64,000 nt of DNA, from NCBI RefSeq assembly GCF_008806975.1, contig NZ_CP031728.1, positions 2,604,001-2,668,000 on the forward strand, in the 5' to 3' direction. Both the position numbers and the translations under genes were made by a program. Below, one piece after another: positions 1-64,000 of the stretch. The notes under the pieces are model-generated. The model worked only from the letters and a program-made list of their open reading frames with translations. It did not search any database and was not told the DNA's origin. The stretch comes from Cellvibrio sp. KY-GH-1. Lineage in GTDB: Bacteria > Pseudomonadota > Gammaproteobacteria > Pseudomonadales > Cellvibrionaceae. Each line of letters begins with the position of its first letter. The first letter of the stretch is position 1.

Positions 1-740
1 TTGCGATCTTCGATTATGCTCAGCCACTCTGCATCAAACTGCCAGCGAGTTAGCAACTGCGCATTATTTGCAATTAACAACAACGCGATAACTGCAACGG
101 CAAGTAAACACAACCTTCGCCAATGAGCCATATATATACTTGACAGAGCAAATATTACGCCAGCCATGCCCATTAATGGATGAAGTAATAGCGCGACCAG
201 TAAGAGCGCCGTCGCCGCTATTTTTTTCCTATCAAGCCACGCAGCTATGAAGAAAAGAGTAAATGCTTCCGACAACATGCGGGGGGTAACAAAAGGTTCA
301 ATGTAGAAAAAAACGCGCTCCGAACCATAGGAACTTGAAAGCACCAAAATCAGTCCCACAGAGAAAATCGCAACACTGTAGGACAAAATTCTCTTTGCAA
401 GCAGAAAAACAGCACTAAAAAATAAACAGTGACCCGCGAGTGTAATTAAAGCACCGGCCGATTCAACTCCTAATAATTCAATTAGGACTGCATATACTGG
501 GCTAAAAAGTGTAAAGCTATCTTGCGAGCCGAAACGCAGAAAAATATCATTTTGGTAAAGCTCTGGAGCTAGATGAGAGAGCGCCTGTAATGTATACAAT
601 TGCGCGTCATGCATTATTCCGGCATATGGAAAAAACAATACCCATAAAAAAAATATACCCGCCCACAACCCCGAGTAATGCACAGTGCTATTTCCTGCAA
701 AATACCGTGCGATTTTGACCTCAAATAACGCTAACCACAT
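1..740 (-). CDS. Multi-pass membrane protein, N-terminal part (runs off left edge)
   Basis: An open minus-strand frame begins at ATG 738-740 and continues without a stop to base 1, giving about 246 residues. The start is supported by AAGGAAG nine bases upstream; an in-frame ATG at 792-794 is a weaker alternative. The protein is very hydrophobic, with several predicted membrane segments separated by short polar loops, beginning near residue 25. I do not recognise a family. The pattern of long hydrophobic helices with aromatic-rich loops would fit a polytopic glycosyltransferase-like or transport protein, but no motif decides this. It lies downstream of pilA on the same strand, behind a strong terminator. 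Confidence 0.7.
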   Translation of the reverse strand, partial: MWLALFEVKIARYFAGNSTVHYSGLWAGIFFLWVLFFPYAGIMHDAQLYTLQALSHLAPELYQNDIFLRFGSQDSFTLFSPVYAVLIELLGVESAGALITLAGHCLFFSAVFLLAKRILSYSVAIFSVGLILVLSSSYGSERVFFYIEPFVTPRMLSEAFTLFFIAAWLDRKKIAATALLLVALLLHPLMGMAGVIFALSSIYMAHWRRLCLLAVAVIALLLIANNAQLLTRWQFDAEWLSIIEDR

Positions 741-843
741 GAACCCTGGCTTCCTTATAAAAATGGAGACGATACGTCCCTGACGCTGACACATAAAAAC
801 ACTACTAGATAACACTGATAACATAAACAGCACAGAAAGTTAA

Positions 844-871
844 AAAAAAGGCGCCCCAAGGCGCCTTTTTT
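844..871 (-). terminator. Rho-independent terminator after pilA
   Basis: The GGCGCC arms at 850-855 and 860-865 enclose a CCAA loop, with A-runs on one side and T-runs on the other, so the hairpin could stop transcription in either direction. It lies 23 bases past the pilA stop and isolates pilA from the membrane protein gene. Confidence 0.85.
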
Positions 872-893
872 GACCAGCGAAATACTGAGTCGA

Positions 894-1385
894 TTAACTG
901 CCTGAACCACAACCATTGGGAGCGTACTTGCCATCAACACTTGAAGAGCAAGTCCAGGAACCATTTGGATCGCGAGTCCACGACAGAGTTTTTTCAGCAA
1001 TGGCTGCCGCAGCGCCGTTGCCAAACGCACCGCCAATTGTGCTATCACTTGTACCGTCATCAGCGATAGTTATATTTACACCACCCTTACCAGTAGCCGA
1101 CCCCAGATCCGATCCCGAAGCTCCAAGCAGAGTACTACCGGCAAATCCGATAACGCATTCGTCAGCATCTGGTGCCGCATCAACATTCACCGGATTGACA
1201 CGCCCCTCCAGCAAACAGGTCTCCACTACTGTTTTTAAAGAACCCAATTCAGTCATCACGCGAGACACTTGTGACTTAGCTACGTAGGTCTGGTATTGCG
1301 GCAGAGCTACAGCAGCCAAGATACCAATGATCGCCACAACGATCATCAATTCGATCAACGTAAAACCTTTTTGCATTTGCTTCAT
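894..1385 (-). CDS. pilA: Type IV major pilin PilA
   Basis: This is the structural subunit of the type IV pilus, made as a prepilin, cleaved and N-methylated by PilD, and polymerised by PilB. The 163-residue product starts MKQMQKG followed by [18 protein letters not shown], a textbook class III signal with cleavage after Gly7, Phe as the new first residue and Glu5 of the mature chain. Two Cys near the C-terminus (in WTCSSS and NGCGSGS) would close the usual D-region disulfide; two more Cys lie in the middle. It is transcribed divergently from pilBCD, as in Pseudomonas. A sigma54-type promoter lies upstream, and the hairpin at 844-871 ends the unit. Confidence 0.95.
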
Positions 1386-1442
1386 AACTAACTCCGATTA
1401 AGTTGGGCGACTAGCCGTTTTGTTAAACACAGTTAAAGTCAA

Positions 1443-1457
1443 GCAATGCGCATACCA
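1443..1457 (-). promoter_or_regulatory. Sigma54 (RpoN) promoter of pilA
   Basis: Read on minus, this is TGGTATGCGCATTGC: a GG and a GC separated by ten bases, matching the -24/-12 consensus TGGCAYRNNNNTTGCW with one change. Transcription would start near 1431, leaving a leader of about 46 bases before pilA. RpoN control of pilA is established in Pseudomonas; here it is inferred from the motif and its position. Confidence 0.75.
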
Positions 1458-1565
1458 ACTGCTCGAATCCCTTTATTTAACCGAGATTATTGCTCAGCAG
1501 AGCTGGGCAGTGGGTGTTTTTAGCGTGCCTAACGGGCACTTGAAGCAACCAACATGGACAATAAG

Positions 1566-1580
1566 TGACATTTTTTGTCA
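1566..1580. promoter_or_regulatory. Inverted repeat, candidate PilR activator site
   Basis: TGACA, five T and TGTCA form a perfect inverted repeat about 135-150 bases upstream of the predicted pilA start point. TGTC-type sequences are recognised by PilR upstream of pilA in Pseudomonas, so an enhancer role is plausible. The assignment is inferred. Confidence 0.45.
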
Positions 1581-1661
1581 TTCCATATTTGCGCATACAT
1601 TAAGTACCATATGAGCTAGTATTCTCTCGTGAATGTAACGAATTTTCTCTCGGATGCACTT

Positions 1662-3386
1662 ATGAACACCCCAGCAAACTCCACTGCGCTTAACGGATTG
1701 GCGAGACGCTTGGTCGCAGACAACCTGATTGATGGCGAAATAGCCGCAAAGGCGATGCTTCAGGCAAAAAAAGACGGCATTCCTTTTGTTGATATGCTTG
1801 TCAGTAAAGAAATTTTGGATGCGCGCACCATAGCTCGTGTCGCCGCAGAGGAATTTGGCTCACCGGTTTTTGACCTCACAGCGCTAAACAAAGAATCCAT
1901 ACCGCTAAAGCTGGTTGACGAAAAGCTCATTCGCAAGCATCACACCCTGCCAATCGCCAGAAGGGGCAACAGGCTATTTTTAGCGGTTACAGACCCCACC
2001 GATATCCACGCACTGGATGAAATAAAGTTCAACACTGGAATCAACACGGAAGCTGTTCTGGTAGAAGCAGACAAACTCAAAGCTGCGATCGAGCAATACT
2101 TTAACCTTCAAGAAGGTAACTTGGGTGATGCACTGGGAACGCTCGATGAGAATCTTGACGAGCTGGATGTTCAGACAGTTGATGAGAACAACAGTGACGA
2201 CACTCCCGAAGCCGATGAAGCACCTATCGTAAAGTACATTAACAAGGTATTGCTTGACGCGATAAAAGGTGGTTCATCAGACATTCACTTCGAGCCCTAC
2301 GAGAAAACTTACCGTATTCGCTTCCGTACAGATGGGGTACTCCATGAAGTCTCGCGACCACCGGTTAACCTTGCGACCAGGATGGCGGCACGCTTAAAAG
2401 TAATGTCGCAAATGGATATTTCCGAGCGACGTTTACCACAAGATGGACGCATAAAACTGAAAGTTTCCAAAACTCGCGCGATAGATTTTCGGGTTAACAC
2501 CCTGCCTACCCTCTTCGGTGAAAAAATTGTGCTGCGTATTCTCGACCCCAGCTCTGCAAAGCTGGGAATCGATGCATTGGGTTATGAGGATGACCAAAAA
2601 AGACTCTACCTGGACGCATTGGCACAATCGCAAGGAATGATTCTGGTTACCGGCCCCACCGGTAGTGGTAAAACTGTATCGCTTTATACGGGCCTAAATA
2701 TTCTCAATACTTCTGAAGTCAACATTTCCACGGCAGAGGACCCGGTTGAGATAAACCTGGAAGGTATTAACCAGGTGCAAATGAACACAAGAGTTGGCTT
2801 AACCTTCGCGGAGGCACTCAGGTCTTTCTTGCGCCAAGACCCCGACGTTATCATGGTGGGGGAGATTCGCGATCTTGAAACAGCTGAAATCGCGATTAAG
2901 GCGGCCCAAACTGGACACTTGGTATTGTCAACGCTACACACCAATTCGGCACCTGAAACGCTTACGCGCCTGCTAAATATGGGTGTACCCGCATTCAACG
3001 TGGCGACATCGGTGAGCTTGATTATCGCCCAACGCCTTGCCCGCCGTCTGTGCACCGCGTGTCGCAAACCTGCCACTGATATCCCGGAAGAGATACTTCG
3101 GCAGGAAGGGTTTGACGAAGTCAGTATTCCGCGCTCAGAATTCCAGTTGTTTCATCCCGTTGGCTGCGAAAAATGCAATGGGGGTTATAAAGGCCGGGTG
3201 GGTGTATATGAAGTGGTTCGCATCACCCCACAGATTGCCAACCTTATAATGGAAGGCGGCAACTCTTTACAAATTGCAAGAGCGGCCAAAGAAGCAGGCT
3301 TTAACAACCTGAGAATTTCCGCATTGCGTAAAGTCGCAATGGGTTTAACCAGCCTTGAAGAGGCTAACCGAGTCACCAAGGATTAA
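1662..3386 (+). CDS. pilB: Type IV pilus assembly ATPase PilB
   Basis: This cytoplasmic hexameric GspE-family ATPase drives pilus extension. An N-terminal T2SSE domain is followed by the ATPase core: Walker A GPTGSGKT near residue 331, an Asp box (AEDPVE), the Walker B/His-box stretch around [11 protein letters not shown] and STLHTN, then a tetra-cysteine zinc site (CTAC near 465 and CEKC near 503). Length of about 574 residues fits the family. I chose ATG 1662 because the sequence from [17 protein letters not shown] lines up with the usual PilB N-terminus; an in-frame GTG at 1629 would add 11 residues, and neither start has a strong ribosome site. It is the first gene of pilBCD. Confidence 0.95.
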
Positions 3387-3390
3387 TTCC

Positions 3391-4674
3391 ATGGCACTAG
3401 CATCTACAACAAAATCATCCAGCGCTTCAACAAGCAAGGCCAAGCAAGCCATAAAGCCAAAGGCTGTGCCGGTTACAAACACCTACGTCTACAAAGGCGT
3501 GGACAAGAAAGGCAATAAAATTCAGGGAGAGATCAACGGCATCAGCCCAACGATTGTCAAAACATTACTCGCCAAGCAAGGCATAACCACTCGCTCGATT
3601 TCAAAAAAGGCGAAGCCGCTGTTCGGCGCGGGCGGAAAATCGATTAAACCCGCTGACATCGCCGTATTTTCTCGTCAAATGGCGACTATGATGAAGGCCG
3701 GGGTTCCACTGGTACAAGCGTTTGAGATTGTCGCGGATGGCTTGGAGAATCAAAATCTTCGCAAAATGGTCTTGCAAATCAAAGACAGTGTTTCAGCTGG
3801 TGGAGGTTTTGCCAACGCTCTTCGTGAGCACCCCAAATACTTCGATGATTTATTCTGCAACCTGGTAGACGCTGGTGAGCAATCAGGGTCACTAGAAACC
3901 ATGCTGGACCGAATTGCCACATACAAAGAAAAAACTGAGGCTCTGAAAGCAAAAATCAAAAAGGCACTTACTTACCCTACTGCGGTAATAGTGGTAGCGA
4001 TTATAGTGACGGGTATTTTGCTAGTTAAGGTCGTACCTCAATTTGCATCTACCTTTAGTGGGTTTGGCGCCGACTTACCAGCATTTACCTTGTTTGTCTT
4101 ACACTTGTCCGAACTCGCGCAAGCCTACTGGTTTATCATTCTTCTAGGGATGGCTGGTGGAGCGTTTGCCTTTAAAGAACTTAATCGTCGTTCTCCAAAA
4201 TTTTCATACTTAGTCGATAAATACGTACTTAAATTGCCAATTATTGGCCAAATTATTTATCTCTCTATCATGGCAAGGTTTTCGCGCACACTTGCGACAA
4301 CATTCGCCGCCGGTGTCCCCCTAATCGATGCTCTCACGTCAGTAGCAGGTGCTACGGGCAATAAAATTTATACTGACGCAATTATTAAGGTCAGAGAAGA
4401 TGTGTCAACAGGCATCCAGATGAATACCGCACTGAAAGCGAGAGGGACGTTTCCTACGCTGTTAATCCAAATGGCAGCGATAGGAGAAGAATCCGGTGCG
4501 CTAGACACCATGCTGGATAAAGTAGCTGTTTATTATGAAGAGGCGGTAGACAACATGGTTGACAGCCTGACATCCCTGCTGGAACCAATGATTATGTCGG
4601 TGTTGGGGATCTTGGTTGGTGGACTGATGATTGCGATGTATCTGCCTATCTTCCAGCTTGGATCGGTTGTATAG
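3391..4674 (+). CDS. pilC: Type IV pilus inner-membrane platform protein PilC
   Basis: PilC is the inner-membrane platform to which PilB docks. The protein has two T2SSF repeats (about residues 80-205 and 285-410), each followed by hydrophobic segments, including one near TAVIVVAIIVTGILLVKVV and a C-terminal one near MSVLGILVGGLMIAMYLP. ATG 3391 is preceded by AAGGA at eight bases and sits just after the pilB stop; a longer in-frame start at 3355 would overlap pilB and lacks support. The first 40 residues are Ser/Lys/Ala-rich, a somewhat long tail for the family. The gene is cotranscribed with pilB and pilD. Confidence 0.95.
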   Translation: MALASTTKSSSASTSKAKQAIKPKAVPVTNTYVYKGVDKKGNKIQGEINGISPTIVKTLLAKQGITTRSISKKAKPLFGAGGKSIKPADIAVFSRQMATMMKAGVPLVQAFEIVADGLENQNLRKMVLQIKDSVSAGGGFANALREHPKYFDDLFCNLVDAGEQSGSLETMLDRIATYKEKTEALKAKIKKALTYPTAVIVVAIIVTGILLVKVVPQFASTFSGFGADLPAFTLFVLHLSELAQAYWFIILLGMAGGAFAFKELNRRSPKFSYLVDKYVLKLPIIGQIIYLSIMARFSRTLATTFAAGVPLIDALTSVAGATGNKIYTDAIIKVREDVSTGIQMNTALKARGTFPTLLIQMAAIGEESGALDTMLDKVAVYYEEAVDNMVDSLTSLLEPMIMSVLGILVGGLMIAMYLPIFQLGSVV

Positions 4675-4676
4675 AC

Positions 4677-5573
4677 GTGGATTTTTTCTCCTTGGTGCAC
4701 GCTCATCCGGCGCTCGAACTAAGCTGCGTATTAATTTTGGGTTTATTAGTCGGCAGCTTTTTAAATGTAGTGATCTACCGGCTTCCAAAAATGATGGAAC
4801 GTGAATGGAAGCAACAATGCAATGAGCTCAGCTCTCAAAACGGAGATGTAGCTTCACTTCCCCCGATTAGCGAACCCGAGGAACCGTTTAACCTAATGGT
4901 TCCTGGCTCGCGCTGCCCGAGCTGTGGACACAAAATAAAACCATGGGAGAATATTCCCATGGTTAGCTACCTGATATTGGGCGGCAAATGCTCCGCATGT
5001 AAAGCAACAATCTCCGCTCGATATCCAACCATAGAACTTGTGACAGGTCTGCTATCAGTCGCAGTCATCTTTTACACGGGAGCCAATTGGAACGGACTGG
5101 CAGCGCTGATATTTACCTGGTCGCTAATCGCACTAACCATGATTGATTTCGACACTTATCTACTACCTGACGACATTACCCTACCTTTGTTATGGCTCGG
5201 CTTAATCGCTAACAGCTTCAATGCGTTTACTGATTTACCCAGTGCCCTGTGGGGTGCAGTTGCTGGTTATTTGTCACTTTGGTCAGTCTACAAGCTGTTT
5301 AAGCTACTGACGGGAAAAGAAGGCATGGGGTATGGCGATTTTAAATTGCTGGCTGCACTGGGCGCCTGGATGGGCTGGCAGATGCTGCCGCAAATTATTT
5401 TATTGTCATCACTGGTTGGCGCAGTAATCGGGATTAGTTTAATTGTGGTGCGCGGTCGAGATAAAAATATTCCTATCCCATTTGGCCCATATTTAGCGAT
5501 CGCAGGCTGGATTGCATTTGTATGGGGCGATACGATTAACCACGCCTACTTGAAGTTATTTGTCAGCTACTAA
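4677..5573 (+). CDS. pilD: Prepilin peptidase / N-methyltransferase PilD
   Basis: PilD is the membrane aspartyl protease that removes leader peptides from PilA and minor pilins and methylates the new N-terminus. Two CxxC pairs (CPSC near residue 80, CSAC near 105) form the zinc-bound methylase loop. The catalytic aspartates are in MIDFDTYLLPDD (about 158) and in the GYGDFK motif (about 219). Multiple membrane helices and the 298-residue length match the family. The start is GTG 4677, two bases after the pilC stop, implying translational coupling. Confidence 0.95.
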   Translation: MDFFSLVHAHPALELSCVLILGLLVGSFLNVVIYRLPKMMEREWKQQCNELSSQNGDVASLPPISEPEEPFNLMVPGSRCPSCGHKIKPWENIPMVSYLILGGKCSACKATISARYPTIELVTGLLSVAVIFYTGANWNGLAALIFTWSLIALTMIDFDTYLLPDDITLPLLWLGLIANSFNAFTDLPSALWGAVAGYLSLWSVYKLFKLLTGKEGMGYGDFKLLAALGAWMGWQMLPQIILLSSLVGAVIGISLIVVRGRDKNIPIPFGPYLAIAGWIAFVWGDTINHAYLKLFVSY

Positions 5574-5575
5574 AG

Positions 5576-6211
5576 ATGGCTCCAAAAAAACTCATTATTG
5601 GCCTCACTGGAGGTATCGGCAGCGGTAAATCCGAAGTGTGCCGCCGCTTTATCGCGAAGGGTGTTATTGTTGTTGATGCCGATATAGTTGCGCGCGAAGT
5701 TGTAGAACCCGGGATGCCAGCGCTCGATCAAATCCGGACGCATTTTGGCGACAGCATTTTATCAGCAGCAAAAGACAATCAAACACCGCCGCTCAACCGA
5801 GCAAAACTACGCGAAATTATTTTTAACAACCCCAATGAAAAAGCCTGGCTAGAGCAGCTATTACACCCATTGATTAATCAACGAATTCGTACCCAGCTGG
5901 AAAATGCCTTAAGCCCCTACTGTATTCTTGCATCACCGTTATTGCTGGAAACTCAACAGTATTTGTTGGTTGACAGGATTCTTGTCGTTGATACCGCAGA
6001 GCAGTTACAAATTGAGCGTGCCAGTCACCGCGATGCTAATAATGAAGCTCAAATAAAAGCCATAATGCAAACTCAGCTATCACGTCAGGAGCGTTGCGCA
6101 AGAGCGAATGATATTATTCAAAACCACGGCGAAATTAGTGCTCTGGATGAACAAGTAGAAAAACTGCACGTGCTTTATCTAGAACTCGCTAGCCACAACC
6201 AATCCAAATAA
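5576..6211 (+). CDS. coaE: Dephospho-CoA kinase
   Basis: CoaE phosphorylates the 3'-hydroxyl of dephospho-CoA, the last step of coenzyme A synthesis in the cytoplasm. The P-loop GLTGGIGSGKS lies at residues 9-19, with DADIVAREVV following as the characteristic second motif. The 211-residue length is standard. It begins two bases after the pilD stop, so it is probably cotranscribed with pilBCD, as in pseudomonads. Confidence 0.95.
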   Translation: MAPKKLIIGLTGGIGSGKSEVCRRFIAKGVIVVDADIVAREVVEPGMPALDQIRTHFGDSILSAAKDNQTPPLNRAKLREIIFNNPNEKAWLEQLLHPLINQRIRTQLENALSPYCILASPLLLETQQYLLVDRILVVDTAEQLQIERASHRDANNEAQIKAIMQTQLSRQERCARANDIIQNHGEISALDEQVEKLHVLYLELASHNQSK

Positions 6212-6223
6212 AACGAATTATTT

Positions 6224-6442
6224 ATGGCAGAACAACCTACCCACTCAGAAATGACGTCTCCGGAAATCACACTCGCCTGTCCAACCTGTAAAAAAGCTGT
6301 GGTTTGGAATGCTGACTTTCCTTTTCGCCCCTTTTGTAGCGACCGCTGCCGGTTGATCGATCTGGGGGAGTGGGCCAGCGAAAATCATCGCATTGCCGGC
6401 GACAATCTGGACATTAATTCAGAAGATGAGCTTCAACGCTAA
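6224..6442 (+). CDS. yacG: DNA gyrase inhibitor / zinc protein YacG
   Basis: YacG is a small zinc-binding protein that in E. coli binds GyrB and inhibits gyrase. Four cysteines (CPTC and the FCSDRC segment) form the zinc site, followed by the conserved RLIDLGEW stretch. The protein is 72 residues, typical for the family. It follows coaE by 12 bases and ends one base from the stop of the converging Nudix gene. Confidence 0.93.
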
Positions 6443-6443
6443 G

Positions 6444-7397
6444 TCACCACCACGCGCTAATGCCTGCAATACCTTGTGCACCCACCGATTTTGCCTGTGG
6501 AAGATCACTCTGACCAACACCACCCAATGCGTAAACAGGCACATTCGCCAGCTCAACCAGAGCTTTGAAATTGCTCCAACCCATTGGCACCGCGCCGGGG
6601 TGAGACGTGGTTTTTTTCACTGGAGAAAGTAGCAAATAGTCTGCTCCAATTTCTTGCGCGTGCGCGATTTCCAATTCACTGTGACAGGAAACCCCCAGCG
6701 TATATCTAGTAGTAATTGGACGTGAGGATATAGCCGCCGCATTATGCCTATTCAAATGTAATGCAATATTTGCAGAAGGGAACAACTCAACAATATCTTC
6801 AAACAAACCAACTGAAGAATTAATGAATAAACTTGCAGAAAAGCTTTCGGTAAGGGAGATTACCTCAAACAACAGTTTTTTATGCCGACTTAAATCCAGA
6901 TTATCTACGCGAAACTGCACAAGGCGGATGCCTTGACGCAAGGCCTTCAACAATCTTTGACAAAAATCGTCATCATCGACAAAGTCACCAGTGATTAAAT
7001 ATCTATCCGCTAGTGAAAGCGCCTTCACGATAGGCTTGTTCGCGGCGGGAAACTCGTAACTAACCAGCTCATCTATCGGAACCCAACATACGGGCTGTCC
7101 CTCTGCACCAATGGGTATTCCGACAAAATGGGTAACCTTATAAACATCCAACAGGACAGATTTATCTGGATAATGATGACGGATTTGTATCAGCGGTTCA
7201 CTGGCAATCACTTCAATCGCGAGCTCTTCTTTTAACTCACGCGCTAATGCCTGCTGAACAGACTCACCGGCGTCAACTTTGCCACCGGGAAACTCCCACA
7301 AGCCGCCTTGGTGGGCAGCTTGCGGACGCTTGGCAATCAGGATACGACCGTCATTGCCAACAATTGCACCTACGGCAACATGAATTAATTTAGACAC
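6444..7397 (-). CDS. Nudix hydrolase fused to a thiamine-phosphate-synthase-like domain
   Basis: Residues 1-130 are a MutT-type Nudix domain with a Nudix box (GGKVDAGES and the following REL.EE core) at about 38-60, expected to hydrolyse oxidised nucleotides such as 8-oxo-dGTP. Residues from about 140 to 317 resemble ThiE, a TIM-barrel, ending with the GGVGQSDL and GISA region. The fused form is the usual one at this locus in pseudomonads. Whether the ThiE-like half makes thiamine phosphate is not known. It starts 16 bases after argJ and likely belongs to the secA-argJ unit. Confidence 0.92.
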   Translation of the reverse strand: MSKLIHVAVGAIVGNDGRILIAKRPQAAHQGGLWEFPGGKVDAGESVQQALARELKEELAIEVIASEPLIQIRHHYPDKSVLLDVYKVTHFVGIPIGAEGQPVCWVPIDELVSYEFPAANKPIVKALSLADRYLITGDFVDDDDFCQRLLKALRQGIRLVQFRVDNLDLSRHKKLLFEVISLTESFSASLFINSSVGLFEDIVELFPSANIALHLNRHNAAAISSRPITTRYTLGVSCHSELEIAHAQEIGADYLLLSPVKKTTSHPGAVPMGWSNFKALVELANVPVYALGGVGQSDLPQAKSVGAQGIAGISAWW

Positions 7398-7413
7398 GGT
7401 ATAACTAAATTAA

Positions 7414-8634
7414 TTACGAACGGTAGTCCGCGTTAATTCGAACATATTCGTAGGATAGGTCAGTCGTCCAAACAGTTTCAGCGAAATCACCACGACCAAG
7501 ATGAATATTAATCGCAATCTCCGCCTGATTCATTACAGCTTGCCCCTGCTCTTCGGTATAGGTTTTTGCACGCCCACCATTTTCTACAATCAAGGTCTCA
7601 TTTAGATGCACGCGAACTTTGGTTGCGTCTAAACTGGGAACACCGGCATACCCAATGGCAGCAACAATACGCCCCCAATTTGGGTCTGACGCAAACAGCG
7701 CTGTTTTAATCAATGGTGAATGAGCAACAGCATAAGCAACATCAAGACATTCATCGCGATTTGCACCACCACTTACAGCTACAGTGACGAACTTGGTAGC
7801 ACCTTCACCATCACTCACAATTGCTTTGGCAAGATGAACATGCGCGGCAATAATGACTTCGCGTAATTTCGCGTATAACTCACTGGCAACATCCGTAATT
7901 TCCGGCAAGTCAATCTGACCTGTAGCCACCAAAATACAAGAATCATTGGTTGATGTATCACCGTCAATCGTAATGCGATTAAACGATTTATCCGCTGCTT
8001 CACGCGCGAGTTGCTGCAATAAAGACTGAGAAATTTTTGCATCGGTCGCGATATAACCAAGCATAGTGGCCATATTGGGCTTTATCATGCCCGCGCCTTT
8101 GGAAATCCCATTCACGGTGATGGTTTTGCCCTGATACTCAAACTGCTGGCTAAACCCTTTCGCACGGGTATCGGTGGTCATAATACCTGCACCAGCGTCG
8201 TCCCAGCCGTTTTCATGGGCTTTTTGTAAAGCCTCTGGAATTACTGCGGTAATTTTTTGAACCGGTAAAGGCTCACCAATTACCCCGGTGGAAAATGGCA
8301 ACACTTGCTCTTGTTTTACGCCAGCAAGCTGGGCAATAGCGGCACAAGTTGCTTTTGCATCCAACAGGCCCTGCTCACCGGTGCATGCATTGGCATTGCC
8401 GGAATTAATCACTAAAAAGCGAATTTCTGCTTTCGCCAAGTGCTCTTTGCACAGGGTAACCGGTGCTGCACAAAATGCATTTTTTGTGAATACACCCGCT
8501 ACACTAGAGCCTTCAGCCAATTCAAATAACACCACATCGCGGCGGCCAACTTTTTTTATGCCTGCACTAACGGCAGTACATTTCACACCTTTTACGGGGT
8601 GCATCTGCGGAAAAGGATATTCACCAACTGCCAT
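7414..8634 (-). CDS. argJ: Bifunctional glutamate N-acetyltransferase / ornithine acetyltransferase
   Basis: ArgJ transfers acetyl groups from N-acetylornithine to glutamate, recycling acetate in arginine synthesis, and may also use acetyl-CoA. It self-cleaves before a conserved threonine: KPNMATMLGY is present, with Thr190 as the expected nucleophile. The 406-residue length is typical. It lies between secA (58-base gap) and the Nudix gene on the same strand. Confidence 0.96.
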   Translation of the reverse strand: MAVGEYPFPQMHPVKGVKCTAVSAGIKKVGRRDVVLFELAEGSSVAGVFTKNAFCAAPVTLCKEHLAKAEIRFLVINSGNANACTGEQGLLDAKATCAAIAQLAGVKQEQVLPFSTGVIGEPLPVQKITAVIPEALQKAHENGWDDAGAGIMTTDTRAKGFSQQFEYQGKTITVNGISKGAGMIKPNMATMLGYIATDAKISQSLLQQLAREAADKSFNRITIDGDTSTNDSCILVATGQIDLPEITDVASELYAKLREVIIAAHVHLAKAIVSDGEGATKFVTVAVSGGANRDECLDVAYAVAHSPLIKTALFASDPNWGRIVAAIGYAGVPSLDATKVRVHLNETLIVENGGRAKTYTEEQGQAVMNQAEIAINIHLGRGDFAETVWTTDLSYEYVRINADYRS

Positions 8635-8692
8635 AACTATGTTCTCTAAAAAAATGTACCCGAATTATGACTCAAACAATAAAAGCAAAAAA

Positions 8693-11431
8693 TTATTCCA
8701 GTTGACCATGACAGCTTTTGTATTTTTTTCCTGAACCACAGGGACAGGGGTCATTACGACCTACTTTGCGCCCCTCGCGCACCACAGGAGATTGCTGACG
8801 TGGCGCCATTGCGGGCTCTTCATCGGGCTCACCCAACGCAGAAAGTTCATCATGACGCAATTGCATTTTTTGACGCGCAAGCTCTTCGCGACGCTGATTC
8901 TCCATCGCCTCCATTTGCTCGCGCGTAATTGGTTCTACACGTGCCATCAAATGTACAGTTTCACGTTTCACGGTCATCAACAGGCTTTGGAATAACTCAA
9001 AGGCTTCGCGCTTGTATTCCTGCTTTGGATTTCGCTGCGCATAAGAGCGAAGATTAATTCCTTGACGCAAATGATCCATGGTTGCCAAGTGCTCTTTCCA
9101 CGCATTGTCCAAAACTTGCAGCATGACCTGCTTTTCAATCTCGATAAGAATTTCGCCAATACGCTCACACTTCGCGTTATAAGCGCCTTGAATCTCATCG
9201 AGGATTTTCCCACGCAGAGTTTCTTCATGTAAGCGCGTATCTTCCTCCAGCCACTTGGCAACAGGCAGCGACAAGCCGAAATCCATTTGAATTTGCTTCT
9301 CCAAACCAGAAATATCCCACTGATCTTCAATAGACTGCGGAGGAATAAAACCATTTACCATTTCTTCAACAACTTCTGCACGAATCGCCGTAACCGTGTC
9401 ACGAATAGAATCCGCGTCTAGCAGTTCATTGCGCTGATGATAAATAATTTGGCGCTGTTCGTTGGCAACATCGTCAAACTCAAGCAGCTGTTTACGAATA
9501 TCAAAGTTTCTACCTTCCACTTTGCGCTGGGCTTTTTCAATCGCGTTGTTCACCATGCGGTGCTCAATCGCCTCGCCCTTCTCCATACCCAACGCCTGCA
9601 TAAAATTGCGCACACGCTCGGAGGCAAAAATACGCATCAAGTTATCTTCGAGAGATAAATAGAAACGTGTTAAACCAGGATCACCCTGACGGCCCGCGCG
9701 ACCGCGCAATTGGTTATCAATACGACGCGACTCGTGGCGCTCAGTCCCGACGATATGCAAGCCTCCCGCAGCCAATACAGTTTCATGACGCTGCTTCCAC
9801 TCAGCTTTAATTGCGTCAATTTGTTCCTGCGTTGGATTTTCCAACTTGGCAACCTCAGACTCCCAACGCCCACCGAGCACGATATCGGTCCCGCGACCAG
9901 CCATGTTTGTGGCAATCGTGACTGCACCCGGACGACCCGCTTGCGCAATAATTTCCGCTTCTTGTGCGTGGAATTTTGCATTCAGGACCTGATGTTTAAT
10001 GCCCGCCTTCGTTAAACGGCGAGACATTTCTTCAGACGTTTCAATCGATGCAGTTCCCACCAAAATCGGTGCGTTTTTAGCTTGAAAAGTTTTGACGTCT
10101 TCAACTATCGCAAGGTATTTTTCTTCCAATGACAAATACACTTTGTCATTCATGTCGATACGCTGAATCGTTCTGTTAGTAGGAATTACAACTACGTCCA
10201 AGCCATAAATTTCACGAAATTCATAAGCTTCGGTATCCGCAGTACCTGTCATACCCGCAAGTGTTGGGTATAAGCGGAAATAATTTTGGAAAGTTGTTGA
10301 GGCGAGCGTTTGGCTTTCACTTTGAATGGCAACACCTTCCTTGGCTTCAATCGCCTGATGCAACCCTTCAGACAAGCGGCGACCCGGCATGGTACGGCCA
10401 GTATGCTCGTCAATTAAAACGACCTGGCCTTCTTGTACGATGTACTCAACATTCAGATGAAATAACGCGTGAGCGCGCAACGCAGAATTAACGTGATGCA
10501 ATAGTGAAAGGTTGTTAGCTGCATACAAATTTTGATCCGGCGGGAGCATGCCAGACTGGATCAATAAATCTTCTACCTTTTGATGGCCGTCTTCAGTCAA
10601 TTCAACCTGACGAGATTTTTCATCTACCGTGAAATCACCAGCCTCAGTAATTACGCGGCGATCGCCATCTTCACCATTATCAATTTGACGCTTGAGCTTT
10701 AAAACCAGTTGGTTCATACGCTTGTAGGTTTCAGCGCTATTTTCAGCTGCACCGGAAATAATAAGCGGCGTACGCGCTTCATCAATTAAAATTGAGTCAA
10801 CTTCGTCGACCACTGCAAAATTAAGGGGGCGCTGCACTTTGTCGCGCTTGCTTAGCGCCATATTATCGCGCAAATAATCGAAGCCATATTCGTTATTGGT
10901 GCCGTAAGTCACATCTGCTGCATAAGCCTCACGCTTTACCGTGGCCGGCTGCATTGATTGGATAACGCCTACACTCATACCTAAAAATTCGTAGAGTGGT
11001 TTCATCCAATTAGCATCGCGACTCGCCAGATAATCATTCACGGTAACCACGTGTACACCTTTACCCGCGAGTGCATGCAAATAACTGGGCAACGTTGACA
11101 CCAGCGTTTTACCTTCTCCAGTACGCATTTCTGCAATACGACCTTCGTGCAATGTCATACCACCAATCATCTGTACATCGAAATGACGCATGCCCATGAC
11201 ACGACGACCAGCTTCGCGTACTGTCGCAAAGGCTTCAGGCAATAATTGATCAAGTGTTTCACCTTTTTGGAAACGCTCACGAAATTCTATTGTTTTGGCT
11301 TTGAGTTGCTCGTCGCTGAGCTTTTGCATATCAGGTTCAAGCGCATTAATGCGCACGACGACTTTATTCATGCGCTTTAATTCGCGCTCGTTTTTCGAAC
11401 CGAACACCGCCTTGATTAACTTACCGATCAT
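8693..11431 (-). CDS. secA: Preprotein translocase ATPase SecA
   Basis: SecA is the motor of the Sec export pathway, binding SecYEG and driving unfolded preproteins across the inner membrane. The 912-residue chain has Walker A within [11 protein letters not shown] (about residue 102), the [12 protein letters not shown]alker B stretch, and a C-terminal SEC-C zinc finger ([16 protein letters not shown]) that binds SecB and lipids. The frame stays open upstream to 11488, but ATG 11431 gives the canonical N-terminus [15 protein letters not shown], so I start there. No secM is seen upstream. Confidence 0.97.
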
Positions 11432-11586
11432 GTTAAATACCGTAATAATTCCAAAAACCGAACAAAAATTGCGCAGCACACAGAGCAAAAATAATGTGAT
11501 GAGCCATAAAAAGTGGCTGGCAAGTAAATAGGAAGGAGCCGACTAAAGCAAGAGCGAAATCAAGCTAGTGGCAAAGAAGAAAAGAA

Positions 11587-12513
11587 TTAGCGATTGGTGC
11601 GGCGAATGTAGGCGGCAGGGTCAACTACTCGCCCATTTTTGTAGACTTCAAAGTGAACATGAGGAGCGGTTGAACGTCCGGTGGAGCCAGACAAAGCGAT
11701 TAACTGCCCCTTTTTTACGACATCCCCGGCTTTAACCAGATTGGATTTGTTGTGCGCATAACGAGTAACCAAGCCATCGCTGTGCTTAATCTCGACCATA
11801 TTACCGTATTCAGGATGGCGCCCGGCCCAATTAACTATGCCCGCCGCAACACTGCTAACTTTACTCCCCTGACGGGCGGTAAAATCTAATCCAGCATGAA
11901 ATTCGGTTTTTCCTGTGAAAGGATCAGTGCGATAGCCAAAACGGGAGGAAATAAAAGAATTGGTAACTGGTGAGCCAGACACAGCAGTTTCTTCACTCAA
12001 ACTACGCTTGGCCAAAAGCGCGTCAATAGTATTTAGCTGTTGCTCGCGACTGTCTACCTGCTGGGATAATTGATCAACAGCAGCAAAGAAGTCGGGAGTC
12101 GTGTAAGTATTATCGGGGGTGGATTGCGACGGACCACCAAAGCCAGGCGCCTGGCTAAAATCAAATTCACCTTGCTCAAGATTGGCTGCGGATGTGAGCT
12201 TCTCACCTAAGGCATCCAGACGCATCAATCTCGCCTGCAGCTCCCCCAACTTTTTGGTTAAGGCAACTAGCTGCTCTTCTGAGGCTTCCCGCTCCTGCTC
12301 AATCTCGGTTTCACGGGCAGACAAGATATCCATCCAAGCTTGATCAGCATTAAAGAAGCCATCACGCTCATCAGATACCAGCCAACTGTAGCCCCAAGCG
12401 CCAACAAAGGTGGGAATTCCCAGCAGACACACAGACAGAAACGCGCGCGTCCACCCACCAAGGGTAAAACTGCGGGCCTGCGCATGATCTTTGTTGACGA
12501 TAATAATCTTCAT
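11587..12513 (-). CDS. M23-family murein peptidase (LytM domain), membrane anchored
   Basis: The protein has a short cytoplasmic start, one membrane segment near residues 25-45, a periplasmic coiled-coil from about 70 to 120, and a C-terminal LytM/M23 domain. The zinc-site motifs HAGLD and HVHFE are both present, so it should be an active peptidoglycan endopeptidase rather than an EnvC/NlpD-type degenerate activator. It sits between lpxC and secA, as the equivalent gene does in Pseudomonas. The 308-residue length is normal. Confidence 0.93.
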   Translation of the reverse strand: MKIIIVNKDHAQARSFTLGGWTRAFLSVCLLGIPTFVGAWGYSWLVSDERDGFFNADQAWMDILSARETEIEQEREASEEQLVALTKKLGELQARLMRLDALGEKLTSAANLEQGEFDFSQAPGFGGPSQSTPDNTYTTPDFFAAVDQLSQQVDSREQQLNTIDALLAKRSLSEETAVSGSPVTNSFISSRFGYRTDPFTGKTEFHAGLDFTARQGSKVSSVAAGIVNWAGRHPEYGNMVEIKHSDGLVTRYAHNKSNLVKAGDVVKKGQLIALSGSTGRSTAPHVHFEVYKNGRVVDPAAYIRRTNR

Positions 12514-12845
12514 TTAGAAATCTACTTTTTTATTCATTAAAAGAAACCCTGCAACCATGAATGTTGCGTAAAGTCCCCACTAAAAAGTTCGACTCTCAGG
12601 TAACGACTATTTCAATACACTGAATTCAATACATCCGATTAAAACACTTTCGAATTATTTAGAGACGATTAAAAGCGTTTTAAAACAAGCAGTTACACAA
12701 ATTTCACAGCGGAAATATGGCAGTGCGGAGATTCCTTGCAAAGGGCACATAAGTGCGCGCATCCGAAATATCGCACAGAAAGGAAGGGTTTAACAAGTAG
12801 AAATTTATCGCCCTGTTCACACTTTAAACAGGGCGAAAAAGGTCA
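12514..12845. other. Gene-free spacer between lpxC and the M23 gene
   Basis: No coding frame with family support is present on either strand. Many gammaproteobacteria carry a DUF721/DciA-like gene here; nothing like it is visible. The stretch is AT-rich around 12600-12690. It contains the hairpin annotated at 12809-12835 and probably the promoter of the M23-secA unit. Confidence 0.6.
12809..12835 (-). terminator. Hairpin after lpxC, weak terminator
   Basis: Nine-base arms (CGCCCTGTT and AACAGGGCG) form a perfect stem 11 bases past the lpxC stop. On the lpxC strand only a broken T stretch follows, so termination may be partial. Confidence 0.5.
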
Positions 12846-13757
12846 TCAGGCTGCCGCTATAGGCTCAATGTAGGTAATTGGCGATGTTTGATTTTCCTCA
12901 AAAGTAACAATCTCCCAAGCATCCGGCTGCTCCAACAAAAGCTGCAACGCCCGGTTATTCAACGAATGCCCCGATTTATGAGCACGATACTCACACAACA
13001 AACTGTTACCTAACATGTACAAATCACCGATGGCATCCAGCACTTTATGCTTCACAAATTCATCTTCGAAGCGAAGGCCATCTTCATTTAGAATTTTGTA
13101 CTGATCCACCACAATCGCATTGTCCATACTGCCACCTCGGGCTAACCCCTTAGAACGCAAGTACTCAATCTCATGCATAAAACCGAAAGTACGCGCTCGG
13201 CTTATATCAGTCACAAAGGATGAGCTGGAAAAATCCAACTCAGTTTGTGGCCGGCGATCCTTAAATACCGGGTGATCAAATTCGATGGAAAAAGATACTT
13301 TGAAACCATCAAAGGGGAGAAAGCTGGCGACTTTATCGCCATCTCTCAAGGTCACTTCTTTCTTGATGCGTACAAACTTTTTAGGCGCGTTTTGTTCCTG
13401 AACGCCGGCAGATTGAATCAGGAACACAAAGGGTCCGGCGCTGCCATCCATGATCGGAATTTCAGGTGCATTAAGTTCAACAATCGCATTATCAATTCCC
13501 AACCCGGCTAAAGCTGACATCAAATGCTCAACGGTAGAGACCCTGACATCATCTTTGATCAGGCAGGTGGAAAGCGTGGTTTCCCCTACATTTTTCGCAG
13601 TAGCCTTAATCTCCACCGGTGGATCCAAATCCACCCGGCGAAACACAATACCGCTATCAATAGGCGCAGGCTTAAGGGTCAATTGAATCTTGTCCCCAGT
13701 GTGCAAGCCGACGCCGGTTGTACGTATCGCGCTTTTTAAGGTTCGCTGTTTAATCAT
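12846..13757 (-). CDS. lpxC: UDP-3-O-acyl-N-acetylglucosamine deacetylase LpxC
   Basis: LpxC is the zinc enzyme of the committed step of lipid A synthesis. Zinc and catalytic residues are visible: [10 protein letters not shown] (His78), HKVLDAIGD (His and Asp) and the GHSLNN histidine. MDGSAGPF is the conserved family loop. The frame stays open upstream to 13793, but ATG 13757 gives the standard MIKQRTLK start and a 303-residue protein. It follows ftsZ on the same strand after a 190-base spacer, the usual end of the division cluster. Confidence 0.97.
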
Positions 13758-13881
13758 TTTTTCACCCGCAGTCGTTTTACTCGCATTGTTCAAAGCAGTA
13801 TTGAAAACAAGCCATTAACCAATGCTGAATAAGAATCAGGGCCACTTTCACCCCACATTTACCCGGGCATGTTACCAATGG

Positions 13882-13920
13882 TGACAGGGATCAGCCAGTT
13901 AAAACCGGCAATACCTGTCA
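13882..13920 (-). other. Stem-loop between ftsZ and lpxC
   Basis: TGACAGG at 13882-13888 pairs with CCTGTCA at 13914-13920, with a smaller GCC/GGC stem nested inside. There is no T-run, so this is not a standard terminator. It could modulate read-through or RNA processing between ftsZ and lpxC; that role is a guess. Confidence 0.4.
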
Positions 13921-13947
13921 TAGCCATTAACTTAAAACACAGACAGA

Positions 13948-15117
13948 TTAATCTGCCTGACGACGCAAGAAGGCAGGAATATCTAGATATTCCAATTCTT
14001 TTTCACCCAGGGGAGCTGCCAGAGCAGCGGCACTCGCCGCGCTAGTGTTGGCACGCAACTGCGCTGGACGCTCTACTGCGTAATCAACAGAGCGACGGGT
14101 ATTATCGATAACTTTAGTCGGCGCCGGTTTGGCGTCCTTAACCGGAGCGGCCGCTTTGGCGACAACGCCCAAACCAGTCGCGACGACAGTTACGCGCAAC
14201 TCGTTAGTCAGTTCAGGGTCGATTACCGTACCAACCACCACAGTCGCATCACCTGACGCAAATTCTTCAATAATGCTACCCACTTCGGAGTATTCACCCA
14301 GGGATAAATCGATACCGGCAGTGATGTTAACCAGGATACCGCGCGCGCCTTGCAGGTTGACATCTTCCAGCAATGGGCTGCGAATTGCAGCTTCAGCCGC
14401 TTCACGCGCACGATTTTCACCGGTAGATTTACCGGTACCCATCATTGCCATACCCATTTCAGACATTACCGTGCGAACGTCTGCGAAGTCCACGTTGATC
14501 ATACCCGGACGAATAATCAGGTCCGCAATACCTTGCACAGCACCGAGTAATACGTTGTTCGCTGCTTTAAATGCATCCAGTAAACTGGTGGATTTTCCCA
14601 GCACCGACAATAGTTTTTCATTAGGAATTGTAATCAGCGAATCTACGCGCTCACCCAATTCTTTGATGCCCGCTTCCGCAATGGTCATGCGCTTGCGACC
14701 TTCAAATGGAAATGGCTTGGTTACGACGGCCACAGTGAGAATTCCCAAATCGCGCGCAACTTCAGCCACAACCGGTGCTGCACCAGTACCTGTACCACCG
14801 CCCATACCGGCCGCGATAAATACCATATCCGCACCGCGCAACACTTCAGCGATACGCTCACGATCTTCCATCGCTGCCTGACGACCCACTTCCGGATTTG
14901 CACCGGCACCCAGACCTTTAGTCATGGAGTTGCCCAGTTGCAATACGGTACGAGCATCAATATCTTTCAACGCCTGCGAATCGGTGTTGGCGCAAATAAA
15001 TTCAACGCCTTCGATTTTGCTGGCAATCATGTGTTTGACCGCGTTACCGCCGCCGCCGCCCACACCAATCACTTTAATTACCGCGTTTTGATGAACGCTA
15101 TCAACGAGTTCAAACAT
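13948..15117 (-). CDS. ftsZ: Cell division tubulin FtsZ
   Basis: FtsZ is the GTPase that polymerises into the Z ring at midcell. The tubulin signature GGGTGTG lies within [15 protein letters not shown], the N-terminal nucleotide site [10 protein letters not shown] is present, and the C-terminal peptide [12 protein letters not shown] is the conserved FtsA/ZipA-binding tail. ATG 15117 has an AAGGGGTG ribosome site and gives MFELVDS, the usual start; the frame is open ten codons further upstream. Length is 389 residues. Confidence 0.98.
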
Positions 15118-15236
15118 GGCCACACCCCTTTGTTTCCTTTGATTCAACCTGCGATCGAAACAAATTGCTCTCTGGCACTACTACTTATAAAGAACAATTT
15201 GCGAAAATTTATTTTCCCAAGAATGCTCGCGCATCA

Positions 15237-16481
15237 TTAGAAGTTGCTCTGAAACATCTTTTTAATTTTACTAAAAATAGACCCCTGCGACTCTTTGGTG
15301 CCAGTTGCTGCACGACCTCCGCCGCCGCCATGTTGCTGCTTCATGGCATAAATCAGTAAACCAACACCCGTCGAATAAATCGGGTTGTTCACTATGTCTG
15401 ACAACCCGCGAATATTTTGCGGAGCACCTAAGCGCACCGGCATATGGAAAATCTCCTCCGCCAGTTCAATAACGCCTTCCATTTTGGAGGTTCCACCGGT
15501 CAGTACTATGCCGGCAGCTATCAAATCTTCATAACCACTACGACGTAATTCGGCCTGCACCAGAGTAAATAATTCGTCGTAACGCGGCTCAACGACTTCC
15601 GCTAACGCCTGACGTGATAAATCGCGCGGCTGACGATCACCCACACTAGGTACTTTGATGGTTTCATCCGGACTGGTCAGCTTTGCCAGCGCACAGGCAT
15701 ATTTGATTTTTATTTCTTCAGCATTCGGTGTTGGGGTACGCAATGCCATGGCGATATCGTTAGTTACTTGATCACCAGCAATGGGAATGACACCGGTATG
15801 TCTAATAGCGCCATCTTTAAAGATTGCAATATCTGTCGTGCCGCCACCGATATCGACAACACACACGCCTAATTCTTTTTCATCGTCAGTCAGCACCGAG
15901 TAGCTGGAAGCGAGTTGCTCGAGAATGATGTCTTCCACTTCCAAACCGCAACGACGAATACACTTTTCAATATTTTGTGCCGCATTGACCGCGCAGGTCA
16001 CCAAATGCACCTTGGCCTCCAAGCGTACACCGGACATTCCTAATGGTTCTTTTACCCCGTCCTGGTCATCAATCAGAAATTCCTGCGGCAAAATGTGCAG
16101 GATTTTCTGGTCTGCCGGAATCGCCACCGCCTGGGCAGCATCAATAACACGCTCTAGATCTTGCGGAAATACTTCGCGATCACGAATTGCCACAATACCG
16201 TGGGAGTTCAAACTGCGAATATGGCTACCAGCAATCCCCGCATACACCGAATGAATCTGGCAGCCTGCCATCAATTCCGCTTCTTCGATCGCGCGTTGAA
16301 TTGACAATACCGTCGATTCAATATTTACCACCACCCCTTTTTTCAAACCATTGGAACGGTGAGAACCAATGCCGACTATTTCCAATTGACCTTCAGGAGT
16401 AATAGCACCAACGATAGCCACAACCTTGGATGTGCCTATATCCAGGCCTACAATCATTTTGTTGTCACTAGCGTTTGCCAT
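15237..16481 (-). CDS. ftsA: Cell division actin-like protein FtsA
   Basis: FtsA is an actin-fold ATPase that tethers FtsZ filaments to the membrane through a C-terminal amphipathic helix, seen here as the terminal IFSKIKKMFQSNF. The phosphate loops GLDIGTSKV and DIGGGTTDIA are present. ATG 16481 is chosen over ATG 16493 because GAGG lies at the right distance before it. The stretch before the C-terminal helix is Gly-rich (HGGGGG). It lies between ftsQ and ftsZ. Confidence 0.97.
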   Translation of the reverse strand: MANASDNKMIVGLDIGTSKVVAIVGAITPEGQLEIVGIGSHRSNGLKKGVVVNIESTVLSIQRAIEEAELMAGCQIHSVYAGIAGSHIRSLNSHGIVAIRDREVFPQDLERVIDAAQAVAIPADQKILHILPQEFLIDDQDGVKEPLGMSGVRLEAKVHLVTCAVNAAQNIEKCIRRCGLEVEDIILEQLASSYSVLTDDEKELGVCVVDIGGGTTDIAIFKDGAIRHTGVIPIAGDQVTNDIAMALRTPTPNAEEIKIKYACALAKLTSPDETIKVPSVGDRQPRDLSRQALAEVVEPRYDELFTLVQAELRRSGYEDLIAAGIVLTGGTSKMEGVIELAEEIFHMPVRLGAPQNIRGLSDIVNNPIYSTGVGLLIYAMKQQHGGGGGRAATGTKESQGSIFSKIKKMFQSNF

Positions 16482-16538
16482 GCAAAACCTCATTTACCAG
16501 TTGTCAGCCAATTTCCATGCAACTGGCGTTTTTTAAAC

Positions 16539-17672
16539 TTAATGAACTTGTGAATTAACAGATGCTGCCGGAGCGGGAACACCAACCTGCAATGGGCTTT
16601 TTATGTATTTTTTTGCCATCGCTGAATCAGCAACCCAACGCACTGCGACACCGTTGGTATACCTTACATCTATCGCTTTTACATCCGTCCAAACACTGCT
16701 TAAGTGCGCATCATATACAGTAACAAATCTACGAATTTTTTCCATCACTTGATCGCGTCCAATTGCAATTTCTACGTGATTTTTTACCGTTAATCGCCAG
16801 GATTTTTTGTTATCACACTTTAATGCGAGCACATCCAATCCTCGCGAGCGCAAAAGTTGGGATAAATCCTGATATTGCTGCAAAATTTCAATCGCATCAG
16901 ATTCATTTCCCTGTAACCAAGGCAAACCCGAAAGTGGGCCAGCATCGTCAACACGAACAATTTCCCCGCGCTGATTTAAGAAACCATCGCCCCAACGAGC
17001 AATCGGCTTTTGTTCGATAATTTTCACTACCAGAGTGTCAGGCCAGCGACGATTCAGCATCACTTTTTCCACCCATGGGTCACTCAACAGCGCCTGTTTT
17101 AACCGCATCAAATCCAGCTGCAAAAAATCGCCGTCAATTTCGCCTCCAATTAACTCTGTTGCGCGCTGCTTGGAAATGAGATGGAACTCACCTTCGACCA
17201 CGACACTTTTAATTGGACGCTCGAATACTTTCGCAATTGGGCCGCTCGCCCAATACACAGCAGCCCCTAAAGCAACAACCATCACACCCGCCGCAAAACG
17301 ACGATTTAACCAGGAAAAATTCCAGGTAAATGCAGGCTTCAATCCTTTTCGCCCTGCGGCTGCATCAGCGCCCCGGCTTTTTCGTCCTTGTGGAGATGCT
17401 TTTGTATAACCGCGCTCCCTACGCGTAGCGGATTCCGTTCGCGCGACTGGCATATCACCTGCGCCATAGCGTGGTGATGGACTTTCCAGCAAAACATCTT
17501 TAACCACATGCGCTTCTGGTTGCTCATTTTTTTCATTCCGCTCGCTCACCGAAGCGCGAACATCATCGCGTGTAGCCGCTGCGCGACGACGCGATTGCCG
17601 CGGGTTTTCATCCATTAATGGATCCGCACCAATCCTTGGTTCAATACGCTCGCCCGGTTTGAAATCGCGCAT
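16539..17672 (-). CDS. ftsQ: Cell division protein FtsQ with a long N-terminal tail
   Basis: FtsQ is a bitopic protein that links early and late division proteins through FtsB and FtsL. A single membrane segment lies near residues 128-146 (AAGVMVVALGAAVYWA), followed by the POTRA domain (KSVVVEGEFHLISKQRATEL) and the FtsQ beta domain. The cytoplasmic tail of about 125 charged residues is much longer than the 20-40 residues usual in enterobacteria. The gene begins six bases after ddlB, so coupling is likely. Confidence 0.94.
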   Translation of the reverse strand: MRDFKPGERIEPRIGADPLMDENPRQSRRRAAATRDDVRASVSERNEKNEQPEAHVVKDVLLESPSPRYGAGDMPVARTESATRRERGYTKASPQGRKSRGADAAAGRKGLKPAFTWNFSWLNRRFAAGVMVVALGAAVYWASGPIAKVFERPIKSVVVEGEFHLISKQRATELIGGEIDGDFLQLDLMRLKQALLSDPWVEKVMLNRRWPDTLVVKIIEQKPIARWGDGFLNQRGEIVRVDDAGPLSGLPWLQGNESDAIEILQQYQDLSQLLRSRGLDVLALKCDNKKSWRLTVKNHVEIAIGRDQVMEKIRRFVTVYDAHLSSVWTDVKAIDVRYTNGVAVRWVADSAMAKKYIKSPLQVGVPAPAASVNSQVH

Positions 17673-17678
17673 GGCAAA

Positions 17679-18650
17679 TTACGCAGCTACCTTGAGGCTG
17701 GCGCGCAACACAGTCAGCACCAACTCAGCAAAAGTAAGATTCACCGCTTTTGCAGCCATAGGCACCAGACTGTGGCTAGTCATGCCCGGCGCCGTATTAA
17801 CTTCCAGCAAATAGAAATTTTGCTGCGCGTCAGCCATAACATCAACGCGCCCCCAGCCACGACAACCCAGCGCATTAAATGCATTAAGTGCAAGTTGTTT
17901 TAACTCTGCTTCTTTTTCTACCGATAGACCGCAAGGACACAAATAGCGCGTATCTTCAGCAATATATTTTGCGTCGTAATCGTAAAAACTGTGATGAGTC
18001 TCCAGTTTGATTGGTGGTAGCGCCTCGCCATCCAGAATCGCAACTGTGTATTCCGCGCCGACAATCAAGCGCTCGACCAGCACACTGCCCTGATATTTTG
18101 CAGCCATGTTGAACGCTGCTTCCAGCTCAGTAGCGGTTTTCACACGCGACATCCCAATACTTGAGCCCTCGTTAGCCGGTTTCACCATGGCTTCACCGCC
18201 CAGCTTTGCCAGCACAGCGACGAAATCGGAATCACGCACAAGTACCGCAAATTCCGGTGTTGGCAATTTGAACGAGCTATTCGCACTCAAACCGGTCCAC
18301 AAATATTTGGTGCGCAACTTGTCCATCGCCAATGCAGAGGACTGCACGTCACTACCGGTATATGGAATATTTAAAAACTCCAGCAATGCTTGGATTCGAC
18401 CATCCTCTCCACCGGGGCCATGCAATATCAAAAATGCCCGATCAATCTTTGCTGCCTGAATATCGGCGATAATATTTTCGCTTACGTCTATCGCAACATG
18501 GTCGATACCTGCCTCTTGCAATGCAGCAATCACCGCTGCACCACTTTGCAAGGAAACCTCGCGCTCGGAAGACAGCCCGCCGTAGAGCACACCGACTCGA
18601 CCGATTTGTTGTTTCAGTACCGGATCAACCGGCAGTTTTACTGCTTGCAT
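17679..18650 (-). CDS. ddlB: D-alanine--D-alanine ligase
   Basis: This ATP-grasp enzyme joins two D-Ala for the peptidoglycan stem peptide. Conserved features include GVLYGGLSSEREVSL near the N-terminus, the HGPGGEDGRIQ loop, KPANEGSSIGMS and the C-terminal EVNTAPGMTSHS. The 323-residue length is typical. It is placed between murC and ftsQ, the standard dcw order. Confidence 0.96.
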   Translation of the reverse strand: MQAVKLPVDPVLKQQIGRVGVLYGGLSSEREVSLQSGAAVIAALQEAGIDHVAIDVSENIIADIQAAKIDRAFLILHGPGGEDGRIQALLEFLNIPYTGSDVQSSALAMDKLRTKYLWTGLSANSSFKLPTPEFAVLVRDSDFVAVLAKLGGEAMVKPANEGSSIGMSRVKTATELEAAFNMAAKYQGSVLVERLIVGAEYTVAILDGEALPPIKLETHHSFYDYDAKYIAEDTRYLCPCGLSVEKEAELKQLALNAFNALGCRGWGRVDVMADAQQNFYLLEVNTAPGMTSHSLVPMAAKAVNLTFAELVLTVLRASLKVAA

Positions 18651-18679
18651 CGCTAACCTCTATCGCAGCCAATTCACTG

Positions 18680-20116
18680 CTAACGCAATTGTCGTTTCGC
18701 TAATTCCGGTGAAAGCACACCGACATTGCCGGCGCCCTGAGTGATGACTATGTCACCCGCACGCACTAAATCTTTGATAATGGCAGGAACACCATCAACG
18801 GTTTCCACAAAAATGGGTTCGATCACGCCCCGCGCACGAATACTGCGACATAAATGACGACTATCTGCACCCGGAATCGCATCTTCACCTGCGCTATACA
18901 CTTCCAACAATACCAATGCGTCGACCGTTGACAACACTTCGACAAAATCTTCATAAAGATCGCGTGTGCGTGTGTATCTGTGCGGTTGGTAAATCATGAC
19001 CAAACGACGATCCGGCCAACCATCGCGCACGGCTTTAATAACCGCGGCAACTTCACGCGGGTGATGGCCGTAATCATCGACCAACATCGCATCGCCCGAG
19101 TCAATCGGGAAATTGCCATACACCTGGAAGCGACGCCCCACCCCCTGGAAGTTTTCCAGGCCATGCTGAATAGCGACGTCGCTAATGCCTTCATCCGTTG
19201 CAACAGCAATCACCGCCGTTGCATTAAGCACATTGTGGATACCAGGAATGTTGATGCGAACATGCAAGGGTTTATCGAAGCCGGGGCGAACTACATCAAA
19301 CTCGGAGTGCATTTTGTCCTGCTTGATATTGATCGCACGGAAATCGCAATGATCACCAAAACCGTAAGTTAAAATTGGCCGGGCGATTTCAGGAATAATA
19401 TCGCGAATCACAGGATCTTCACCGCACAGCACCGCCAACCCATAAAAGGGCAAATTGTGAAGAAACTCGATAAAGGTTTTTTTCAGTTTGGAAAAATCAC
19501 CACCATAGGTTTCCATATGGTCGGCGTCGATATTGGTAACAATCGCCACCATCGGCTGCAGGTGTAAAAAAGATGCATCACTTTCATCCGCTTCTGCCAC
19601 CAAATAACGGCTCGCACCCAATTGCGCATTGGTACCTGTGCTATTTACCAAACCACCAATAACAAAAGTAGGATCAAGGTTGGCAGCGGCAAGAATAGAT
19701 GCAAGCAAGCTGGTTGTTGTGGTTTTACCGTGGGTACCAGCCACAGCAATACCGTGACGATAACGCATTAACTCACCGAGCATTTCAGCGCGACGCACAA
19801 TCGGGATACGCATTTCTCGCGCACCCAACATTTCCGGGTTTTGCGTATTAACCGCACTGGAATTAACAACCACATCCGAACCGTAAACATTTTCAGCAGC
19901 GTGGCCAATAAAAATCTGCGCGCCTTTATTTTTTAAACGCTCAGTCACACTGGATGCTTTGATATCCGAACCGGAAATCTCATAACCCTGATTCAATAAC
20001 ACCTCAGCGATACCGCTCATGCCGGCACCACCAATACCAATAAAATGAATGCGACGGATGCGGCGCATTTCCGGTACGCAAAACTGGCCGATGGATTTCT
20101 GCGCAGAATTATCCAC
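18680..20116 (-). CDS. murC: UDP-N-acetylmuramate--L-alanine ligase MurC
   Basis: MurC adds L-Ala to UDP-MurNAc. The N-terminal [14 protein letters not shown] nucleotide fold and the P-loop [10 protein letters not shown] are clear. I place the start at GTG 20116 because AGGAGG lies exactly six bases before it, inside the end of murG; the frame is open to 20158 but without such a signal. The GTG overlaps the last eight bases of murG, indicating translational coupling. Length is 478 residues. Confidence 0.96.
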
Positions 20117-21209
20117 GGGTAACCTCCTCACAAATGTCAGCAACCTGCGCGGCCGCATAGGGCATAGCCAATTGCTGTGCTTTTTCCGCCATCGACAATA
20201 AATGTTGGCGATCAGCTAATTCAGTTGATAACAAAGCCGCCAATTTCGCAGCCGTCAATTCTTTTTGCACCAGCGAAATTCCTGCGCCCACACTGCTTAA
20301 GTGCATGGCGTTATAGGTCTGGTGATCATCAATTGCACTGGGCAATGGAATTAACATCGCTGCAACACCTGCCGCTGTTAATTCAGAAACCGTGAGCGCG
20401 CCCGCGCGGCAAATCACTAAATCTGCCCAGGCATAGGCGGCCGCCATATCCTCAACAAATGCATCCACCTTGGCATTTACCTGATGCTGCATGTACAGCG
20501 CAGTTGTCGTATCTGAATGATTTTTTCCTGCTTGATGCCAAACCAGTGGACGCGACTCACGTGGCAATTGCGCCAGCGCTTCAGGCACTAATTCATTAAT
20601 CGCTTTAGCGCCCAAGCTTCCACCCAAAATTAATAATTGCGGCGGTGAATTTTTTTCAGCTCGCACGTTATAGCGAGTGGTGACATCAACCAAACCATGA
20701 ATGTTGTTACGCACCGGATTACCAACGACCTGAACCGACTTTTCCGGCACCGAGCTAAATGCATCAGGAAACGCGGCCAAGACTCGGGTCGCCACTTTCG
20801 CCAACAACCGATTAGTCGTTCCGGCTACCGCATTTTGCTCGTGAATGATCAGCGGCTTGCTTAATATTTTTGCAGCCATGCCACCGGGGCCAGACGCGAA
20901 ACCGCCAAATCCTATAACGACATCCGGATTCACTTTACGCATTAACCGAATTGCCTGCCCCAAGGCGTAGCTAATTAAGAAAGGGGCTTTAAACAAACCC
21001 GTAACACCGCGCCCACGCACGCCTTCCACTTTAATTAAATGCAGTGGAATATTGGCTGCCGGCACCAAGCGCATTTCAATTCCGCGTGCAGTGCCCAACC
21101 AATGAATGCTATGGCCACGTGCGCGCAATTCTTCCGCAACAGCCAGTGCTGGAAATACGTGTCCGCCGGTACCACCGGCCATTACTAATACAGTGAGAGA
21201 CTTGCTCAT
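20109..21209 (-). CDS. murG: Lipid II synthase MurG
   Basis: MurG is a peripheral inner-membrane glycosyltransferase adding GlcNAc to lipid I. The G-loop [17 protein letters not shown] and a second glycine loop ([10 protein letters not shown]) are present, with the C-terminal donor site around [12 protein letters not shown]. At 366 residues it is of normal length. The start overlaps the ftsW stop by four bases; the end contains the murC ribosome site. Confidence 0.97.
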
Positions 21210-22408
21210 GCTGCCGCCTCCACTAAACGTGTACGTGTTACCTTGGTTGCTTCAGGCACTTCAGGAACATAAATTGCCAATTCCCATTGCACGCGCATTA
21301 CAAAAGCCATTAACACGCAACACATCAATAAACTACTCCCACCATAACTGATAAATGGCAGGGTCAAACCTTTAGTGGGTAGAAGCCCGGAAGACACACC
21401 CATATTGATAAACACCTGGAACGAAAAAAGTATGGCGATACCGAAGGTCGCCAACGCTGCAAACATTTTTCCGGCCGCCAGATTCTGCTTCGCGAGTTTA
21501 AAAATTCGTAAAATCAGCGCTGCAAACAAACCCACCAAGACGACCGCACCGACCAAACCAAACTCTTCGGCAATGATTGCGAAAATAAAGTCGGTGTGCG
21601 CCTCTGGTAAAAAGAACAGTTTTTGCAAACTATTGCCTAGCCCCAAACCAAACCACTCGCCGCGCCCAAAACCAATCAATGATTGTGTCAACTGGTAACC
21701 GGTATTGAACTGATCCGCCCAAGGATCTAGAAAAGTGATCAACCGCTGCATACGATAAGGGGACAAAATTGCAACGGAAGCCAAACCACCGACACCAATT
21801 ACAATTAACAAGAAGAAGTGCAGCATGCGCACACCGGCGATAAACATCATGGCAAATACAGTTGCGCTCAATACAACAGAGCTACCAAAGTCTGGCTCAA
21901 GCAGTAGCAATCCGACAAACACACCGACTACCAACAATGGTTTTAAAAAGCCCTGCCACCCAAAATGCAATTCCTGATACCGACGCGCAAAAAAGCTGGC
22001 AAAAAAAACTACCGCACAAAACTTGGCGATTTCCGATACTTGGATAGATATCACACCCAAGCTGAACCAACGCTGGCTACCATTGACTTTTTTACCAATA
22101 CCGGGAATTAAGACCACTACCAGCAAAAATAATGTGATCAACAAAAAGTGGCCAGAATAACGTTGCCATACACTCATAGGCACAGAGACAACAAATAATG
22201 CGAGCACCATTCCCATCAACATATATATCGCGTGACGCTTCGCGAAATACCATGCATCGTCATAGGTAAGTGCGGCAAAAGAAACTGATGCAGACGCCAC
22301 CATAATTAATCCAATCGACATAAGCGCAAACCACAGGCTCAATAATGGCCAATCGATACGGGCGCTTAACGGCAATTGATTAAATGGAGTGGTGGCAGCT
22401 TTGATCAT
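21206..22408 (-). CDS. ftsW: Septal peptidoglycan glycosyltransferase FtsW
   Basis: FtsW is a SEDS-family polytopic membrane enzyme that polymerises lipid II at the septum with FtsI. About ten hydrophobic segments are visible, with the family signatures QPSEI-like (QVSEIAKF) and [17 protein letters not shown] near the C-terminus. The 400-residue length fits. It overlaps murD and murG by four bases on either side. Confidence 0.96.
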
Positions 22409-23754
22409 GATGCGTTTAACTCCTGCACTGCAGCACAGAATTTTTCACCGCGATCTTCGTAATTTTTAAACATGTCAAAACTGGCGCAGGCCGGTGATAG
22501 CAATACAGCATCACCACTATTTGCGAGGTTAAACGCTTTGTTAACAGCATCCTGCATGCTGGTGGCGTGAGTCACACGTGTAACATTTTCCACCGCGTGT
22601 TCGATAATGGGTGCATCACGACCAATCAACACCACCTGACTATTAATTGCTTTTAACGCCGGCGCCAATTCAGTGAAATCCTGCCCCTTGCCTTCACCGC
22701 CGAGAATTACAATTAATTGCTGCGGGTCGCGCGCCAAACCCTGCACAGCGGCCAGCGTGGAACCGATATTGGTGCCTTTGGAGTCGTTATAAAATTCAAC
22801 ACCCTTTTTAACCGAAACAAATTCGCAGCGATGCTTCAAACCCTTAAAATTTTTGAGTGCGGTGAGCATCGCATCCATTGGAATTCCTGCGGCATCACCC
22901 AGCGCCAAGGCTGCCAATGCGTTGTCCACATTGTGGCGCCCGCGAATTGTTAAGTCGCGCGCGGGCATCAATGGGGTAAGATTCTTTGCGAGATACTCTT
23001 CGCCATTTTCCTCGATTAATCCAAAGCTGCCGAAATCTGCATTACCGCCAAAATAAACAGGCTTAACACCTGCAGCAAAGGGCGGATGGGTTAATACGTC
23101 CTTGCGATTAACAACAATATGCTCTGCACCGAAATACACCCGCAACTTGGCGAGAATATAAGCGCGCATATTGTCGTAACGATCCAGATGATCAGCACTG
23201 ATGTTTAAAATAGTGGCAACTTTTGCATTGAGCTTGGTGACCGTTTCCAACTGAAAACTGGATAGCTCCATTACATACAGCTCAACCGCGTTATCCAGCA
23301 ATTCCAGCGCCGGAGTTCCCAGATTACCGCCCACTGCAACGTTGATACCCGCCGTCTTGGCCATCTCCCCAACCAAGGTCGTCACAGTGCTCTTTGCATT
23401 GGAGCCGGTAATTGCCACAATCGGTGCTTTTGCATAACGCACAAATAACTCAATATCACCCACAACCGGAATACCCGTTTGCTTTGCTTGCTCAATAGCT
23501 GGAGTCGCCACCGCCACACCGGGGCTAACAATAATTTCATCGCAAGCTAACAGGGTGTGCAGATTTAATTCGCCGCATTCAATAGTAATACCTGGAAATT
23601 CCTGCTTTACCTTGTCCAGATTCGGCGGCGTAGTGCGAGTATCCAGCAACACAAACGCTTGTTGTTGCGCCGCCAAAAAGCGCGCAACCGACAAACCGGT
23701 AATACCGGTGCCGATTACGGCTTTTACTTTACTGGTGGCAATCATCTGTGACAC
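22405..23754 (-). CDS. murD: UDP-N-acetylmuramoylalanine--D-glutamate ligase MurD
   Basis: MurD adds D-Glu to the growing stem peptide. The P-loop is [11 protein letters not shown]. The Mur-ligase centre and C-terminal domain follow, including the SAHDLDR-type motif ([10 protein letters not shown]). The 449-residue length is typical. It follows mraY by 37 bases and overlaps ftsW by four. Confidence 0.96.
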
Positions 23755-23791
23755 AAATACGCTCTCTTTCCAAGTGATAAATAGCTGACGA

Positions 23792-24874
23792 TTAACGCAA
23801 CTTTAATGTCGCAAGACCAATCAATACCAAAATCAGGGTGATAATCCAGAAGCGCACAATCACGCGCGGCTCCGGCCAACCTTTTAATTCAAAGTGATGA
23901 TGAATGGGGGCCATACGAAAAATGCGACGACCCGTTAATTTGAACGAGGCCACCTGCAAAATTACCGACACAGTTTCCAATACGAAAATTCCACCCATAA
24001 TGAACAGTACAAATTCATGACGGACTATTACCGCAATTAACCCAAGCGCTGCACCGAGAGCTAACGCACCGACATCCCCCATGAATACTTGGGCGGGATA
24101 AGTATTGAACCATAAAAAGCCAAGACCAGCGCCTACCAATGCACAGCAAAATACAACCAACTCGCCCGCACCGGGAATGTAGGCAATATTTAAATAATCA
24201 GAGAATTGTGAGTTGCCCGCGAGGTAGGCAATTACCGCCAGAGCACCAGCAACCATAACGCTTGGCATAATGGCCAAGCCATCCAAGCCATCGGTTAAAT
24301 TCACGGCGTTACTGGTACCCACAATCACAAAATACGTAAACACGATGTAGAACAGCCCCATGTTCAACGCGACATTTTTAAAGAAAGGAATAAATAATTG
24401 CGTCTCTGCCGGGTTTTGCGCGGTCACGTATAAGAAAATCGCCGCACCTAAACCCGCAACGGATTGCCAAAAGTATTTCCACCGTGCCGGCAAACCTTTC
24501 GGGTCGCGCTTTGCTACTTTGCGATAGTCATCCACCCAACCAACCGCACCGAATACAGCAGTCACAATTAATACTACCCACACATAGCGATTGGATAAGT
24601 TGGCCCACAATAAAGTACTCACAAAAATCGCTGACAAAATTAATGCGCCACCCATAGTGGGTGTACCCGATTTCGCGAGATGGGTTTGCGGGCCATCGGT
24701 GCGCACCGCTTGACCGATGCGCAACTCCGTTAAGCGACGAATAAACCAGGGGCCAAGTAACAGCGAGAACCCTAAAGCCGTGAGCACGCCTAAAATCGCG
24801 CGCACAGTGAGATATTGAAACACCGCAAAGCTGCGCAGGTATTCTTGTAGATATTCTGACAACCAATACAGCAT
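23792..24874 (-). CDS. mraY: Phospho-N-acetylmuramoyl-pentapeptide transferase MraY
   Basis: MraY is an integral membrane enzyme that makes lipid I from UDP-MurNAc-pentapeptide and undecaprenyl phosphate. Catalytic aspartates are in VGWVDDYRK and NLTDGLDGL, and the C-terminal APIHHHFE histidine motif is intact. ATG 24874 gives MLYWLSEYL, the family start, and shares its A with the murF stop (TAATG); the frame is open nine codons further upstream. Length is 360 residues. Confidence 0.97.
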
Positions 24875-26262
24875 TAGTGTGTATCTCCTGCAGAGTCGCA
24901 AAGTTCGCGCACCACCAGATCCATCTTGGAACTGCGCGAACCTTTAATTAGTAAGGTCATGTCTGCCTTGGCAATTTGTTTTAAATGAGCAACTAATGCG
25001 GCGCGCTCGGTGAAATGCAGCGCGTCCACACCAAAATGTTGACTGGCGTTTTGACTCAAATTTCCCAGCGTAAAGATGTGTGGTAATTGTTTGTTGCGCG
25101 CGTAGTCACCCAAGTCTCCGTGCAAGCGCGCCGCATCGGGCCCCAGCTCGGCAAGATCACCTAACACCAAAACCCCGCACTTTTTTTGCGCCAATACATC
25201 AATCGCCGCGCGCACGGAGCCGGGGTTAGCGTTATAGCTGTCATCAATAATTTGCACTTGGTTAACACCAATGTGTTTACTCATACGCCCGGCAACCGGC
25301 GCGAAATTCGCAAGACCAGTTTTGATTTGCGCTAAATTGGCACCGACTGCCAATGCACACGCGGCCGCCATAAGTGCATTGCGCACACTATGCTCACCTT
25401 CGGCAGCGAGAAAAATTTCGGCAGTTTGACCGTCTGCAATTAGATCAAACGACAAATCCGCATCGTTTAACACAATATTTTGCGCCGTAACATTCGCATT
25501 GGAATTATGCAGACCTACTGACAAAACCCGATGATGTTGCAATTGCGCTAACCAAGAGGGAGCAAATTGATCATCAAGATTAACAATCGCCGTTCCATTC
25601 GCTGCAAGTGCGGCATAAATTTCGCCTTTTGCTTTGGTAACGCCCTCAATTGAACCAAAGCCTTCAATATGCGCCGGCATTACATTGTTAATCATAGTGA
25701 CGTGCGGCGTGGCAAGTGCGCACAAGTAACCAATTTCTCCGGGGCCGCTTGCTCCCATTTCAACAACTGCAAATTTATGCTCGGAAGTCAGCTGTAGTAA
25801 TGTGACCGGAACACCAATGTGGTTATTTAGATTGCCTTTCGTCGCGTAGGTTTTTCCACACTCGGCGAGAATACTAGCGACCATGGTTTTCACCGTGGTC
25901 TTGCCGCTACTACCGGTAATACCGATTACCTTGCCGCCAAATAGGCTGCGATTCAGCGCGGCAATTTGACCCAACGCCAAAATGGAATCGCTTACCACCA
26001 ATTGCGGCAAAGCAACATTCGGAAAATATTCTTCAACAATTAACGCACAGGGATTTTTAGCGACGGCTTGCTCAATAAAATGGTGCGGATCAAAAAACTC
26101 ACCACGAATCGCCACAAACAACTCACCCGCGACGAGACTGCGCGTATCTGAATTCACCGCACTAAACTCGGCATCACCATAGCGCTGCACACTGAGCGGA
26201 CGCGTCAACGACTGCGCCCGAATAAACTCTTCAACCCACTTTAATGTAAGAGGCTTGATCAT
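24874..26262 (-). CDS. murF: UDP-MurNAc-tripeptide--D-alanyl-D-alanine ligase MurF
   Basis: MurF adds D-Ala-D-Ala to complete the pentapeptide precursor. The P-loop [12 protein letters not shown] and the [11 protein letters not shown] motif are present, with [10 protein letters not shown] in the C-terminal half. It is 462 residues and overlaps murE by four bases and mraY by one. Confidence 0.96.
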
Positions 26263-27833
26263 GATTGAGCCCCTTTCGAATCTTCAATTTGATTTTCACG
26301 TTTGGCGATGCGACGCTGTAAAGAAATACGCGCGTGTTTGCTATCGCTAAAGGGTAAAGTTTGGGTCGCGAAGATTTGATAATCCTCATGACCTTTACCC
26401 GCAATTAATACTATGTCGCCCGGCTTGGCTTGTTGGATAGCAAAGTCGATCGCCTGGGCACGATCAGCAATCACCAGACAGCCGCTGGGATGATTCATGC
26501 CACGCAATATTTCAGCGGCAATTCCAGAAGGCTCTTCCGTGCGCGGATTGTCGTTAGTCACAATGACGCAATCACTTAAACGCTCGGCAATTTTGCCCAT
26601 TTGTGGTCGCTTGGATTTGTCGCGATCACCACCGCAGCCAAACACCGTCCAGACACGTCCGGGCTTATGCTGATGTATTGCATTCAGCGTGTTTTCCAAT
26701 GCATCCGGTGTGTGGGCATAATCCACAATCACCTGAATTTCCTGGGCAGCCTGATCTACAGTGACCAATTGCATACGCCCGGGAGCTGCTTCCAGCTTTT
26801 CAATTAATGGCAACACTTGATGGAGCAAATAACCTTGATCACACACGCAGGCGATAACAGCCAGCAAATTACCCATATTAAATTCGCCAAGCAGTGGTGA
26901 ATTAATATCTGCCTCTCCCCAGGGAGAAATTATGCGTGCGCGAGTACCCGCCGCATGCAATTGAATATTCTGCGCATAAACATCCGCTTGCCCACGCGTA
27001 GAATAACTAATCACTTTTACACCCGCAGGTGCTTTAGCGGCGAGGCTTTTTCCCCACTCATCATCAGCATTGATAACGGCAGTTTTGAGCCCACTAGCGC
27101 GTAGGAGTTGTGCCTTGGCATTGCCGTAGCTGATCAAGTCGCCGTGGTAATCCAGATGATCCTGAGTGAGATTTGTAAAAATGGCGTGAGAGAATTGCAA
27201 ACCGGCAACACGTTTTTGCTGCAAGCTGTGGGAAGAAACTTCAATCGCAATTGAACTGGCACCGGCATTAACCAACTCTGCGAGAATCCTCTGCAACGCA
27301 ATTGGATCCGGTGTTGTTAAACCGGTAGACGTAAGCAAACCCAGTTGCTGGGACACAGGTGCAATGGATTTTGCATCCACCAGGCCGTAACCGATAGTCC
27401 CCACGACACCGGATTTTTGCTGCAACCCTGCCATGAGTTGCGCCGCCAACAAACTGCAGGTGGTTTTACCATTGGTGCCAGTGATGCCGATTAATGGAAT
27501 TTTCTTACTCGGTTCCGCAAAAAAGCGCCCGGCGATTTCACTGACTTTTTCCGATAGATTTTCCACAGCAATAACTGGCACTTTGCCAAGCCAGTCAATG
27601 CCCTGCCAATTTTTATCAGCTTCAACAAAAATTGCCGTCACATCCAATTCGATAGCTTTGGCAATAAAATCACGCCCATCAACTTTAATGCCAACCAGCG
27701 CAATAAAAACATCGCCCGTTTTTATTTGGCGAGAATCCAAACAAAGATTACACACAGCAATATTCGCCGCGCCGCCCATATCCAGCTCAGGCAGTAAATC
27801 TTTTAACGCAACAAAATGTTGGGAGAGAGTCAT
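26259..27833 (-). CDS. murE: UDP-MurNAc-L-Ala-D-Glu--meso-diaminopimelate ligase MurE
   Basis: MurE adds the third stem residue. The DNPR motif (NDNPRTEEP) is the specificity signature for meso-diaminopimelate, so the wall is of the usual Gram-negative type. The P-loop is GITGTNGKTTCS. The product is 524 residues. The start codon shares its A with the ftsI stop (TAATG). Confidence 0.96.
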   Translation of the reverse strand: MTLSQHFVALKDLLPELDMGGAANIAVCNLCLDSRQIKTGDVFIALVGIKVDGRDFIAKAIELDVTAIFVEADKNWQGIDWLGKVPVIAVENLSEKVSEIAGRFFAEPSKKIPLIGITGTNGKTTCSLLAAQLMAGLQQKSGVVGTIGYGLVDAKSIAPVSQQLGLLTSTGLTTPDPIALQRILAELVNAGASSIAIEVSSHSLQQKRVAGLQFSHAIFTNLTQDHLDYHGDLISYGNAKAQLLRASGLKTAVINADDEWGKSLAAKAPAGVKVISYSTRGQADVYAQNIQLHAAGTRARIISPWGEADINSPLLGEFNMGNLLAVIACVCDQGYLLHQVLPLIEKLEAAPGRMQLVTVDQAAQEIQVIVDYAHTPDALENTLNAIHQHKPGRVWTVFGCGGDRDKSKRPQMGKIAERLSDCVIVTNDNPRTEEPSGIAAEILRGMNHPSGCLVIADRAQAIDFAIQQAKPGDIVLIAGKGHEDYQIFATQTLPFSDSKHARISLQRRIAKRENQIEDSKGAQS

Positions 27834-29716
27834 TATGTGTCTGACCTCCCATTATTTGCTGCCTGGGTAACCGCCGGTTTGGCGGGAGCAATTTCAGTGG
27901 GATCAGCAACTACAGGAGCAGCCTCTTCAGGCTTACCAATATTATCCGGCGTAACTTGCAACATACGCAGCGCATCTTCCGCCACTTTGGAGAAAGCGGG
28001 TGCAGCCACATAACCACCGTTAGCAGTGATGCCCGCACCTTTCGGCTCATCGATAATAACCATTGCCACAATACGTGGCTTATCTACCGGCGCCATGCCG
28101 ATAAACGACGACATTTGCAAATTGGAGTAGCGACCATTTACCGCTTTGTATGCGGTACCGGTTTTGCCCGCCACCGAATAGGAAATTGCTTTTGCGCGCG
28201 AGCCCGTACCTTCTGCGGTCACTACGCGCTTCAACATTTCCTTCACTTGTTCGGTATATTTTTCTTCAACAATGCGCTGACCTTCCGGCGGGGTATCTAC
28301 GCGCAACAAAGAGACAGGCCGCTTGATGCCACCCGATGCAATTACGCCGTAAGCTTGCAACACCTGCAGCGGCGTCATGGTCATTGCATAGCCGTAAGAA
28401 ATGTTGGCGCGTTCAATTTTTTGCAGGGGTTTTAGAATTGGAATATTGCCAGTACCCTCACCGGGAAACCCGGTTCCCACAGGTTGGCCACCGCCGAGAC
28501 GCGCAAACATATCGCGCACGGTATTGGTTTCCAGAGCAAAAGAAATTTTGGTCATGGCAATATTGGACGATTTGGCAATCGCCATCGCCAAATCCATTGC
28601 ACCATAATTGCGGTGATCTTTAATAGGCTTGCTGCCCACCATGAAATAACCGGGATTGGTATCGATAATATCTTCCGGTTTAAATTTTCCGCTTTCGAGC
28701 GCGGCAAGAATTACCCAAGGCTTAACCGTTGAGCCAGGCTCATACAAATCAGTAATCACGCGATTGCGCAATCCAACTCCGCGCGCGCGCGCGCGATCAT
28801 TAGGGTTGTAAGACGGCAAATTGGAAATCGCCAACACTTCTCCGGTAAGCACGTCCAAAATGGCAATGGAGCCGGCAACGGCTCCACTCTCTTCAACCGC
28901 TTTTTTCAATTCGCGATGGGCGAGATACTGCAAACGTAAATCGATACTGAGCGTAAGGTTTTGCCCCGGCCGCGCGGCTTTTACCAGACGCAACTCTTTC
29001 ACTGTGCGCCCACGCAAATCTTTTAAAACTTCTTTTGCGCCGTTCTCACCGGTGAGCCATGCATCGTAAGCCAGCTCCATGCCTTCCTGACCACGATCAT
29101 CCACATCGGTCATGCCCACCAAATGCGCGGCCACCTCGCCCGCTGGATAATAGCGATGATATTCAACTTGCTCGTAAACACCCGGAATATCCAACGCGAG
29201 AACTGCTTGCGCCGCATCCGGAGACATTTGCCGCTGCAAGTACATAAATTCTTTTGTGCCATAACGCGCGAGACGCGCTTCCAATTCCGCTTTGTTTACG
29301 TTGAGCGCTTGCGCCAATTCCGCCCAGCGATGCGGAGCTTGCAACAGAACTTTCGGATTAGCCCAGAGCGTAGAAACCGGCGTACTTACCGCGAGTGGGT
29401 CGCCATTGCGATCAGTAATTACACCGCGATAAGCGGGGATGGTTTCAGTCCGCAGAGTGCGCGACTCACCTTGATCTTGTAAGAATTCGAAACCCTTGTC
29501 GGCATTTGGCAACACTTGCAAGCTAGCAACGTGACCGATCAACACAACAACCAAAACCACCAATACGGCACCCACACCATAAAAACGCCATTGCGCTACT
29601 TTAAGCGGCTTGCGATTGGGTTGTGGCGCGGGGCGTGCAGTACGCGGCTCAAATGCTGAGTTACGCTGCGGGCGAATCACGTCGGCACGCGGTGACTGAT
29701 CAGGTGTGCGCTTCAT
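27833..29716 (-). CDS. ftsI: Septal transpeptidase FtsI (PBP3)
   Basis: FtsI is the class B penicillin-binding protein that crosslinks septal peptidoglycan with FtsW. An N-terminal cytoplasmic tail of about 40 residues is followed by one membrane segment (about 45-65), a pedestal domain and the transpeptidase domain. The active-site triad is intact: Ser329 in EPGSTVKPW, the SSN motif in AKSSNIAMTK, and KTG in AGKTGTAYK. At 627 residues it is slightly long because of an Ala/Pro-rich C-terminal tail. It overlaps ftsL by four bases. Confidence 0.96.
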   Translation of the reverse strand: MKRTPDQSPRADVIRPQRNSAFEPRTARPAPQPNRKPLKVAQWRFYGVGAVLVVLVVVLIGHVASLQVLPNADKGFEFLQDQGESRTLRTETIPAYRGVITDRNGDPLAVSTPVSTLWANPKVLLQAPHRWAELAQALNVNKAELEARLARYGTKEFMYLQRQMSPDAAQAVLALDIPGVYEQVEYHRYYPAGEVAAHLVGMTDVDDRGQEGMELAYDAWLTGENGAKEVLKDLRGRTVKELRLVKAARPGQNLTLSIDLRLQYLAHRELKKAVEESGAVAGSIAILDVLTGEVLAISNLPSYNPNDRARARGVGLRNRVITDLYEPGSTVKPWVILAALESGKFKPEDIIDTNPGYFMVGSKPIKDHRNYGAMDLAMAIAKSSNIAMTKISFALETNTVRDMFARLGGGQPVGTGFPGEGTGNIPILKPLQKIERANISYGYAMTMTPLQVLQAYGVIASGGIKRPVSLLRVDTPPEGQRIVEEKYTEQVKEMLKRVVTAEGTGSRAKAISYSVAGKTGTAYKAVNGRYSNLQMSSFIGMAPVDKPRIVAMVIIDEPKGAGITANGGYVAAPAFSKVAEDALRMLQVTPDNIGKPEEAAPVVADPTEIAPAKPAVTQAANNGRSDT

Positions 29717-30072
29717 TGACCACCCGCCGCGGGCGCGATTGCCTTGCCTTTTTCGCCCACCACTTTATTGCCGGAAATCATCACAATATCTTCCGGAGTT
29801 GGAGCCATCATATTGAGCTCAGAGATCGCTGCGTTTTCTACGCGACTGTACGCAGCCCAAGTGCTTTGTTCGAGCAGATACTGCCCCCATTGCACCTGAA
29901 GTTGCGCAGCTTCGCGGCGCAGGGTTTCCAAGGTATTTACATCGCGACGCACCACTTGCGTAGTGGCAACAACGGCGAACGCCGACGCGATAGCAGCTAT
30001 CCACAATAACGCAACAACCGCTATCGCCCCGGGCGATAACGGTTTTTGTTGTGATGGATGGCTTCTGTTCAT
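29713..30072 (-). CDS. ftsL: Cell division protein FtsL
   Basis: FtsL is a small bitopic protein of the FtsQLB complex that activates FtsWI. The 119 residues have a short cytoplasmic head, one membrane segment (about 17-37), then a leucine-zipper-like periplasmic coiled-coil (NTLETLRREAAQLQVQWGQ). Position between rsmH and ftsI is canonical. FtsL sequences are poorly conserved, so the assignment rests on topology and position. Confidence 0.93.
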   Translation of the reverse strand: MNRSHPSQQKPLSPGAIAVVALLWIAAIASAFAVVATTQVVRRDVNTLETLRREAAQLQVQWGQYLLEQSTWAAYSRVENAAISELNMMAPTPEDIVMISGNKVVGEKGKAIAPAAGGQ

Positions 30073-30154
30073 GGAATCCCTGGGTTTATCAGTTGTTTCA
30101 GGTCGAACTTTTTTGGTATTTCTTTTTGCTTTATGGTCTAACGAAAACCGGGAT

Positions 30155-31084
30155 CTATAATTTTTCCGCTACACGCATGACCGCACTGCGCGAACGAACA
30201 TTGATACTCACCTCTTCGTCGCTCGCTTTAATCGCTTTGCCCAGCGAGCGCATACGTTTATTTAATTGGTCATCGCGAATCGGCAGCCCTTTAGGAACCG
30301 GATCGCCTTGCTCCTGGCGACGAATAAATCGCTTAACTTCCCTGTCTTCCAGAGAATGGAAGCTGATCACTACCAAACGACCGCCAGGAGCCAATACTTC
30401 AAGCGCTTGCTCCAACACTGAATCCAGATCGCCCAACTCGTTGTTCACTTGAATTCGAATTGCCTGAAACGCACGTGTTGCGGGATGCTTGCCTTTTTCC
30501 CAAGCAGGATTCGCCTCTTTAATCACTTCTGCCAAATGTTTGGTGCGCGTAAATGGCTTTTTTTGACGTTCGGTGACAATTGCGCGCGCCATACGTTTTG
30601 CGAAACGCTCTTCACCATATTCCTTTAATACCCAGGTGATATCTTCTTCACTCGCAGTGTTTACCCAGTCCGCTGCACTCTGGCCGCAGGTTTGATCCAT
30701 ACGCATATCGAGCGGACCGTCCTGCATAAAACTAAAGCCGCGCTCCGCTTCATCCAGTTGCGGGGACGACACCCCCAGATCCAGCAATACCCCCGTCACT
30801 TTTCCCATCAAGCCACGAGCGGCGACCAAACTAGCAAGCTCAGCGAAGGAACCGTGCGCAATCGCAAAACGACTGTCATTGCCGAAACGGGAATTAGCAG
30901 TCGCAATGGCGGCCAGGTCTTTATCAATTCCCAGTAACTGGCCACCCGTTGCGAGCGTTTGCAGAATCAAACTGCTGTGACCACCACGCCCGAAAGTGCC
31001 ATCCACGTAAAAACCGGAAGTATCCGTAACCAGCGCCTCTACCGCCTCGTTCAAGAGCACGGTGATATGTTGTGAGTCAGTCAC
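30155..31084 (-). CDS. rsmH: 16S rRNA (cytosine-1402-N4)-methyltransferase RsmH
   Basis: RsmH methylates C1402 of 16S rRNA using S-adenosylmethionine; its partner for the 2'-O position, RsmI, is encoded at 47548-48402. The N-terminal [13 protein letters not shown], the SAM-binding [12 protein letters not shown] and the [11 protein letters not shown] motif are all family hallmarks. The 309-residue length is normal. It starts eight bases after mraZ. Confidence 0.97.
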
Positions 31085-31092
31085 ACGGTTAC

Positions 31093-31533
31093 CTAGAAAG
31101 AAAGATTTTGTAATTCGGCTGGCATATCGCCATCAGCAGCTTGGTCCATCAGGGCATTCCAACTGTCTTCGTTCCACAGTTCCAACTTATTGCCCAAACC
31201 AACCAACATCAGCTTTTTGTCCAGATGCGCGAAGTCGCGCAGTGTGGGGGGCACAAGAACACGGCCATTCGCATCCAATTCCAGATTCACTGCCTGGCCC
31301 ATAAACCGGCGCTGGATTTTGCGAACCTGCTCGTTGCCCGCAGGTAGTGCCTGAACTTTGGCCAGAACTGGCTCCCATTCAGGCTCGGAGTAAATGAGTA
31401 AACAGCGTTCATACATGTGGGCAGTCACCCAAATCCGGCCAGCACTGGACTCGACCAGCGCATCGCGAATGCGCGCCGGTACGGCCATGCGACCTTTTGG
31501 GTCCATGCTGATGGAATGACTACCTGTAAACAC
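31093..31533 (-). CDS. mraZ: Transcriptional repressor MraZ
   Basis: MraZ is the first gene of the division cluster, a ring-forming AbrB-like DNA-binding protein that represses its own operon in E. coli. Two SpoVT/AbrB-like halves are visible ([18 protein letters not shown] and [18 protein letters not shown]). The 146-residue length is standard. Four MraZ-type boxes lie just upstream at 31559-31593, supporting autoregulation. Confidence 0.96.
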
Positions 31534-31558
31534 TTTTCACCACTTGAGGGGTTTTAAT

Positions 31559-31593
31559 TCCACAAAAATCCACAATTACCCACTTTTTCCCAC
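31559..31593 (-). promoter_or_regulatory. MraZ operator: four boxes at 10 bp spacing
   Basis: On minus, GTGGG, GTGGG, GTGGA and GTGGA occur at exactly ten-base intervals (plus-strand positions 31589-31593, 31579-31583, 31569-31573 and 31559-31563). MraZ is known to bind tandem TGGGN repeats with this periodicity. The boxes begin at the predicted transcription start, so binding would block initiation. Confidence 0.85.
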
Positions 31594-31600
31594 GACGCTC

Positions 31601-31628
31601 ACTATAAGTCGGGGGTGAGTAAAGTCAA
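31601..31628 (-). promoter_or_regulatory. Sigma70 promoter of the mraZ-dcw cluster
   Basis: On minus, the -35 box TTGACT (31628-31623) is followed by a 16-base spacer and the -10 box TATAGT (31606-31601). Transcription would begin near 31594, directly at the MraZ boxes. Confidence 0.8.
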
Positions 31629-31763
31629 GGGAAGCGGCGCGAAAATACGCGCGATTTCACGGGAAAAATCAGGAAATATCGGCAAACAAGACGGGAAACA
31701 GCAGGATTCAGGCAGCACAAAAATCAACTTAAACAACAAAATCAAAGCAATAGAATGCAAACC

Positions 31764-31778
31764 TAATGTAATACATTA
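31764..31778. repeat. 15 bp palindrome in the mraZ-attL spacer
   Basis: TAATGTA, a central A and TACATTA form a perfect inverted repeat of operator size. No gene is obviously controlled by it. Before the island inserted, this DNA would have lain downstream of rnpB. It is recorded as an unexplained element; the surrounding spacer 31640-31894 holds nothing else I can identify. Confidence 0.4.
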
Positions 31779-31894
31779 AGTTTCAAATTATTTTGCAGTG
31801 AAAAATCAGGATTTATAGAAGGATTCGGTCTATATCGACCTTGATAAAACGCGGAAACCACAATAAACAACACAAACACACCACAGAAAATAAA

Positions 31895-31915
31895 TCGGAG
31901 TCAGCCTGTAAGCCG
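31895..31915. repeat. attL: duplicated rnpB 3' end (island left boundary)
   Basis: These 21 bases are identical to 40319-40339, which form the 3' end of rnpB including the strand that closes helix P1. The copy here is not attached to any rnpB body, as expected for the far attachment site left when a tyrosine integrase inserts into the 3' end of a gene. It marks the left limit of an 8.4 kb element. Confidence 0.88.
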
Positions 31916-31964
31916 ATAGGGGCACCGATATTTCAAGGGGTGCAGGCTACCCTAGCGGGAGTTT

Positions 31965-31984
31965 TGTAGCAATAGCTGTAGCAA
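31965..31984. repeat. Candidate integrase arm sites, left end
   Basis: TGTAGCAA occurs at 31965-31972 and 31977-31984, exactly 12 bases apart and about 50 bases inside attL. The same box at the same 12-base period is found three times at the integrase end (40238-40268). Shared short direct repeats near both att sites are typical of arm-type integrase binding sites. Confidence 0.65.
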
Positions 31985-32081
31985 TCCCTGTGCGCCTCAG
32001 ACGGAGCGCTAAGCACAGATAAGCAACCCCGCCCCCATTACGCCGCTTTTTTAAAATATCCATTGAACAAAAGAGCAAATA

Positions 32082-32106
32082 AAAAGGGGGCTTAGCACCC
32101 CCTTTT
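32082..32106 (-). terminator. Terminator after the small basic protein gene
   Basis: On minus, AAAAGGGGG and CCCCCTTTTT pair around a seven-base loop, 17 bases after the stop of the 45-residue gene. The hairpin is nearly symmetrical and could also act on plus. Confidence 0.8.
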
Positions 32107-32122
32107 CGCTTTCATAAACTAA

Positions 32123-32260
32123 CTACTTCTTCTTCGGTCGCGCCTGAGTCAAAGCACTGCCCGCCACACTTTTCTGGGCGGATGTTGACTTAGGGTTAGC
32201 CAAGATTTTTGCTGCTTTACTAGCAACCGACTTGGAAGTGTACTCATGCTTACTAGACAT
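32123..32260 (-). CDS. Small basic Ser/Ala/Lys-rich protein (45 aa)
   Basis: ATG 32258-32260 is preceded by AGAGG at nine bases and the frame ends at TAG 32123-32125, followed by a strong terminator, so this is a complete small gene. The product starts MSSKHEYTSKSVASKAAKIL and ends in ARPKKK; it has no cysteines or membrane segment and is probably a cytoplasmic helical protein. Similar small proteins with K.S.A.A..L patterns occur as unannotated genes in gammaproteobacterial mobile elements, but I know of no function. It lies just inside the left end of the island. Confidence 0.75.
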   Translation of the reverse strand: MSSKHEYTSKSVASKAAKILANPKSTSAQKSVAGSALTQARPKKK

Positions 32261-32277
32261 GGCTTAAAACCTCTTAT

Positions 32278-32422
32278 TTGACATGGCATTGCAAAGGCAG
32301 CGCAGTTTTGCAAGAATCATGTCTGATCACGAAAACCCTCTGCCAATCAGCAGAGGGCGCGTTGAAATGTGATCTAGATAAAAACGGTGAACATCTCTTG
32401 GTCGGGGCGTTCGCCGTTTTTT
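32278..32422 (+). ncRNA. Candidate structured small RNA with terminator
   Basis: TTGACA at 32278-32283 could serve as a -35 box, though no good -10 is visible. Downstream, GATCAC (32325-32330) pairs with GTGATC (32369-32374) around a perfect 8 bp hairpin (CCCTCTGC and GCAGAGGG, 32336-32357). A strong terminator follows: a 12-base arm at 32381-32392 and its near-complement at 32409-32420 (one G-T pair), then a run of T. The terminator has no plus-strand protein gene before it, which suggests an RNA product. No known family is recognised. Confidence 0.4.
32381..32422 (+). terminator. Rho-independent terminator
   Basis: AAAACGGTGAAC and GTTCGCCGTTTT form a long stem with one G-T pair, followed by eight T in total. 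It ends whatever plus-strand transcript crosses this region. Confidence 0.75.
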
Positions 32423-32578
32423 TTGGGCTAGGGCTGCTAGATCAGCCTCACCATCTTCTCATCCTAAATCCCCCAAGTCGATAAAACGATCAAACACAAC
32501 ATGATGTGTTTTTTGTTCGGAAAACCTCAATGGGAAGCAAGATAATGCGGTTATGAGTTTTGTGCAAGCTTGAAAAGC

Positions 32579-32660
32579 TGTGGATAACCATGAAGTTCAG
32601 CCTTCAGCCCGCTTAGAAAAAAAACAGCAACTGGATAAACATACAAAAGCCTGTGGATAA
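32579..32660 (-). other. Two perfect DnaA-box sequences
   Basis: TGTGGATAA, the complement of the DnaA box TTATCCACA, occurs at 32579-32587 and 32652-32660, with a weaker CTGGATAA between them near 32631. An AT-rich tract follows. Two boxes could arise by chance in AT-rich DNA, or belong to a replication origin of the element. Confidence 0.35.
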
Positions 32661-32791
32661 AGCTGTTATCACACTGATAAAGATGGAAAACGTTTTATTA
32701 TTATTGTGCATAAAAAGTGTATAACATGTTAAAAACAACGGTATTACTATATCCTCTCACCGTTTAGATCTTTTTTTCATTACAAACACCA

Positions 32792-33367
32792 TTAATATTC
32801 CTTTATTTTCCAGTGCCGCTTTACAGTCGGCAAGCTAATACCCAGCTTCGCCGCCACTTGCGATTGACTAAACTTCTGCTCTTTCAACTCTTGAACGCTA
32901 GCTCTTGTCTCAATGGCCACAGGCCGCCCCAGCTTCGTACCATCCGCTTTGGCCCTTGCTAAGCCAGATTGAGTGCGCTCTATCAGCAAATCACGTTCAA
33001 ATTCTGCTACAGCACTTATGACCTGCATTGTCATCTTTCCGGCTGGACTGGTGAGGTCAACACCCCCAAGTGCCAGACAGTGAACTCGAATACCTTTGCC
33101 TGCTAAATCCTCGACCGTCGAACGAACATCCATCGCGTTACGCCCCAACCTATCCAACTTGGTCACGACAAGCACATCACCACTCTCCAGTCGCTCTATA
33201 AGTCGATTCCAGCCCTTTCGCTGCTTGGCCTCCACCGAACCAGATATAACCTCCTCAATCGCTCTATGGGCTTCTACAGCAAAGCCAGCGGCTGTTATCT
33301 CATGTAATTGATTAGCAGTTGTTTGATCTGCTGTACTCACGCGGCAGTATGCGAAAACTCGACCCAT
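32792..33367 (-). CDS. Serine recombinase (resolvase/invertase family)
   Basis: This is a 191-residue small serine recombinase. The catalytic N-terminus reads [14 protein letters not shown], with the nucleophile serine in CRVS. The conserved region [12 protein letters not shown] is followed by the long E helix and a C-terminal Hin-type helix-turn-helix ([20 protein letters not shown]). ATG 33367 has a GAGGGG site six bases upstream; the frame is open 14 codons further. It has no close partner transposase, so it may resolve dimers of the element, invert a segment, or have come from a Tn3-type transposon. A large inverted repeat lies right before it. Confidence 0.92.
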
Positions 33368-33379
33368 GATTAACCCCTC

Positions 33380-33455
33380 TTTTGGTATCAAAAAACCTAG
33401 AGGTATCATATCAAGAGTATCGAAAAATTAAAAGGCTATTTTTTTGATACCAAAA
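33380..33455. repeat. 16 bp inverted repeat with GATACC boxes, candidate res site or operator
   Basis: Positions 33380-33395 (TTTTGGTATCAAAAAA) and 33440-33455 are perfect reverse complements separated by 44 bases. Further GGTATC/GATACC-like copies lie at about 33402, 33414, 33469 and 33495. They lie just upstream of the serine recombinase start, where its recombination site or an operator for the recombinase or the XRE regulator would be expected. Confidence 0.6.
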
Positions 33456-33499
33456 TAACGCAAATTTGGCCGGTATCGGCAACCGTTCGATTGTTGATA

Positions 33500-33718
33500 C
33501 TAGAGATCATCGAACAGGTCTTTTAAGGGAACATTAAGTGCGTCAGCAAGTGTTTTGATGGCATCAAGGCTTGGGTTTGCCCCACCCGTTTCGAGCCGTG
33601 ACATGTAGGTTCTGGCAAAGCCACAATGATCCGCAAAAGCTTCCTGAGTCATGCCGGAGGCAAGACGAAGCTCTCTAACGCGAGTACCAAATGCTTTGCG
33701 AATGGATTGATTGGGCAT
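33500..33718 (-). CDS. XRE-family transcriptional regulator
   Basis: A 72-residue single-domain helix-turn-helix protein with the XRE/Cro pattern: RVRELRLASGMTQEAFADHCG then ARTYMSRLETGGANPSLDAIKTLADAL. The size and layout match restriction-modification C proteins and small phage-type regulators, but no restriction or methylase gene is nearby. It is divergent from the exported-protein gene at 33797, with tandem operator-like repeats in between, so it probably controls itself and the cargo genes. Confidence 0.9.
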   Translation of the reverse strand: MPNQSIRKAFGTRVRELRLASGMTQEAFADHCGFARTYMSRLETGGANPSLDAIKTLADALNVPLKDLFDDL

Positions 33719-33742
33719 TTGCCCATGCTGGGCTTATGTGCT

Positions 33743-33767
33743 CTAATCGTGAACACACTAATCGTGA
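33743..33767. promoter_or_regulatory. Tandem 10 bp operator-like repeat
   Basis: CTAATCGTGA occurs at 33743-33752 and 33758-33767, 15 bases apart, between the divergent XRE gene and the exported-protein gene. A -10-like TATAAC follows at 33776-33781 on plus without a good -35, so the repeats overlap the -35 region and could be the XRE protein's binding site. Confidence 0.55.
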
Positions 33768-33796
33768 CATTGAGATATAACAACAAGGAGCACTTC

Positions 33797-34291
33797 ATGA
33801 AAATAACCACTATCTGCAAAGTAATAGTCTTGGGCACCCTAAGCTGCACAACGTATGCATCCAACCTAACAAAAAGTTCACCACAGCAAGCATGCAACGC
33901 AATGGCGAAGGTGGGACTAATCACCAACGGCTGGAAAAACAGATATGAAGACTCTTACGGATGCTCAAGCCCCTACAAAGATATTGGCAATGCATACCCC
34001 CTGCCGAACAACCTCGCCTTTTATGCCGAAGGTAACAGCTCAAAAGTAGACAAAGTAAAAATCGTCCTTAACTTTAACGACACAAGCAACACAAAAAATG
34101 CCTATGCAGAGCTTCAAAAGGCTGCTGCATTACTTGTAACTGAATTTACTGGCTCCGCGATTACTCAGGCATTAAAAACAGCGATAGCATCAAGATCTAA
34201 TATTTCTACCACGATCAATAACGCATCCGTGACCGTTGAAAAAATTGACTGGCCTAGTGGCGGTTATGAGATACAAGTAATTATTCACTGA
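33797..34291 (+). CDS. Exported protein of unknown function (island cargo)
   Basis: ATG 33797 follows a perfect AAGGAG at six bases, so the frame's extension back to 33626 is not used. The 164-residue product begins with a signal peptide (MKITTICKVIVLGTLSCTTYA, cleavage expected after TYA), leaving about 143 residues with Cys at mature positions that could form disulfides, including the QQACNAMAK and YGCSSPY segments. No family is recognised. The mature part has a mixed alpha/beta look with a helical stretch near residues 105-140. It shares the plus strand with the membrane protein gene 39 bases on, so the two may form one cargo operon. Confidence 0.8.
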   Translation: MKITTICKVIVLGTLSCTTYASNLTKSSPQQACNAMAKVGLITNGWKNRYEDSYGCSSPYKDIGNAYPLPNNLAFYAEGNSSKVDKVKIVLNFNDTSNTKNAYAELQKAAALLVTEFTGSAITQALKTAIASRSNISTTINNASVTVEKIDWPSGGYEIQVIIH

Positions 34292-34330
34292 CACACCTAG
34301 TATTTAGAATTCAAGGGGATACCACCAATT

Positions 34331-35296
34331 ATGGAGCTTATTAAAAAATTATTGCTTTGGCTGGTCGGCATATTTTTCGTGATAACCGGCATATCGCTTT
34401 TCACACTGTCATACAAAGCAGCTATCAGTGTTATTTTAGCCAGTCTATTTTTAATACCAGCTTCAACGGAATTCTTTTACAAAAAAACAACAATTTCTAT
34501 AAAGCCGAAAATTAAATTCTTAATAGTATCTGGTCTCCTTATTTCCGCCCCTATACTCGTCAACCAAGAAGAGAAAGAGCGAGACAATGCAATAGCTGCT
34601 GCCCAAGCAGAAGCAGAAGCAAAGAGAAAAGAAGCCCAAGAAATGCAATCAATAAATGCAATAAAAAAGCACTTTTTTGAAAACAAAGAATCCGTAATAA
34701 GCTCTTTAAAGAGTGATTTTGAAAATAAAAACTATGAAGCAGCAATCTCGAACGCCGAAAAGTATATGATTACTGGAAACACAGAGGTTATAGACATCTA
34801 CAAAAATGCGAAATCAGCATTAAACGCCATTCAGATAGAAAAAAGAACAAAAGAGCTACTGGAAAAAGCAAAGAAATTGCCAAGCTCCGAGACAGAAGAA
34901 AACAAAAACCTATATCAACAATTGGTCAGCATGAATCCTAACAACGAGAAATTTAAAGAAAAATTATCGTATTACGCAGACAAATTACAAAAAAAGCAAA
35001 AAGAAGAAAAAGAGAAAGCAGCAGCCAAACTGGAGCGAGAGGAAAAAATAAAGTCGCAGTTTCACCCTTGGGATGGCTCACACATCCAACTTGAAAGGAT
35101 GATCAAACAACAAATGAATGACCCAAACAGCTACGAGCATGTAGAGACCGTCTATTGGGATAACGATGCTATCGACTCACTAATTGTTCAAACCACTTTT
35201 AGAGGAAAGAATGCATTTGGGGGAGTGGTAAAAAATTTCGTTAAGGTCAGAGTTAATTTAAATGGCGATATTATTGAAGTGATAGACCAATCATAA
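34331..35296 (+). CDS. Membrane protein with coiled-coil and C-terminal globular domain (island cargo)
   Basis: The 321-residue product has three hydrophobic segments in the first 75 residues (for example LLLWLVGIFFVITGI and FLIVSGLLISAPIL), then a long Glu/Lys/Ala-rich coiled-coil with TPR-like spacing (about 80-235), then a C-terminal globular region of about 75 residues around HPWDGSHIQLERMIKQQM. No family is recognised. AGGGGAT lies 11 bases before the ATG. The gene is AT-rich compared with the backbone, consistent with transfer. An anchoring or sensing role is only a guess from topology. Confidence 0.78.
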   Translation: MELIKKLLLWLVGIFFVITGISLFTLSYKAAISVILASLFLIPASTEFFYKKTTISIKPKIKFLIVSGLLISAPILVNQEEKERDNAIAAAQAEAEAKRKEAQEMQSINAIKKHFFENKESVISSLKSDFENKNYEAAISNAEKYMITGNTEVIDIYKNAKSALNAIQIEKRTKELLEKAKKLPSSETEENKNLYQQLVSMNPNNEKFKEKLSYYADKLQKKQKEEKEKAAAKLEREEKIKSQFHPWDGSHIQLERMIKQQMNDPNSYEHVETVYWDNDAIDSLIVQTTFRGKNAFGGVVKNFVKVRVNLNGDIIEVIDQS

Positions 35297-35386
35297 AAGT
35301 TTCACACCCAGTAGAAACTGTTTAAATAGGAATCAGAACAATTCATACCGAACAACAAAGTCGCACCAAGACATTATAAGCAAAAA

Positions 35387-35401
35387 GGAGGCCGCAAGGC
35401 C
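35387..35401 (-). terminator. Left remnant of a terminator split by the IS
   Basis: GGAGGCC (35387-35393) plus GCAA and GGCC end at the IS border; the missing TCC is found after the IS at 36713-36715. Joined, they make GGAGGCC-GCAA-GGCCTCC, a 7 bp stem with a four-base loop that on minus is followed by TTTTTG. This would have been the terminator of the minus gene ending at 36743. Confidence 0.8.
35394..35401. repeat. IS target-site duplication, left copy
   Basis: GCAAGGCC, repeated at 36705-36712. The 8 bp length is normal for the IS256 family. Confidence 0.92.
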
Positions 35402-36704
35402 GAGACTGTAAATAAATCTGTGTAACTGTTTATCATTAACCTCATATAGGCAGGATAAACAGTATGAACAAAAAAGACCTTGAAGCCTTTGCGCGCGAAG
35501 CAGCAAAGCACATGAAGACTGAGAAAGACCTGAGCGACTTCAGTCAAATGCTCACCAAAATCACCGTTGAGGCAGCTCTCAACGGTGAACTTGATGCCCA
35601 TCTTGGCTACGAGAAACACCAAAAATCAGGTGCTGCCAATAGCCGCAACGGCTACACCACCAAAACCCTGAAAACGGAAGACGGTGAGATGGAGCTCAAA
35701 ACGCCGCGTGATCGCGAAGGCAGCTTTGAGCCGCAGTTGGTGAAGAAACACCAAACCCGCTTTACGTCGATGGATGACAAAATACTAAGCCTCTACGCCA
35801 AGGGCATGACCACCCGCGAAATCGTAGCCACTTTCAAGGACATGTATGGTGCAGACGTCTCTGCTACTCTTATTTCCAAAGTGACAGATGCTGTTATTGA
35901 GCAGGTCGTCGAATGGCAATCGCGCCCGCTGGATTCGGTTTATCCTATTGTTTATCTCGACTGCATCGTGGTAAAGATTCGCCAGGATAAGCAGGTTATC
36001 AACAAATCCATTTACCTTGCATTGGGCGTTACCATGGAGGGCCAGAAAGAATTATTAGGCATGTGGCTCTCGGAAAATGAAGGCTCAAAATTTTGGCTGG
36101 GCGTGCTGACGGAGCTACAGAATCGCGGTGTTCGAGACATTTTGATCGCATGCGTTGACGGGCTAAAAGGGTTTCCGGAGGCGATTAACGCGGCCTTTCC
36201 CGAAACGCAGATTCAACTGTGCATCGTACACATGGTACGCAACTCAGTGAAATACGTGCCGTGGAGGGACTACAAAGCCGTTACGGCAGACCTGAAGCGA
36301 ATTTACCAATCCATCACTGAAGAAGAGGCACTGCTGGCGCTCGCGCAGCTCGGTGCGCGCTGGGATGAAAAGTACCCGCAAATTAGTCGCTGCTGGCATA
36401 CCCATTGGGAAAATATACGCACCTTGTTTGCTTACCCTGAAGACATTCGTCGCGCAATTTACACCACCAACGCGATTGAATCGCTGAATAGCGTAATCCG
36501 TCAGGCAATCAAAAAGCGCAAATTATTTCCAACGGATGAATCAGCCAAGAAAGTGATTTTCTTGGCAATCCAGGATGCCTCCAAAAAATGGACTATGCCC
36601 ATTCGCAATTGGAGAGCAGCGCTCAATCATTTTATGATTGTGTTTGATGAGCGATTGATGGATTATCGTTGAGCTGGCAGTTACACAGAATTTTTTACAG
36701 GCTC
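35402..36704 (+). mobile_element. IS256-family insertion sequence, 1303 bp, complete
   Basis: Imperfect 27 bp terminal inverted repeats bound the element (35402-35428 starting GAGACTGTAAATAA; 36678-36704 reverse complement starting GAGCCTGTAAAAAA), both ending in TCTGTGTAACTG. One intact transposase fills the inside and an 8 bp GCAAGGCC duplication flanks it. Intact ends, intact gene and matching duplications suggest a recent insertion, here into a terminator hairpin. Confidence 0.96.
35464..36672 (+). CDS. IS256-family transposase
   Basis: This is a 402-residue DDE mutator-type transposase. The N-terminal region includes AALNGELDAHLGYEKH and SRNGYTTKTL, the typical start of the family. The catalytic region has YLDCIVVKIR (first Asp), ACVDGLKGFPEAI (second Asp) and YTTNAIESLNSVIRQA (Glu). 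No frameshift is seen, so it should be active. It lies within intact terminal repeats. Confidence 0.97.
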   Translation: MNKKDLEAFAREAAKHMKTEKDLSDFSQMLTKITVEAALNGELDAHLGYEKHQKSGAANSRNGYTTKTLKTEDGEMELKTPRDREGSFEPQLVKKHQTRFTSMDDKILSLYAKGMTTREIVATFKDMYGADVSATLISKVTDAVIEQVVEWQSRPLDSVYPIVYLDCIVVKIRQDKQVINKSIYLALGVTMEGQKELLGMWLSENEGSKFWLGVLTELQNRGVRDILIACVDGLKGFPEAINAAFPETQIQLCIVHMVRNSVKYVPWRDYKAVTADLKRIYQSITEEEALLALAQLGARWDEKYPQISRCWHTHWENIRTLFAYPEDIRRAIYTTNAIESLNSVIRQAIKKRKLFPTDESAKKVIFLAIQDASKKWTMPIRNWRAALNHFMIVFDERLMDYR

Positions 36705-36715
36705 GCAAGGCCTCC
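36705..36715. repeat. IS target-site duplication, right copy, and terminator remnant
   Basis: GCAAGGCC at 36705-36712 duplicates 35394-35401. The following TCC completes the hairpin arm that the insertion interrupted. Confidence 0.92.
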
Positions 36716-36742
36716 AAACACTCAAATGAACAAATACCTCAA

Positions 36743-37237
36743 TTATGAGTTGATTAACTTTCTTATTTCCTTAATGATCAACCCAGTAGATTTCTTAACC
36801 AAGCCAACTTTTTTAGATTTACGCCCACCACCCAGAGCATAAGCCCTAAAACTCTTTTTACTTGTCACCTCAACCCTAAAAGGAAATTGATTCTCACCCT
36901 CAATCTTCATTGACTGAAGGCGATCATTACGCATTTTTTTAAACTCAGCCCATGACAACGTGCAAAATCTTTTTTCTTTCCTGCAAAAACAAGCAACAAA
37001 AACATGATAGCTCAAAGAGAACTGATCATAAGTGTCAATCCACTCCTGGGTAGCCGTGAACTGACTGGCATTATCATGAAAAATATCAGTCGCCATTTTT
37101 ATTACTACCAGTATACGCTCATCTATTAGCACCGCACTGGAGCTGCCAATCGGATAGCTCACCCTACAACCTTCCATCAAAAATTGATGGCCAACAGTTG
37201 CAAGTAAATTAGTACTATTTGTTACATCTAAAATCAT
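36743..37237 (-). CDS. Hypothetical protein (island)
   Basis: ATG 37237 has AGGAA eight bases upstream and gives 164 residues starting MILDVTNSTNLLATVGH; a GTG at 37297 in the same frame would add 20 residues but lacks a ribosome site. The product is mixed alpha/beta with several Cys in the middle (CFCRKEKRFC) and a basic C-terminal third (GGGRKSKKVGLVKKS). No family is recognised. It lies directly downstream of the HUH-like protein gene, so it may act with it. Its terminator has been split by the IS. Confidence 0.7.
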   Translation of the reverse strand: MILDVTNSTNLLATVGHQFLMEGCRVSYPIGSSSAVLIDERILVVIKMATDIFHDNASQFTATQEWIDTYDQFSLSYHVFVACFCRKEKRFCTLSWAEFKKMRNDRLQSMKIEGENQFPFRVEVTSKKSFRAYALGGGRKSKKVGLVKKSTGLIIKEIRKLINS

Positions 37238-37371
37238 TAAAAAATTCCTATTTAAATATTCAAAGTTTTCCCTAAAAATCTCCAGACAATAGCTCACCTA
37301 TAGGCGAGATGATTGCTCATCGCTTAGTCAATTCATTTTTGTCAATTTGATTTTTCAGGAAGGATTAACGC

Positions 37372-38103
37372 TTACTGGCTCATTGACCAGAAGCGATTAC
37401 TGCTTACATCTTTCGTATCTATTTTGGCTAGATAACTCGCCCTGTACATGTAATCACCAAGTTCGCTTTCAGATATTAACGGCATCTCTTTCTTTTTCGA
37501 TTGCCAGTTCTCACTGAAGTGAAACCCAGGTCTTACAACCCCTTCATCAACATACGACTGCATCACCTTTCTTACTGCACTCCATGTAGCCTTGTGGCCA
37601 TCAAGAACCAACAGCATGTGATAATGCGGATAGGGTAAGGGGCACCCATCCTGATAGGCCGAGCGAAACACAGCCTTTTCATCTTTTGTAAGTGACTGCT
37701 CGTACTCAGGATCACTAGGGATTAGGTACTTTGTTTCACGCACCCACAAATACCGCAGCCTAAATACACTCGCTTTTTTTCGATTGACACCAACCTTTCT
37801 GAATTTATCTCGCAGCCGGTCAATGACATCGGAAATTTCGTAATCACTAAACTCGTCAGTAAAAGCAAAAGACAGCATAACCGCCTCCGGCCTCACCATA
37901 TTTGAATTGATCGCATCTACAGCTAACCGATAAATGCCATCCAAAATAGACTTGTAAAACGCTGTTACTTTATTTTTTTGTATTCGTGCTTGATCTAATA
38001 TCTTGTAACCCTTGAACTCATATCCTGAGTAAATTTTTCTAACACTTCCCATTACGAATTGATTTGTTACCCTCCTATATTTTTTTACACCCCTTACCAG
38101 CAC
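37372..38103 (-). CDS. YagK/YfjJ-like (inovirus Gp2-type) protein, candidate HUH replication initiator
   Basis: The 243-residue product contains PYPHYHMLLVLDG, an HxH motif in the context seen in the YagK/YfjJ C-terminal domain (PF11726), and a later YRASYLAK that resembles the YxxK tyrosine motif of HUH endonucleases. PF11726 proteins occur in inoviruses and satellites and are thought to act in replication. The start is uncertain: GTG 38103 gives the listed length; ATG 38052 lies 18 bases after a strong AGGAGG. The family assignment is from recalled motifs, so confidence is moderate. Confidence 0.6.
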   Translation of the reverse strand: MLVRGVKKYRRVTNQFVMGSVRKIYSGYEFKGYKILDQARIQKNKVTAFYKSILDGIYRLAVDAINSNMVRPEAVMLSFAFTDEFSDYEISDVIDRLRDKFRKVGVNRKKASVFRLRYLWVRETKYLIPSDPEYEQSLTKDEKAVFRSAYQDGCPLPYPHYHMLLVLDGHKATWSAVRKVMQSYVDEGVVRPGFHFSENWQSKKKEMPLISESELGDYMYRASYLAKIDTKDVSSNRFWSMSQ

Positions 38104-38565
38104 AACCTAAAGACTATTAACCTAACCCAAAGACAATAAAAACTCATCCAATAGCTAAAAAGCTTGGAGATAAGCAATCTACGAAAAGGGACTATTAGGA
38201 TTGGTGCGGGAAGGGAACCAATGTGGGACACTCGGCGAAAAAACGAGCATCCATTCAGATGCCGGAAGAATTTCCAGACTTAGCTGATTAGATGAAACTA
38301 CTTAAAAAAACTCTCATCCATTACTAATATTACCATAAGACATCCAAAAAAGTCAAGGCCGAGGATAGATAAAGCATTGACTTTTTTTAAATTTTATGCT
38401 CTTTTTTGCTCAAATTAAAAGATTAACTAAAGCCAAAATATCACTCCAGAGAAAAAATCCTTTTAAAAACATAGCGTTAAAAGTAATACACCTAACCATT
38501 AGATCCCACACAGAAATCCCAACACCCGATCCACTTTTTTGAATGCGAGAGTGGGAGGGGCTTAG
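38104..38565. other. 460 bp gene-free stretch before the integrase gene end
   Basis: No supported gene. It is AT-rich (38320-38480), with a small hairpin GCATC-CATTCA-GATGC near 38248. It could hold the promoter of the HUH-like gene (minus). On minus, a short stretch ends in CCCGCACCA, a tRNA-end-like sequence, but no tRNA fold is seen. Confidence 0.5.
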
Positions 38566-40257
38566 CTAAAGGTATGTAATTGATTCAACCACGGGCTGCA
38601 ATTTATCCACTGTGTAATGCCCCGTATACACGTCTGTCTGTCCAGCAGATGTTTTTTCATGACCGACAATTGCCTGCACCAAATCTATGGACTGACTTGC
38701 ACCTCTAGCTTCCGTAATAAACGAATGCCTGAAACTGTGAAAGGTACGCGACTGATTTAAGTCATTCAGTTTAGGGATAGCTAATCCATTGACGAAAGAA
38801 GGGAACCAACTTGTGATCTTCCTAGCTTTACCAAAGTAATTTGCGAACAACCGCCCCTCACCATCAACACTACCTACAAACGCCTCAAAACCCAGCTCAA
38901 GAAGCTTAGAATGAATAGGAACCAATCGGTTGGCATTATCTGTTTTTAGAGCGCCCGCCTCAGATGTGATTCGCAGATATTTAATACCAGTCTCTAAATC
39001 GACCTTTATGTCTTCTCGTCTTAGTTGTGTAATCTCACCTAACCTAGCGCCGGTATAAGCCCCCAAAAGCACAATCCATTTTCGCTCTTCATGCTTGCCG
39101 TTGAGAGCATTAGCTGCTCGCAATAATATTCTCACTTCTGAATTACTGAATGGCGCCTTCACCTTAGGCACCTTAATACCAAGATTCAAATCTACCGCTG
39201 GCGATTGTTGGATATATTCCTGCTCTTTTGCATAAGCAAAAATTCCCTGTAAAAGCTTCTTGTAGTTCTCTACCGATTTTGCTGCAAGCCTGTGATTTTC
39301 GGGTATATCTAAAGCTGCAATCTCAGCTACAGACTTCCCTCTGTATGGCTTTAAAGTCCTTTTGGGAAACTTTAAACAAGCCTGCAAACAAGCCTTTACC
39401 TTCCTACCTGTAATATCAGCGATAGGCACATCACCAATAAAATGAAGCAGCACGGGAAAGTTAGTCTGGTAGTCTTTTTGCGCTCCCAGTGAGAGATCTT
39501 CATTAGAAATTTTATGAGCCAGAAATTCTTCAAAAACCGCTGAGAGTAAAGGGGACGGAAGAGCTATTGCCTGCTCTGAAACAGTATTTCGCTTTAAAAA
39601 TCTGGGTATAGGCAACTCTAAAAGGCTTGGTTCCAAATCCTTTCGAAAGGATTCGATATTGAAATATTGAACTTGAGTTAAGTCTTTTATGAAACGGTCA
39701 TACACGACCGGAGAATCACTGAATGCCTGCCCAACCATGTGTAGAGCACGAACAATCTCGTTACCTTGCAATTCTGGAATATTAGGGTAATCGCTAACCA
39801 TTTTTTCAACGGTATCGTAAATAGAAATGCCCTCTGCAAACTCTCCCAACCTATTGGTCAGCGATTTACGATAGGCCTCCATACCAGCTGTGAATAGTGC
39901 CCTATCCCACTCCGCATCAAGAAGTGAATCCGCTTTGTAAGGCTGTTCGCCAGCCATCAGCATTGAAAACAATTTGGGAGCATAGTCTTCGTAATACTGC
40001 AAACAGAACTCATCAATAGCGTCCTGCTCTTCCATTAAGCCATTATCGCACTTGGACTGAAGCTCAAGCTCCAACGCTTTAAATTTATCAACAGCCATGT
40101 AATAAGCTCCCGCTCTGGCTAATGCCTGAATTTTTGAAGTAGTGCGAAGGGATTTGATGATTTCCCGCTTACCAAGGACTTTTCTGATAGCAGGAGGGCA
40201 CACCCAGCGGAAATAGTAATAACCATTGGAGCGTTTTTGTAGCAGCGTTTGTAGCAT
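38566..40257 (-). CDS. int: Tyrosine site-specific integrase (DUF6538-type N-terminus)
   Basis: This is a 563-residue phage-type tyrosine recombinase. The N-terminus (RSNGYYYFRWVCPPAIRKVLGK) resembles the DUF6538 domain. A core-binding domain follows near 230-330 (LEFLAHKISNEDLS). The catalytic residues are ARLGE arginine, HSFRHSF (His and Arg), GHEKT histidine and the tyrosine in DVYTGHY. The frame is open to 40356, inside rnpB, but I start at ATG 40257: the earlier residues would be encoded by rnpB and the terminator. The first codons overlap three TGTAGCA boxes, so the integrase may repress itself. It adjoins rnpB, its target. Confidence 0.93.
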   Translation of the reverse strand: MLQTLLQKRSNGYYYFRWVCPPAIRKVLGKREIIKSLRTTSKIQALARAGAYYMAVDKFKALELELQSKCDNGLMEEQDAIDEFCLQYYEDYAPKLFSMLMAGEQPYKADSLLDAEWDRALFTAGMEAYRKSLTNRLGEFAEGISIYDTVEKMVSDYPNIPELQGNEIVRALHMVGQAFSDSPVVYDRFIKDLTQVQYFNIESFRKDLEPSLLELPIPRFLKRNTVSEQAIALPSPLLSAVFEEFLAHKISNEDLSLGAQKDYQTNFPVLLHFIGDVPIADITGRKVKACLQACLKFPKRTLKPYRGKSVAEIAALDIPENHRLAAKSVENYKKLLQGIFAYAKEQEYIQQSPAVDLNLGIKVPKVKAPFSNSEVRILLRAANALNGKHEERKWIVLLGAYTGARLGEITQLRREDIKVDLETGIKYLRITSEAGALKTDNANRLVPIHSKLLELGFEAFVGSVDGEGRLFANYFGKARKITSWFPSFVNGLAIPKLNDLNQSRTFHSFRHSFITEARGASQSIDLVQAIVGHEKTSAGQTDVYTGHYTVDKLQPVVESITYL

Positions 40258-40268
40258 TTTTTGTAGCA
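40238..40268. repeat. Candidate integrase arm sites, right end
   Basis: TGTAGCA occurs at 40238-40244, 40250-40256 and 40262-40268, each 12 bases apart, matching the pair near attL in sequence, spacing and orientation. They span the integrase start codon at 40257. Confidence 0.65.
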
Positions 40269-40276
40269 ACCTAAGC

Positions 40277-40296
40277 AAAAGGGGTGAAACACCCCC
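40277..40296 (-). terminator. Terminator for rnpB supplied by the island
   Basis: On minus, GGGGTG-TTT-CACCCC is followed by TTTTG. It lies about 25 bases past the rnpB 3' end and upstream of the integrase start, so the island carries a stop for rnpB transcription in place of the original downstream DNA. Confidence 0.65.
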
Positions 40297-40319
40297 AAAG
40301 CTCAGGCTTTTCAATACGT

Positions 40320-40701
<382 letters not shown>

Positions 40702-40707
40702 AGTGGC

Positions 40708-40736
40708 ACCTTACTCGCCACATAAGTCGTATGCAA
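40708..40736 (-). promoter_or_regulatory. Sigma70 promoter of rnpB
   Basis: On minus, TTGCAT (40736-40731), 17 bases, TAAGGT (40713-40708), then a start point near 40701, matching the predicted 5' end of the RNA. Confidence 0.7.
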
Positions 40737-40939
40737 GCAGCATTACGCGACAAAGTCTCACTTTTTTGTGATTTGCGTCACCAAAAGTGCCAGCCTTATT
40801 CCAGCCAACAGGCAAAACCTGTCATTAACTGGTATTTTTCGCGCTTTAAGCTATTAATTAGTGGATATTTATTGCCCCCTATTAAGGACAAATAGACTTC
40901 ACGCTCACATTCACAATAAAAGCTTCAGGAGATTCTCCC

Positions 40940-43315
40940 GTGAAAGTACGCACACACAACCTGCTGGCAATCGCGATTGCTCTGGCGCCAGCGCTCCCTG
41001 TACTCGCCCAAGATGACAGCCCGGCACTGGAAGAAATTCTAGTAACTGCGCAAAAGCGCGTACAAAGCTTGCGCGATGTCCCCATTTCGGTAAATGCGCT
41101 GAACAACGAAAAAATTGAAGACGCCGGCATAACCAGTATTGAGCGTATAGCCGATTACATCCCCAGCTTTAACATGACCCAAACAGGCATTGGTACCAAT
41201 ATCGCCATTCGCGGTATTAGCTCAGGGGTTAACCAGGGTTTTGAACAATCAGCCGCCCAATTTATTGATGGCATCCACTACGGACGCGCCCAATTGGCTC
41301 GCGCTCCCTTTCTTGATTTGGAGCGAGTAGAAGTCCTGCGCGGTCCGCAAAGTATTATTTTTGGCAAGAACTCCACTGCAGGTGCAATCAGCATCACCAC
41401 GGCCAAGCCCGGCGATGCACATGAAGCCAAAATCACTGCTCTCTATGAACCAGAACATGGCGAACAAGATGTACGCCTAGTGCTTTCTGGCCCCATCTCC
41501 GACACAGTTGGGGGGCGTTTGGCAATTCTGGAGAGCCGCATTGACGGCTTTATGGAAAACACCACTCTGGAGCGCGACGAATCGGGAGATAAGAACCGCG
41601 TGGTACGCGCCACACTGCAATGGAAGCCAACTGATGTATGGGACATTATCCTGAAAATGGAAGATGGCTCTTTTGATAGTGATGGCCGTAACATCGAAGT
41701 CGTAAAACCCATCGAAATTCCCGATGCCACAGGCAACAAAACTCCCTACGCCAAAGCCCTGCAATTCTTCACTGCCGGCAAGTATTTGCTCGACACAACC
41801 CACGACTGGAACCGCCAGTCCAATGGCGACTACAGCTACAATGACACCGAAAACGTAACCCTGACCATCGAGCGCGAGATAGGTGAAAATACCTTAACCT
41901 CGGTGACTGGTTACAACGCTTACACCTATGAAGAGCTGTGTGACTGTGACTTCACCGGGGCATCAGGCTTCAACATCCTATCGGATGAAGATTACAGCCA
42001 GATAAGCCAGGAACTTCGCTTAACATCGCCGGAAGACCAAACCATCAGCTATCTGGGCGGTGTATTCTTCCAAAGTAGCTCGCTGGATTTTCATGACGCA
42101 GTACGTGTACCGAAAGACAGTTTTATCGCTACAGCCTTTACACCATTACTTGGCGCGACGGCTGCTAACTTGCTACGTGATGCGTCTACCCAACGCGACT
42201 TTGAGCAGGATACCGATCTGGCAGCAGTCTTTGCCCAGGCAACCTGGAACTTTACCGATTTTGCTCGCCTGATCCTCGGCGCTCGCTACACCGCCGAACA
42301 AAAGGATGCGAACCGAATTCAGTACCACGTAAGCAATACTGGCGTAACCTTGCCTGAAGGCGCGGTGACTGACCCCTACAATATTATCTGGAGCCAGTTC
42401 AAAGTTGATCCTCATACAGTGAAAGGGGACAGAGATGAATCCGCCTTCACACCGCTGGTTACCCTCCAATTCGATATCAATGATACCGATATGCTTTATG
42501 CCAGCTACACCACCGGTTTTAAATCCGGAGGTTTTGATGTTCGCTCCAACGCCGCCCCGAATGATCTGGGCGGCGTTTACCCTAACATTCAGGGCACATG
42601 GGAATTTGAAGAAGAGCAAGTCAAAAACTATGAGCTTGGCGGCAAATTCGTATTTGGCGGAGGCTCAGCGGAACTCAATGCAGCACTATTCCGCTCTGAG
42701 TTCGACGATATGCAAACCAGCCAATTTGATGGCAGTTTGAGCTTCAACGTTACCAATGCGGGTCAAGCAGTCGTGCAAGGCCTTGAGGTCGATGGGCGCT
42801 GGGCAATTACTGACAGCCTGCTCGCGCGTGGCGGCGTTGCTTTTATCGATTTTGAATACACCGACTTCCCCACCTCGCAATGCTATTTCGGGCAGCCGGA
42901 TAATATTGCCCCGGCTGGCGATGGAGTCTGCGATGCAACCGGAAAGCGCCGCGAATTCACCCCGGAAATTCAAGGCAATGTCGGAGCCGATTACACCATC
43001 GAATTTAGCAATGGACTGAAGCTGGTTAACACGCTGGACTTTATCTACAGCGACGAATACCTGACAACGCCATCACTGGACCCTCGCTTTGAACAAGAGG
43101 CCTATACCAAGATCAACGCCCGTATCGCATTGAGTGGTAATGATGACATGTGGGAACTCGCCCTGATTGGTAAAAACCTGACTGATGAATCCATCGTGTC
43201 TTACGCCAATGGGTTGCCAGTTGCGTCCACCGTGACTCGCGGTACTGGTTCAGGCTACTACGCCTTCTACGAGCGCCCAAGAAGCGTTGCTATCCAGGGT
43301 ACACTGAAGTTCTAG
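40940..43315 (+). CDS. TonB-dependent outer-membrane receptor
   Basis: This 791-residue receptor would import a substrate across the outer membrane using TonB-ExbBD energy. A signal peptide (MKVRTHNLLAIAIALAPALP, cleaved after LAQ) is followed by the TonB box EEILVTA, a plug domain (about 50-165, including VEVLRGPQSIIFGKNSTAGAI) and the beta-barrel, ending in IQGTLKF with the terminal Phe needed for outer-membrane assembly. The start is GTG 40940 with AGGAG eight bases upstream. There is no N-terminal STN domain. The neighbouring GH43 gene suggests an oligosaccharide or plant-derived substrate, but the ligand is not shown by sequence. Confidence 0.94.
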   Translation: MKVRTHNLLAIAIALAPALPVLAQDDSPALEEILVTAQKRVQSLRDVPISVNALNNEKIEDAGITSIERIADYIPSFNMTQTGIGTNIAIRGISSGVNQGFEQSAAQFIDGIHYGRAQLARAPFLDLERVEVLRGPQSIIFGKNSTAGAISITTAKPGDAHEAKITALYEPEHGEQDVRLVLSGPISDTVGGRLAILESRIDGFMENTTLERDESGDKNRVVRATLQWKPTDVWDIILKMEDGSFDSDGRNIEVVKPIEIPDATGNKTPYAKALQFFTAGKYLLDTTHDWNRQSNGDYSYNDTENVTLTIEREIGENTLTSVTGYNAYTYEELCDCDFTGASGFNILSDEDYSQISQELRLTSPEDQTISYLGGVFFQSSSLDFHDAVRVPKDSFIATAFTPLLGATAANLLRDASTQRDFEQDTDLAAVFAQATWNFTDFARLILGARYTAEQKDANRIQYHVSNTGVTLPEGAVTDPYNIIWSQFKVDPHTVKGDRDESAFTPLVTLQFDINDTDMLYASYTTGFKSGGFDVRSNAAPNDLGGVYPNIQGTWEFEEEQVKNYELGGKFVFGGGSAELNAALFRSEFDDMQTSQFDGSLSFNVTNAGQAVVQGLEVDGRWAITDSLLARGGVAFIDFEYTDFPTSQCYFGQPDNIAPAGDGVCDATGKRREFTPEIQGNVGADYTIEFSNGLKLVNTLDFIYSDEYLTTPSLDPRFEQEAYTKINARIALSGNDDMWELALIGKNLTDESIVSYANGLPVASTVTRGTGSGYYAFYERPRSVAIQGTLKF

Positions 43316-43332
43316 GTCTCACTCGCAACACC

Positions 43333-43361
43333 AAAAAAAGGGGCCAACTGGCCCCTTTTTT
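43333..43361 (+). terminator. Terminator after the TonB-dependent receptor
   Basis: GGGGCC-AACT-GGCCCC with A-rich and T-rich flanks, 20 bases past the stop. Confidence 0.88.
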
Positions 43362-43389
43362 ATTGCTTCATTTTCAAATTCCGGCCATA

Positions 43390-43480
43390 AAAAAAGGCGC
43401 ATCCAAGTGGAGGCGCCTCAAAATCGGCAATGGTATTCGGTCAATACCGAGTTCAATGTACCCCCCGAGAAACTCGCTGA
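43390..43480 (-). ncRNA. Candidate small RNA ending in a minus-strand terminator
   Basis: On minus there are, in order, a CGAG-TTT-CTCG hairpin (about 43477-43467), a GGTATT/AATACC hairpin (43448-43432), and a terminator (AGGCGC..TCCA pairing with TGGA.GCGCCT, then seven T, about 43419-43390). No minus-strand protein gene precedes this terminator. Orphan terminators of this kind often end small RNAs. No promoter is identified, so this remains a candidate. Confidence 0.4.
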
Positions 43481-43509
43481 CAATAGCCTAAAAACGCGCA
43501 AAAACGAAA

Positions 43510-43523
43510 TGTAATCGTTTTCA
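43510..43523. promoter_or_regulatory. LacI-family operator
   Basis: TGTAATCGTTTTCA fits the palindromic LacI/GalR consensus TGnAAnCGnTTnCA at every fixed position. It lies between the receptor and the GH43 gene. LacI-type regulators often control polysaccharide-use genes in related bacteria. No such regulator is encoded in the window. Confidence 0.6.
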
Positions 43524-43667
43524 AACAGCCACTAGCGGCGCTTCGCACTAATGCGTAGAAAAGCCGCTTACCAAAGGTTAAATCATCCCAATAATTCCCA
43601 TTTTTTAGGAAATTTTACTTTTAGGAAAAAAAACATTTTTAATTAAATATTACTATTAATAAAAAAT

Positions 43668-43722
43668 GTATCCGTTATCAAAACAATAAAACAAACCAAT
43701 GAAACCGTATCCATTATCAAAA
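43668..43722. repeat. Two 16 bp direct repeats upstream of GH43
   Basis: GTATCCGTTATCAAAA (43668-43683) and GTATCCATTATCAAAA (43707-43722) differ at one base and lie 39 bases apart in an AT-rich stretch, 160-210 bases before the GH43 start. They look like regulator binding sites. The regulator is unknown. Confidence 0.5.
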
Positions 43723-43879
43723 ATAGCGCAAAAAGCAAGAAAAGTTAATTTCGTTGAAGATTGCATGGCTAAGATTAATAATTTTTTTGGTCAGCCTTAA
43801 TAGGATAATCTTACTTAAAAATCATCAATTCTATGATTTTCTTACAAAAGCAGAGCATCTAGAAACCCAGGAGCCACCA

Positions 43880-45549
43880 ATGACTCAATCTCTGGCCATT
43901 TGGGACAGATATAAACCTATTTCCCTTAGCTGCATGCTCGCTCTATGCCTTGTTGGTTGCCAAACCAGCAAATCACCAACATCCCCCTGGCAGCCAGACC
44001 TGGGTAATGGGTTTTATCAAAACCCGATTCTCCACGCCGACTATTCAGACCCGGATGCAATTCGGGCGGGCAATCGCTATTACATGATTTCCTCCAGCTT
44101 CAACAGCTCGCCGGGGCTGCCGCTGCTGCAATCTGATGACATGGTCAATTGGTCGCTGGTGGGATACGCGTTACCGCAACAAATCCCCCGTAAGGTGTTT
44201 GCAGTACCGCAACACGGTAAAGGTGTTTGGGCGCCGTGCCTGCGTCACCACGATAACAAGTTCTGGATTTTTTACCCCGATCCGGATTTTGGGATTTATG
44301 TAATGACCGCCGAAAATTTTTCCGGCCCATGGAGCGAGCCGCGTTTATTGTTGGCCGGCAAAGGGTTGATCGACCCAACACCTTTGTGGGACGACGACGG
44401 CAACGCTTACCTGCTCCACGCCTGGGCGAAAAGTCGTGCAGGTATCAATAATTTGCTTACGCTGCGCCGTATATCGCCCGACGCAAAAGCTATTTTGGAT
44501 CCTGAAGGAAAAATCATTATCGATGCGAACAAATTGCCCGGCTATCGCACTCTGGAAGGGCCAAAGTTTTATAAACGCAATGGCTACTACTATGTCTTTG
44601 CACCGGCAGGCGGCGTTGAATTTGGTTGGCAGTCGGTATTTCGCGCGAAAATATTGAAGGCCCCTATGACGATAAAATCGTATTAGAGCAAGGCTTAAGC
44701 CCAATCAACGGTCCGCACCAAGGCGCCTGGGTTCAAGCGGAAGATGGCAGCGATTGGTTCTTTCATTTTCAGGATAAGCGCGCCTATGGGCGCATAGTTC
44801 ACTTGCAGCCCATGGATTGGGAAAATGATTGGCCGGTGATGGGTATTGATGCCGATGGCGACGGGATTGGCGAGCCAGTGTTGACCTATCGCAAACCGGT
44901 CCCCGGCAAATTTCCTATAGCAAATCCCGCCATCCATGATGAATTCAATAAACGTGTTTTAGGTGTGCAATGGCAGTGGAATGCGAATTGGAAACCAGAA
45001 TGGTATTCCCTTGGAGAACGCCCGGATCATTTGCGATTGTTTGCTCGGGTGGATCGCCACTACCAAACTCAACAACACTTGTGGAATGTGCCATCCCTGT
45101 TGCTACAAAAATTGCCCGCCGAAGAATTTGTTGTCGACACTGCGATAGACGTCCGCAATATGCGGCCCGGCGATGCCACAGGGTTATTAATCTACGGCTT
45201 AAGATATCAGTGGATCGGAATCAAACATCACGCACACGGCAAAGAGTTAGCGCTCGCCTTTTGCGGCAATACAGAAACCAACTGCACCGAACAAATAGTC
45301 ACCAGCCTGCCATTTAATGGCGACCAGATCTTCCTGCGTATGACGGTCACCAAAGGTGCGCAGGTGCAATTTGCATTCAGCGGAGATAACCTCCAGTTCA
45401 CCCCCATAGGTCCGAATTTTGCCGCCAGCGAAGGTCGTTGGGTAGGCGCGAGAATGGGATTATTTGCGCTATCTACCGCTGGAACAAATGCCCCGGAAAC
45501 GTCATTTGTAGATGTGGATTACTTCCGTGTTAGTCCAATTTCCAATTAG
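43880..45549 (+). pseudogene. GH43 glycoside hydrolase lipoprotein, frameshifted
   Basis: Two overlapping frames (43880-44686 and the frame continuing to 45549) encode one protein of about 556 residues, broken near 44648-44651. Adding one A to the AAAA run there would read FRAKNIEGPYDDK, the expected family sequence. The N-terminus is a lipoprotein signal (LCLVGC, Cys27). The five-bladed GH43 fold shows HADYSDPDAIR, DPTPLWDDDGNAYL and LEGPKFY with the likely catalytic Asp, Asp and Glu. A C-terminal beta-sandwich (PF17851-like) follows. Such enzymes remove xylose or arabinose from plant polysaccharides. ATG 43880 has AGGAG six bases upstream. Either a true mutation or a sequencing error. Confidence 0.85.
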
Positions 45550-45749
45550 CTATTCCGCGCGTCCAACAACCGGCGCGCGTGACGCAGGTCGCTCGCGCTG
45601 GCTTCAGCCTTGATCCCACACCAGCAAATCAGTAGCTTTACGTAATTTGTCATATTATTAGCGCGCAAAGGTCACACAAACAGCTAAGGTTAATTTATGC
45701 TGTAGCCCTGTCGCCTAAGTGGTTTTGGCGTAATGATTGGATTAGCTCA

Positions 45750-46661
45750 ATGAAAGACCCCGCCATACCCTCCTCCCCCGTTGTTAGTGCCTTACCGGTT
45801 AACGTATTTAAAGGCTTTTTACTCGCTGCAACCGGCTTGTTGCTCTTTGCCTGCATGGACAGCACTACCAAGTATTTAACAGCCCATTACAACGTTCCCA
45901 GCGTCGTTGCCATGCGCTACCTAGTTCACTGTGCATTGATGTTAGTGATATTGGCACCCCGCCACTCGTCGGCCCTGATCAAAACCCAGCGTACCGGCCT
46001 GACCGTATTGCGGGGAGCAGTATTAACTCTAGCGTCACTGTGTATCGGACTCGCACTGCAGCGCATGCCCCTCGCGGAAACCACCGCGATTAATTTTCTT
46101 GCGCCGACACTGATTGCACTCTTTGCCAGCTCGCTGTTAGGTGAGCAGATTGGAGGCCTGGGTTGGGCGGCAGTAATTACCGGGTTTATCGGCGTCTTGT
46201 TGATCGCTCGCCCTGGCAGCGGGCTAGACGCATGGGGCATAGTGTTCGCACTTGGCGCAGCAGCAGCGAATGCGGCGTATCAAGTGTTATCGCGTCTGCT
46301 GGCCAGTACCGAAAAGGCAATTACCCTGCTTTTCTATACGGCTCTGGTAGGGACAATTGTGTTTGGTCTCGCACTGCCTTTCTTCTGGGAAAACAAAATT
46401 CCGAGCAGTACTGAGTTTATTTTGTTTTTTTGTATGGGGGCGTTTGGCGGACTGGGGCATTACTTATTTACGCTAGCATATCGTCATGCACCCGCCTCGG
46501 TACTCGCGCCTATGACATATTTGCAATTGTTGTGGGCTGGGTTACTGGGCTGGATTGTTTTCGACACTGTGCCTGACAGTTACGGTATTTTGGGTATGGT
46601 GATCATCGCTGCCTCAGGTTTATTGATTGCAATCAAATCCCGTATTTCATCACCAAACTAA
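45750..46661 (+). CDS. DMT-superfamily EamA-type transporter
   Basis: A 303-residue inner-membrane protein with about ten hydrophobic helices arranged as two EamA repeats (about 20-150 and 165-295). Exporters of this type move amino acids or other small metabolites. The substrate is not evident. No strong ribosome site precedes ATG 45750. It is in the accessory block between rnpB and rsmI. Confidence 0.9.
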   Translation: MKDPAIPSSPVVSALPVNVFKGFLLAATGLLLFACMDSTTKYLTAHYNVPSVVAMRYLVHCALMLVILAPRHSSALIKTQRTGLTVLRGAVLTLASLCIGLALQRMPLAETTAINFLAPTLIALFASSLLGEQIGGLGWAAVITGFIGVLLIARPGSGLDAWGIVFALGAAAANAAYQVLSRLLASTEKAITLLFYTALVGTIVFGLALPFFWENKIPSSTEFILFFCMGAFGGLGHYLFTLAYRHAPASVLAPMTYLQLLWAGLLGWIVFDTVPDSYGILGMVIIAASGLLIAIKSRISSPN

Positions 46662-46747
46662 CTCTTGCAAAAAAAACGATATGTTTTATAAAGCGCATCA
46701 CCAATCCTTAGTCAGTATTTGAGCGTGTAACAATTGGAGGGTGCGCG

Positions 46748-47503
46748 ATGTTATCTGCTGAACAAGTTCTGAATTTTCATACCCAAGGCTATCTGGTTCT
46801 ACCGCAGTTTGAAGCAGCAGCATTTTGCGAATCGATTATCGTCTTGGCAAAAGAAGAACTACAAAAGCATGCCGCCCCCATTGAATACGAGGCTGATACC
46901 CAATACCCGGGAGCGCCCAGCTCACGCGAAGCAGAAGGCGGCAAAACCGCGCGCCGTCTACTCGGTGCTTATGCGCGCAGCCAACTCCTCGCCAATTGGG
47001 CAATCGGCGCAAACTTGCGAATTCCGTTGCAACAATTATTGGGCGACGATGTGTACTTATCCCAATCCCATCACAACTGCATCATGACCAAACAACCCGC
47101 CTACTCCAGCCGCACCGGCTGGCATCGCGATAGCCGCTACTGGAGCTTCGAACGTCCGGCACTGGTCTCGGCGTGGTTAGCCTTGGGCAATGAACACCAT
47201 GAGAACGGATGTTTGTGGGTGATTCCCGGTTCACATCAACTTGATATAGACGCAACACGACTGGATGAATTGCAATTTTTACGTACCGATTTAGAGTGCA
47301 ACAAACCATTGCTGGATCAAGCGATTGCAGTGCCTTTGAATCAAGGGGATTTGCTGTTGTTTCACAGCAATCTATTTCATGCCGCAGGAAGAAATATGAC
47401 CGGCAATACCAAATATTCGATGGTGTTTACTTATCGCGATGCCAGCAACTTACCTAAACCGGGAACGCGCTCCAGTGTATTGCCGGATGTTTTACTGCGC
47501 TAA
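46748..47503 (+). CDS. Phytanoyl-CoA dioxygenase (PhyH) family protein
   Basis: This Fe(II)/2-oxoglutarate-dependent oxygenase has 251 residues. The iron site is visible: GWHRDSRYW (His126 and Asp128) and HSNLFHAAGR (His211), with Arg215 for the 2-oxoglutarate. The substrate is unknown; in bacteria this family hydroxylates varied small molecules. ATG 46748 has GGAGGG six bases upstream. It follows the transporter on the same strand after 86 bases and could share its pathway, but this is not shown. Confidence 0.9.
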   Translation: MLSAEQVLNFHTQGYLVLPQFEAAAFCESIIVLAKEELQKHAAPIEYEADTQYPGAPSSREAEGGKTARRLLGAYARSQLLANWAIGANLRIPLQQLLGDDVYLSQSHHNCIMTKQPAYSSRTGWHRDSRYWSFERPALVSAWLALGNEHHENGCLWVIPGSHQLDIDATRLDELQFLRTDLECNKPLLDQAIAVPLNQGDLLLFHSNLFHAAGRNMTGNTKYSMVFTYRDASNLPKPGTRSSVLPDVLLR

Positions 47504-47547
47504 AAAAAGCTAACAGTGACATCTATAAAAAAGCGAACAGCAAACAT

Positions 47548-48402
47548 TTATTTACTATTCTGCAACGCCCAATCGTACAAAAAATTCTTTTTCAATCCCG
47601 TTAATTTTGCGCCGATACTGGCCGCTTGTTTTACCGGCAATTCGTCGAGCAGAACTTTCATGGTGTGAATTTGCTCGGGTGTAAGCGTTTCATTTTCCTG
47701 TTTGGGCGCGCCATGAACGAGCAGCACAATTTCGCCGCGCTGCTGATTGGAATCAGCCGCCACCCAATCAACCAATGCAGCAACGCTATCCCCCTTAATC
47801 GTTTCAAACGTTTTGGTAATTTCGCGTGCGATAACGACTTCGCGTTCGGGCCCAAATACCTGCACCATGTCTTGGAGGGTTTCAAGAATACGATGCGGAG
47901 CCTCATAAAAAATCAGTGTGCGCGAATCTGCTGCGAGCGATTGCAATTGAGTGCAGCGAGCAATCTGTTTGGCGGGCAGGAAACCTTCAAAGGCAAAACG
48001 GTCTGAAGGTAAACCTGCAGCACTGAGCGCGGCAATCATGGCGCAGGCGCCGGGAATGGGAACCACCTGAATCCCTGCCTGGCGAGCACTGCGCACCAAA
48101 CGATAACCTGGGTCAGATACCAATGGAGTCCCGGCATCGGAAATCAGGGCAATGGATTCCCCTGCCTGCATTTTGGCAACCAGCTGATCTACGCGCGAAT
48201 CATCGCTGTGGTCGTGGTAAGCAATACAGGGGGTTTTGATAGCAAAATGGGACAAGAGGCGGGAACTGTGTCGCGTATCTTCAGCGGCAATCAAGGCTAC
48301 TGTTTGTAGAGTTTCTACCGCTCGCGGTACCATATCGCCCAAATTGCCGATGGGGGTTGCCACGACATACAAAATGCCCTGGTTTGAGGCTGTTGTTGAC
48401 AT
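47548..48402 (-). CDS. rsmI: 16S rRNA (cytidine-1402-2'-O)-methyltransferase RsmI
   Basis: RsmI 2'-O-methylates C1402 of 16S rRNA; with RsmH it makes m4Cm at the decoding centre. The SAM-binding TPIGNLGDM motif and ISDAGTPLVSDPGY are family hallmarks. The 284-residue length is normal. It is divergent from lpoA with an 85-base shared spacer, as in pseudomonads. Confidence 0.96.
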   Translation of the reverse strand: MSTTASNQGILYVVATPIGNLGDMVPRAVETLQTVALIAAEDTRHSSRLLSHFAIKTPCIAYHDHSDDSRVDQLVAKMQAGESIALISDAGTPLVSDPGYRLVRSARQAGIQVVPIPGACAMIAALSAAGLPSDRFAFEGFLPAKQIARCTQLQSLAADSRTLIFYEAPHRILETLQDMVQVFGPEREVVIAREITKTFETIKGDSVAALVDWVAADSNQQRGEIVLLVHGAPKQENETLTPEQIHTMKVLLDELPVKQAASIGAKLTGLKKNFLYDWALQNSK

Positions 48403-48487
48403 ACCGCTTTCCGGATAAGGGAGCCAGACGCCGAGCGTCAGACTCTGTTGAATTCATTACTTTTGCTGGTTTTTTACCGAGGTTTTC

Positions 48488-50374
48488 ATGCCGATACGGC
48501 CTTTTGCGCGCAAGTTCCTTCACCACACTGCAACCGGATTACTGGCCGCTGCCCTGGCGCTTGGCCTGAGCAGCTGTGGCAGCAATCCAACCCAACCGGA
48601 AAAGCGCAAGGCACCAGCCACCAAGGCCCAGGCCAAAGCCCCCAGCGCCAGCCAACTGCTGGAGCTTGCACGCCAGAGCCAGTCGCCCGAGCGCGAGAGT
48701 CTGGCGCTGCAAGCGGCACAGGTTTATGTAGACGCCAGTAAATTCAGCCGAGCACGCGATTTGATTAGCGACATGAATCCCGATGACTTGCCTGATCAGT
48801 CCTACGTAAAATACACCGATTTACTCAGCACCCTGGCATTGCAAGAGGGCTCCAATTTCCTCGCGCACGGCATTCTAACCAAGCCGCGCCTGGAACAACA
48901 ATGGCAAGCCATGGAACCCGCAACGGAAATTGCACTGCGTGAAAAACGCGCACAGGTTTTTACCTTGCTGGGTGAAGCGCAACAGAGTGTGAATGAGCGC
49001 ATCCAACTCGCGGCGTTAATTAACAACAAACAACAGCGCCAACAAAATCAGGATGCTATCTGGCAAAACCTGATGAGCATTCCCTTCGCTGAATTACAGC
49101 AGCTCGCACAGGATGAGTTCGGAGAAGCGGCGCGCGGCTGGTATAGCCTAGCTGCCATCAGCAAAAACAACCAAATCGATTTAGAGCAACAGCGCGAACA
49201 ATTACAACGCTGGATTAATGATTGGCGCCAACATCCCGCGCGTGACAATTTGCCCAATGATTTACGGCTGCTGCAAAGCTTAATCGATCAACAACCTAAA
49301 CAAATTGCACTGTTACTGCCTATGCAAGGCAAATTGGCCGAAGCCGGTGAAGCGGTACGCGACGGTTTTTTTGCCGCCTATTATCAGGCGCTCAGTAATG
49401 GCCGCAATGCGCCAGAAGTGCGCCAATATGACAGCAGTGGTGATGCGTTAGCTGCTTACCAACAAGCGGTTACCGAAGGTGCCGACCTGGTAATCGGCCC
49501 CATTGATAAAGAAAAAGTCACTGAACTCAGTCTGATGCCTACACTGGAAGTACCGGTGTTAGCACTGAATTATCCCGATGCACAGCCAGCACAACCGCTA
49601 AAAGGTTTTTATCAATTTGGTTTGGCGGTCGAAGACGAAGCGCGCCAAGTTGCGCGGCAAGCATTTGTAGAGGGCCATCGCCAGGCGATGGTCATTATTC
49701 CCTCGCAGGAGTGGAGCGAACGCAGCGCACGCGCTTTTGCCGATGAGTGGGAAAAGCTCGGCGGCGTAATCGTAAATCGCACTCAATTTCAGCCCGGCGT
49801 AAATTACTCAGGACTGGTGAAAGATGCGATGTTGATTGAACAAAGCCAGATACGCACGCGCGAATTGCAAAGTTTGCTCGGAGTCAATTTAATTGCCTCA
49901 CCACGCAGCCGCAGTGATGTGGACATGATTTTCCTGATCGCCGACCCGGCACAAGCGCGCCAAATCAAACCGACATTTGCGTTTCACTATGCGGGAAAAA
50001 TTCCGGTATACGCCACCAGTCAGGTTTACTCTGGCGAGCCCAACGTTAAAGCCGACCGCGATCTAAATGGAATTCGCTTTAACACTATGCCGTGGTTGTT
50101 TGATTCAACCAGCCCGGAAAAACAAGCCGTTGCGCAGTACACTAAATCCGCGGCGGTATATGGCCGCCTGCATGCACTGGGCGCGGATGCATTTCGTTTG
50201 TACGCGCGCTTGCCGCAATTGGAGCAAGTACCCCAAATGCGAATTTTCGGCGCTACTGGTGCATTGCGTATGAATGCAGGCCGCATCGAACGCGAGCAAA
50301 TCTGGGTAAGGTTCCGCAACGGCGACGCTCAGCCACTGCCCATGGTTATTAACGAAAACGAACTACAATACTAA
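48488..50374 (+). CDS. lpoA: Outer-membrane lipoprotein activator of PBP1a, LpoA
   Basis: LpoA is a lipoprotein that crosses the periplasm to activate the bifunctional synthase PBP1a. A lipobox (GLSSC, Cys about 30) follows the signal peptide. A TPR-like N-terminal half (about 50-270) precedes a periplasmic-binding-protein-like half (about 275-628) beginning QIALLLPMQGKLAEAGEAVRDG. The 628-residue length fits. It is first of the plus-strand lpoA-yraN-diaA-BON run. Confidence 0.94.
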   Translation: MPIRPFARKFLHHTATGLLAAALALGLSSCGSNPTQPEKRKAPATKAQAKAPSASQLLELARQSQSPERESLALQAAQVYVDASKFSRARDLISDMNPDDLPDQSYVKYTDLLSTLALQEGSNFLAHGILTKPRLEQQWQAMEPATEIALREKRAQVFTLLGEAQQSVNERIQLAALINNKQQRQQNQDAIWQNLMSIPFAELQQLAQDEFGEAARGWYSLAAISKNNQIDLEQQREQLQRWINDWRQHPARDNLPNDLRLLQSLIDQQPKQIALLLPMQGKLAEAGEAVRDGFFAAYYQALSNGRNAPEVRQYDSSGDALAAYQQAVTEGADLVIGPIDKEKVTELSLMPTLEVPVLALNYPDAQPAQPLKGFYQFGLAVEDEARQVARQAFVEGHRQAMVIIPSQEWSERSARAFADEWEKLGGVIVNRTQFQPGVNYSGLVKDAMLIEQSQIRTRELQSLLGVNLIASPRSRSDVDMIFLIADPAQARQIKPTFAFHYAGKIPVYATSQVYSGEPNVKADRDLNGIRFNTMPWLFDSTSPEKQAVAQYTKSAAVYGRLHALGADAFRLYARLPQLEQVPQMRIFGATGALRMNAGRIEREQIWVRFRNGDAQPLPMVINENELQY

Positions 50375-50400
50375 GTATCCATCAATATAAAGGGAAGATA

Positions 50401-50811
50401 ATGAACAACAGCAACAAGGACGCTGCAACACCCGGTATAGACACCAGCGTAATCATCGGTGCTACCGCGGAGCACTACGCCGAACAGTATTTACATCAGC
50501 AAGGGCTCATCACCCGCACGCGCAATTACCGCTGCAAACTGGGCGAAATTGATTTAATAATGTTGGAAAAAAATCCGCGCGGAACCACGCTGGTTTTTGT
50601 GGAAGTGCGCCTGCGTACCAATAAGCGTTTTGCGCCCGCGCTGGAAACGGTGGATTACCGCAAACAGCAAAAAATTATCAAAACCGCCCAGCGCTTTTTA
50701 CAAGAGCACAAGCTCTACGACAAAATCGCCTGCCGCTTTGATGTGATAGCATTGGATCAGACCGGCACAGCACCACCCGTCCAGTGGATTAAAAATGCAT
50801 TTACCACCTGA
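50401..50811 (+). CDS. yraN: UPF0102 family protein YraN (putative endonuclease fold)
   Basis: A 136-residue protein of the YraN family, with the restriction-endonuclease-like fold. The core residues CKLGEIDLIML and VFVEVRLRTN match the family pattern ExDL...FVEV. The cellular role is not established. It lies between lpoA and diaA with a 26-base gap, consistent with an operon. Confidence 0.93.
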   Translation: MNNSNKDAATPGIDTSVIIGATAEHYAEQYLHQQGLITRTRNYRCKLGEIDLIMLEKNPRGTTLVFVEVRLRTNKRFAPALETVDYRKQQKIIKTAQRFLQEHKLYDKIACRFDVIALDQTGTAPPVQWIKNAFTT

Positions 50812-50863
50812 ACAAGGTCACCAATGCCCCTGAAATTATTCGAATGACTATAGCGACCCATTT

Positions 50864-51448
50864 ATGGAACAACGTGTAATTACCCTGTTTCACGAAAGTA
50901 TTGAAGCCAAGATGCAAGCCGGCGAACAACTTGCCCCCCTACTCGCCAATGCCAGTGAATTTATTGTGCACGCCCTCTTGAATGAGAAAAAGATACTGAC
51001 CTGCGGCAACGGTATTTCTGCGGCGCAAGCGCAAATTTTTACCGCCAGCCTGGTTAATCGGTTTGAACAAGAGCGCCCCAGTTTACCCGCACTAAATCTC
51101 GGTTCTGATTTCACTACCCAAACAGCAATTGGTAGCGACTCGAGTTTTAATGACATCTACGCTAAACAAATTCGCGCGCTCGGGCAAACGGGCGATATTT
51201 TGTTGCTGCTCACCAGTACGGGTAAAGCAAGCAACTTATTGCAAGCCATCAGCGCCGCACACGATAAAGAGATGCAAGTGATAGCACTCACTGCCGCTGA
51301 TGGTGGTGATGTAGCGGCCTTATTGACCCATGGTGATATTGAACTTCGCGTGCCATTATTTGCCAAACCCCGTATCCACGAAGTGCACTTGCTTAGTTTA
51401 TTTTGCTTGTGTGACTTGATTGAGCAGCAGTTGTTTGGAGGCTTTTAA
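50864..51448 (+). CDS. diaA: SIS-domain protein DiaA (DnaA initiator-associating)
   Basis: A 194-residue phosphosugar-isomerase-like (SIS) protein. In E. coli DiaA binds DnaA and times replication initiation; the family also includes GmhA heptose isomerases. The position after yraN and before the BON gene favours DiaA. The SIS core is seen as ILTCGNGISAAQAQIF and LLLTSTGKASNL. Phosphosugar catalysis is not expected. Confidence 0.9.
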   Translation: MEQRVITLFHESIEAKMQAGEQLAPLLANASEFIVHALLNEKKILTCGNGISAAQAQIFTASLVNRFEQERPSLPALNLGSDFTTQTAIGSDSSFNDIYAKQIRALGQTGDILLLLTSTGKASNLLQAISAAHDKEMQVIALTAADGGDVAALLTHGDIELRVPLFAKPRIHEVHLLSLFCLCDLIEQQLFGGF

Positions 51449-52041
51449 TGCAGATATTTCGTGCGCAAACCTGTTACGTCCTGACACTTTTGGCATTAAG
51501 TGTAATGGCATTTCAATTAAGCGGCTGCGCGCGAGTCATTCATGCAACCACCAGTGACCCGGTGCAAATCAGCAACAACAAGCGCTCGCTGGGCACCAAA
51601 CTGAACGACGAACGGTTGGAAACCTACGCACGCGTAAATTTGCTCAAAGCTGACCCGGCCTTTGAAAATGCGCGCGTAAATATCGACAGTTTTAACGGCT
51701 ATGTGTTGCTGACCGGTCAGGTCTCCTCCGAGCATTTACGCCAACTTGCCGGCAGCACTGTAGGTGCTATCAACTCCGTACGTCAGGTACATAATGAATT
51801 GCAAGTAGGGCAAATAGCGCGCTTTGGGTCTCAAAGCCTGGATGCCTGGATTACCACAAAAATAAAATCACGCCTAGTTGCCAGTAGCGTTCAAAGCCGT
51901 CGCATTCACATCATTACCGAAGCCCAAACTGTTTTTTTGATGGGTTTGGTATCGCGTCACGAAGCGGACAGTATCGCTGAAGTTGCACGTACCAGCGACG
52001 GAGTGCAACAAGTTGTTAAGGTTTTTGAATACGTCGATTAG
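51448..52041 (+). CDS. dolP: BON-domain outer-membrane lipoprotein (DolP/YraP-like)
   Basis: This is a 197-residue lipoprotein with lipobox LSGC near residue 27 and two BON domains (about 45-120 and 125-195), as in DolP, which supports outer-membrane integrity and localises at the septum in E. coli. The start shares a base with the diaA stop (TAATG), showing coupling. The linked diaA-dolP order supports the assignment. Confidence 0.92.
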   Translation: MQIFRAQTCYVLTLLALSVMAFQLSGCARVIHATTSDPVQISNNKRSLGTKLNDERLETYARVNLLKADPAFENARVNIDSFNGYVLLTGQVSSEHLRQLAGSTVGAINSVRQVHNELQVGQIARFGSQSLDAWITTKIKSRLVASSVQSRRIHIITEAQTVFLMGLVSRHEADSIAEVARTSDGVQQVVKVFEYVD

Positions 52042-52236
52042 CGTTCAGCCCCACTTTTCAGTCGCGGTTATTACCGATCTTTTATCACCGAATTCGCGCG
52101 TTTATCGCCCGCTCACCCTGCAACAAGATTTCCCGCTGGAAATATCATCCTATCCTGTTAGTATCTTGCGCAACGGCAACTGGTACTTTGTCAGTTGTGG
52201 CCGATCACCATTTATTGACACGCAAAGGAAAACATC

Positions 52237-52830
52237 ATGATTTCTACCATCGTTACGCTGGTGATAATTGCCCTGTTAGTGTTCTACGTTATCGGGATTT
52301 ACAACAAACTGGTCGCTTTGAAAAATCGCTATCAAAATGGATTCTCTCAAATTGAAGTGCAATTAAAACGCCGTTATGACCTTATTCCCAATTTGGTAGA
52401 AACAGCGAAAGGCTATATCAAACACGAGCGCGAAACCTTGGAAGCGGTGATCAGCGCGCGCAATCAAGCAATGAATGGTTTGCAAGCGGCAGCAGCAAAT
52501 CCTGGTAGCGCCGCAGCAATGACTGAATTAGCCGGCGCAGAAAATTTATTAACCAATGCCATCGGGCGTTTAAATGTGGTGATGGAGGCTTATCCGGATT
52601 TGAAGGCATCACAAAATATGATGCAAGTGTCCGAAGAGTTGACCAGCACCGAAAACAAAGTTGCCTTCGCTCGTCAGGCATTCAATGATGCAGTAACCGC
52701 GTACAACACCTACAAACAAAGCTTTCCACCCGTGGTGCTAGCAGCCAGTTTTGGTCACAGAGAGGATGCAAGCTTGCTAGTGTTTGCCGATAGCGCCGAA
52801 ATCCAGTCGGCACCCAAAGTGCAGTTTTAG
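52237..52830 (+). CDS. lemA: LemA family protein
   Basis: A 197-residue protein with one N-terminal membrane segment (TIVTLVIIALLVFYVIGIYN) and a helical bundle with the conserved LKRRYDLIPNLVETAKGY motif. LemA proteins are anchored to the membrane, with roles in envelope stress still unclear. It precedes an M48 peptidase by 117 bases, a common pairing. AAGGAA lies seven bases before the ATG. Confidence 0.93.
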   Translation: MISTIVTLVIIALLVFYVIGIYNKLVALKNRYQNGFSQIEVQLKRRYDLIPNLVETAKGYIKHERETLEAVISARNQAMNGLQAAAANPGSAAAMTELAGAENLLTNAIGRLNVVMEAYPDLKASQNMMQVSEELTSTENKVAFARQAFNDAVTAYNTYKQSFPPVVLAASFGHREDASLLVFADSAEIQSAPKVQF

Positions 52831-52842
52831 CACATCCCCTAC

Positions 52843-52876
52843 AAAATCTTCCTTCTATATATAGAAGGAAGATTTT
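52843..52876 (+). terminator. 34 bp perfect palindrome after lemA
   Basis: The sequence ATCTTCCTTCTATATA and its exact complement, flanked by AAAA and TTTT, make a long perfect palindrome ending in six T, 13 bases past the lemA stop. A near-copy of one arm (TCTTCCTTCTTTATATATAG) lies at about 52905-52918, just before the M48 gene. Confidence 0.75.
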
Positions 52877-52947
52877 TTCCAGCTCAGATACGGGCAAGTC
52901 TTCCTTCTTTATATATAGCAATCACTCATCAGCAACAGGTTGCGCCT

Positions 52948-54939
52948 ATGAATTTCTTTGAACACCAGGATCGTGCCCGCCGCAATACACACTATTTGAT
53001 ATTGCTGCTAATTGCGGCGGTGATATCACTGGTCGCCATTACCACCTTGCTATTTGCATCACTCGCCTACTTCACTGACGAGCATCGTCAGCAATCTGCG
53101 CAAACAGCATGGCAAGGAATTTTGCATGCACTTAGCCCTACCACATTTTTATGGATCACATTAGGTGTGAGTAGTGTGGTGGCACTGGGAAGTCTATTTC
53201 GTTTTTTGCAATTAGGTGGCGGAGGCAAAGCCGTCGCGGAAGCCATGGGGGGGCGCCTGCTAGTAGGCAACACTCAGGATGCGGATGAGCGCAAAATTTT
53301 AAACGTGGTAGAAGAAATGGCAATTGCCTCGGGTACCGCCGTCCCCCCTGTATATTTAATGGAAGAAGAAAGTATTAATGCGTTTGCCGCTGGCTATCAC
53401 CCCCAGGATGCCGTTATCGGTATTACTCGCGGTTGTATTCAACGTTTATCTCGCGATGAACTCCAAGGTGTAATTGCCCATGAGTTCAGCCATGTCTTTC
53501 ACGGCGATATGCGCATCAACATGCGTTTGATCTCACTGTTGTACGGTATTCTGGTAATTGGTTTGATTGGTGAGTTTCTTATTCGCATCGCCAGTAATCG
53601 CAGCAGCACTCGCTCCAGTAAAGATAATTCGCCTGCCGCCCTGTTGGCACTAGGTGTTGGACTGTTGGTAATAGGCTATACAGGAATATTTTTTGGCAAC
53701 CTGATCAAAGCCGCCGTGAGTCGCCAGCGCGAATTTCTCGCCGATGCATCGGCTGTGCAATTTACTCGCAACCCGGAGGGTATTTCGGGCGCCCTGAAAA
53801 AAATTGGCGGCAGTACTTTTGGTTCCGAACTACACAATGAACATGCCGCCGAATTCAGCCATATGTATTTTGGCCAAGGAGTGAAATCCTTTTTTAACTT
53901 AATGGCGACTCATCCACCATTAGAAGAACGCATCAAACGTATTCAGCCCAACTGGGATGGTGAATTTGCCACAAGTGCATATAAAGGAAGGAAGACTTCC
54001 GCAGTTACACAAACGGATAGTACAGACACTGCCGCAACAACAGCGGATGACCTGATCGAAGTTGTTTCGGGGTTTAACAGCACTAGTGCAATCTTGGACT
54101 CTGCAACCGTAACACCGACGCAAACCAGCATCGATATAGACCAGGCACTCAATCAAATCGCTCAACCTTCGCGAGCGCAACTCAATTATGCGCGCGCGCG
54201 TCTCGCAGAAATTCCTGAACAATTAAAAAATGCCGCGCACGAAAGCTATAGTGCGCGCGGTATTATTTTTGGCTTGTTACTGGATCGCCATGCACAAATC
54301 GCCCAGCACCAGCTAGCATTGCTCAGCGAACATTTGCCTGAAGCGGAATTTCAACAGCTGCGTCCGATCATTTCAGCAGCGGCAGCCCAACACGCCGGGT
54401 TGCGCTTGCCATTGGTTGAGCTTTGCCTCTCCGCGCTAAAACAATTATCGGGCGAGCAGCAACAATTATTTTTAGATTGCATGAATGTATTAATTCGCGC
54501 CGACAAAAAAATCAGTTTAATGGAGTGGGCGTTGCATCGAATTGTTTTGCATAATAACCATCACGTCCCACGCATTGAACGCGACCTCAATCTGAAACAA
54601 TTACCCGGCGAATGTGCAATTCTTTTATCGCTACTTGCTTACGCAGGCGCTGCATCCAGTGCCGATGCGGAAACCGCCTTTGCACGTGGAGAGGCCGAAT
54701 TGAAATTCTCCAATCTGGTATTGCTCCCCCAAGGTCAGGTACAACTTGCTGATCTGGACAAAGCACTGCTTCAACTTAACCGGGTCAAACCGCTGCAAAA
54801 GCCGCAGCTGTTAAAAGCCATGAGCCAATGCGTCCTGCAAGACAATCGCGTAACACTGACAGAGGCCGAGCTCTTCCGCGCTATCGCGGACAGCCTGGAC
54901 TGCCCCGTACCACCGCTAATCATGGACGAATGCCGCTAA
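52948..54939 (+). CDS. M48 metallopeptidase (HtpX-like) with TerB-like C-terminal region
   Basis: A 663-residue membrane peptidase. Two membrane segments near residues 15-45 and 55-85 precede the zinc motif HEFSH (His178, Glu179, His182) and the third ligand in REFLADASA (about 260); further hydrophobic segments lie at 195-215 and 225-250. HtpX-type enzymes degrade misfolded membrane proteins. Beyond about residue 390, HtpX homologues end, but here about 270 residues of helical, Ala/Gln/Leu-rich sequence follow with TerB-like elements (RADKKISLMEWALHRIV and QDNRVTLTEAELFRAIAD). It pairs with lemA. Confidence 0.92.
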   Translation: MNFFEHQDRARRNTHYLILLLIAAVISLVAITTLLFASLAYFTDEHRQQSAQTAWQGILHALSPTTFLWITLGVSSVVALGSLFRFLQLGGGGKAVAEAMGGRLLVGNTQDADERKILNVVEEMAIASGTAVPPVYLMEEESINAFAAGYHPQDAVIGITRGCIQRLSRDELQGVIAHEFSHVFHGDMRINMRLISLLYGILVIGLIGEFLIRIASNRSSTRSSKDNSPAALLALGVGLLVIGYTGIFFGNLIKAAVSRQREFLADASAVQFTRNPEGISGALKKIGGSTFGSELHNEHAAEFSHMYFGQGVKSFFNLMATHPPLEERIKRIQPNWDGEFATSAYKGRKTSAVTQTDSTDTAATTADDLIEVVSGFNSTSAILDSATVTPTQTSIDIDQALNQIAQPSRAQLNYARARLAEIPEQLKNAAHESYSARGIIFGLLLDRHAQIAQHQLALLSEHLPEAEFQQLRPIISAAAAQHAGLRLPLVELCLSALKQLSGEQQQLFLDCMNVLIRADKKISLMEWALHRIVLHNNHHVPRIERDLNLKQLPGECAILLSLLAYAGAASSADAETAFARGEAELKFSNLVLLPQGQVQLADLDKALLQLNRVKPLQKPQLLKAMSQCVLQDNRVTLTEAELFRAIADSLDCPVPPLIMDECR

Positions 54940-55065
54940 ATTTGTTGCGCTAGCGCAAACCAATCTCATTCCAGCGACCGGATGCTCTACAACAAGCAGG
55001 TGACTAACGGGTATAATGCCGCGCACTTAATCCGCTAATCCTGCCAACCAAATGAGGTAATTACC

Positions 55066-56349
55066 TTGCAACTGGACAACGCATCTGCTGCGCAACTGCG
55101 CGAATTGGAAAGTCAACTCACCGAGCAATATCAGGCGATTCTCGCCAAGAAGCTGAATCTGGATCTGACCCGCGGTAAACCTTCTGCCGAGCAATTAAAT
55201 CTGTCTGATGCAATGGACGGGTTGTTGCAAGGCAACTACATAGCGGCGGATGGCACTGACACCCGTAACTACGGCGGTTTGGACGGCTTGCCCGAAGCCA
55301 AGCAACTCGGGGCACACATTATGGGTGTGGAGCCAGCCAATGTGCTGGTAGGCGGTAACTCCAGCCTGACGCTGATGTTCCAGGTGATGCTGACCGCTTA
55401 CCAATTTGGCCTGAAGGATGCCGCCAGTGCCTGGAAAAATGAAGGCGACGTGAAGTTCCTGTGCCCGGTTCCTGGCTATGATCGCCACTACACCGTGTGC
55501 GAGCAACTCGGCATCAAAATGATCAATGTTCCCATGACGTCAACCGGTCCCGATATGGACGTTGTTGAGTCACTGGTGAAAGCCGACAAATCCATCAAAG
55601 GTATGTGGTGTGTGCCCAAGTACTCCAACCCGACCGGAGTGGTGTACAGCAATGAAACCGTAGAGCGTATCGCCAAACTCGGCCAAATTGCCAGTGCCAA
55701 CTTCCGCGTATTTTGGGATAACGCCTACTCTGTGCATGACCTGGTTCCAAACGCACCGCAATTGGCCAGCATTTTGGAAGCAACCCGTCGCAATGGCACT
55801 GAAGACTCAGTTGTACAATTTGCATCTACGTCAAAAATTACCCACGCAGGTTCCGGTGTTGCTTTCGTAGCAGCGAGCGCAGCAAACCTCGCGGGCTTCA
55901 AAAAGTTTTTGAACAGCTGCACCATCGGCCCGGACAAAGTTAACCAAATTCGCCACTCACGCTTCTTGCCTGGCAAAGATGCACTCATGGCGCACATGAG
56001 CAAACACGCAGAATTATTAAATCCACGTTTTGAAGCAGTGTTGAGTGCATTGAGTAAAGCGTTCGATGGTACCGATTTAGGCGCGTGGGAAAAACCTGTG
56101 GGCGGTTACTTTGTTTCTTTCGATACCCGCAAAGGTTGCGCTAAAGAAACTGTTCGCCTTGCGGCTGAAGCCGGTGTAAAACTGACACCTGCCGGCGCAA
56201 CCTATCCCTACGGCAAAGATCCGGAAGATCGCAATATCCGTATCGCACCATCCGTTCCAACCGTACCAGAAGTCGTTGGGGCTATGGAAGTGTTCGTAAC
56301 CTGCGTGAAACTGGCATCAGTAAAGCAAAAGCTCGCCAGCCTCAGCTAA
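55066..56349 (+). CDS. PLP-dependent aspartate aminotransferase-like protein (PF12897 type)
   Basis: A 427-residue fold-type I aminotransferase. DLTRGKPSAEQL and NYGGLDGLPEAK are the N-terminal motifs; the lysine for pyridoxal phosphate is in STSKITHAGSG. It belongs to the group with the PF12897 Asp-aminotransferase pattern; the substrate is probably an amino acid such as aspartate or alanine. The start is TTG 55066 with GAGG eight to nine bases upstream, an unusual start; no better start is present. A strong terminator follows. Confidence 0.92.
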   Translation: MQLDNASAAQLRELESQLTEQYQAILAKKLNLDLTRGKPSAEQLNLSDAMDGLLQGNYIAADGTDTRNYGGLDGLPEAKQLGAHIMGVEPANVLVGGNSSLTLMFQVMLTAYQFGLKDAASAWKNEGDVKFLCPVPGYDRHYTVCEQLGIKMINVPMTSTGPDMDVVESLVKADKSIKGMWCVPKYSNPTGVVYSNETVERIAKLGQIASANFRVFWDNAYSVHDLVPNAPQLASILEATRRNGTEDSVVQFASTSKITHAGSGVAFVAASAANLAGFKKFLNSCTIGPDKVNQIRHSRFLPGKDALMAHMSKHAELLNPRFEAVLSALSKAFDGTDLGAWEKPVGGYFVSFDTRKGCAKETVRLAAEAGVKLTPAGATYPYGKDPEDRNIRIAPSVPTVPEVVGAMEVFVTCVKLASVKQKLASLS

Positions 56350-56370
56350 TCGTTTATTCCCCTCTCTACA

Positions 56371-56398
56371 AAAAAGCCGCTTTTAAGCGGCTTTTTTG
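56371..56398 (+). terminator. Terminator after the aminotransferase
   Basis: AAAAAGCCGCTT and AAGCGGCTTTTTT form a strong hairpin 22 bases past the stop. Confidence 0.9.
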
Positions 56399-56625
56399 TT
56401 TTATCGCTATTCACTGCGCAACAAACCAACCGATCTAATCAACGCAGATTAATTCCAAAACACTTGGTTCGTTATCGTTTTTCTTTCTATACTCAAATTA
56501 GCACGACAGCAATAAGCGCGTGCGCTAACCCATTCCATTAACCCTATTACCTTTAATCCGATTACCTTTAAACCTGAAGACTGTTTAACCCTTTTTCTCT
56601 GCGCTTTTGCCACAGGAGATTGTTT

Positions 56626-57150
56626 ATGGGTGTTGCTACAACGGTAGAAAAATATTTAAAAGCAAAACAGGTCGAGTTCACGCTGCTGGAACATGAATAT
56701 TGCGAGGGTTCATACAACACAGCACGTGTCGCCAAGATTGATGATCATTGCCTGGCCAAAGGCGTACTCTTACGTGATGAGGATTTTCATTACACGCTTT
56801 GTGTTCTCCCCACACGCAATAAAATATTACGCCACACCTTGAACCAGATTTTTGATCGTCACATGGAGCTGGTCGAAGAGGAAGAGCTTGCGGAGATTTT
56901 TAAAGACTGTGCCGAAGGGGCTATACCTGCACTAGGTGAAGCCTATGGCCTGGATGTAATCTGGGATGAGGAATTAATGGGAGTCGAAGAGGTTTATATT
57001 GAGGCCGGTGATCATCGCCACTTGATCCGTTTAAAGCAGCCTGACTTTGCGCAACTCATGCAAGACAAGTTGCACGATCACTTCAGTGCAGAGCGAACCC
57101 ACCACAGCAAGCTCCCGAAAAAGTATGTTCGTCAGGAGTATGAGCTTTAA
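56626..57150 (+). CDS. YbaK/aminoacyl-tRNA deacylase-like protein
   Basis: A 174-residue protein of the YbaK/ProX superfamily, whose members hydrolyse mischarged aminoacyl-tRNAs. The N-terminal pattern (VEFTLLEHEYCEGS) and the GVLLRDEDFHYTLCVLP core, with later GEAYGLDVIWDEELM, fit the fold. The specific amino acid is not predictable. ATG 56626 has AGGAG seven bases upstream, so the earlier TTG 56620 is not used. It stands alone between two terminators. Confidence 0.85.
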   Translation: MGVATTVEKYLKAKQVEFTLLEHEYCEGSYNTARVAKIDDHCLAKGVLLRDEDFHYTLCVLPTRNKILRHTLNQIFDRHMELVEEEELAEIFKDCAEGAIPALGEAYGLDVIWDEELMGVEEVYIEAGDHRHLIRLKQPDFAQLMQDKLHDHFSAERTHHSKLPKKYVRQEYEL

Positions 57151-57185
57151 CCGCATTACAACCCAAAGAGACGAATTGCGGGCAC

Positions 57186-57219
57186 AAAAAAAGCCGCCTT
57201 GTTGCCAAGGCGGCTTTTT
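57186..57219 (+). terminator. Terminator after the YbaK-like gene
   Basis: AAAAGCCGCCTTG-TTGC-CAAGGCGGCTTTTT, a 12-13 bp stem between two converging genes, so it may serve both. Confidence 0.9.
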
Positions 57220-57233
57220 CATTACCGAAGGAA

Positions 57234-57659
57234 TTAATCCTTGCTCGGCACCAATACTACGTTAGGTGCATTGGCTTCGCGGGCAGCATCGGCAACAGCA
57301 ACGTAGGTACCAGTGCTTGCACGACCACTTGCAGAAATAATCACCGCAGCCTTAGGCAACTCAGCACGCAGACGCTCCAGGTTAGAACGAACTGAGCGAG
57401 TATCTACGCGGCGCTCGCCTTCTTTCTCCATCAACCAGATTTGGTCATCAGCGGAAATACGAACCAGAATATTTGGTTCAGCATCATCTGGCGGAGGATT
57501 GTTGTTTGGCTCAGGAACATTGGGGTTAAAACCCGCTTCTTTAACGAACGACGCAGTTACGATAAAGAAGATCAACATAATGAACACCACGTCGAGCATG
57601 GGGGTCAAGTCAATTTCGTTACCATCATCACCGGCTTGGCCTTTTTTTCTACGGCTCAC
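57234..57659 (-). CDS. exbD: ExbD/TolR family energy-transduction protein, without adjacent ExbB
   Basis: A 141-residue bitopic protein that, with ExbB, uses the proton gradient to energise TonB. The membrane segment near residues 20-42 contains LTPMLDVVFIMLIFFIVT, with the essential Asp in PMLD. The periplasmic domain follows. It is a GTG start with AGGAG eight bases upstream. In most genomes exbB lies directly upstream; here 1.5 kb without any gene precedes it. It may be a second ExbD that uses an ExbB elsewhere. Confidence 0.93.
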   Translation of the reverse strand: MSRRKKGQAGDDGNEIDLTPMLDVVFIMLIFFIVTASFVKEAGFNPNVPEPNNNPPPDDAEPNILVRISADDQIWLMEKEGERRVDTRSVRSNLERLRAELPKAAVIISASGRASTGTYVAVADAAREANAPNVVLVPSKD

Positions 57660-59188
57660 TCTGGGTACTCCTCGTGTTATTTGAACATTATCGTTAGGTC
57701 TAACTGAAAGTTCCCAATTCTAGCAGTTTTGGCCGGGCAAAGACCAACTCTTTGTAACCCCCAAAGGGGGGAATTTACGGGAAATATTCGACCGTCAATT
57801 GACTGTTTGGTTAATGTCCGACCAGTTTGAGGCGACCCTTCTCGTCAAAAAAACGTCGCCCACCTACCGCCCTAATAACGCCGGCCCGCCCCAAAAAATC
57901 CCCCCAACTATTATGTACCATTCGGTCTGACACACCGTTGATCGACAATCACCATCAAGGGGCGCCAATTTCACTAGCAACTTATCACTGCGCCAACGTC
58001 AAAACAAAACGAATATCTTATTCCCACTAAACTTCATCACTCCCACTTTGGATATGAAATATAGTGCTGGAAAAGACAATATTTACAGCAAGCCTAAAAC
58101 TCGATTAGCGTGTTTGTTAGCAACAGATTCACAACAGCGCGCTTGTGGATTTTTAAATCAATCGTCGCCAACGGATCGCATGCGAACTGAGATTGATATG
58201 GTTGATTCAAGCAGTCCTAAACAAAACTGAATATATTCGTTGCTCACGAGCATCCAACGAGCAATTAACTGCACATTAAGATGGCCTTCAATTAATCGCT
58301 TTAAGGAAGTCATTTGAGTTAACGAGATAACGCAGTGTCCATGAGCCCATTCAAGGCATTGCGTTGGACAATGATGTCGACGAATTAACGAGCCAACGTG
58401 AAAGTTGTAATTCAACGAAAATCAATCATTGATACTTGATAGACTAAACGCGACAAGCTCATTGATGCAGTTGCCGACAAGGAACTCATTCCGTTAAATA
58501 TCTTCCTCATGATGACGAAATAGCTAGTCTCGATAGCCAGGAGAGGGATTTGCCCAGCAACCCTTTGCACATTGCATCACCCTATGCGAAAACAACAGGG
58601 ACGATATTGATACCGAAAAATTGCCTGAGACTAAATCGCATCGCCCAACTCACAAAGCCAACTGTCTCGCGCTTCAAACACAATCACTGACAACATTCAT
58701 CGGTAAGCAACTCAGTTTGATTATGGGCTGGCGGGTATTCAAACCTCGCCAAAGTTTAAAATCGTGATCCAGTTAGCCATCACTGAGTCATTCACTACGT
58801 CACCGAAGCGATCACAAATCACAAAAAAATTTTGATAAAGCGAATCTTGAGAGGCAAAAAGGAACGCTCAACAAGACCTTTTCTCACCGTTGATAGCATC
58901 GTTAATGGCAAGTGAAAAAGGGAAAAACAAAACCAATTACGTCCAATTGCAATTGCAGAAGAGCAAAATTGTTTTCAGTAAACAGACTGATTGAAGGCGC
59001 TTCAAACAGAAAAACTTTCCCTTAAAATCGAAAAAACACATTTTTTTACTAAAAATTGTCAAAAAAACGCATTTTTATTGACTATTTAGCGCAAAAAACT
59101 TGAATTTTTTTAATAAAGTTTTAACTTATACATGTTGGACTTTTTAATCCATTTATCGACCTTTCGAAAACTATAAAGGAAGCACACC
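57660..59188. other. 1.5 kb without a convincing gene
   Basis: Short open frames at 57827-58030, 58048-58230 (plus) and 58158-58415 (minus) lack ribosome sites, codon character and recognisable motifs. The exbD promoter must lie at the left end and that of the histone-like gene at the right, where 59030-59140 is strongly AT-rich. A hairpin TTGCTC...GAGCAA lies near 58239-58263. The length is unusual for this genome and could represent a decayed gene or an unrecognised RNA. Confidence 0.55.
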
Positions 59189-60088
59189 ATGGCTGCACGT
59201 AAACAAACCGCTGTTAATACTGTTGCAAGTTTGGAACAGCAATTAGCTCAACTGAAAGCGCAACTGGCAAAAGCTCGCGCAGCTCAAGCGGCAGATGCCG
59301 GTAAAGCTGTTGCTGGTTTGGCTAAAGACGCTGCTAAAGCTGCTGCAGCTCTGAAAGCTGCTCAAAGCAAGTTGGCTGCTGCTAGTAAAAAGAAAACCCC
59401 TGGTTCAGCTAAAGTTGTAGCCGCTGCTAAAGCTGCTGTTGCTGCCGCCAAGAAAGATGCCGCTGCTGCGAAAGCTGCCGTTGCTGCTGCCAAAAAAGAA
59501 GCTGCAGCTGCTAAAGCTGCTGCTAAATTGGCTGCTGCGCACGACAAAGCAGTTGCTAAAGCGGAAGGTGCAGTTGCAAAACGCTTGAAAGCTTCAGCTA
59601 AGAAAGCTGCAGTAAAAACCAAAGCTGCTGAGAAAAAGGCTGCTGCAAAAGCTAAAGTAGCGGCTAAAAAAGCTGCCGCTAAAGCAAAAGCTGCTGCTAA
59701 GAAGCAAGCAGTAAAAGCGAAAGCAGCTGCTAAAAAAGCGGCTTTGAAGAAAAAAGTTGCTGACAAGAAAGCTGCTGTTAAAGCGAAAGCAGCTGCCAAG
59801 AAAGCGGCTGTAAAAGCGAAAGCGGCGGCCAAGAAAACTGCAGCTAAAGCTAAAGCAGCAGCCAAGAAAACTGCCGCTAAAGCTAAAAAAGCTCCTGCTG
59901 TTAAAAAAGCAGTAGCCAAAAAGGCTCCAGCTGCTAAAAAAGCTCCTGCTGCTAAAAAAGCAGTAGCCAAAAAGGCTCCAGCTGCTAAAAAAGCTCCTGC
60001 TGCTAAAAAAGCAGTAGCTAAGAAGCCAGCGGGCGCTGCGCCTGCAAAACGCGGTCGCAAGCCAAAGGCTGCTGCACCAGCAGCGTAA
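59189..60088 (+). CDS. Histone H1-like / AlgP-like Lys-Ala-rich protein
   Basis: A 299-residue protein made almost wholly of Lys, Ala and Pro after a short N-terminal coiled-coil (VASLEQQLAQLKAQLAKAR, about residues 13-31). The tail repeats KAAAKK- and AAKKAPAAKK-type units, like eukaryotic H1 tails and Pseudomonas AlgP, and should bind DNA without sequence specificity. The C-terminus ends RGRKPKAAAPAA, an AT-hook-like element. Tandem DNA repeats inside it make length variation likely. AAAGGAAG lies eight bases before the ATG. Confidence 0.9.
   Translation: MAARKQTAVNTVASLEQQLAQLKAQLAKARAAQAADAGKAVAGLAKDAAKAAAALKAAQSKLAAASKKKTPGSAKVVAAAKAAVAAAKKDAAAAKAAVAAAKKEAAAAKAAAKLAAAHDKAVAKAEGAVAKRLKASAKKAAVKTKAAEKKAAAKAKVAAKKAAAKAKAAAKKQAVKAKAAAKKAALKKKVADKKAAVKAKAAAKKAAVKAKAAAKKTAAKAKAAAKKTAAKAKKAPAVKKAVAKKAPAAKKAPAAKKAVAKKAPAAKKAPAAKKAVAKKPAGAAPAKRGRKPKAAAPAA
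59903..60018. repeat. 51 bp tandem repeat inside the H1-like gene
   Basis: Two exact 51 bp copies (59903-59953 and 59954-60004) and a partial third (60005-60018) encode a 17-residue unit KKAVAKKAPAAKKAPAA. The in-frame repeat could expand or contract by slippage without breaking the frame. Confidence 0.9.
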
Positions 60089-60107
60089 TTAGCGATTTAC
60101 TCGCAAT

Positions 60108-60135
60108 AAAAAAGGCACCTTAGGGTGCCTTTTTT
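60108..60135 (+). terminator. Terminator after the H1-like gene
   Basis: AAAAAAGGCACC-TTA-GGTGCCTTTTTT, 20 bases past the stop. Confidence 0.88.
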
Positions 60136-60173
60136 ATTGATACATTCGAATTTAATTTAAATACCAACACGAT

Positions 60174-60848
60174 TTAATTAGATGCCTGTTCCTGTATCAC
60201 CATTTGATTGAATACGTAGGTGTACATTAGCAGGCGCTGTTCTTCAGTTTGCTCGACGAACTCCAAGCCATAATTCACCAACATTGATTGCAATTGTCCA
60301 TCCTGGGGATCAACGCGAGAGCGGACCCTCCCCGTAAGCACCAGCTCCCGCTTTATCTCGCGAATCTCGACAGGCGCTCTGATTTCCAGTAAATCACCAA
60401 TTTCCGCAATATCATTCGCAAGCTCTATACGCACGCCCGAAATACTGACATCTAACATAATGCCGCTGGTAGAGGGGATCGACTCCAGACCAATGTTAAC
60501 GACATCAACTTTTTCATAAACAGCTACGCGAGTAGCGCCCCGAATACCTTTGAATGTCACCGAATCGGGATAGCTCAAGTGAAGTATGGGATAAGGGTCA
60601 AGGGTCTGACTTTCTACGATGCCCGCAAATATTCCAATACCATTATCAATCATTAGTCGTACAACTATTTTTTGACCAGGCCTGAATTTAACTAATTTTC
60701 CAGCTTGCTTGGGGACAGATAATAAAAGCGCTCGCCCAGGCAAACATCCAATGAGCCGACATGAAAAACGTTCAGGTTGGCCCGCAAGACTGCTTGTCTG
60801 CAGTTGTAGGGGGTAGCCATAAGACAGTTTCAATTCTTCGAATTTCAT
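60174..60848 (-). CDS. PilZ-domain c-di-GMP binding protein (YcgR-like)
   Basis: A 224-residue protein with a YcgR-type N-terminal domain (about 1-110) and a C-terminal PilZ domain (about 112-215). Both c-di-GMP-binding motifs are present: RGATR (RxxxR) and DVSISG (DxSxxG), so it should bind the nucleotide. Such proteins brake flagella or adjust surface behaviour. It is not linked to flagellar genes here; type IV pili at 894-5573 are another possible target. Confidence 0.9.
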   Translation of the reverse strand: MKFEELKLSYGYPLQLQTSSLAGQPERFSCRLIGCLPGRALLLSVPKQAGKLVKFRPGQKIVVRLMIDNGIGIFAGIVESQTLDPYPILHLSYPDSVTFKGIRGATRVAVYEKVDVVNIGLESIPSTSGIMLDVSISGVRIELANDIAEIGDLLEIRAPVEIREIKRELVLTGRVRSRVDPQDGQLQSMLVNYGLEFVEQTEEQRLLMYTYVFNQMVIQEQASN

Positions 60849-60963
60849 GGTGCTTCACTGAAAATTATTGATGTTGTGTTCAGCAGTGTAGCAGTTGTGG
60901 GCAATTGCGCCTTAACGCGCCGAAGAGTCGCGCGTGACGAGAACTCAAAATAATTTAGAACGA

Positions 60964-61623
60964 CTAGCCCAATGATTCAGCAGCCAAGACACCAAACTCT
61001 TTGTTCCATTCCATTAGCAATAATGCCAGCGCCTGCGATTGCTCATAGAGTGAAACCAGTTCGTCATGGCTGTCTTTCGGGCCGTGATAGAGTTTGATCT
61101 GCCTATGCTTGTTGGCCAACTCATGCTGCAAATGTTGCGACCGGTATACCTCCAGTTTCCAGCGCAGGTTATGCGCTGTATTGCGGTAATAAGCTAATTT
61201 GGTCTGCAATGAAATGGGTGTGACTGAGTTAAGCGGGCCAAAAACATTAAAATCCAAGGCTAACACCATTGATTCCTTGGCTGACGCATCTGAAATAACT
61301 GTGGCAGTACGCGCCTGACCAACCAACTGAGCCAAATCCCCAAACACTTCGCCCGGAGTAACGTAGTTCACCAAGTCGCCCTTGAGCGCCTGATCAACAT
61401 AAACCGCCAGTTTTCCCTTGAGTAAAAAATACAGCCAATTTCCTGTGTCACCTTTTTGTAGCACAACTTCACCAGGAACAAATGACAGGATTCGGGAGGC
61501 TTGTAAGAGTATTTCGAGTTGCTTTGCGTCTTGCTGCTTAACAACTTTAAAAAACGGGATCCCGGAGAGTAAATGCTCCAGGGTATCTTTGGGGATTTTA
61601 TGCAGAGGTTTCGTTTCCATCAT
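60964..61623 (-). CDS. Cyclic-nucleotide-binding-domain protein
   Basis: A 219-residue protein with one cNMP-binding (Crp-like) domain at about 20-140, including LFKLKGK-type LLKGKLAVYVD, PGEVFGDLAQL and the following TATV stretch. No helix-turn-helix follows; instead a helical C-terminal region (about 140-219) is present, so it is not a classical CRP. The ligand and effector are unknown. It is upstream of the PilZ gene on the same strand, with a 115-base gap. Confidence 0.85.
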   Translation of the reverse strand: MMETKPLHKIPKDTLEHLLSGIPFFKVVKQQDAKQLEILLQASRILSFVPGEVVLQKGDTGNWLYFLLKGKLAVYVDQALKGDLVNYVTPGEVFGDLAQLVGQARTATVISDASAKESMVLALDFNVFGPLNSVTPISLQTKLAYYRNTAHNLRWKLEVYRSQHLQHELANKHRQIKLYHGPKDSHDELVSLYEQSQALALLLMEWNKEFGVLAAESLG

Positions 61624-61877
61624 CTACCCGTAATACTATTTTTATTAAAAATTACTCAACTCATACACCAGGCAATAAGCAACCCCGCCCCTAACACTCC
61701 CTGCGCGTATGATACTACTGAAAATCTATAGAACAACTATAGCTAAATTACAGACAAAGTACGCGCACCGCTCTTTTTTCTATATTATACCTATGGGGCT
61801 AACCACAAACCGCTGTATACCCCACAGGACTAAAACGCAGGACACCAATGTCCGTAATAATAGAGAGTAGCAAGACT

Positions 61878-63074
61878 ATGCGCTTCAACCATCTATTCCG
61901 AGTACTCATAAGTATCACACTACTGATTTTTTCCCACATTTCACGTGCCGAACCAATGCTCAATGGTATTGGGGTCCACCAGGAATTAGGCAGAGAGATC
62001 TTTATCGGTGCACTCTTTTCCGAGTCATTGAGCAACGATCCTGGAACACTATTGCGTAATCAGCAACCCATGCGAATGGAACTTAAAATTGTCAGTCCGG
62101 AAGGAATTACGGCACGCAGATTCAGCCGCCTGTGGATTGAAGGTTTGGCAGTTAACAGTAAGGCCGACGCGTTGATGGCGCAAGCAGATAACACCGTTGC
62201 TTTTGACGCTATGTTTAAAGGTCGGCTGGTGCCAGACGACTTTGTCAAAATTAGCTACACGCCAGGCAAAGGCGTGAGCGTTACCCTTAATGATGTGCTT
62301 TTAGGCACTATTAAAGACGACAACTTCTTTTCTATGCTCTTGGCCACCTGGATTGGGAGCGTTCCTTTATCGTCCGATTACCGCGACAGTTTGTTAAAGG
62401 TCGGGGATGTCAACACCGCGTTGCGTACCCGCTATTCAACCATAACACCCTCCGCGACCAGAGTTGCGGAAGTGCGCGCGTGGATTCAGGGTGGTGAACT
62501 TGTCGCACAAAATACCAAATCCTCTACTCCGGCTAAATCCGCAGCCGCCAAATCGAGTGCGCGAGCGAAAGAAGAACTTGTCGCTGAGCGGCCCGAGGTT
62601 AAATTACCTGCGTTAGAAATTGAAAAGCCACAGCTAGATGTTCCTGCACCTGCGGCTCAAGTTGCAGCCCCTGCAGCTGCCTCTTCAGCGGCAGCCAAAC
62701 CTGTTGCGGTTACGCCAACACCGGTACAGCCAAAAGCAGAAGAGGATGAAGATGAAGGCCCGGCATTAACAGCGCAAACACTGTTAGCACGCCAATTCTA
62801 TGTTTCAGATGCGATCAAAAAAATCCGCAGTAAAACCAAGTACCCCCCTCGGGCATTAGAAAGAGGTCAAGCTGGTAGTGTGCGCGTTGCCGTTGTGATA
62901 GATCGCAATGGTAATATTTTGAATACAAATATTCTCGAAAATAGCGCTCACGAGATGCTTAACAAAGAGGCACTGGAAGCTGTCAAACGCTCAGCGCCCT
63001 TCCCCGCTTTACCTGACACTATTAGCGGCGCGCGCTTTGAGTTTACGGTGCCCATGCGTTGGACCTTACCGTAA
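61878..63074 (+). CDS. Signal peptide - chalcone-isomerase-like domain - linker - TonB C-terminal domain fusion
   Basis: The first residues (from ATG 61878; the frame also starts at 61848) form a signal peptide (MRFNHLFRVLISITLLIFS) with a likely cleavage site after SRA. Residues about 25-185 resemble the bacterial chalcone-isomerase-like fold (PF16036 type): RRFSRLWIEGLAVNSKADA and FFSMLLATWIGSVPLSSDYR. A Pro/Ala/Lys/Glu-rich linker follows (about 190-300), then a TonB C-terminal domain (about 305-398) with KTKYPPRALERGQAGSVRV and the terminal VPMRW. If the signal is cleaved, the protein is periplasmic rather than anchored, unusual for a TonB. Confidence 0.85.
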   Translation: MRFNHLFRVLISITLLIFSHISRAEPMLNGIGVHQELGREIFIGALFSESLSNDPGTLLRNQQPMRMELKIVSPEGITARRFSRLWIEGLAVNSKADALMAQADNTVAFDAMFKGRLVPDDFVKISYTPGKGVSVTLNDVLLGTIKDDNFFSMLLATWIGSVPLSSDYRDSLLKVGDVNTALRTRYSTITPSATRVAEVRAWIQGGELVAQNTKSSTPAKSAAAKSSARAKEELVAERPEVKLPALEIEKPQLDVPAPAAQVAAPAAASSAAAKPVAVTPTPVQPKAEEDEDEGPALTAQTLLARQFYVSDAIKKIRSKTKYPPRALERGQAGSVRVAVVIDRNGNILNTNILENSAHEMLNKEALEAVKRSAPFPALPDTISGARFEFTVPMRWTLP

Positions 63075-63104
63075 AAATAAGCCGCCTGCTTAATGAACTG
63101 AATA

Positions 63105-63134
63105 AAAAAAGCCACTCCGCAAGAGTGGCTTTTT
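63105..63134 (+). terminator. Terminator after the TonB-fusion gene
   Basis: AAAAAGCCACTC-CGCAA-GAGTGGCTTTTT, 30 bases past the stop, between converging genes. Confidence 0.88.
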
Positions 63135-63166
63135 ACTTATGGAACATTACTACGAAACGAGGCAGA

Positions 63167-63727
63167 TTAAGAAAGCTGGCGCAGCCGCTGCTCAATGACC
63201 TTGTGTATTCCACTACGCTCTAGCGCCGAGTGCTCTTCCAAACGATTTAAATGTATCGCATGCAAGTGCAAGCAAGGCGTTGATGCGTCGAGCTCACGTA
63301 AATCCCCCTTCATCAATACCGGCAGGAAAGGCTTATTCGGCGGCAACTTTTCACGAACTATCTTTAAGCCCATTTGCAAAGGCAGTGCGCGATATTTAAC
63401 CGTGCCACTGCGAAAGGGAATTCGTAAAAATAAACAAGGGCGCGATTGATATACACCAGGAATAATTTCCATTCCAGTAGGTGTTACAGCATTAGCCGTA
63501 ATACCGTTAAAGGTATCGTGAGGTGCATAGGGGTTAGGAAGAATCACTAACTTACGCTCTTCTTCTTTGGGGAAGAAAATATTGTAGTTTGTGTATAGCT
63601 GCTCTACGGAACTGGAGTAGACACAGAGTTTATTTTCAAACCCCATGACAAAATCTACCGCCCGCTGGCGCTGATTAAAGGCATCCAGATCCCAGATCAG
63701 GTCCTTGTTATCGGAATTTATTGACAA
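63167..63727 (-). CDS. Hypothetical protein
   Basis: A 186-residue soluble protein starting MSINSDNKDLIWDL. No family is recognised. A predicted mostly beta-strand middle (about 70-130) and a Leu/Arg-rich helical C-terminus are all that can be said. It has two Cys. It lies 48 bases downstream of the last gene on the same strand. Confidence 0.75.
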   Translation of the reverse strand: MSINSDNKDLIWDLDAFNQRQRAVDFVMGFENKLCVYSSSVEQLYTNYNIFFPKEEERKLVILPNPYAPHDTFNGITANAVTPTGMEIIPGVYQSRPCLFLRIPFRSGTVKYRALPLQMGLKIVREKLPPNKPFLPVLMKGDLRELDASTPCLHLHAIHLNRLEEHSALERSGIHKVIEQRLRQLS

Positions 63728-63774
63728 GATTGGCTCTTAAAAAAGAAAGTGAAAGAAGTATAGTCTTGTAAAAC

Positions 63775-64000
63775 TTAAACGTTCAAACATTCAACGCGCA
63801 CGAGAACGCGCTTCAACTCTTCCAATCCTTTGTCGCTGAACAAATAATCCGCTCGCGCCTGCCCCAGGTATTCTCGTTCATCAATGACAGCGCATGCCTC
63901 GCGAATAACTTCCAACTCAGGGCAGTGGCGAAAAGATGAAGACAAAAAGATGGCCCAATCATTTTCACTTGCCTGCCCTACCAACACGTTTTGCAAGAGC
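63775..64000 (-). CDS. Hypothetical protein, C-terminal part (runs off right edge)
   Basis: The minus frame is open from the window's right edge down to a stop at 63775, giving the last 75 or so residues; a TTG at 63996 is only a possible start. The visible part is acidic and helical (CPELEVIREACAVIDEREYL). No family is recognised. Confidence 0.55.
   Translation of the reverse strand, partial: LLQNVLVGQASENDWAIFLSSSFRHCPELEVIREACAVIDEREYLGQARADYLFSDKGLEELKRVLVRVECLNV

What the first reader, a model, noticed from the sequence alone, without database searches (positions are those of the whole stretch)
31895..40339. An integrated element uses the 3' end of rnpB as its attachment site
A perfect 21 bp direct repeat bounds 8.4 kb (about 7.1 kb without the IS). 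One copy is the rnpB 3' end including helix P1's closing strand; the other has no rnpB body. The tyrosine integrase gene abuts rnpB, the classic layout for integration into the end of an RNA gene. tRNA and tmRNA genes are common targets; I am not aware of rnpB being a common one. The ancestral order mraZ-rnpB-rsmI seen in pseudomonads supports the boundaries: mraZ and rnpB are adjacent once the element is removed.
Basis: partly seen in the sequence, partly recalled or inferred. Interest (0 to 1): 0.8.

Follow-up and report, generated by a model that had tools for sequence, protein, structure and literature searches.

The report
Mobile islands inserting into rnpB
A small mobile DNA island has slotted into the tail of the gene for the RNase P RNA without breaking it, and its integrase belongs to a distinct group whose members often sit beside this same gene in other bacteria, a target we did not find described.

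Summary
Window 31895-40339 is bounded by a perfect 21-bp repeat, one copy lying at the 3' end of rnpB. Three same-genus relatives give the empty site: mraZ spacer, one copy, rnpB. A fourth (G011) holds about 1 kb at the same site, apparently a deletion derivative of a related element, with both ends kept. The tyrosine integrase is directly downstream of rnpB on the same strand.

The finding is wider than one insertion. Of 80 loci encoding relatives of the integrase, 19 lie next to rnpB, all among the 20 listed first (the 20th cannot be read upstream). None of the other 60 does; 30 of them are directly downstream of a tRNA or tmRNA gene. The rnpB integrases come from many, nearly all gammaproteobacterial, families and share a fully supported clade with an enterobacterial branch, part of which uses the thiM TPP riboswitch, and one Photobacterium row with unresolved site. 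Eight delimited islands (4-10 kb) share rnpB-tail repeats; six have candidate arm-site motifs at both ends, seven a serine recombinase. Other cargo is largely unrelated, some resembling phage-defence genes.

Excision was not shown. Ten searches of an open-access library found no report of rnpB as attachment site, but key papers are not held.

The parts
40317..40699 (-). rnpB, RNase P RNA class A (target gene, kept complete)
   Evidence: RF00010 322.6 bits, model 1-367
40319..40339 (.). rnpB-side attachment repeat, at the 3' end of rnpB
   Evidence: exact 21-bp repeat
31895..31915 (.). far attachment repeat next to the mraZ spacer
   Evidence: exact 21-bp repeat; junction shown by empty sites
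40268..40308 (-). element-borne hairpin just after the rnpB 3' end, between rnpB and int
   Evidence: fold z -3.33; same structure in L008, related ones in L034 and L055
40238..40268 (-). three TGCTACA motifs at 12-bp spacing, candidate integrase arm-type sites, spanning the int start codon
31965..31983 (-). two TGCTACA motifs at 12-bp spacing near the far end, candidate arm-type sites
38566..40257 (-). tyrosine integrase, DUF6538 + Phage_integrase; catalytic residues of the family present
   Evidence: Pfam; invariant R404 K437 H506 R509 H532 Y543 in A1 (catalytic roles recalled)
37372..38052 (-). Rep-like protein (weak YagK_YfjJ_C and REP_ORF2-G2P matches, below cut-off), PHYH motif
36743..37297 (-). 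hypothetical protein, no Pfam or NCBIfam match
35401..36705 (+). IS256-family insertion sequence inside the element (transposase 35464-36672)
   Evidence: inverted repeats, NF033543
34331..35296 (+). hypothetical protein, no Pfam or NCBIfam match
33797..34291 (+). DUF6030 protein
33500..33718 (-). Xre-type helix-turn-helix regulator
32792..33367 (-). small serine recombinase (resolvase/invertase type), the second recombinase typical of these islands
   Evidence: PF00239 131 bits; blastp relatives in 6 of 7 other delimited islands
32123..32260 (-). 45-aa open frame near the far end
   Evidence: open frame only; no Pfam match

Best explanation
The 8.4-kb segment is a site-specific integrative island. 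Its DUF6538 tyrosine integrase recombines a copy of the rnpB 3' end carried on the circular element (attP) with the chromosomal rnpB 3' end (attB). The element brings an identical gene tail, so rnpB stays complete and the displaced tail marks the far end. Candidate arm-type sites are TGNTACA repeats, often 12 bp apart, near the ends. The element replaces the chromosomal 3' flank of rnpB with its own, usually holding a hairpin that probably ends or shapes the rnpB transcript and keeps it from expressing the downstream, co-oriented integrase. The integrase belongs to a clade that mostly targets rnpB. Shown here: repeats, empty sites, recurrence at rnpB, tree, motifs, hairpin enrichment. Inferred: integration by this enzyme, arm-site binding, hairpin role, excision.
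For: Repeats and gene. Empty sites in 3 relatives. Related 1-kb element with both ends at the same site in G011. 19 of 80 integrase-relative loci directly downstream of rnpB, all 19 among the first 20 listed, 0 of the other 60 adjacent; 30 of those 60 are directly downstream of a tRNA or tmRNA gene. In a draw of 293 order genomes the 5 with more than 300 bits are all at rnpB and none of the 25 other loci taken is; of the 5, one is the window's and two seem to be strains already in the 19, so two are new. Clade support 100/100. Distal copies of the rnpB tail in 7 of the 19. In L250 the displaced tail again lies by mraZ. Motif 26 in 3680 end positions against 14 in 56744 middle positions. Hairpins in 17 of 20 occupied sites against 16 of 47 unoccupied.
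Against: No excised circle or reads were available. The element carries an IS and is seen in one genome, so it may no longer be mobile. For 12 of the 19 rnpB loci no distal tail was found in the sequence held; genome-wide pattern searches for 7 of these 12 gave only one weak candidate, 18 kb from the rnpB of L063. Inside the clade, L075 (Photobacterium) and three enterobacterial rows (L077, L083, L098) sit at neither rnpB nor a TPP aptamer that we could find. The 60 and 19 loci are related by descent, so the Fisher value (1e-18) overstates independence. The arm motif was read off some of the ends in which it was then counted, and paired 12-bp spacing at both ends holds in only 3 of 8 islands. 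The hairpin control used 60 shuffles, the test set 200, and 3 of 20 sites lack it.
Confidence: 0.93

Rival explanations
1. The second 21-bp copy arose by local tandem duplication of the rnpB tail, later split by unrelated insertions; the integrase is incidental.
For: rnpB tails do occur in tandem: L043 (G030) has tail pieces about 73 bp apart.
Against: Three relatives have one copy at an intact mraZ-rnpB spacer; integrases of this clade recur at rnpB in many families; distal tail copies sit kilobases away in 7 other loci.
Confidence: 0.02
2. A prophage or phage satellite, now decayed, rather than a self-contained island.
For: Tyrosine integrase, Xre regulator and a protein weakly like YagK/YfjJ, which I recall from cryptic prophage islands; one enterobacterial sister island, L090, carries a protein with a near-cut-off capsid match.
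Against: No phage structural family among 8 window proteins in Pfam or NCBIfam (PHROGs not searched); none of 50,697 phage records holds the integrase at E 1e-20; 4-10 kb size.
Confidence: 0.2
3. An integrative plasmid-like element that replicates as a circle through its Rep-like protein and is spread by conjugation or transformation.
For: Rep-like protein with near-invariant PHYH (H160, H162) and Y220, Y224, K227 (likeness to HUH nucleases recalled), occurring with the integrase (equal contig lengths for P0003/P0040 and P0009/P0047).
Against: Family hits are below cut-off; no solved-structure match by sequence; no plasmid record encodes it at E 0.001; no blastp relative in the other seven delimited islands.
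Confidence: 0.4

Closest known systems
[quoted passage not shown]
   Same: Tyrosine integrase, 3' part of an RNA gene duplicated, gene restored, displaced fragment marks the endpoint (start of the abstract of PMC4383910 in the listing; passages).
   Different: Target is rnpB. PMC12424338 (passages) sorts sites into tRNA/tmRNA, protein-coding and intergenic, so rnpB sites would not form a class of their own there.
dusA-associated integrase family (PMC4482086, listing only)
   Same: One integrase family devoted to one conserved host gene across many bacteria.
   Different: Protein gene, 5' end; here the 3' end of a ribozyme gene.
DUF6538-type integrases at tRNA/tmRNA genes (outgroup)
   Same: The layout RNA gene then int on the same strand (30 of 60 loci).
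   Different: Separate clade with 100/100 support, different targets.
GInt islands (PMC5385486, listing only)
   Same: Mobile genomic islands defined by integrases.
   Different: Title names four genes essential for recombination; here one tyrosine and, in 7 of 8 islands, one small serine recombinase.

Membership tests
Site-specific integrative island in an RNA gene | Integrase gene inside the element, beside the target gene | tested here: met
Site-specific integrative island in an RNA gene | Direct repeats, one completing the target gene | tested here: met
Site-specific integrative island in an RNA gene | Empty site with one repeat copy in relatives | tested here: met
   L036, L037, L038
Site-specific integrative island in an RNA gene | Sporadic presence | tested here: met
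   full integrase only in G000 of 21 genus genomes
Site-specific integrative island in an RNA gene | Excision to a circle | not testable with these tools
   no reads or experiments
Tyrosine recombinase | Phage_integrase domain with catalytic R-K-H-R-H-Y set | tested here: met
   (roles of residues recalled)
Tyrosine recombinase with arm-type sites | Repeated arm sites inside both att ends, bound by the integrase | tested here: inconclusive
   motif at both ends in 6 of 8 islands; binding not tested
Integrative mobilizable or conjugative element | Relaxase or conjugation genes | tested here: inconclusive
   none at cut-off in 8 window proteins; Rep-like protein of uncertain fold
Prophage | Phage structural genes | tested here: not met
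   none in Pfam or NCBIfam for 8 window proteins; PHROGs not searched

The most novel reading that the evidence does not exclude
There is a clade of tyrosine integrases that specialises in structured non-tRNA RNAs: rnpB as its main home, mostly in Gammaproteobacteria, with a switch to the thiM TPP riboswitch in part of an enterobacterial branch. [quoted passage not shown]
Probability: 0.7. Interest if true: 0.72.

Novelty: new variant of a known kind. Interest (0 to 1): 0.62.

Why it matters
rnpB is essential (recalled) and single-copy here, so an integrase able to use it must keep the RNA working; the clade shows how such a target is exploited again and again. It gives a ready rule for finding islands that a tRNA/tmRNA, protein or intergenic sorting would not single out, a set of integrases with a near-universal landing site, and a test of whether islands alter the 3' ends of RNase P RNA transcripts.

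Tried and rejected
Chance repeat and tandem duplication of the rnpB tail: rejected. Viral contigs: 80 loci of integrase relatives kept, none with an rnpB hit in the scan. Plasmid records: two partial matches under 35% identity; phage records: none at E 1e-20. Crossover point inside the shared block: tried with G204 against its congener G265; not resolved, because the proximal copy of G204 differs by eight transversions that may be assembly errors. Far ends of the larger islands: not found for 12 of 19 loci, except one weak candidate (the first pattern missed the known far copy of L074 and was too strict). Class-wide draw of 369 genomes at E 1e-40: only G000 above 300 bits; the two weaker matches lie by tRNA genes. 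Site of L075: a 16-bp repeat 7.4 kb apart, no RNA found at it. Literature: 10 of 10 searches. Passages only were seen in PMC8776855, PMC2705793, PMC3541175, PMC5771137, PMC12884075, PMC12424338, PMC2864759, PMC2824730, PMC10383233, PMC10763512 and PMC4383910; none of these passages reports rnpB as an attachment site. The other papers listed were seen as listings only. Two likely sources (doi 10.1093/nar/gkaa156, PMC100330) are not held.

Full report
Check of the observation. The 21-bp exact repeat is at 31895-31915 and 40319-40339. The right copy lies at the 3' end of rnpB, 40317-40699 (-), matched over the whole class A model at 322.6 bits. About 0.0006 exact 21-bp direct pairs are expected in the window. 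No tRNA or tmRNA lies in the window. G000 has one rnpB.

Empty site. 55 of 57 genomes (the window's own among them) gave an rnpB match; the loci of 50 of the other 54 were taken. In L036, L037 and L038 (G010, G013, G014, same genus) one stretch aligns with window 30903-31915 at 89-90% identity and the next with 40319 onward at 84-87% (from 40313 in L036), the two overlapping over the 21 bp; mraZ follows as in the window. L024 (G007) has the same layout with a substituted tail. Joining the two window flanks gives a spacer that aligns with all three. Of 21 genus genomes only G000 has the full integrase; G011 has a 50-aa fragment and G014 a 28%-identical match over residues 239-559 elsewhere. The Rep-like protein is in G000 only. 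A 3.5-kb stretch of the element gave only short matches, 271 bp at most, in 13 of the other 20 genomes.

Second occupant. In G011 (L008) the same place holds about 1 kb: a tail copy at each end (20 of the 21 bp exact at the far end), the same hairpin and arm-like motifs, the first 50 integrase residues, 74 bp matching the resolvase 3' end at 86%, and a PaaA2/ParE-type toxin-antitoxin pair. G005 (L034) has the integrase start region next to rnpB with one arm-like motif, and G017 (L027) a similar sequence; no second tail was found in either.

A clade at rnpB. A protein search gave 17 integrases, the query included, at 350 bits or more, then a drop to 132 (only the 8000 best candidates were scored). 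A profile built from 30 rnpB sequences finds rnpB directly upstream of the integrase, on the same strand, in L055-L069 and L071-L074: 19 of 80, all among the first 20 listed. L070 begins at its contig end and cannot be read. None of the other 60 has rnpB adjacent; L116 has one about 8 kb away on the other strand. Of these 60, 33 hold a tRNA or tmRNA gene and in 30 it is on the same strand and ends within 100 bp of the integrase frame. The 19 are labelled Shewanella, Pseudoalteromonas, Colwellia, Marinobacterium, Marinomonas, Methylophaga, Alteromonadaceae, Saccharospirillaceae, Thiotrichaceae, Methylophilales and one MAG labelled Chlamydiia. In a draw of 293 genomes of the order, 32 have matches at E 1e-15; the five with more than 300 bits are at rnpB, and none of the 25 other loci taken (L220-L244) is. 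One of the five is the window's genome, and G204 and G230 share contig lengths with L072 and L067, which were in the query alignment; G101 and G309 are new.

Tree. In a careful tree of 51 of the 88 rows used before, 15 outgroup integrases (14 with a tRNA or tmRNA gene in the locus; none found for L106) separate from all 21 rnpB ones at 100/100 (the quick tree of 88 rows, gives the same split, 42 against 46). Inside the rnpB side lie L075 (Photobacterium, site unresolved) and a nine-row enterobacterial group (100/99). Of 20 enterobacterial loci checked, 12 have a TPP aptamer 3' half by the integrase start, and L092 has one further off; of the nine in the tree, four do (L078, L084, L090, L099), and the three-row branch L077, L083, L098 does not. 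Rfam confirms the aptamer in three of five enterobacterial loci given to it. In L089, L090 and L099 the aptamer or part of it is duplicated 7.6-10.4 kb away, and in L089 and L090 the far copy precedes a hydroxyethylthiazole kinase gene (thiM by name, recalled). So part of the group appears to have changed from rnpB to another structured RNA.

Anatomy. Seven of the 19 rnpB loci show a distal copy of the gene tail: L056 12 bp (weak), L057 21, L059 20, L066 17, L071 75, L072 60, L074 19, at 4.3-9.8 kb. Profile hits extend the L071 and L072 copies to 102 and 172 bp. In L250, on what seems the same contig as L072, the displaced tail is followed by mraZ. With the window this makes eight delimited islands. 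Seven of the eight carry a small serine recombinase by blastp, L071 being the exception (Pfam run on two); the rest of the cargo is largely unrelated. Of ten proteins given to PADLOC-DB, four matched: one in L057, two in L071, one in L074; the four window proteins did not. All eight islands have TGNTACA motifs at the integrase end, and six also at the far end: 26 in 3680 end positions against 14 in 56744 in the middle. Seven have a pair exactly 12 bp apart at one end at least, three at both. The motif was read off, so the p-value there is optimistic, but the same spacing with integrases only 28-58% identical to the window's is hard to explain otherwise.

3' flank. The sequence after rnpB folds better than shuffles (z -2.77 or lower) in 17 of 20 occupied sites; not included were L061, L064, L027 and the G101 and G309 loci. 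In 47 of the 51 loci L001-L051, the four with element remains left out, 16 reach -2.5; Fisher p 0.00015. The three empty relatives give -0.92, -1.40 and -0.77 against -3.33 in the window. Some hairpins follow rnpB at once, as terminators do; others pair with the integrase start region. I infer that they protect the integrase from expression by read-through from rnpB and may form the new 3' end.

How it probably works. Circular element, attP carrying the rnpB tail; the integrase recombines it with the chromosomal tail; rnpB is restored. Directionality factor and transfer route are unknown. The Rep-like protein suggests a replicating circle, but its fold could not be predicted and it has no solved relative by sequence.

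Novelty. Integration into RNA gene ends is known; rnpB as the home of a dedicated integrase clade was not found in ten library searches, which is weak evidence because key papers are not held.

Noticed in passing
L089 9345-9447 / 19782-19883; L090 9551-9628 / 18042-18119; L099 9654-9679 / 17250-17275: TPP riboswitch aptamer, or part of it, duplicated at both ends of enterobacterial islands, the far copy in front of a hydroxyethylthiazole kinase gene in L089 and L090; the integrase is directly downstream of a riboswitch.
   Followed up: partly
L008 485-1523: One-kb derivative with both att ends, a ParE-type toxin-antitoxin pair and only fragments of resolvase and integrase; possibly mobile in trans.
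   Followed up: partly
window 32521-32587: Up to 67 bp, 82-90% identical to a chromosomal segment in 12 of 20 genus relatives, ending in a TGTGGATAA box; in the three loci viewed it lies upstream of a gene I read as nrdA (name recalled, not searched).
   Followed up: partly
window 32123-32260; L090 17180-17428: Small proteins with a shared NP..S..KS.AGS.L.Q motif near the far ends of two distant islands; weak Con-6 similarity in L090 only.
   Followed up: partly
L250 13800-14150 and 5424-5595: The full-length rnpB of G204 differs from its displaced 3' copy by eight transversions, at most of which the displaced copy agrees with a congener; assembly error or a damaged RNA.
   Followed up: partly
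L248 12142-12192 and 13249-13371: Two displaced rnpB tails downstream of one rnpB in G101, one followed by what reads like a terminator hairpin; looks like stacked insertions.
   Followed up: partly
L247 1668-2318 and 5317-6729: Two integrase copies or remnants in tandem downstream of rnpB in G230.
   Followed up: no
L043, 54-200 bp downstream of rnpB: Tandem pieces of the rnpB tail about 73 bp apart.
   Followed up: no
window 59902-60018: Tandem repeat with a 51-bp period.
   Followed up: no
L055: Contig labelled Chlamydiia carries an rnpB and an integrase that group with the proteobacterial ones; perhaps misbinned.
   Followed up: no
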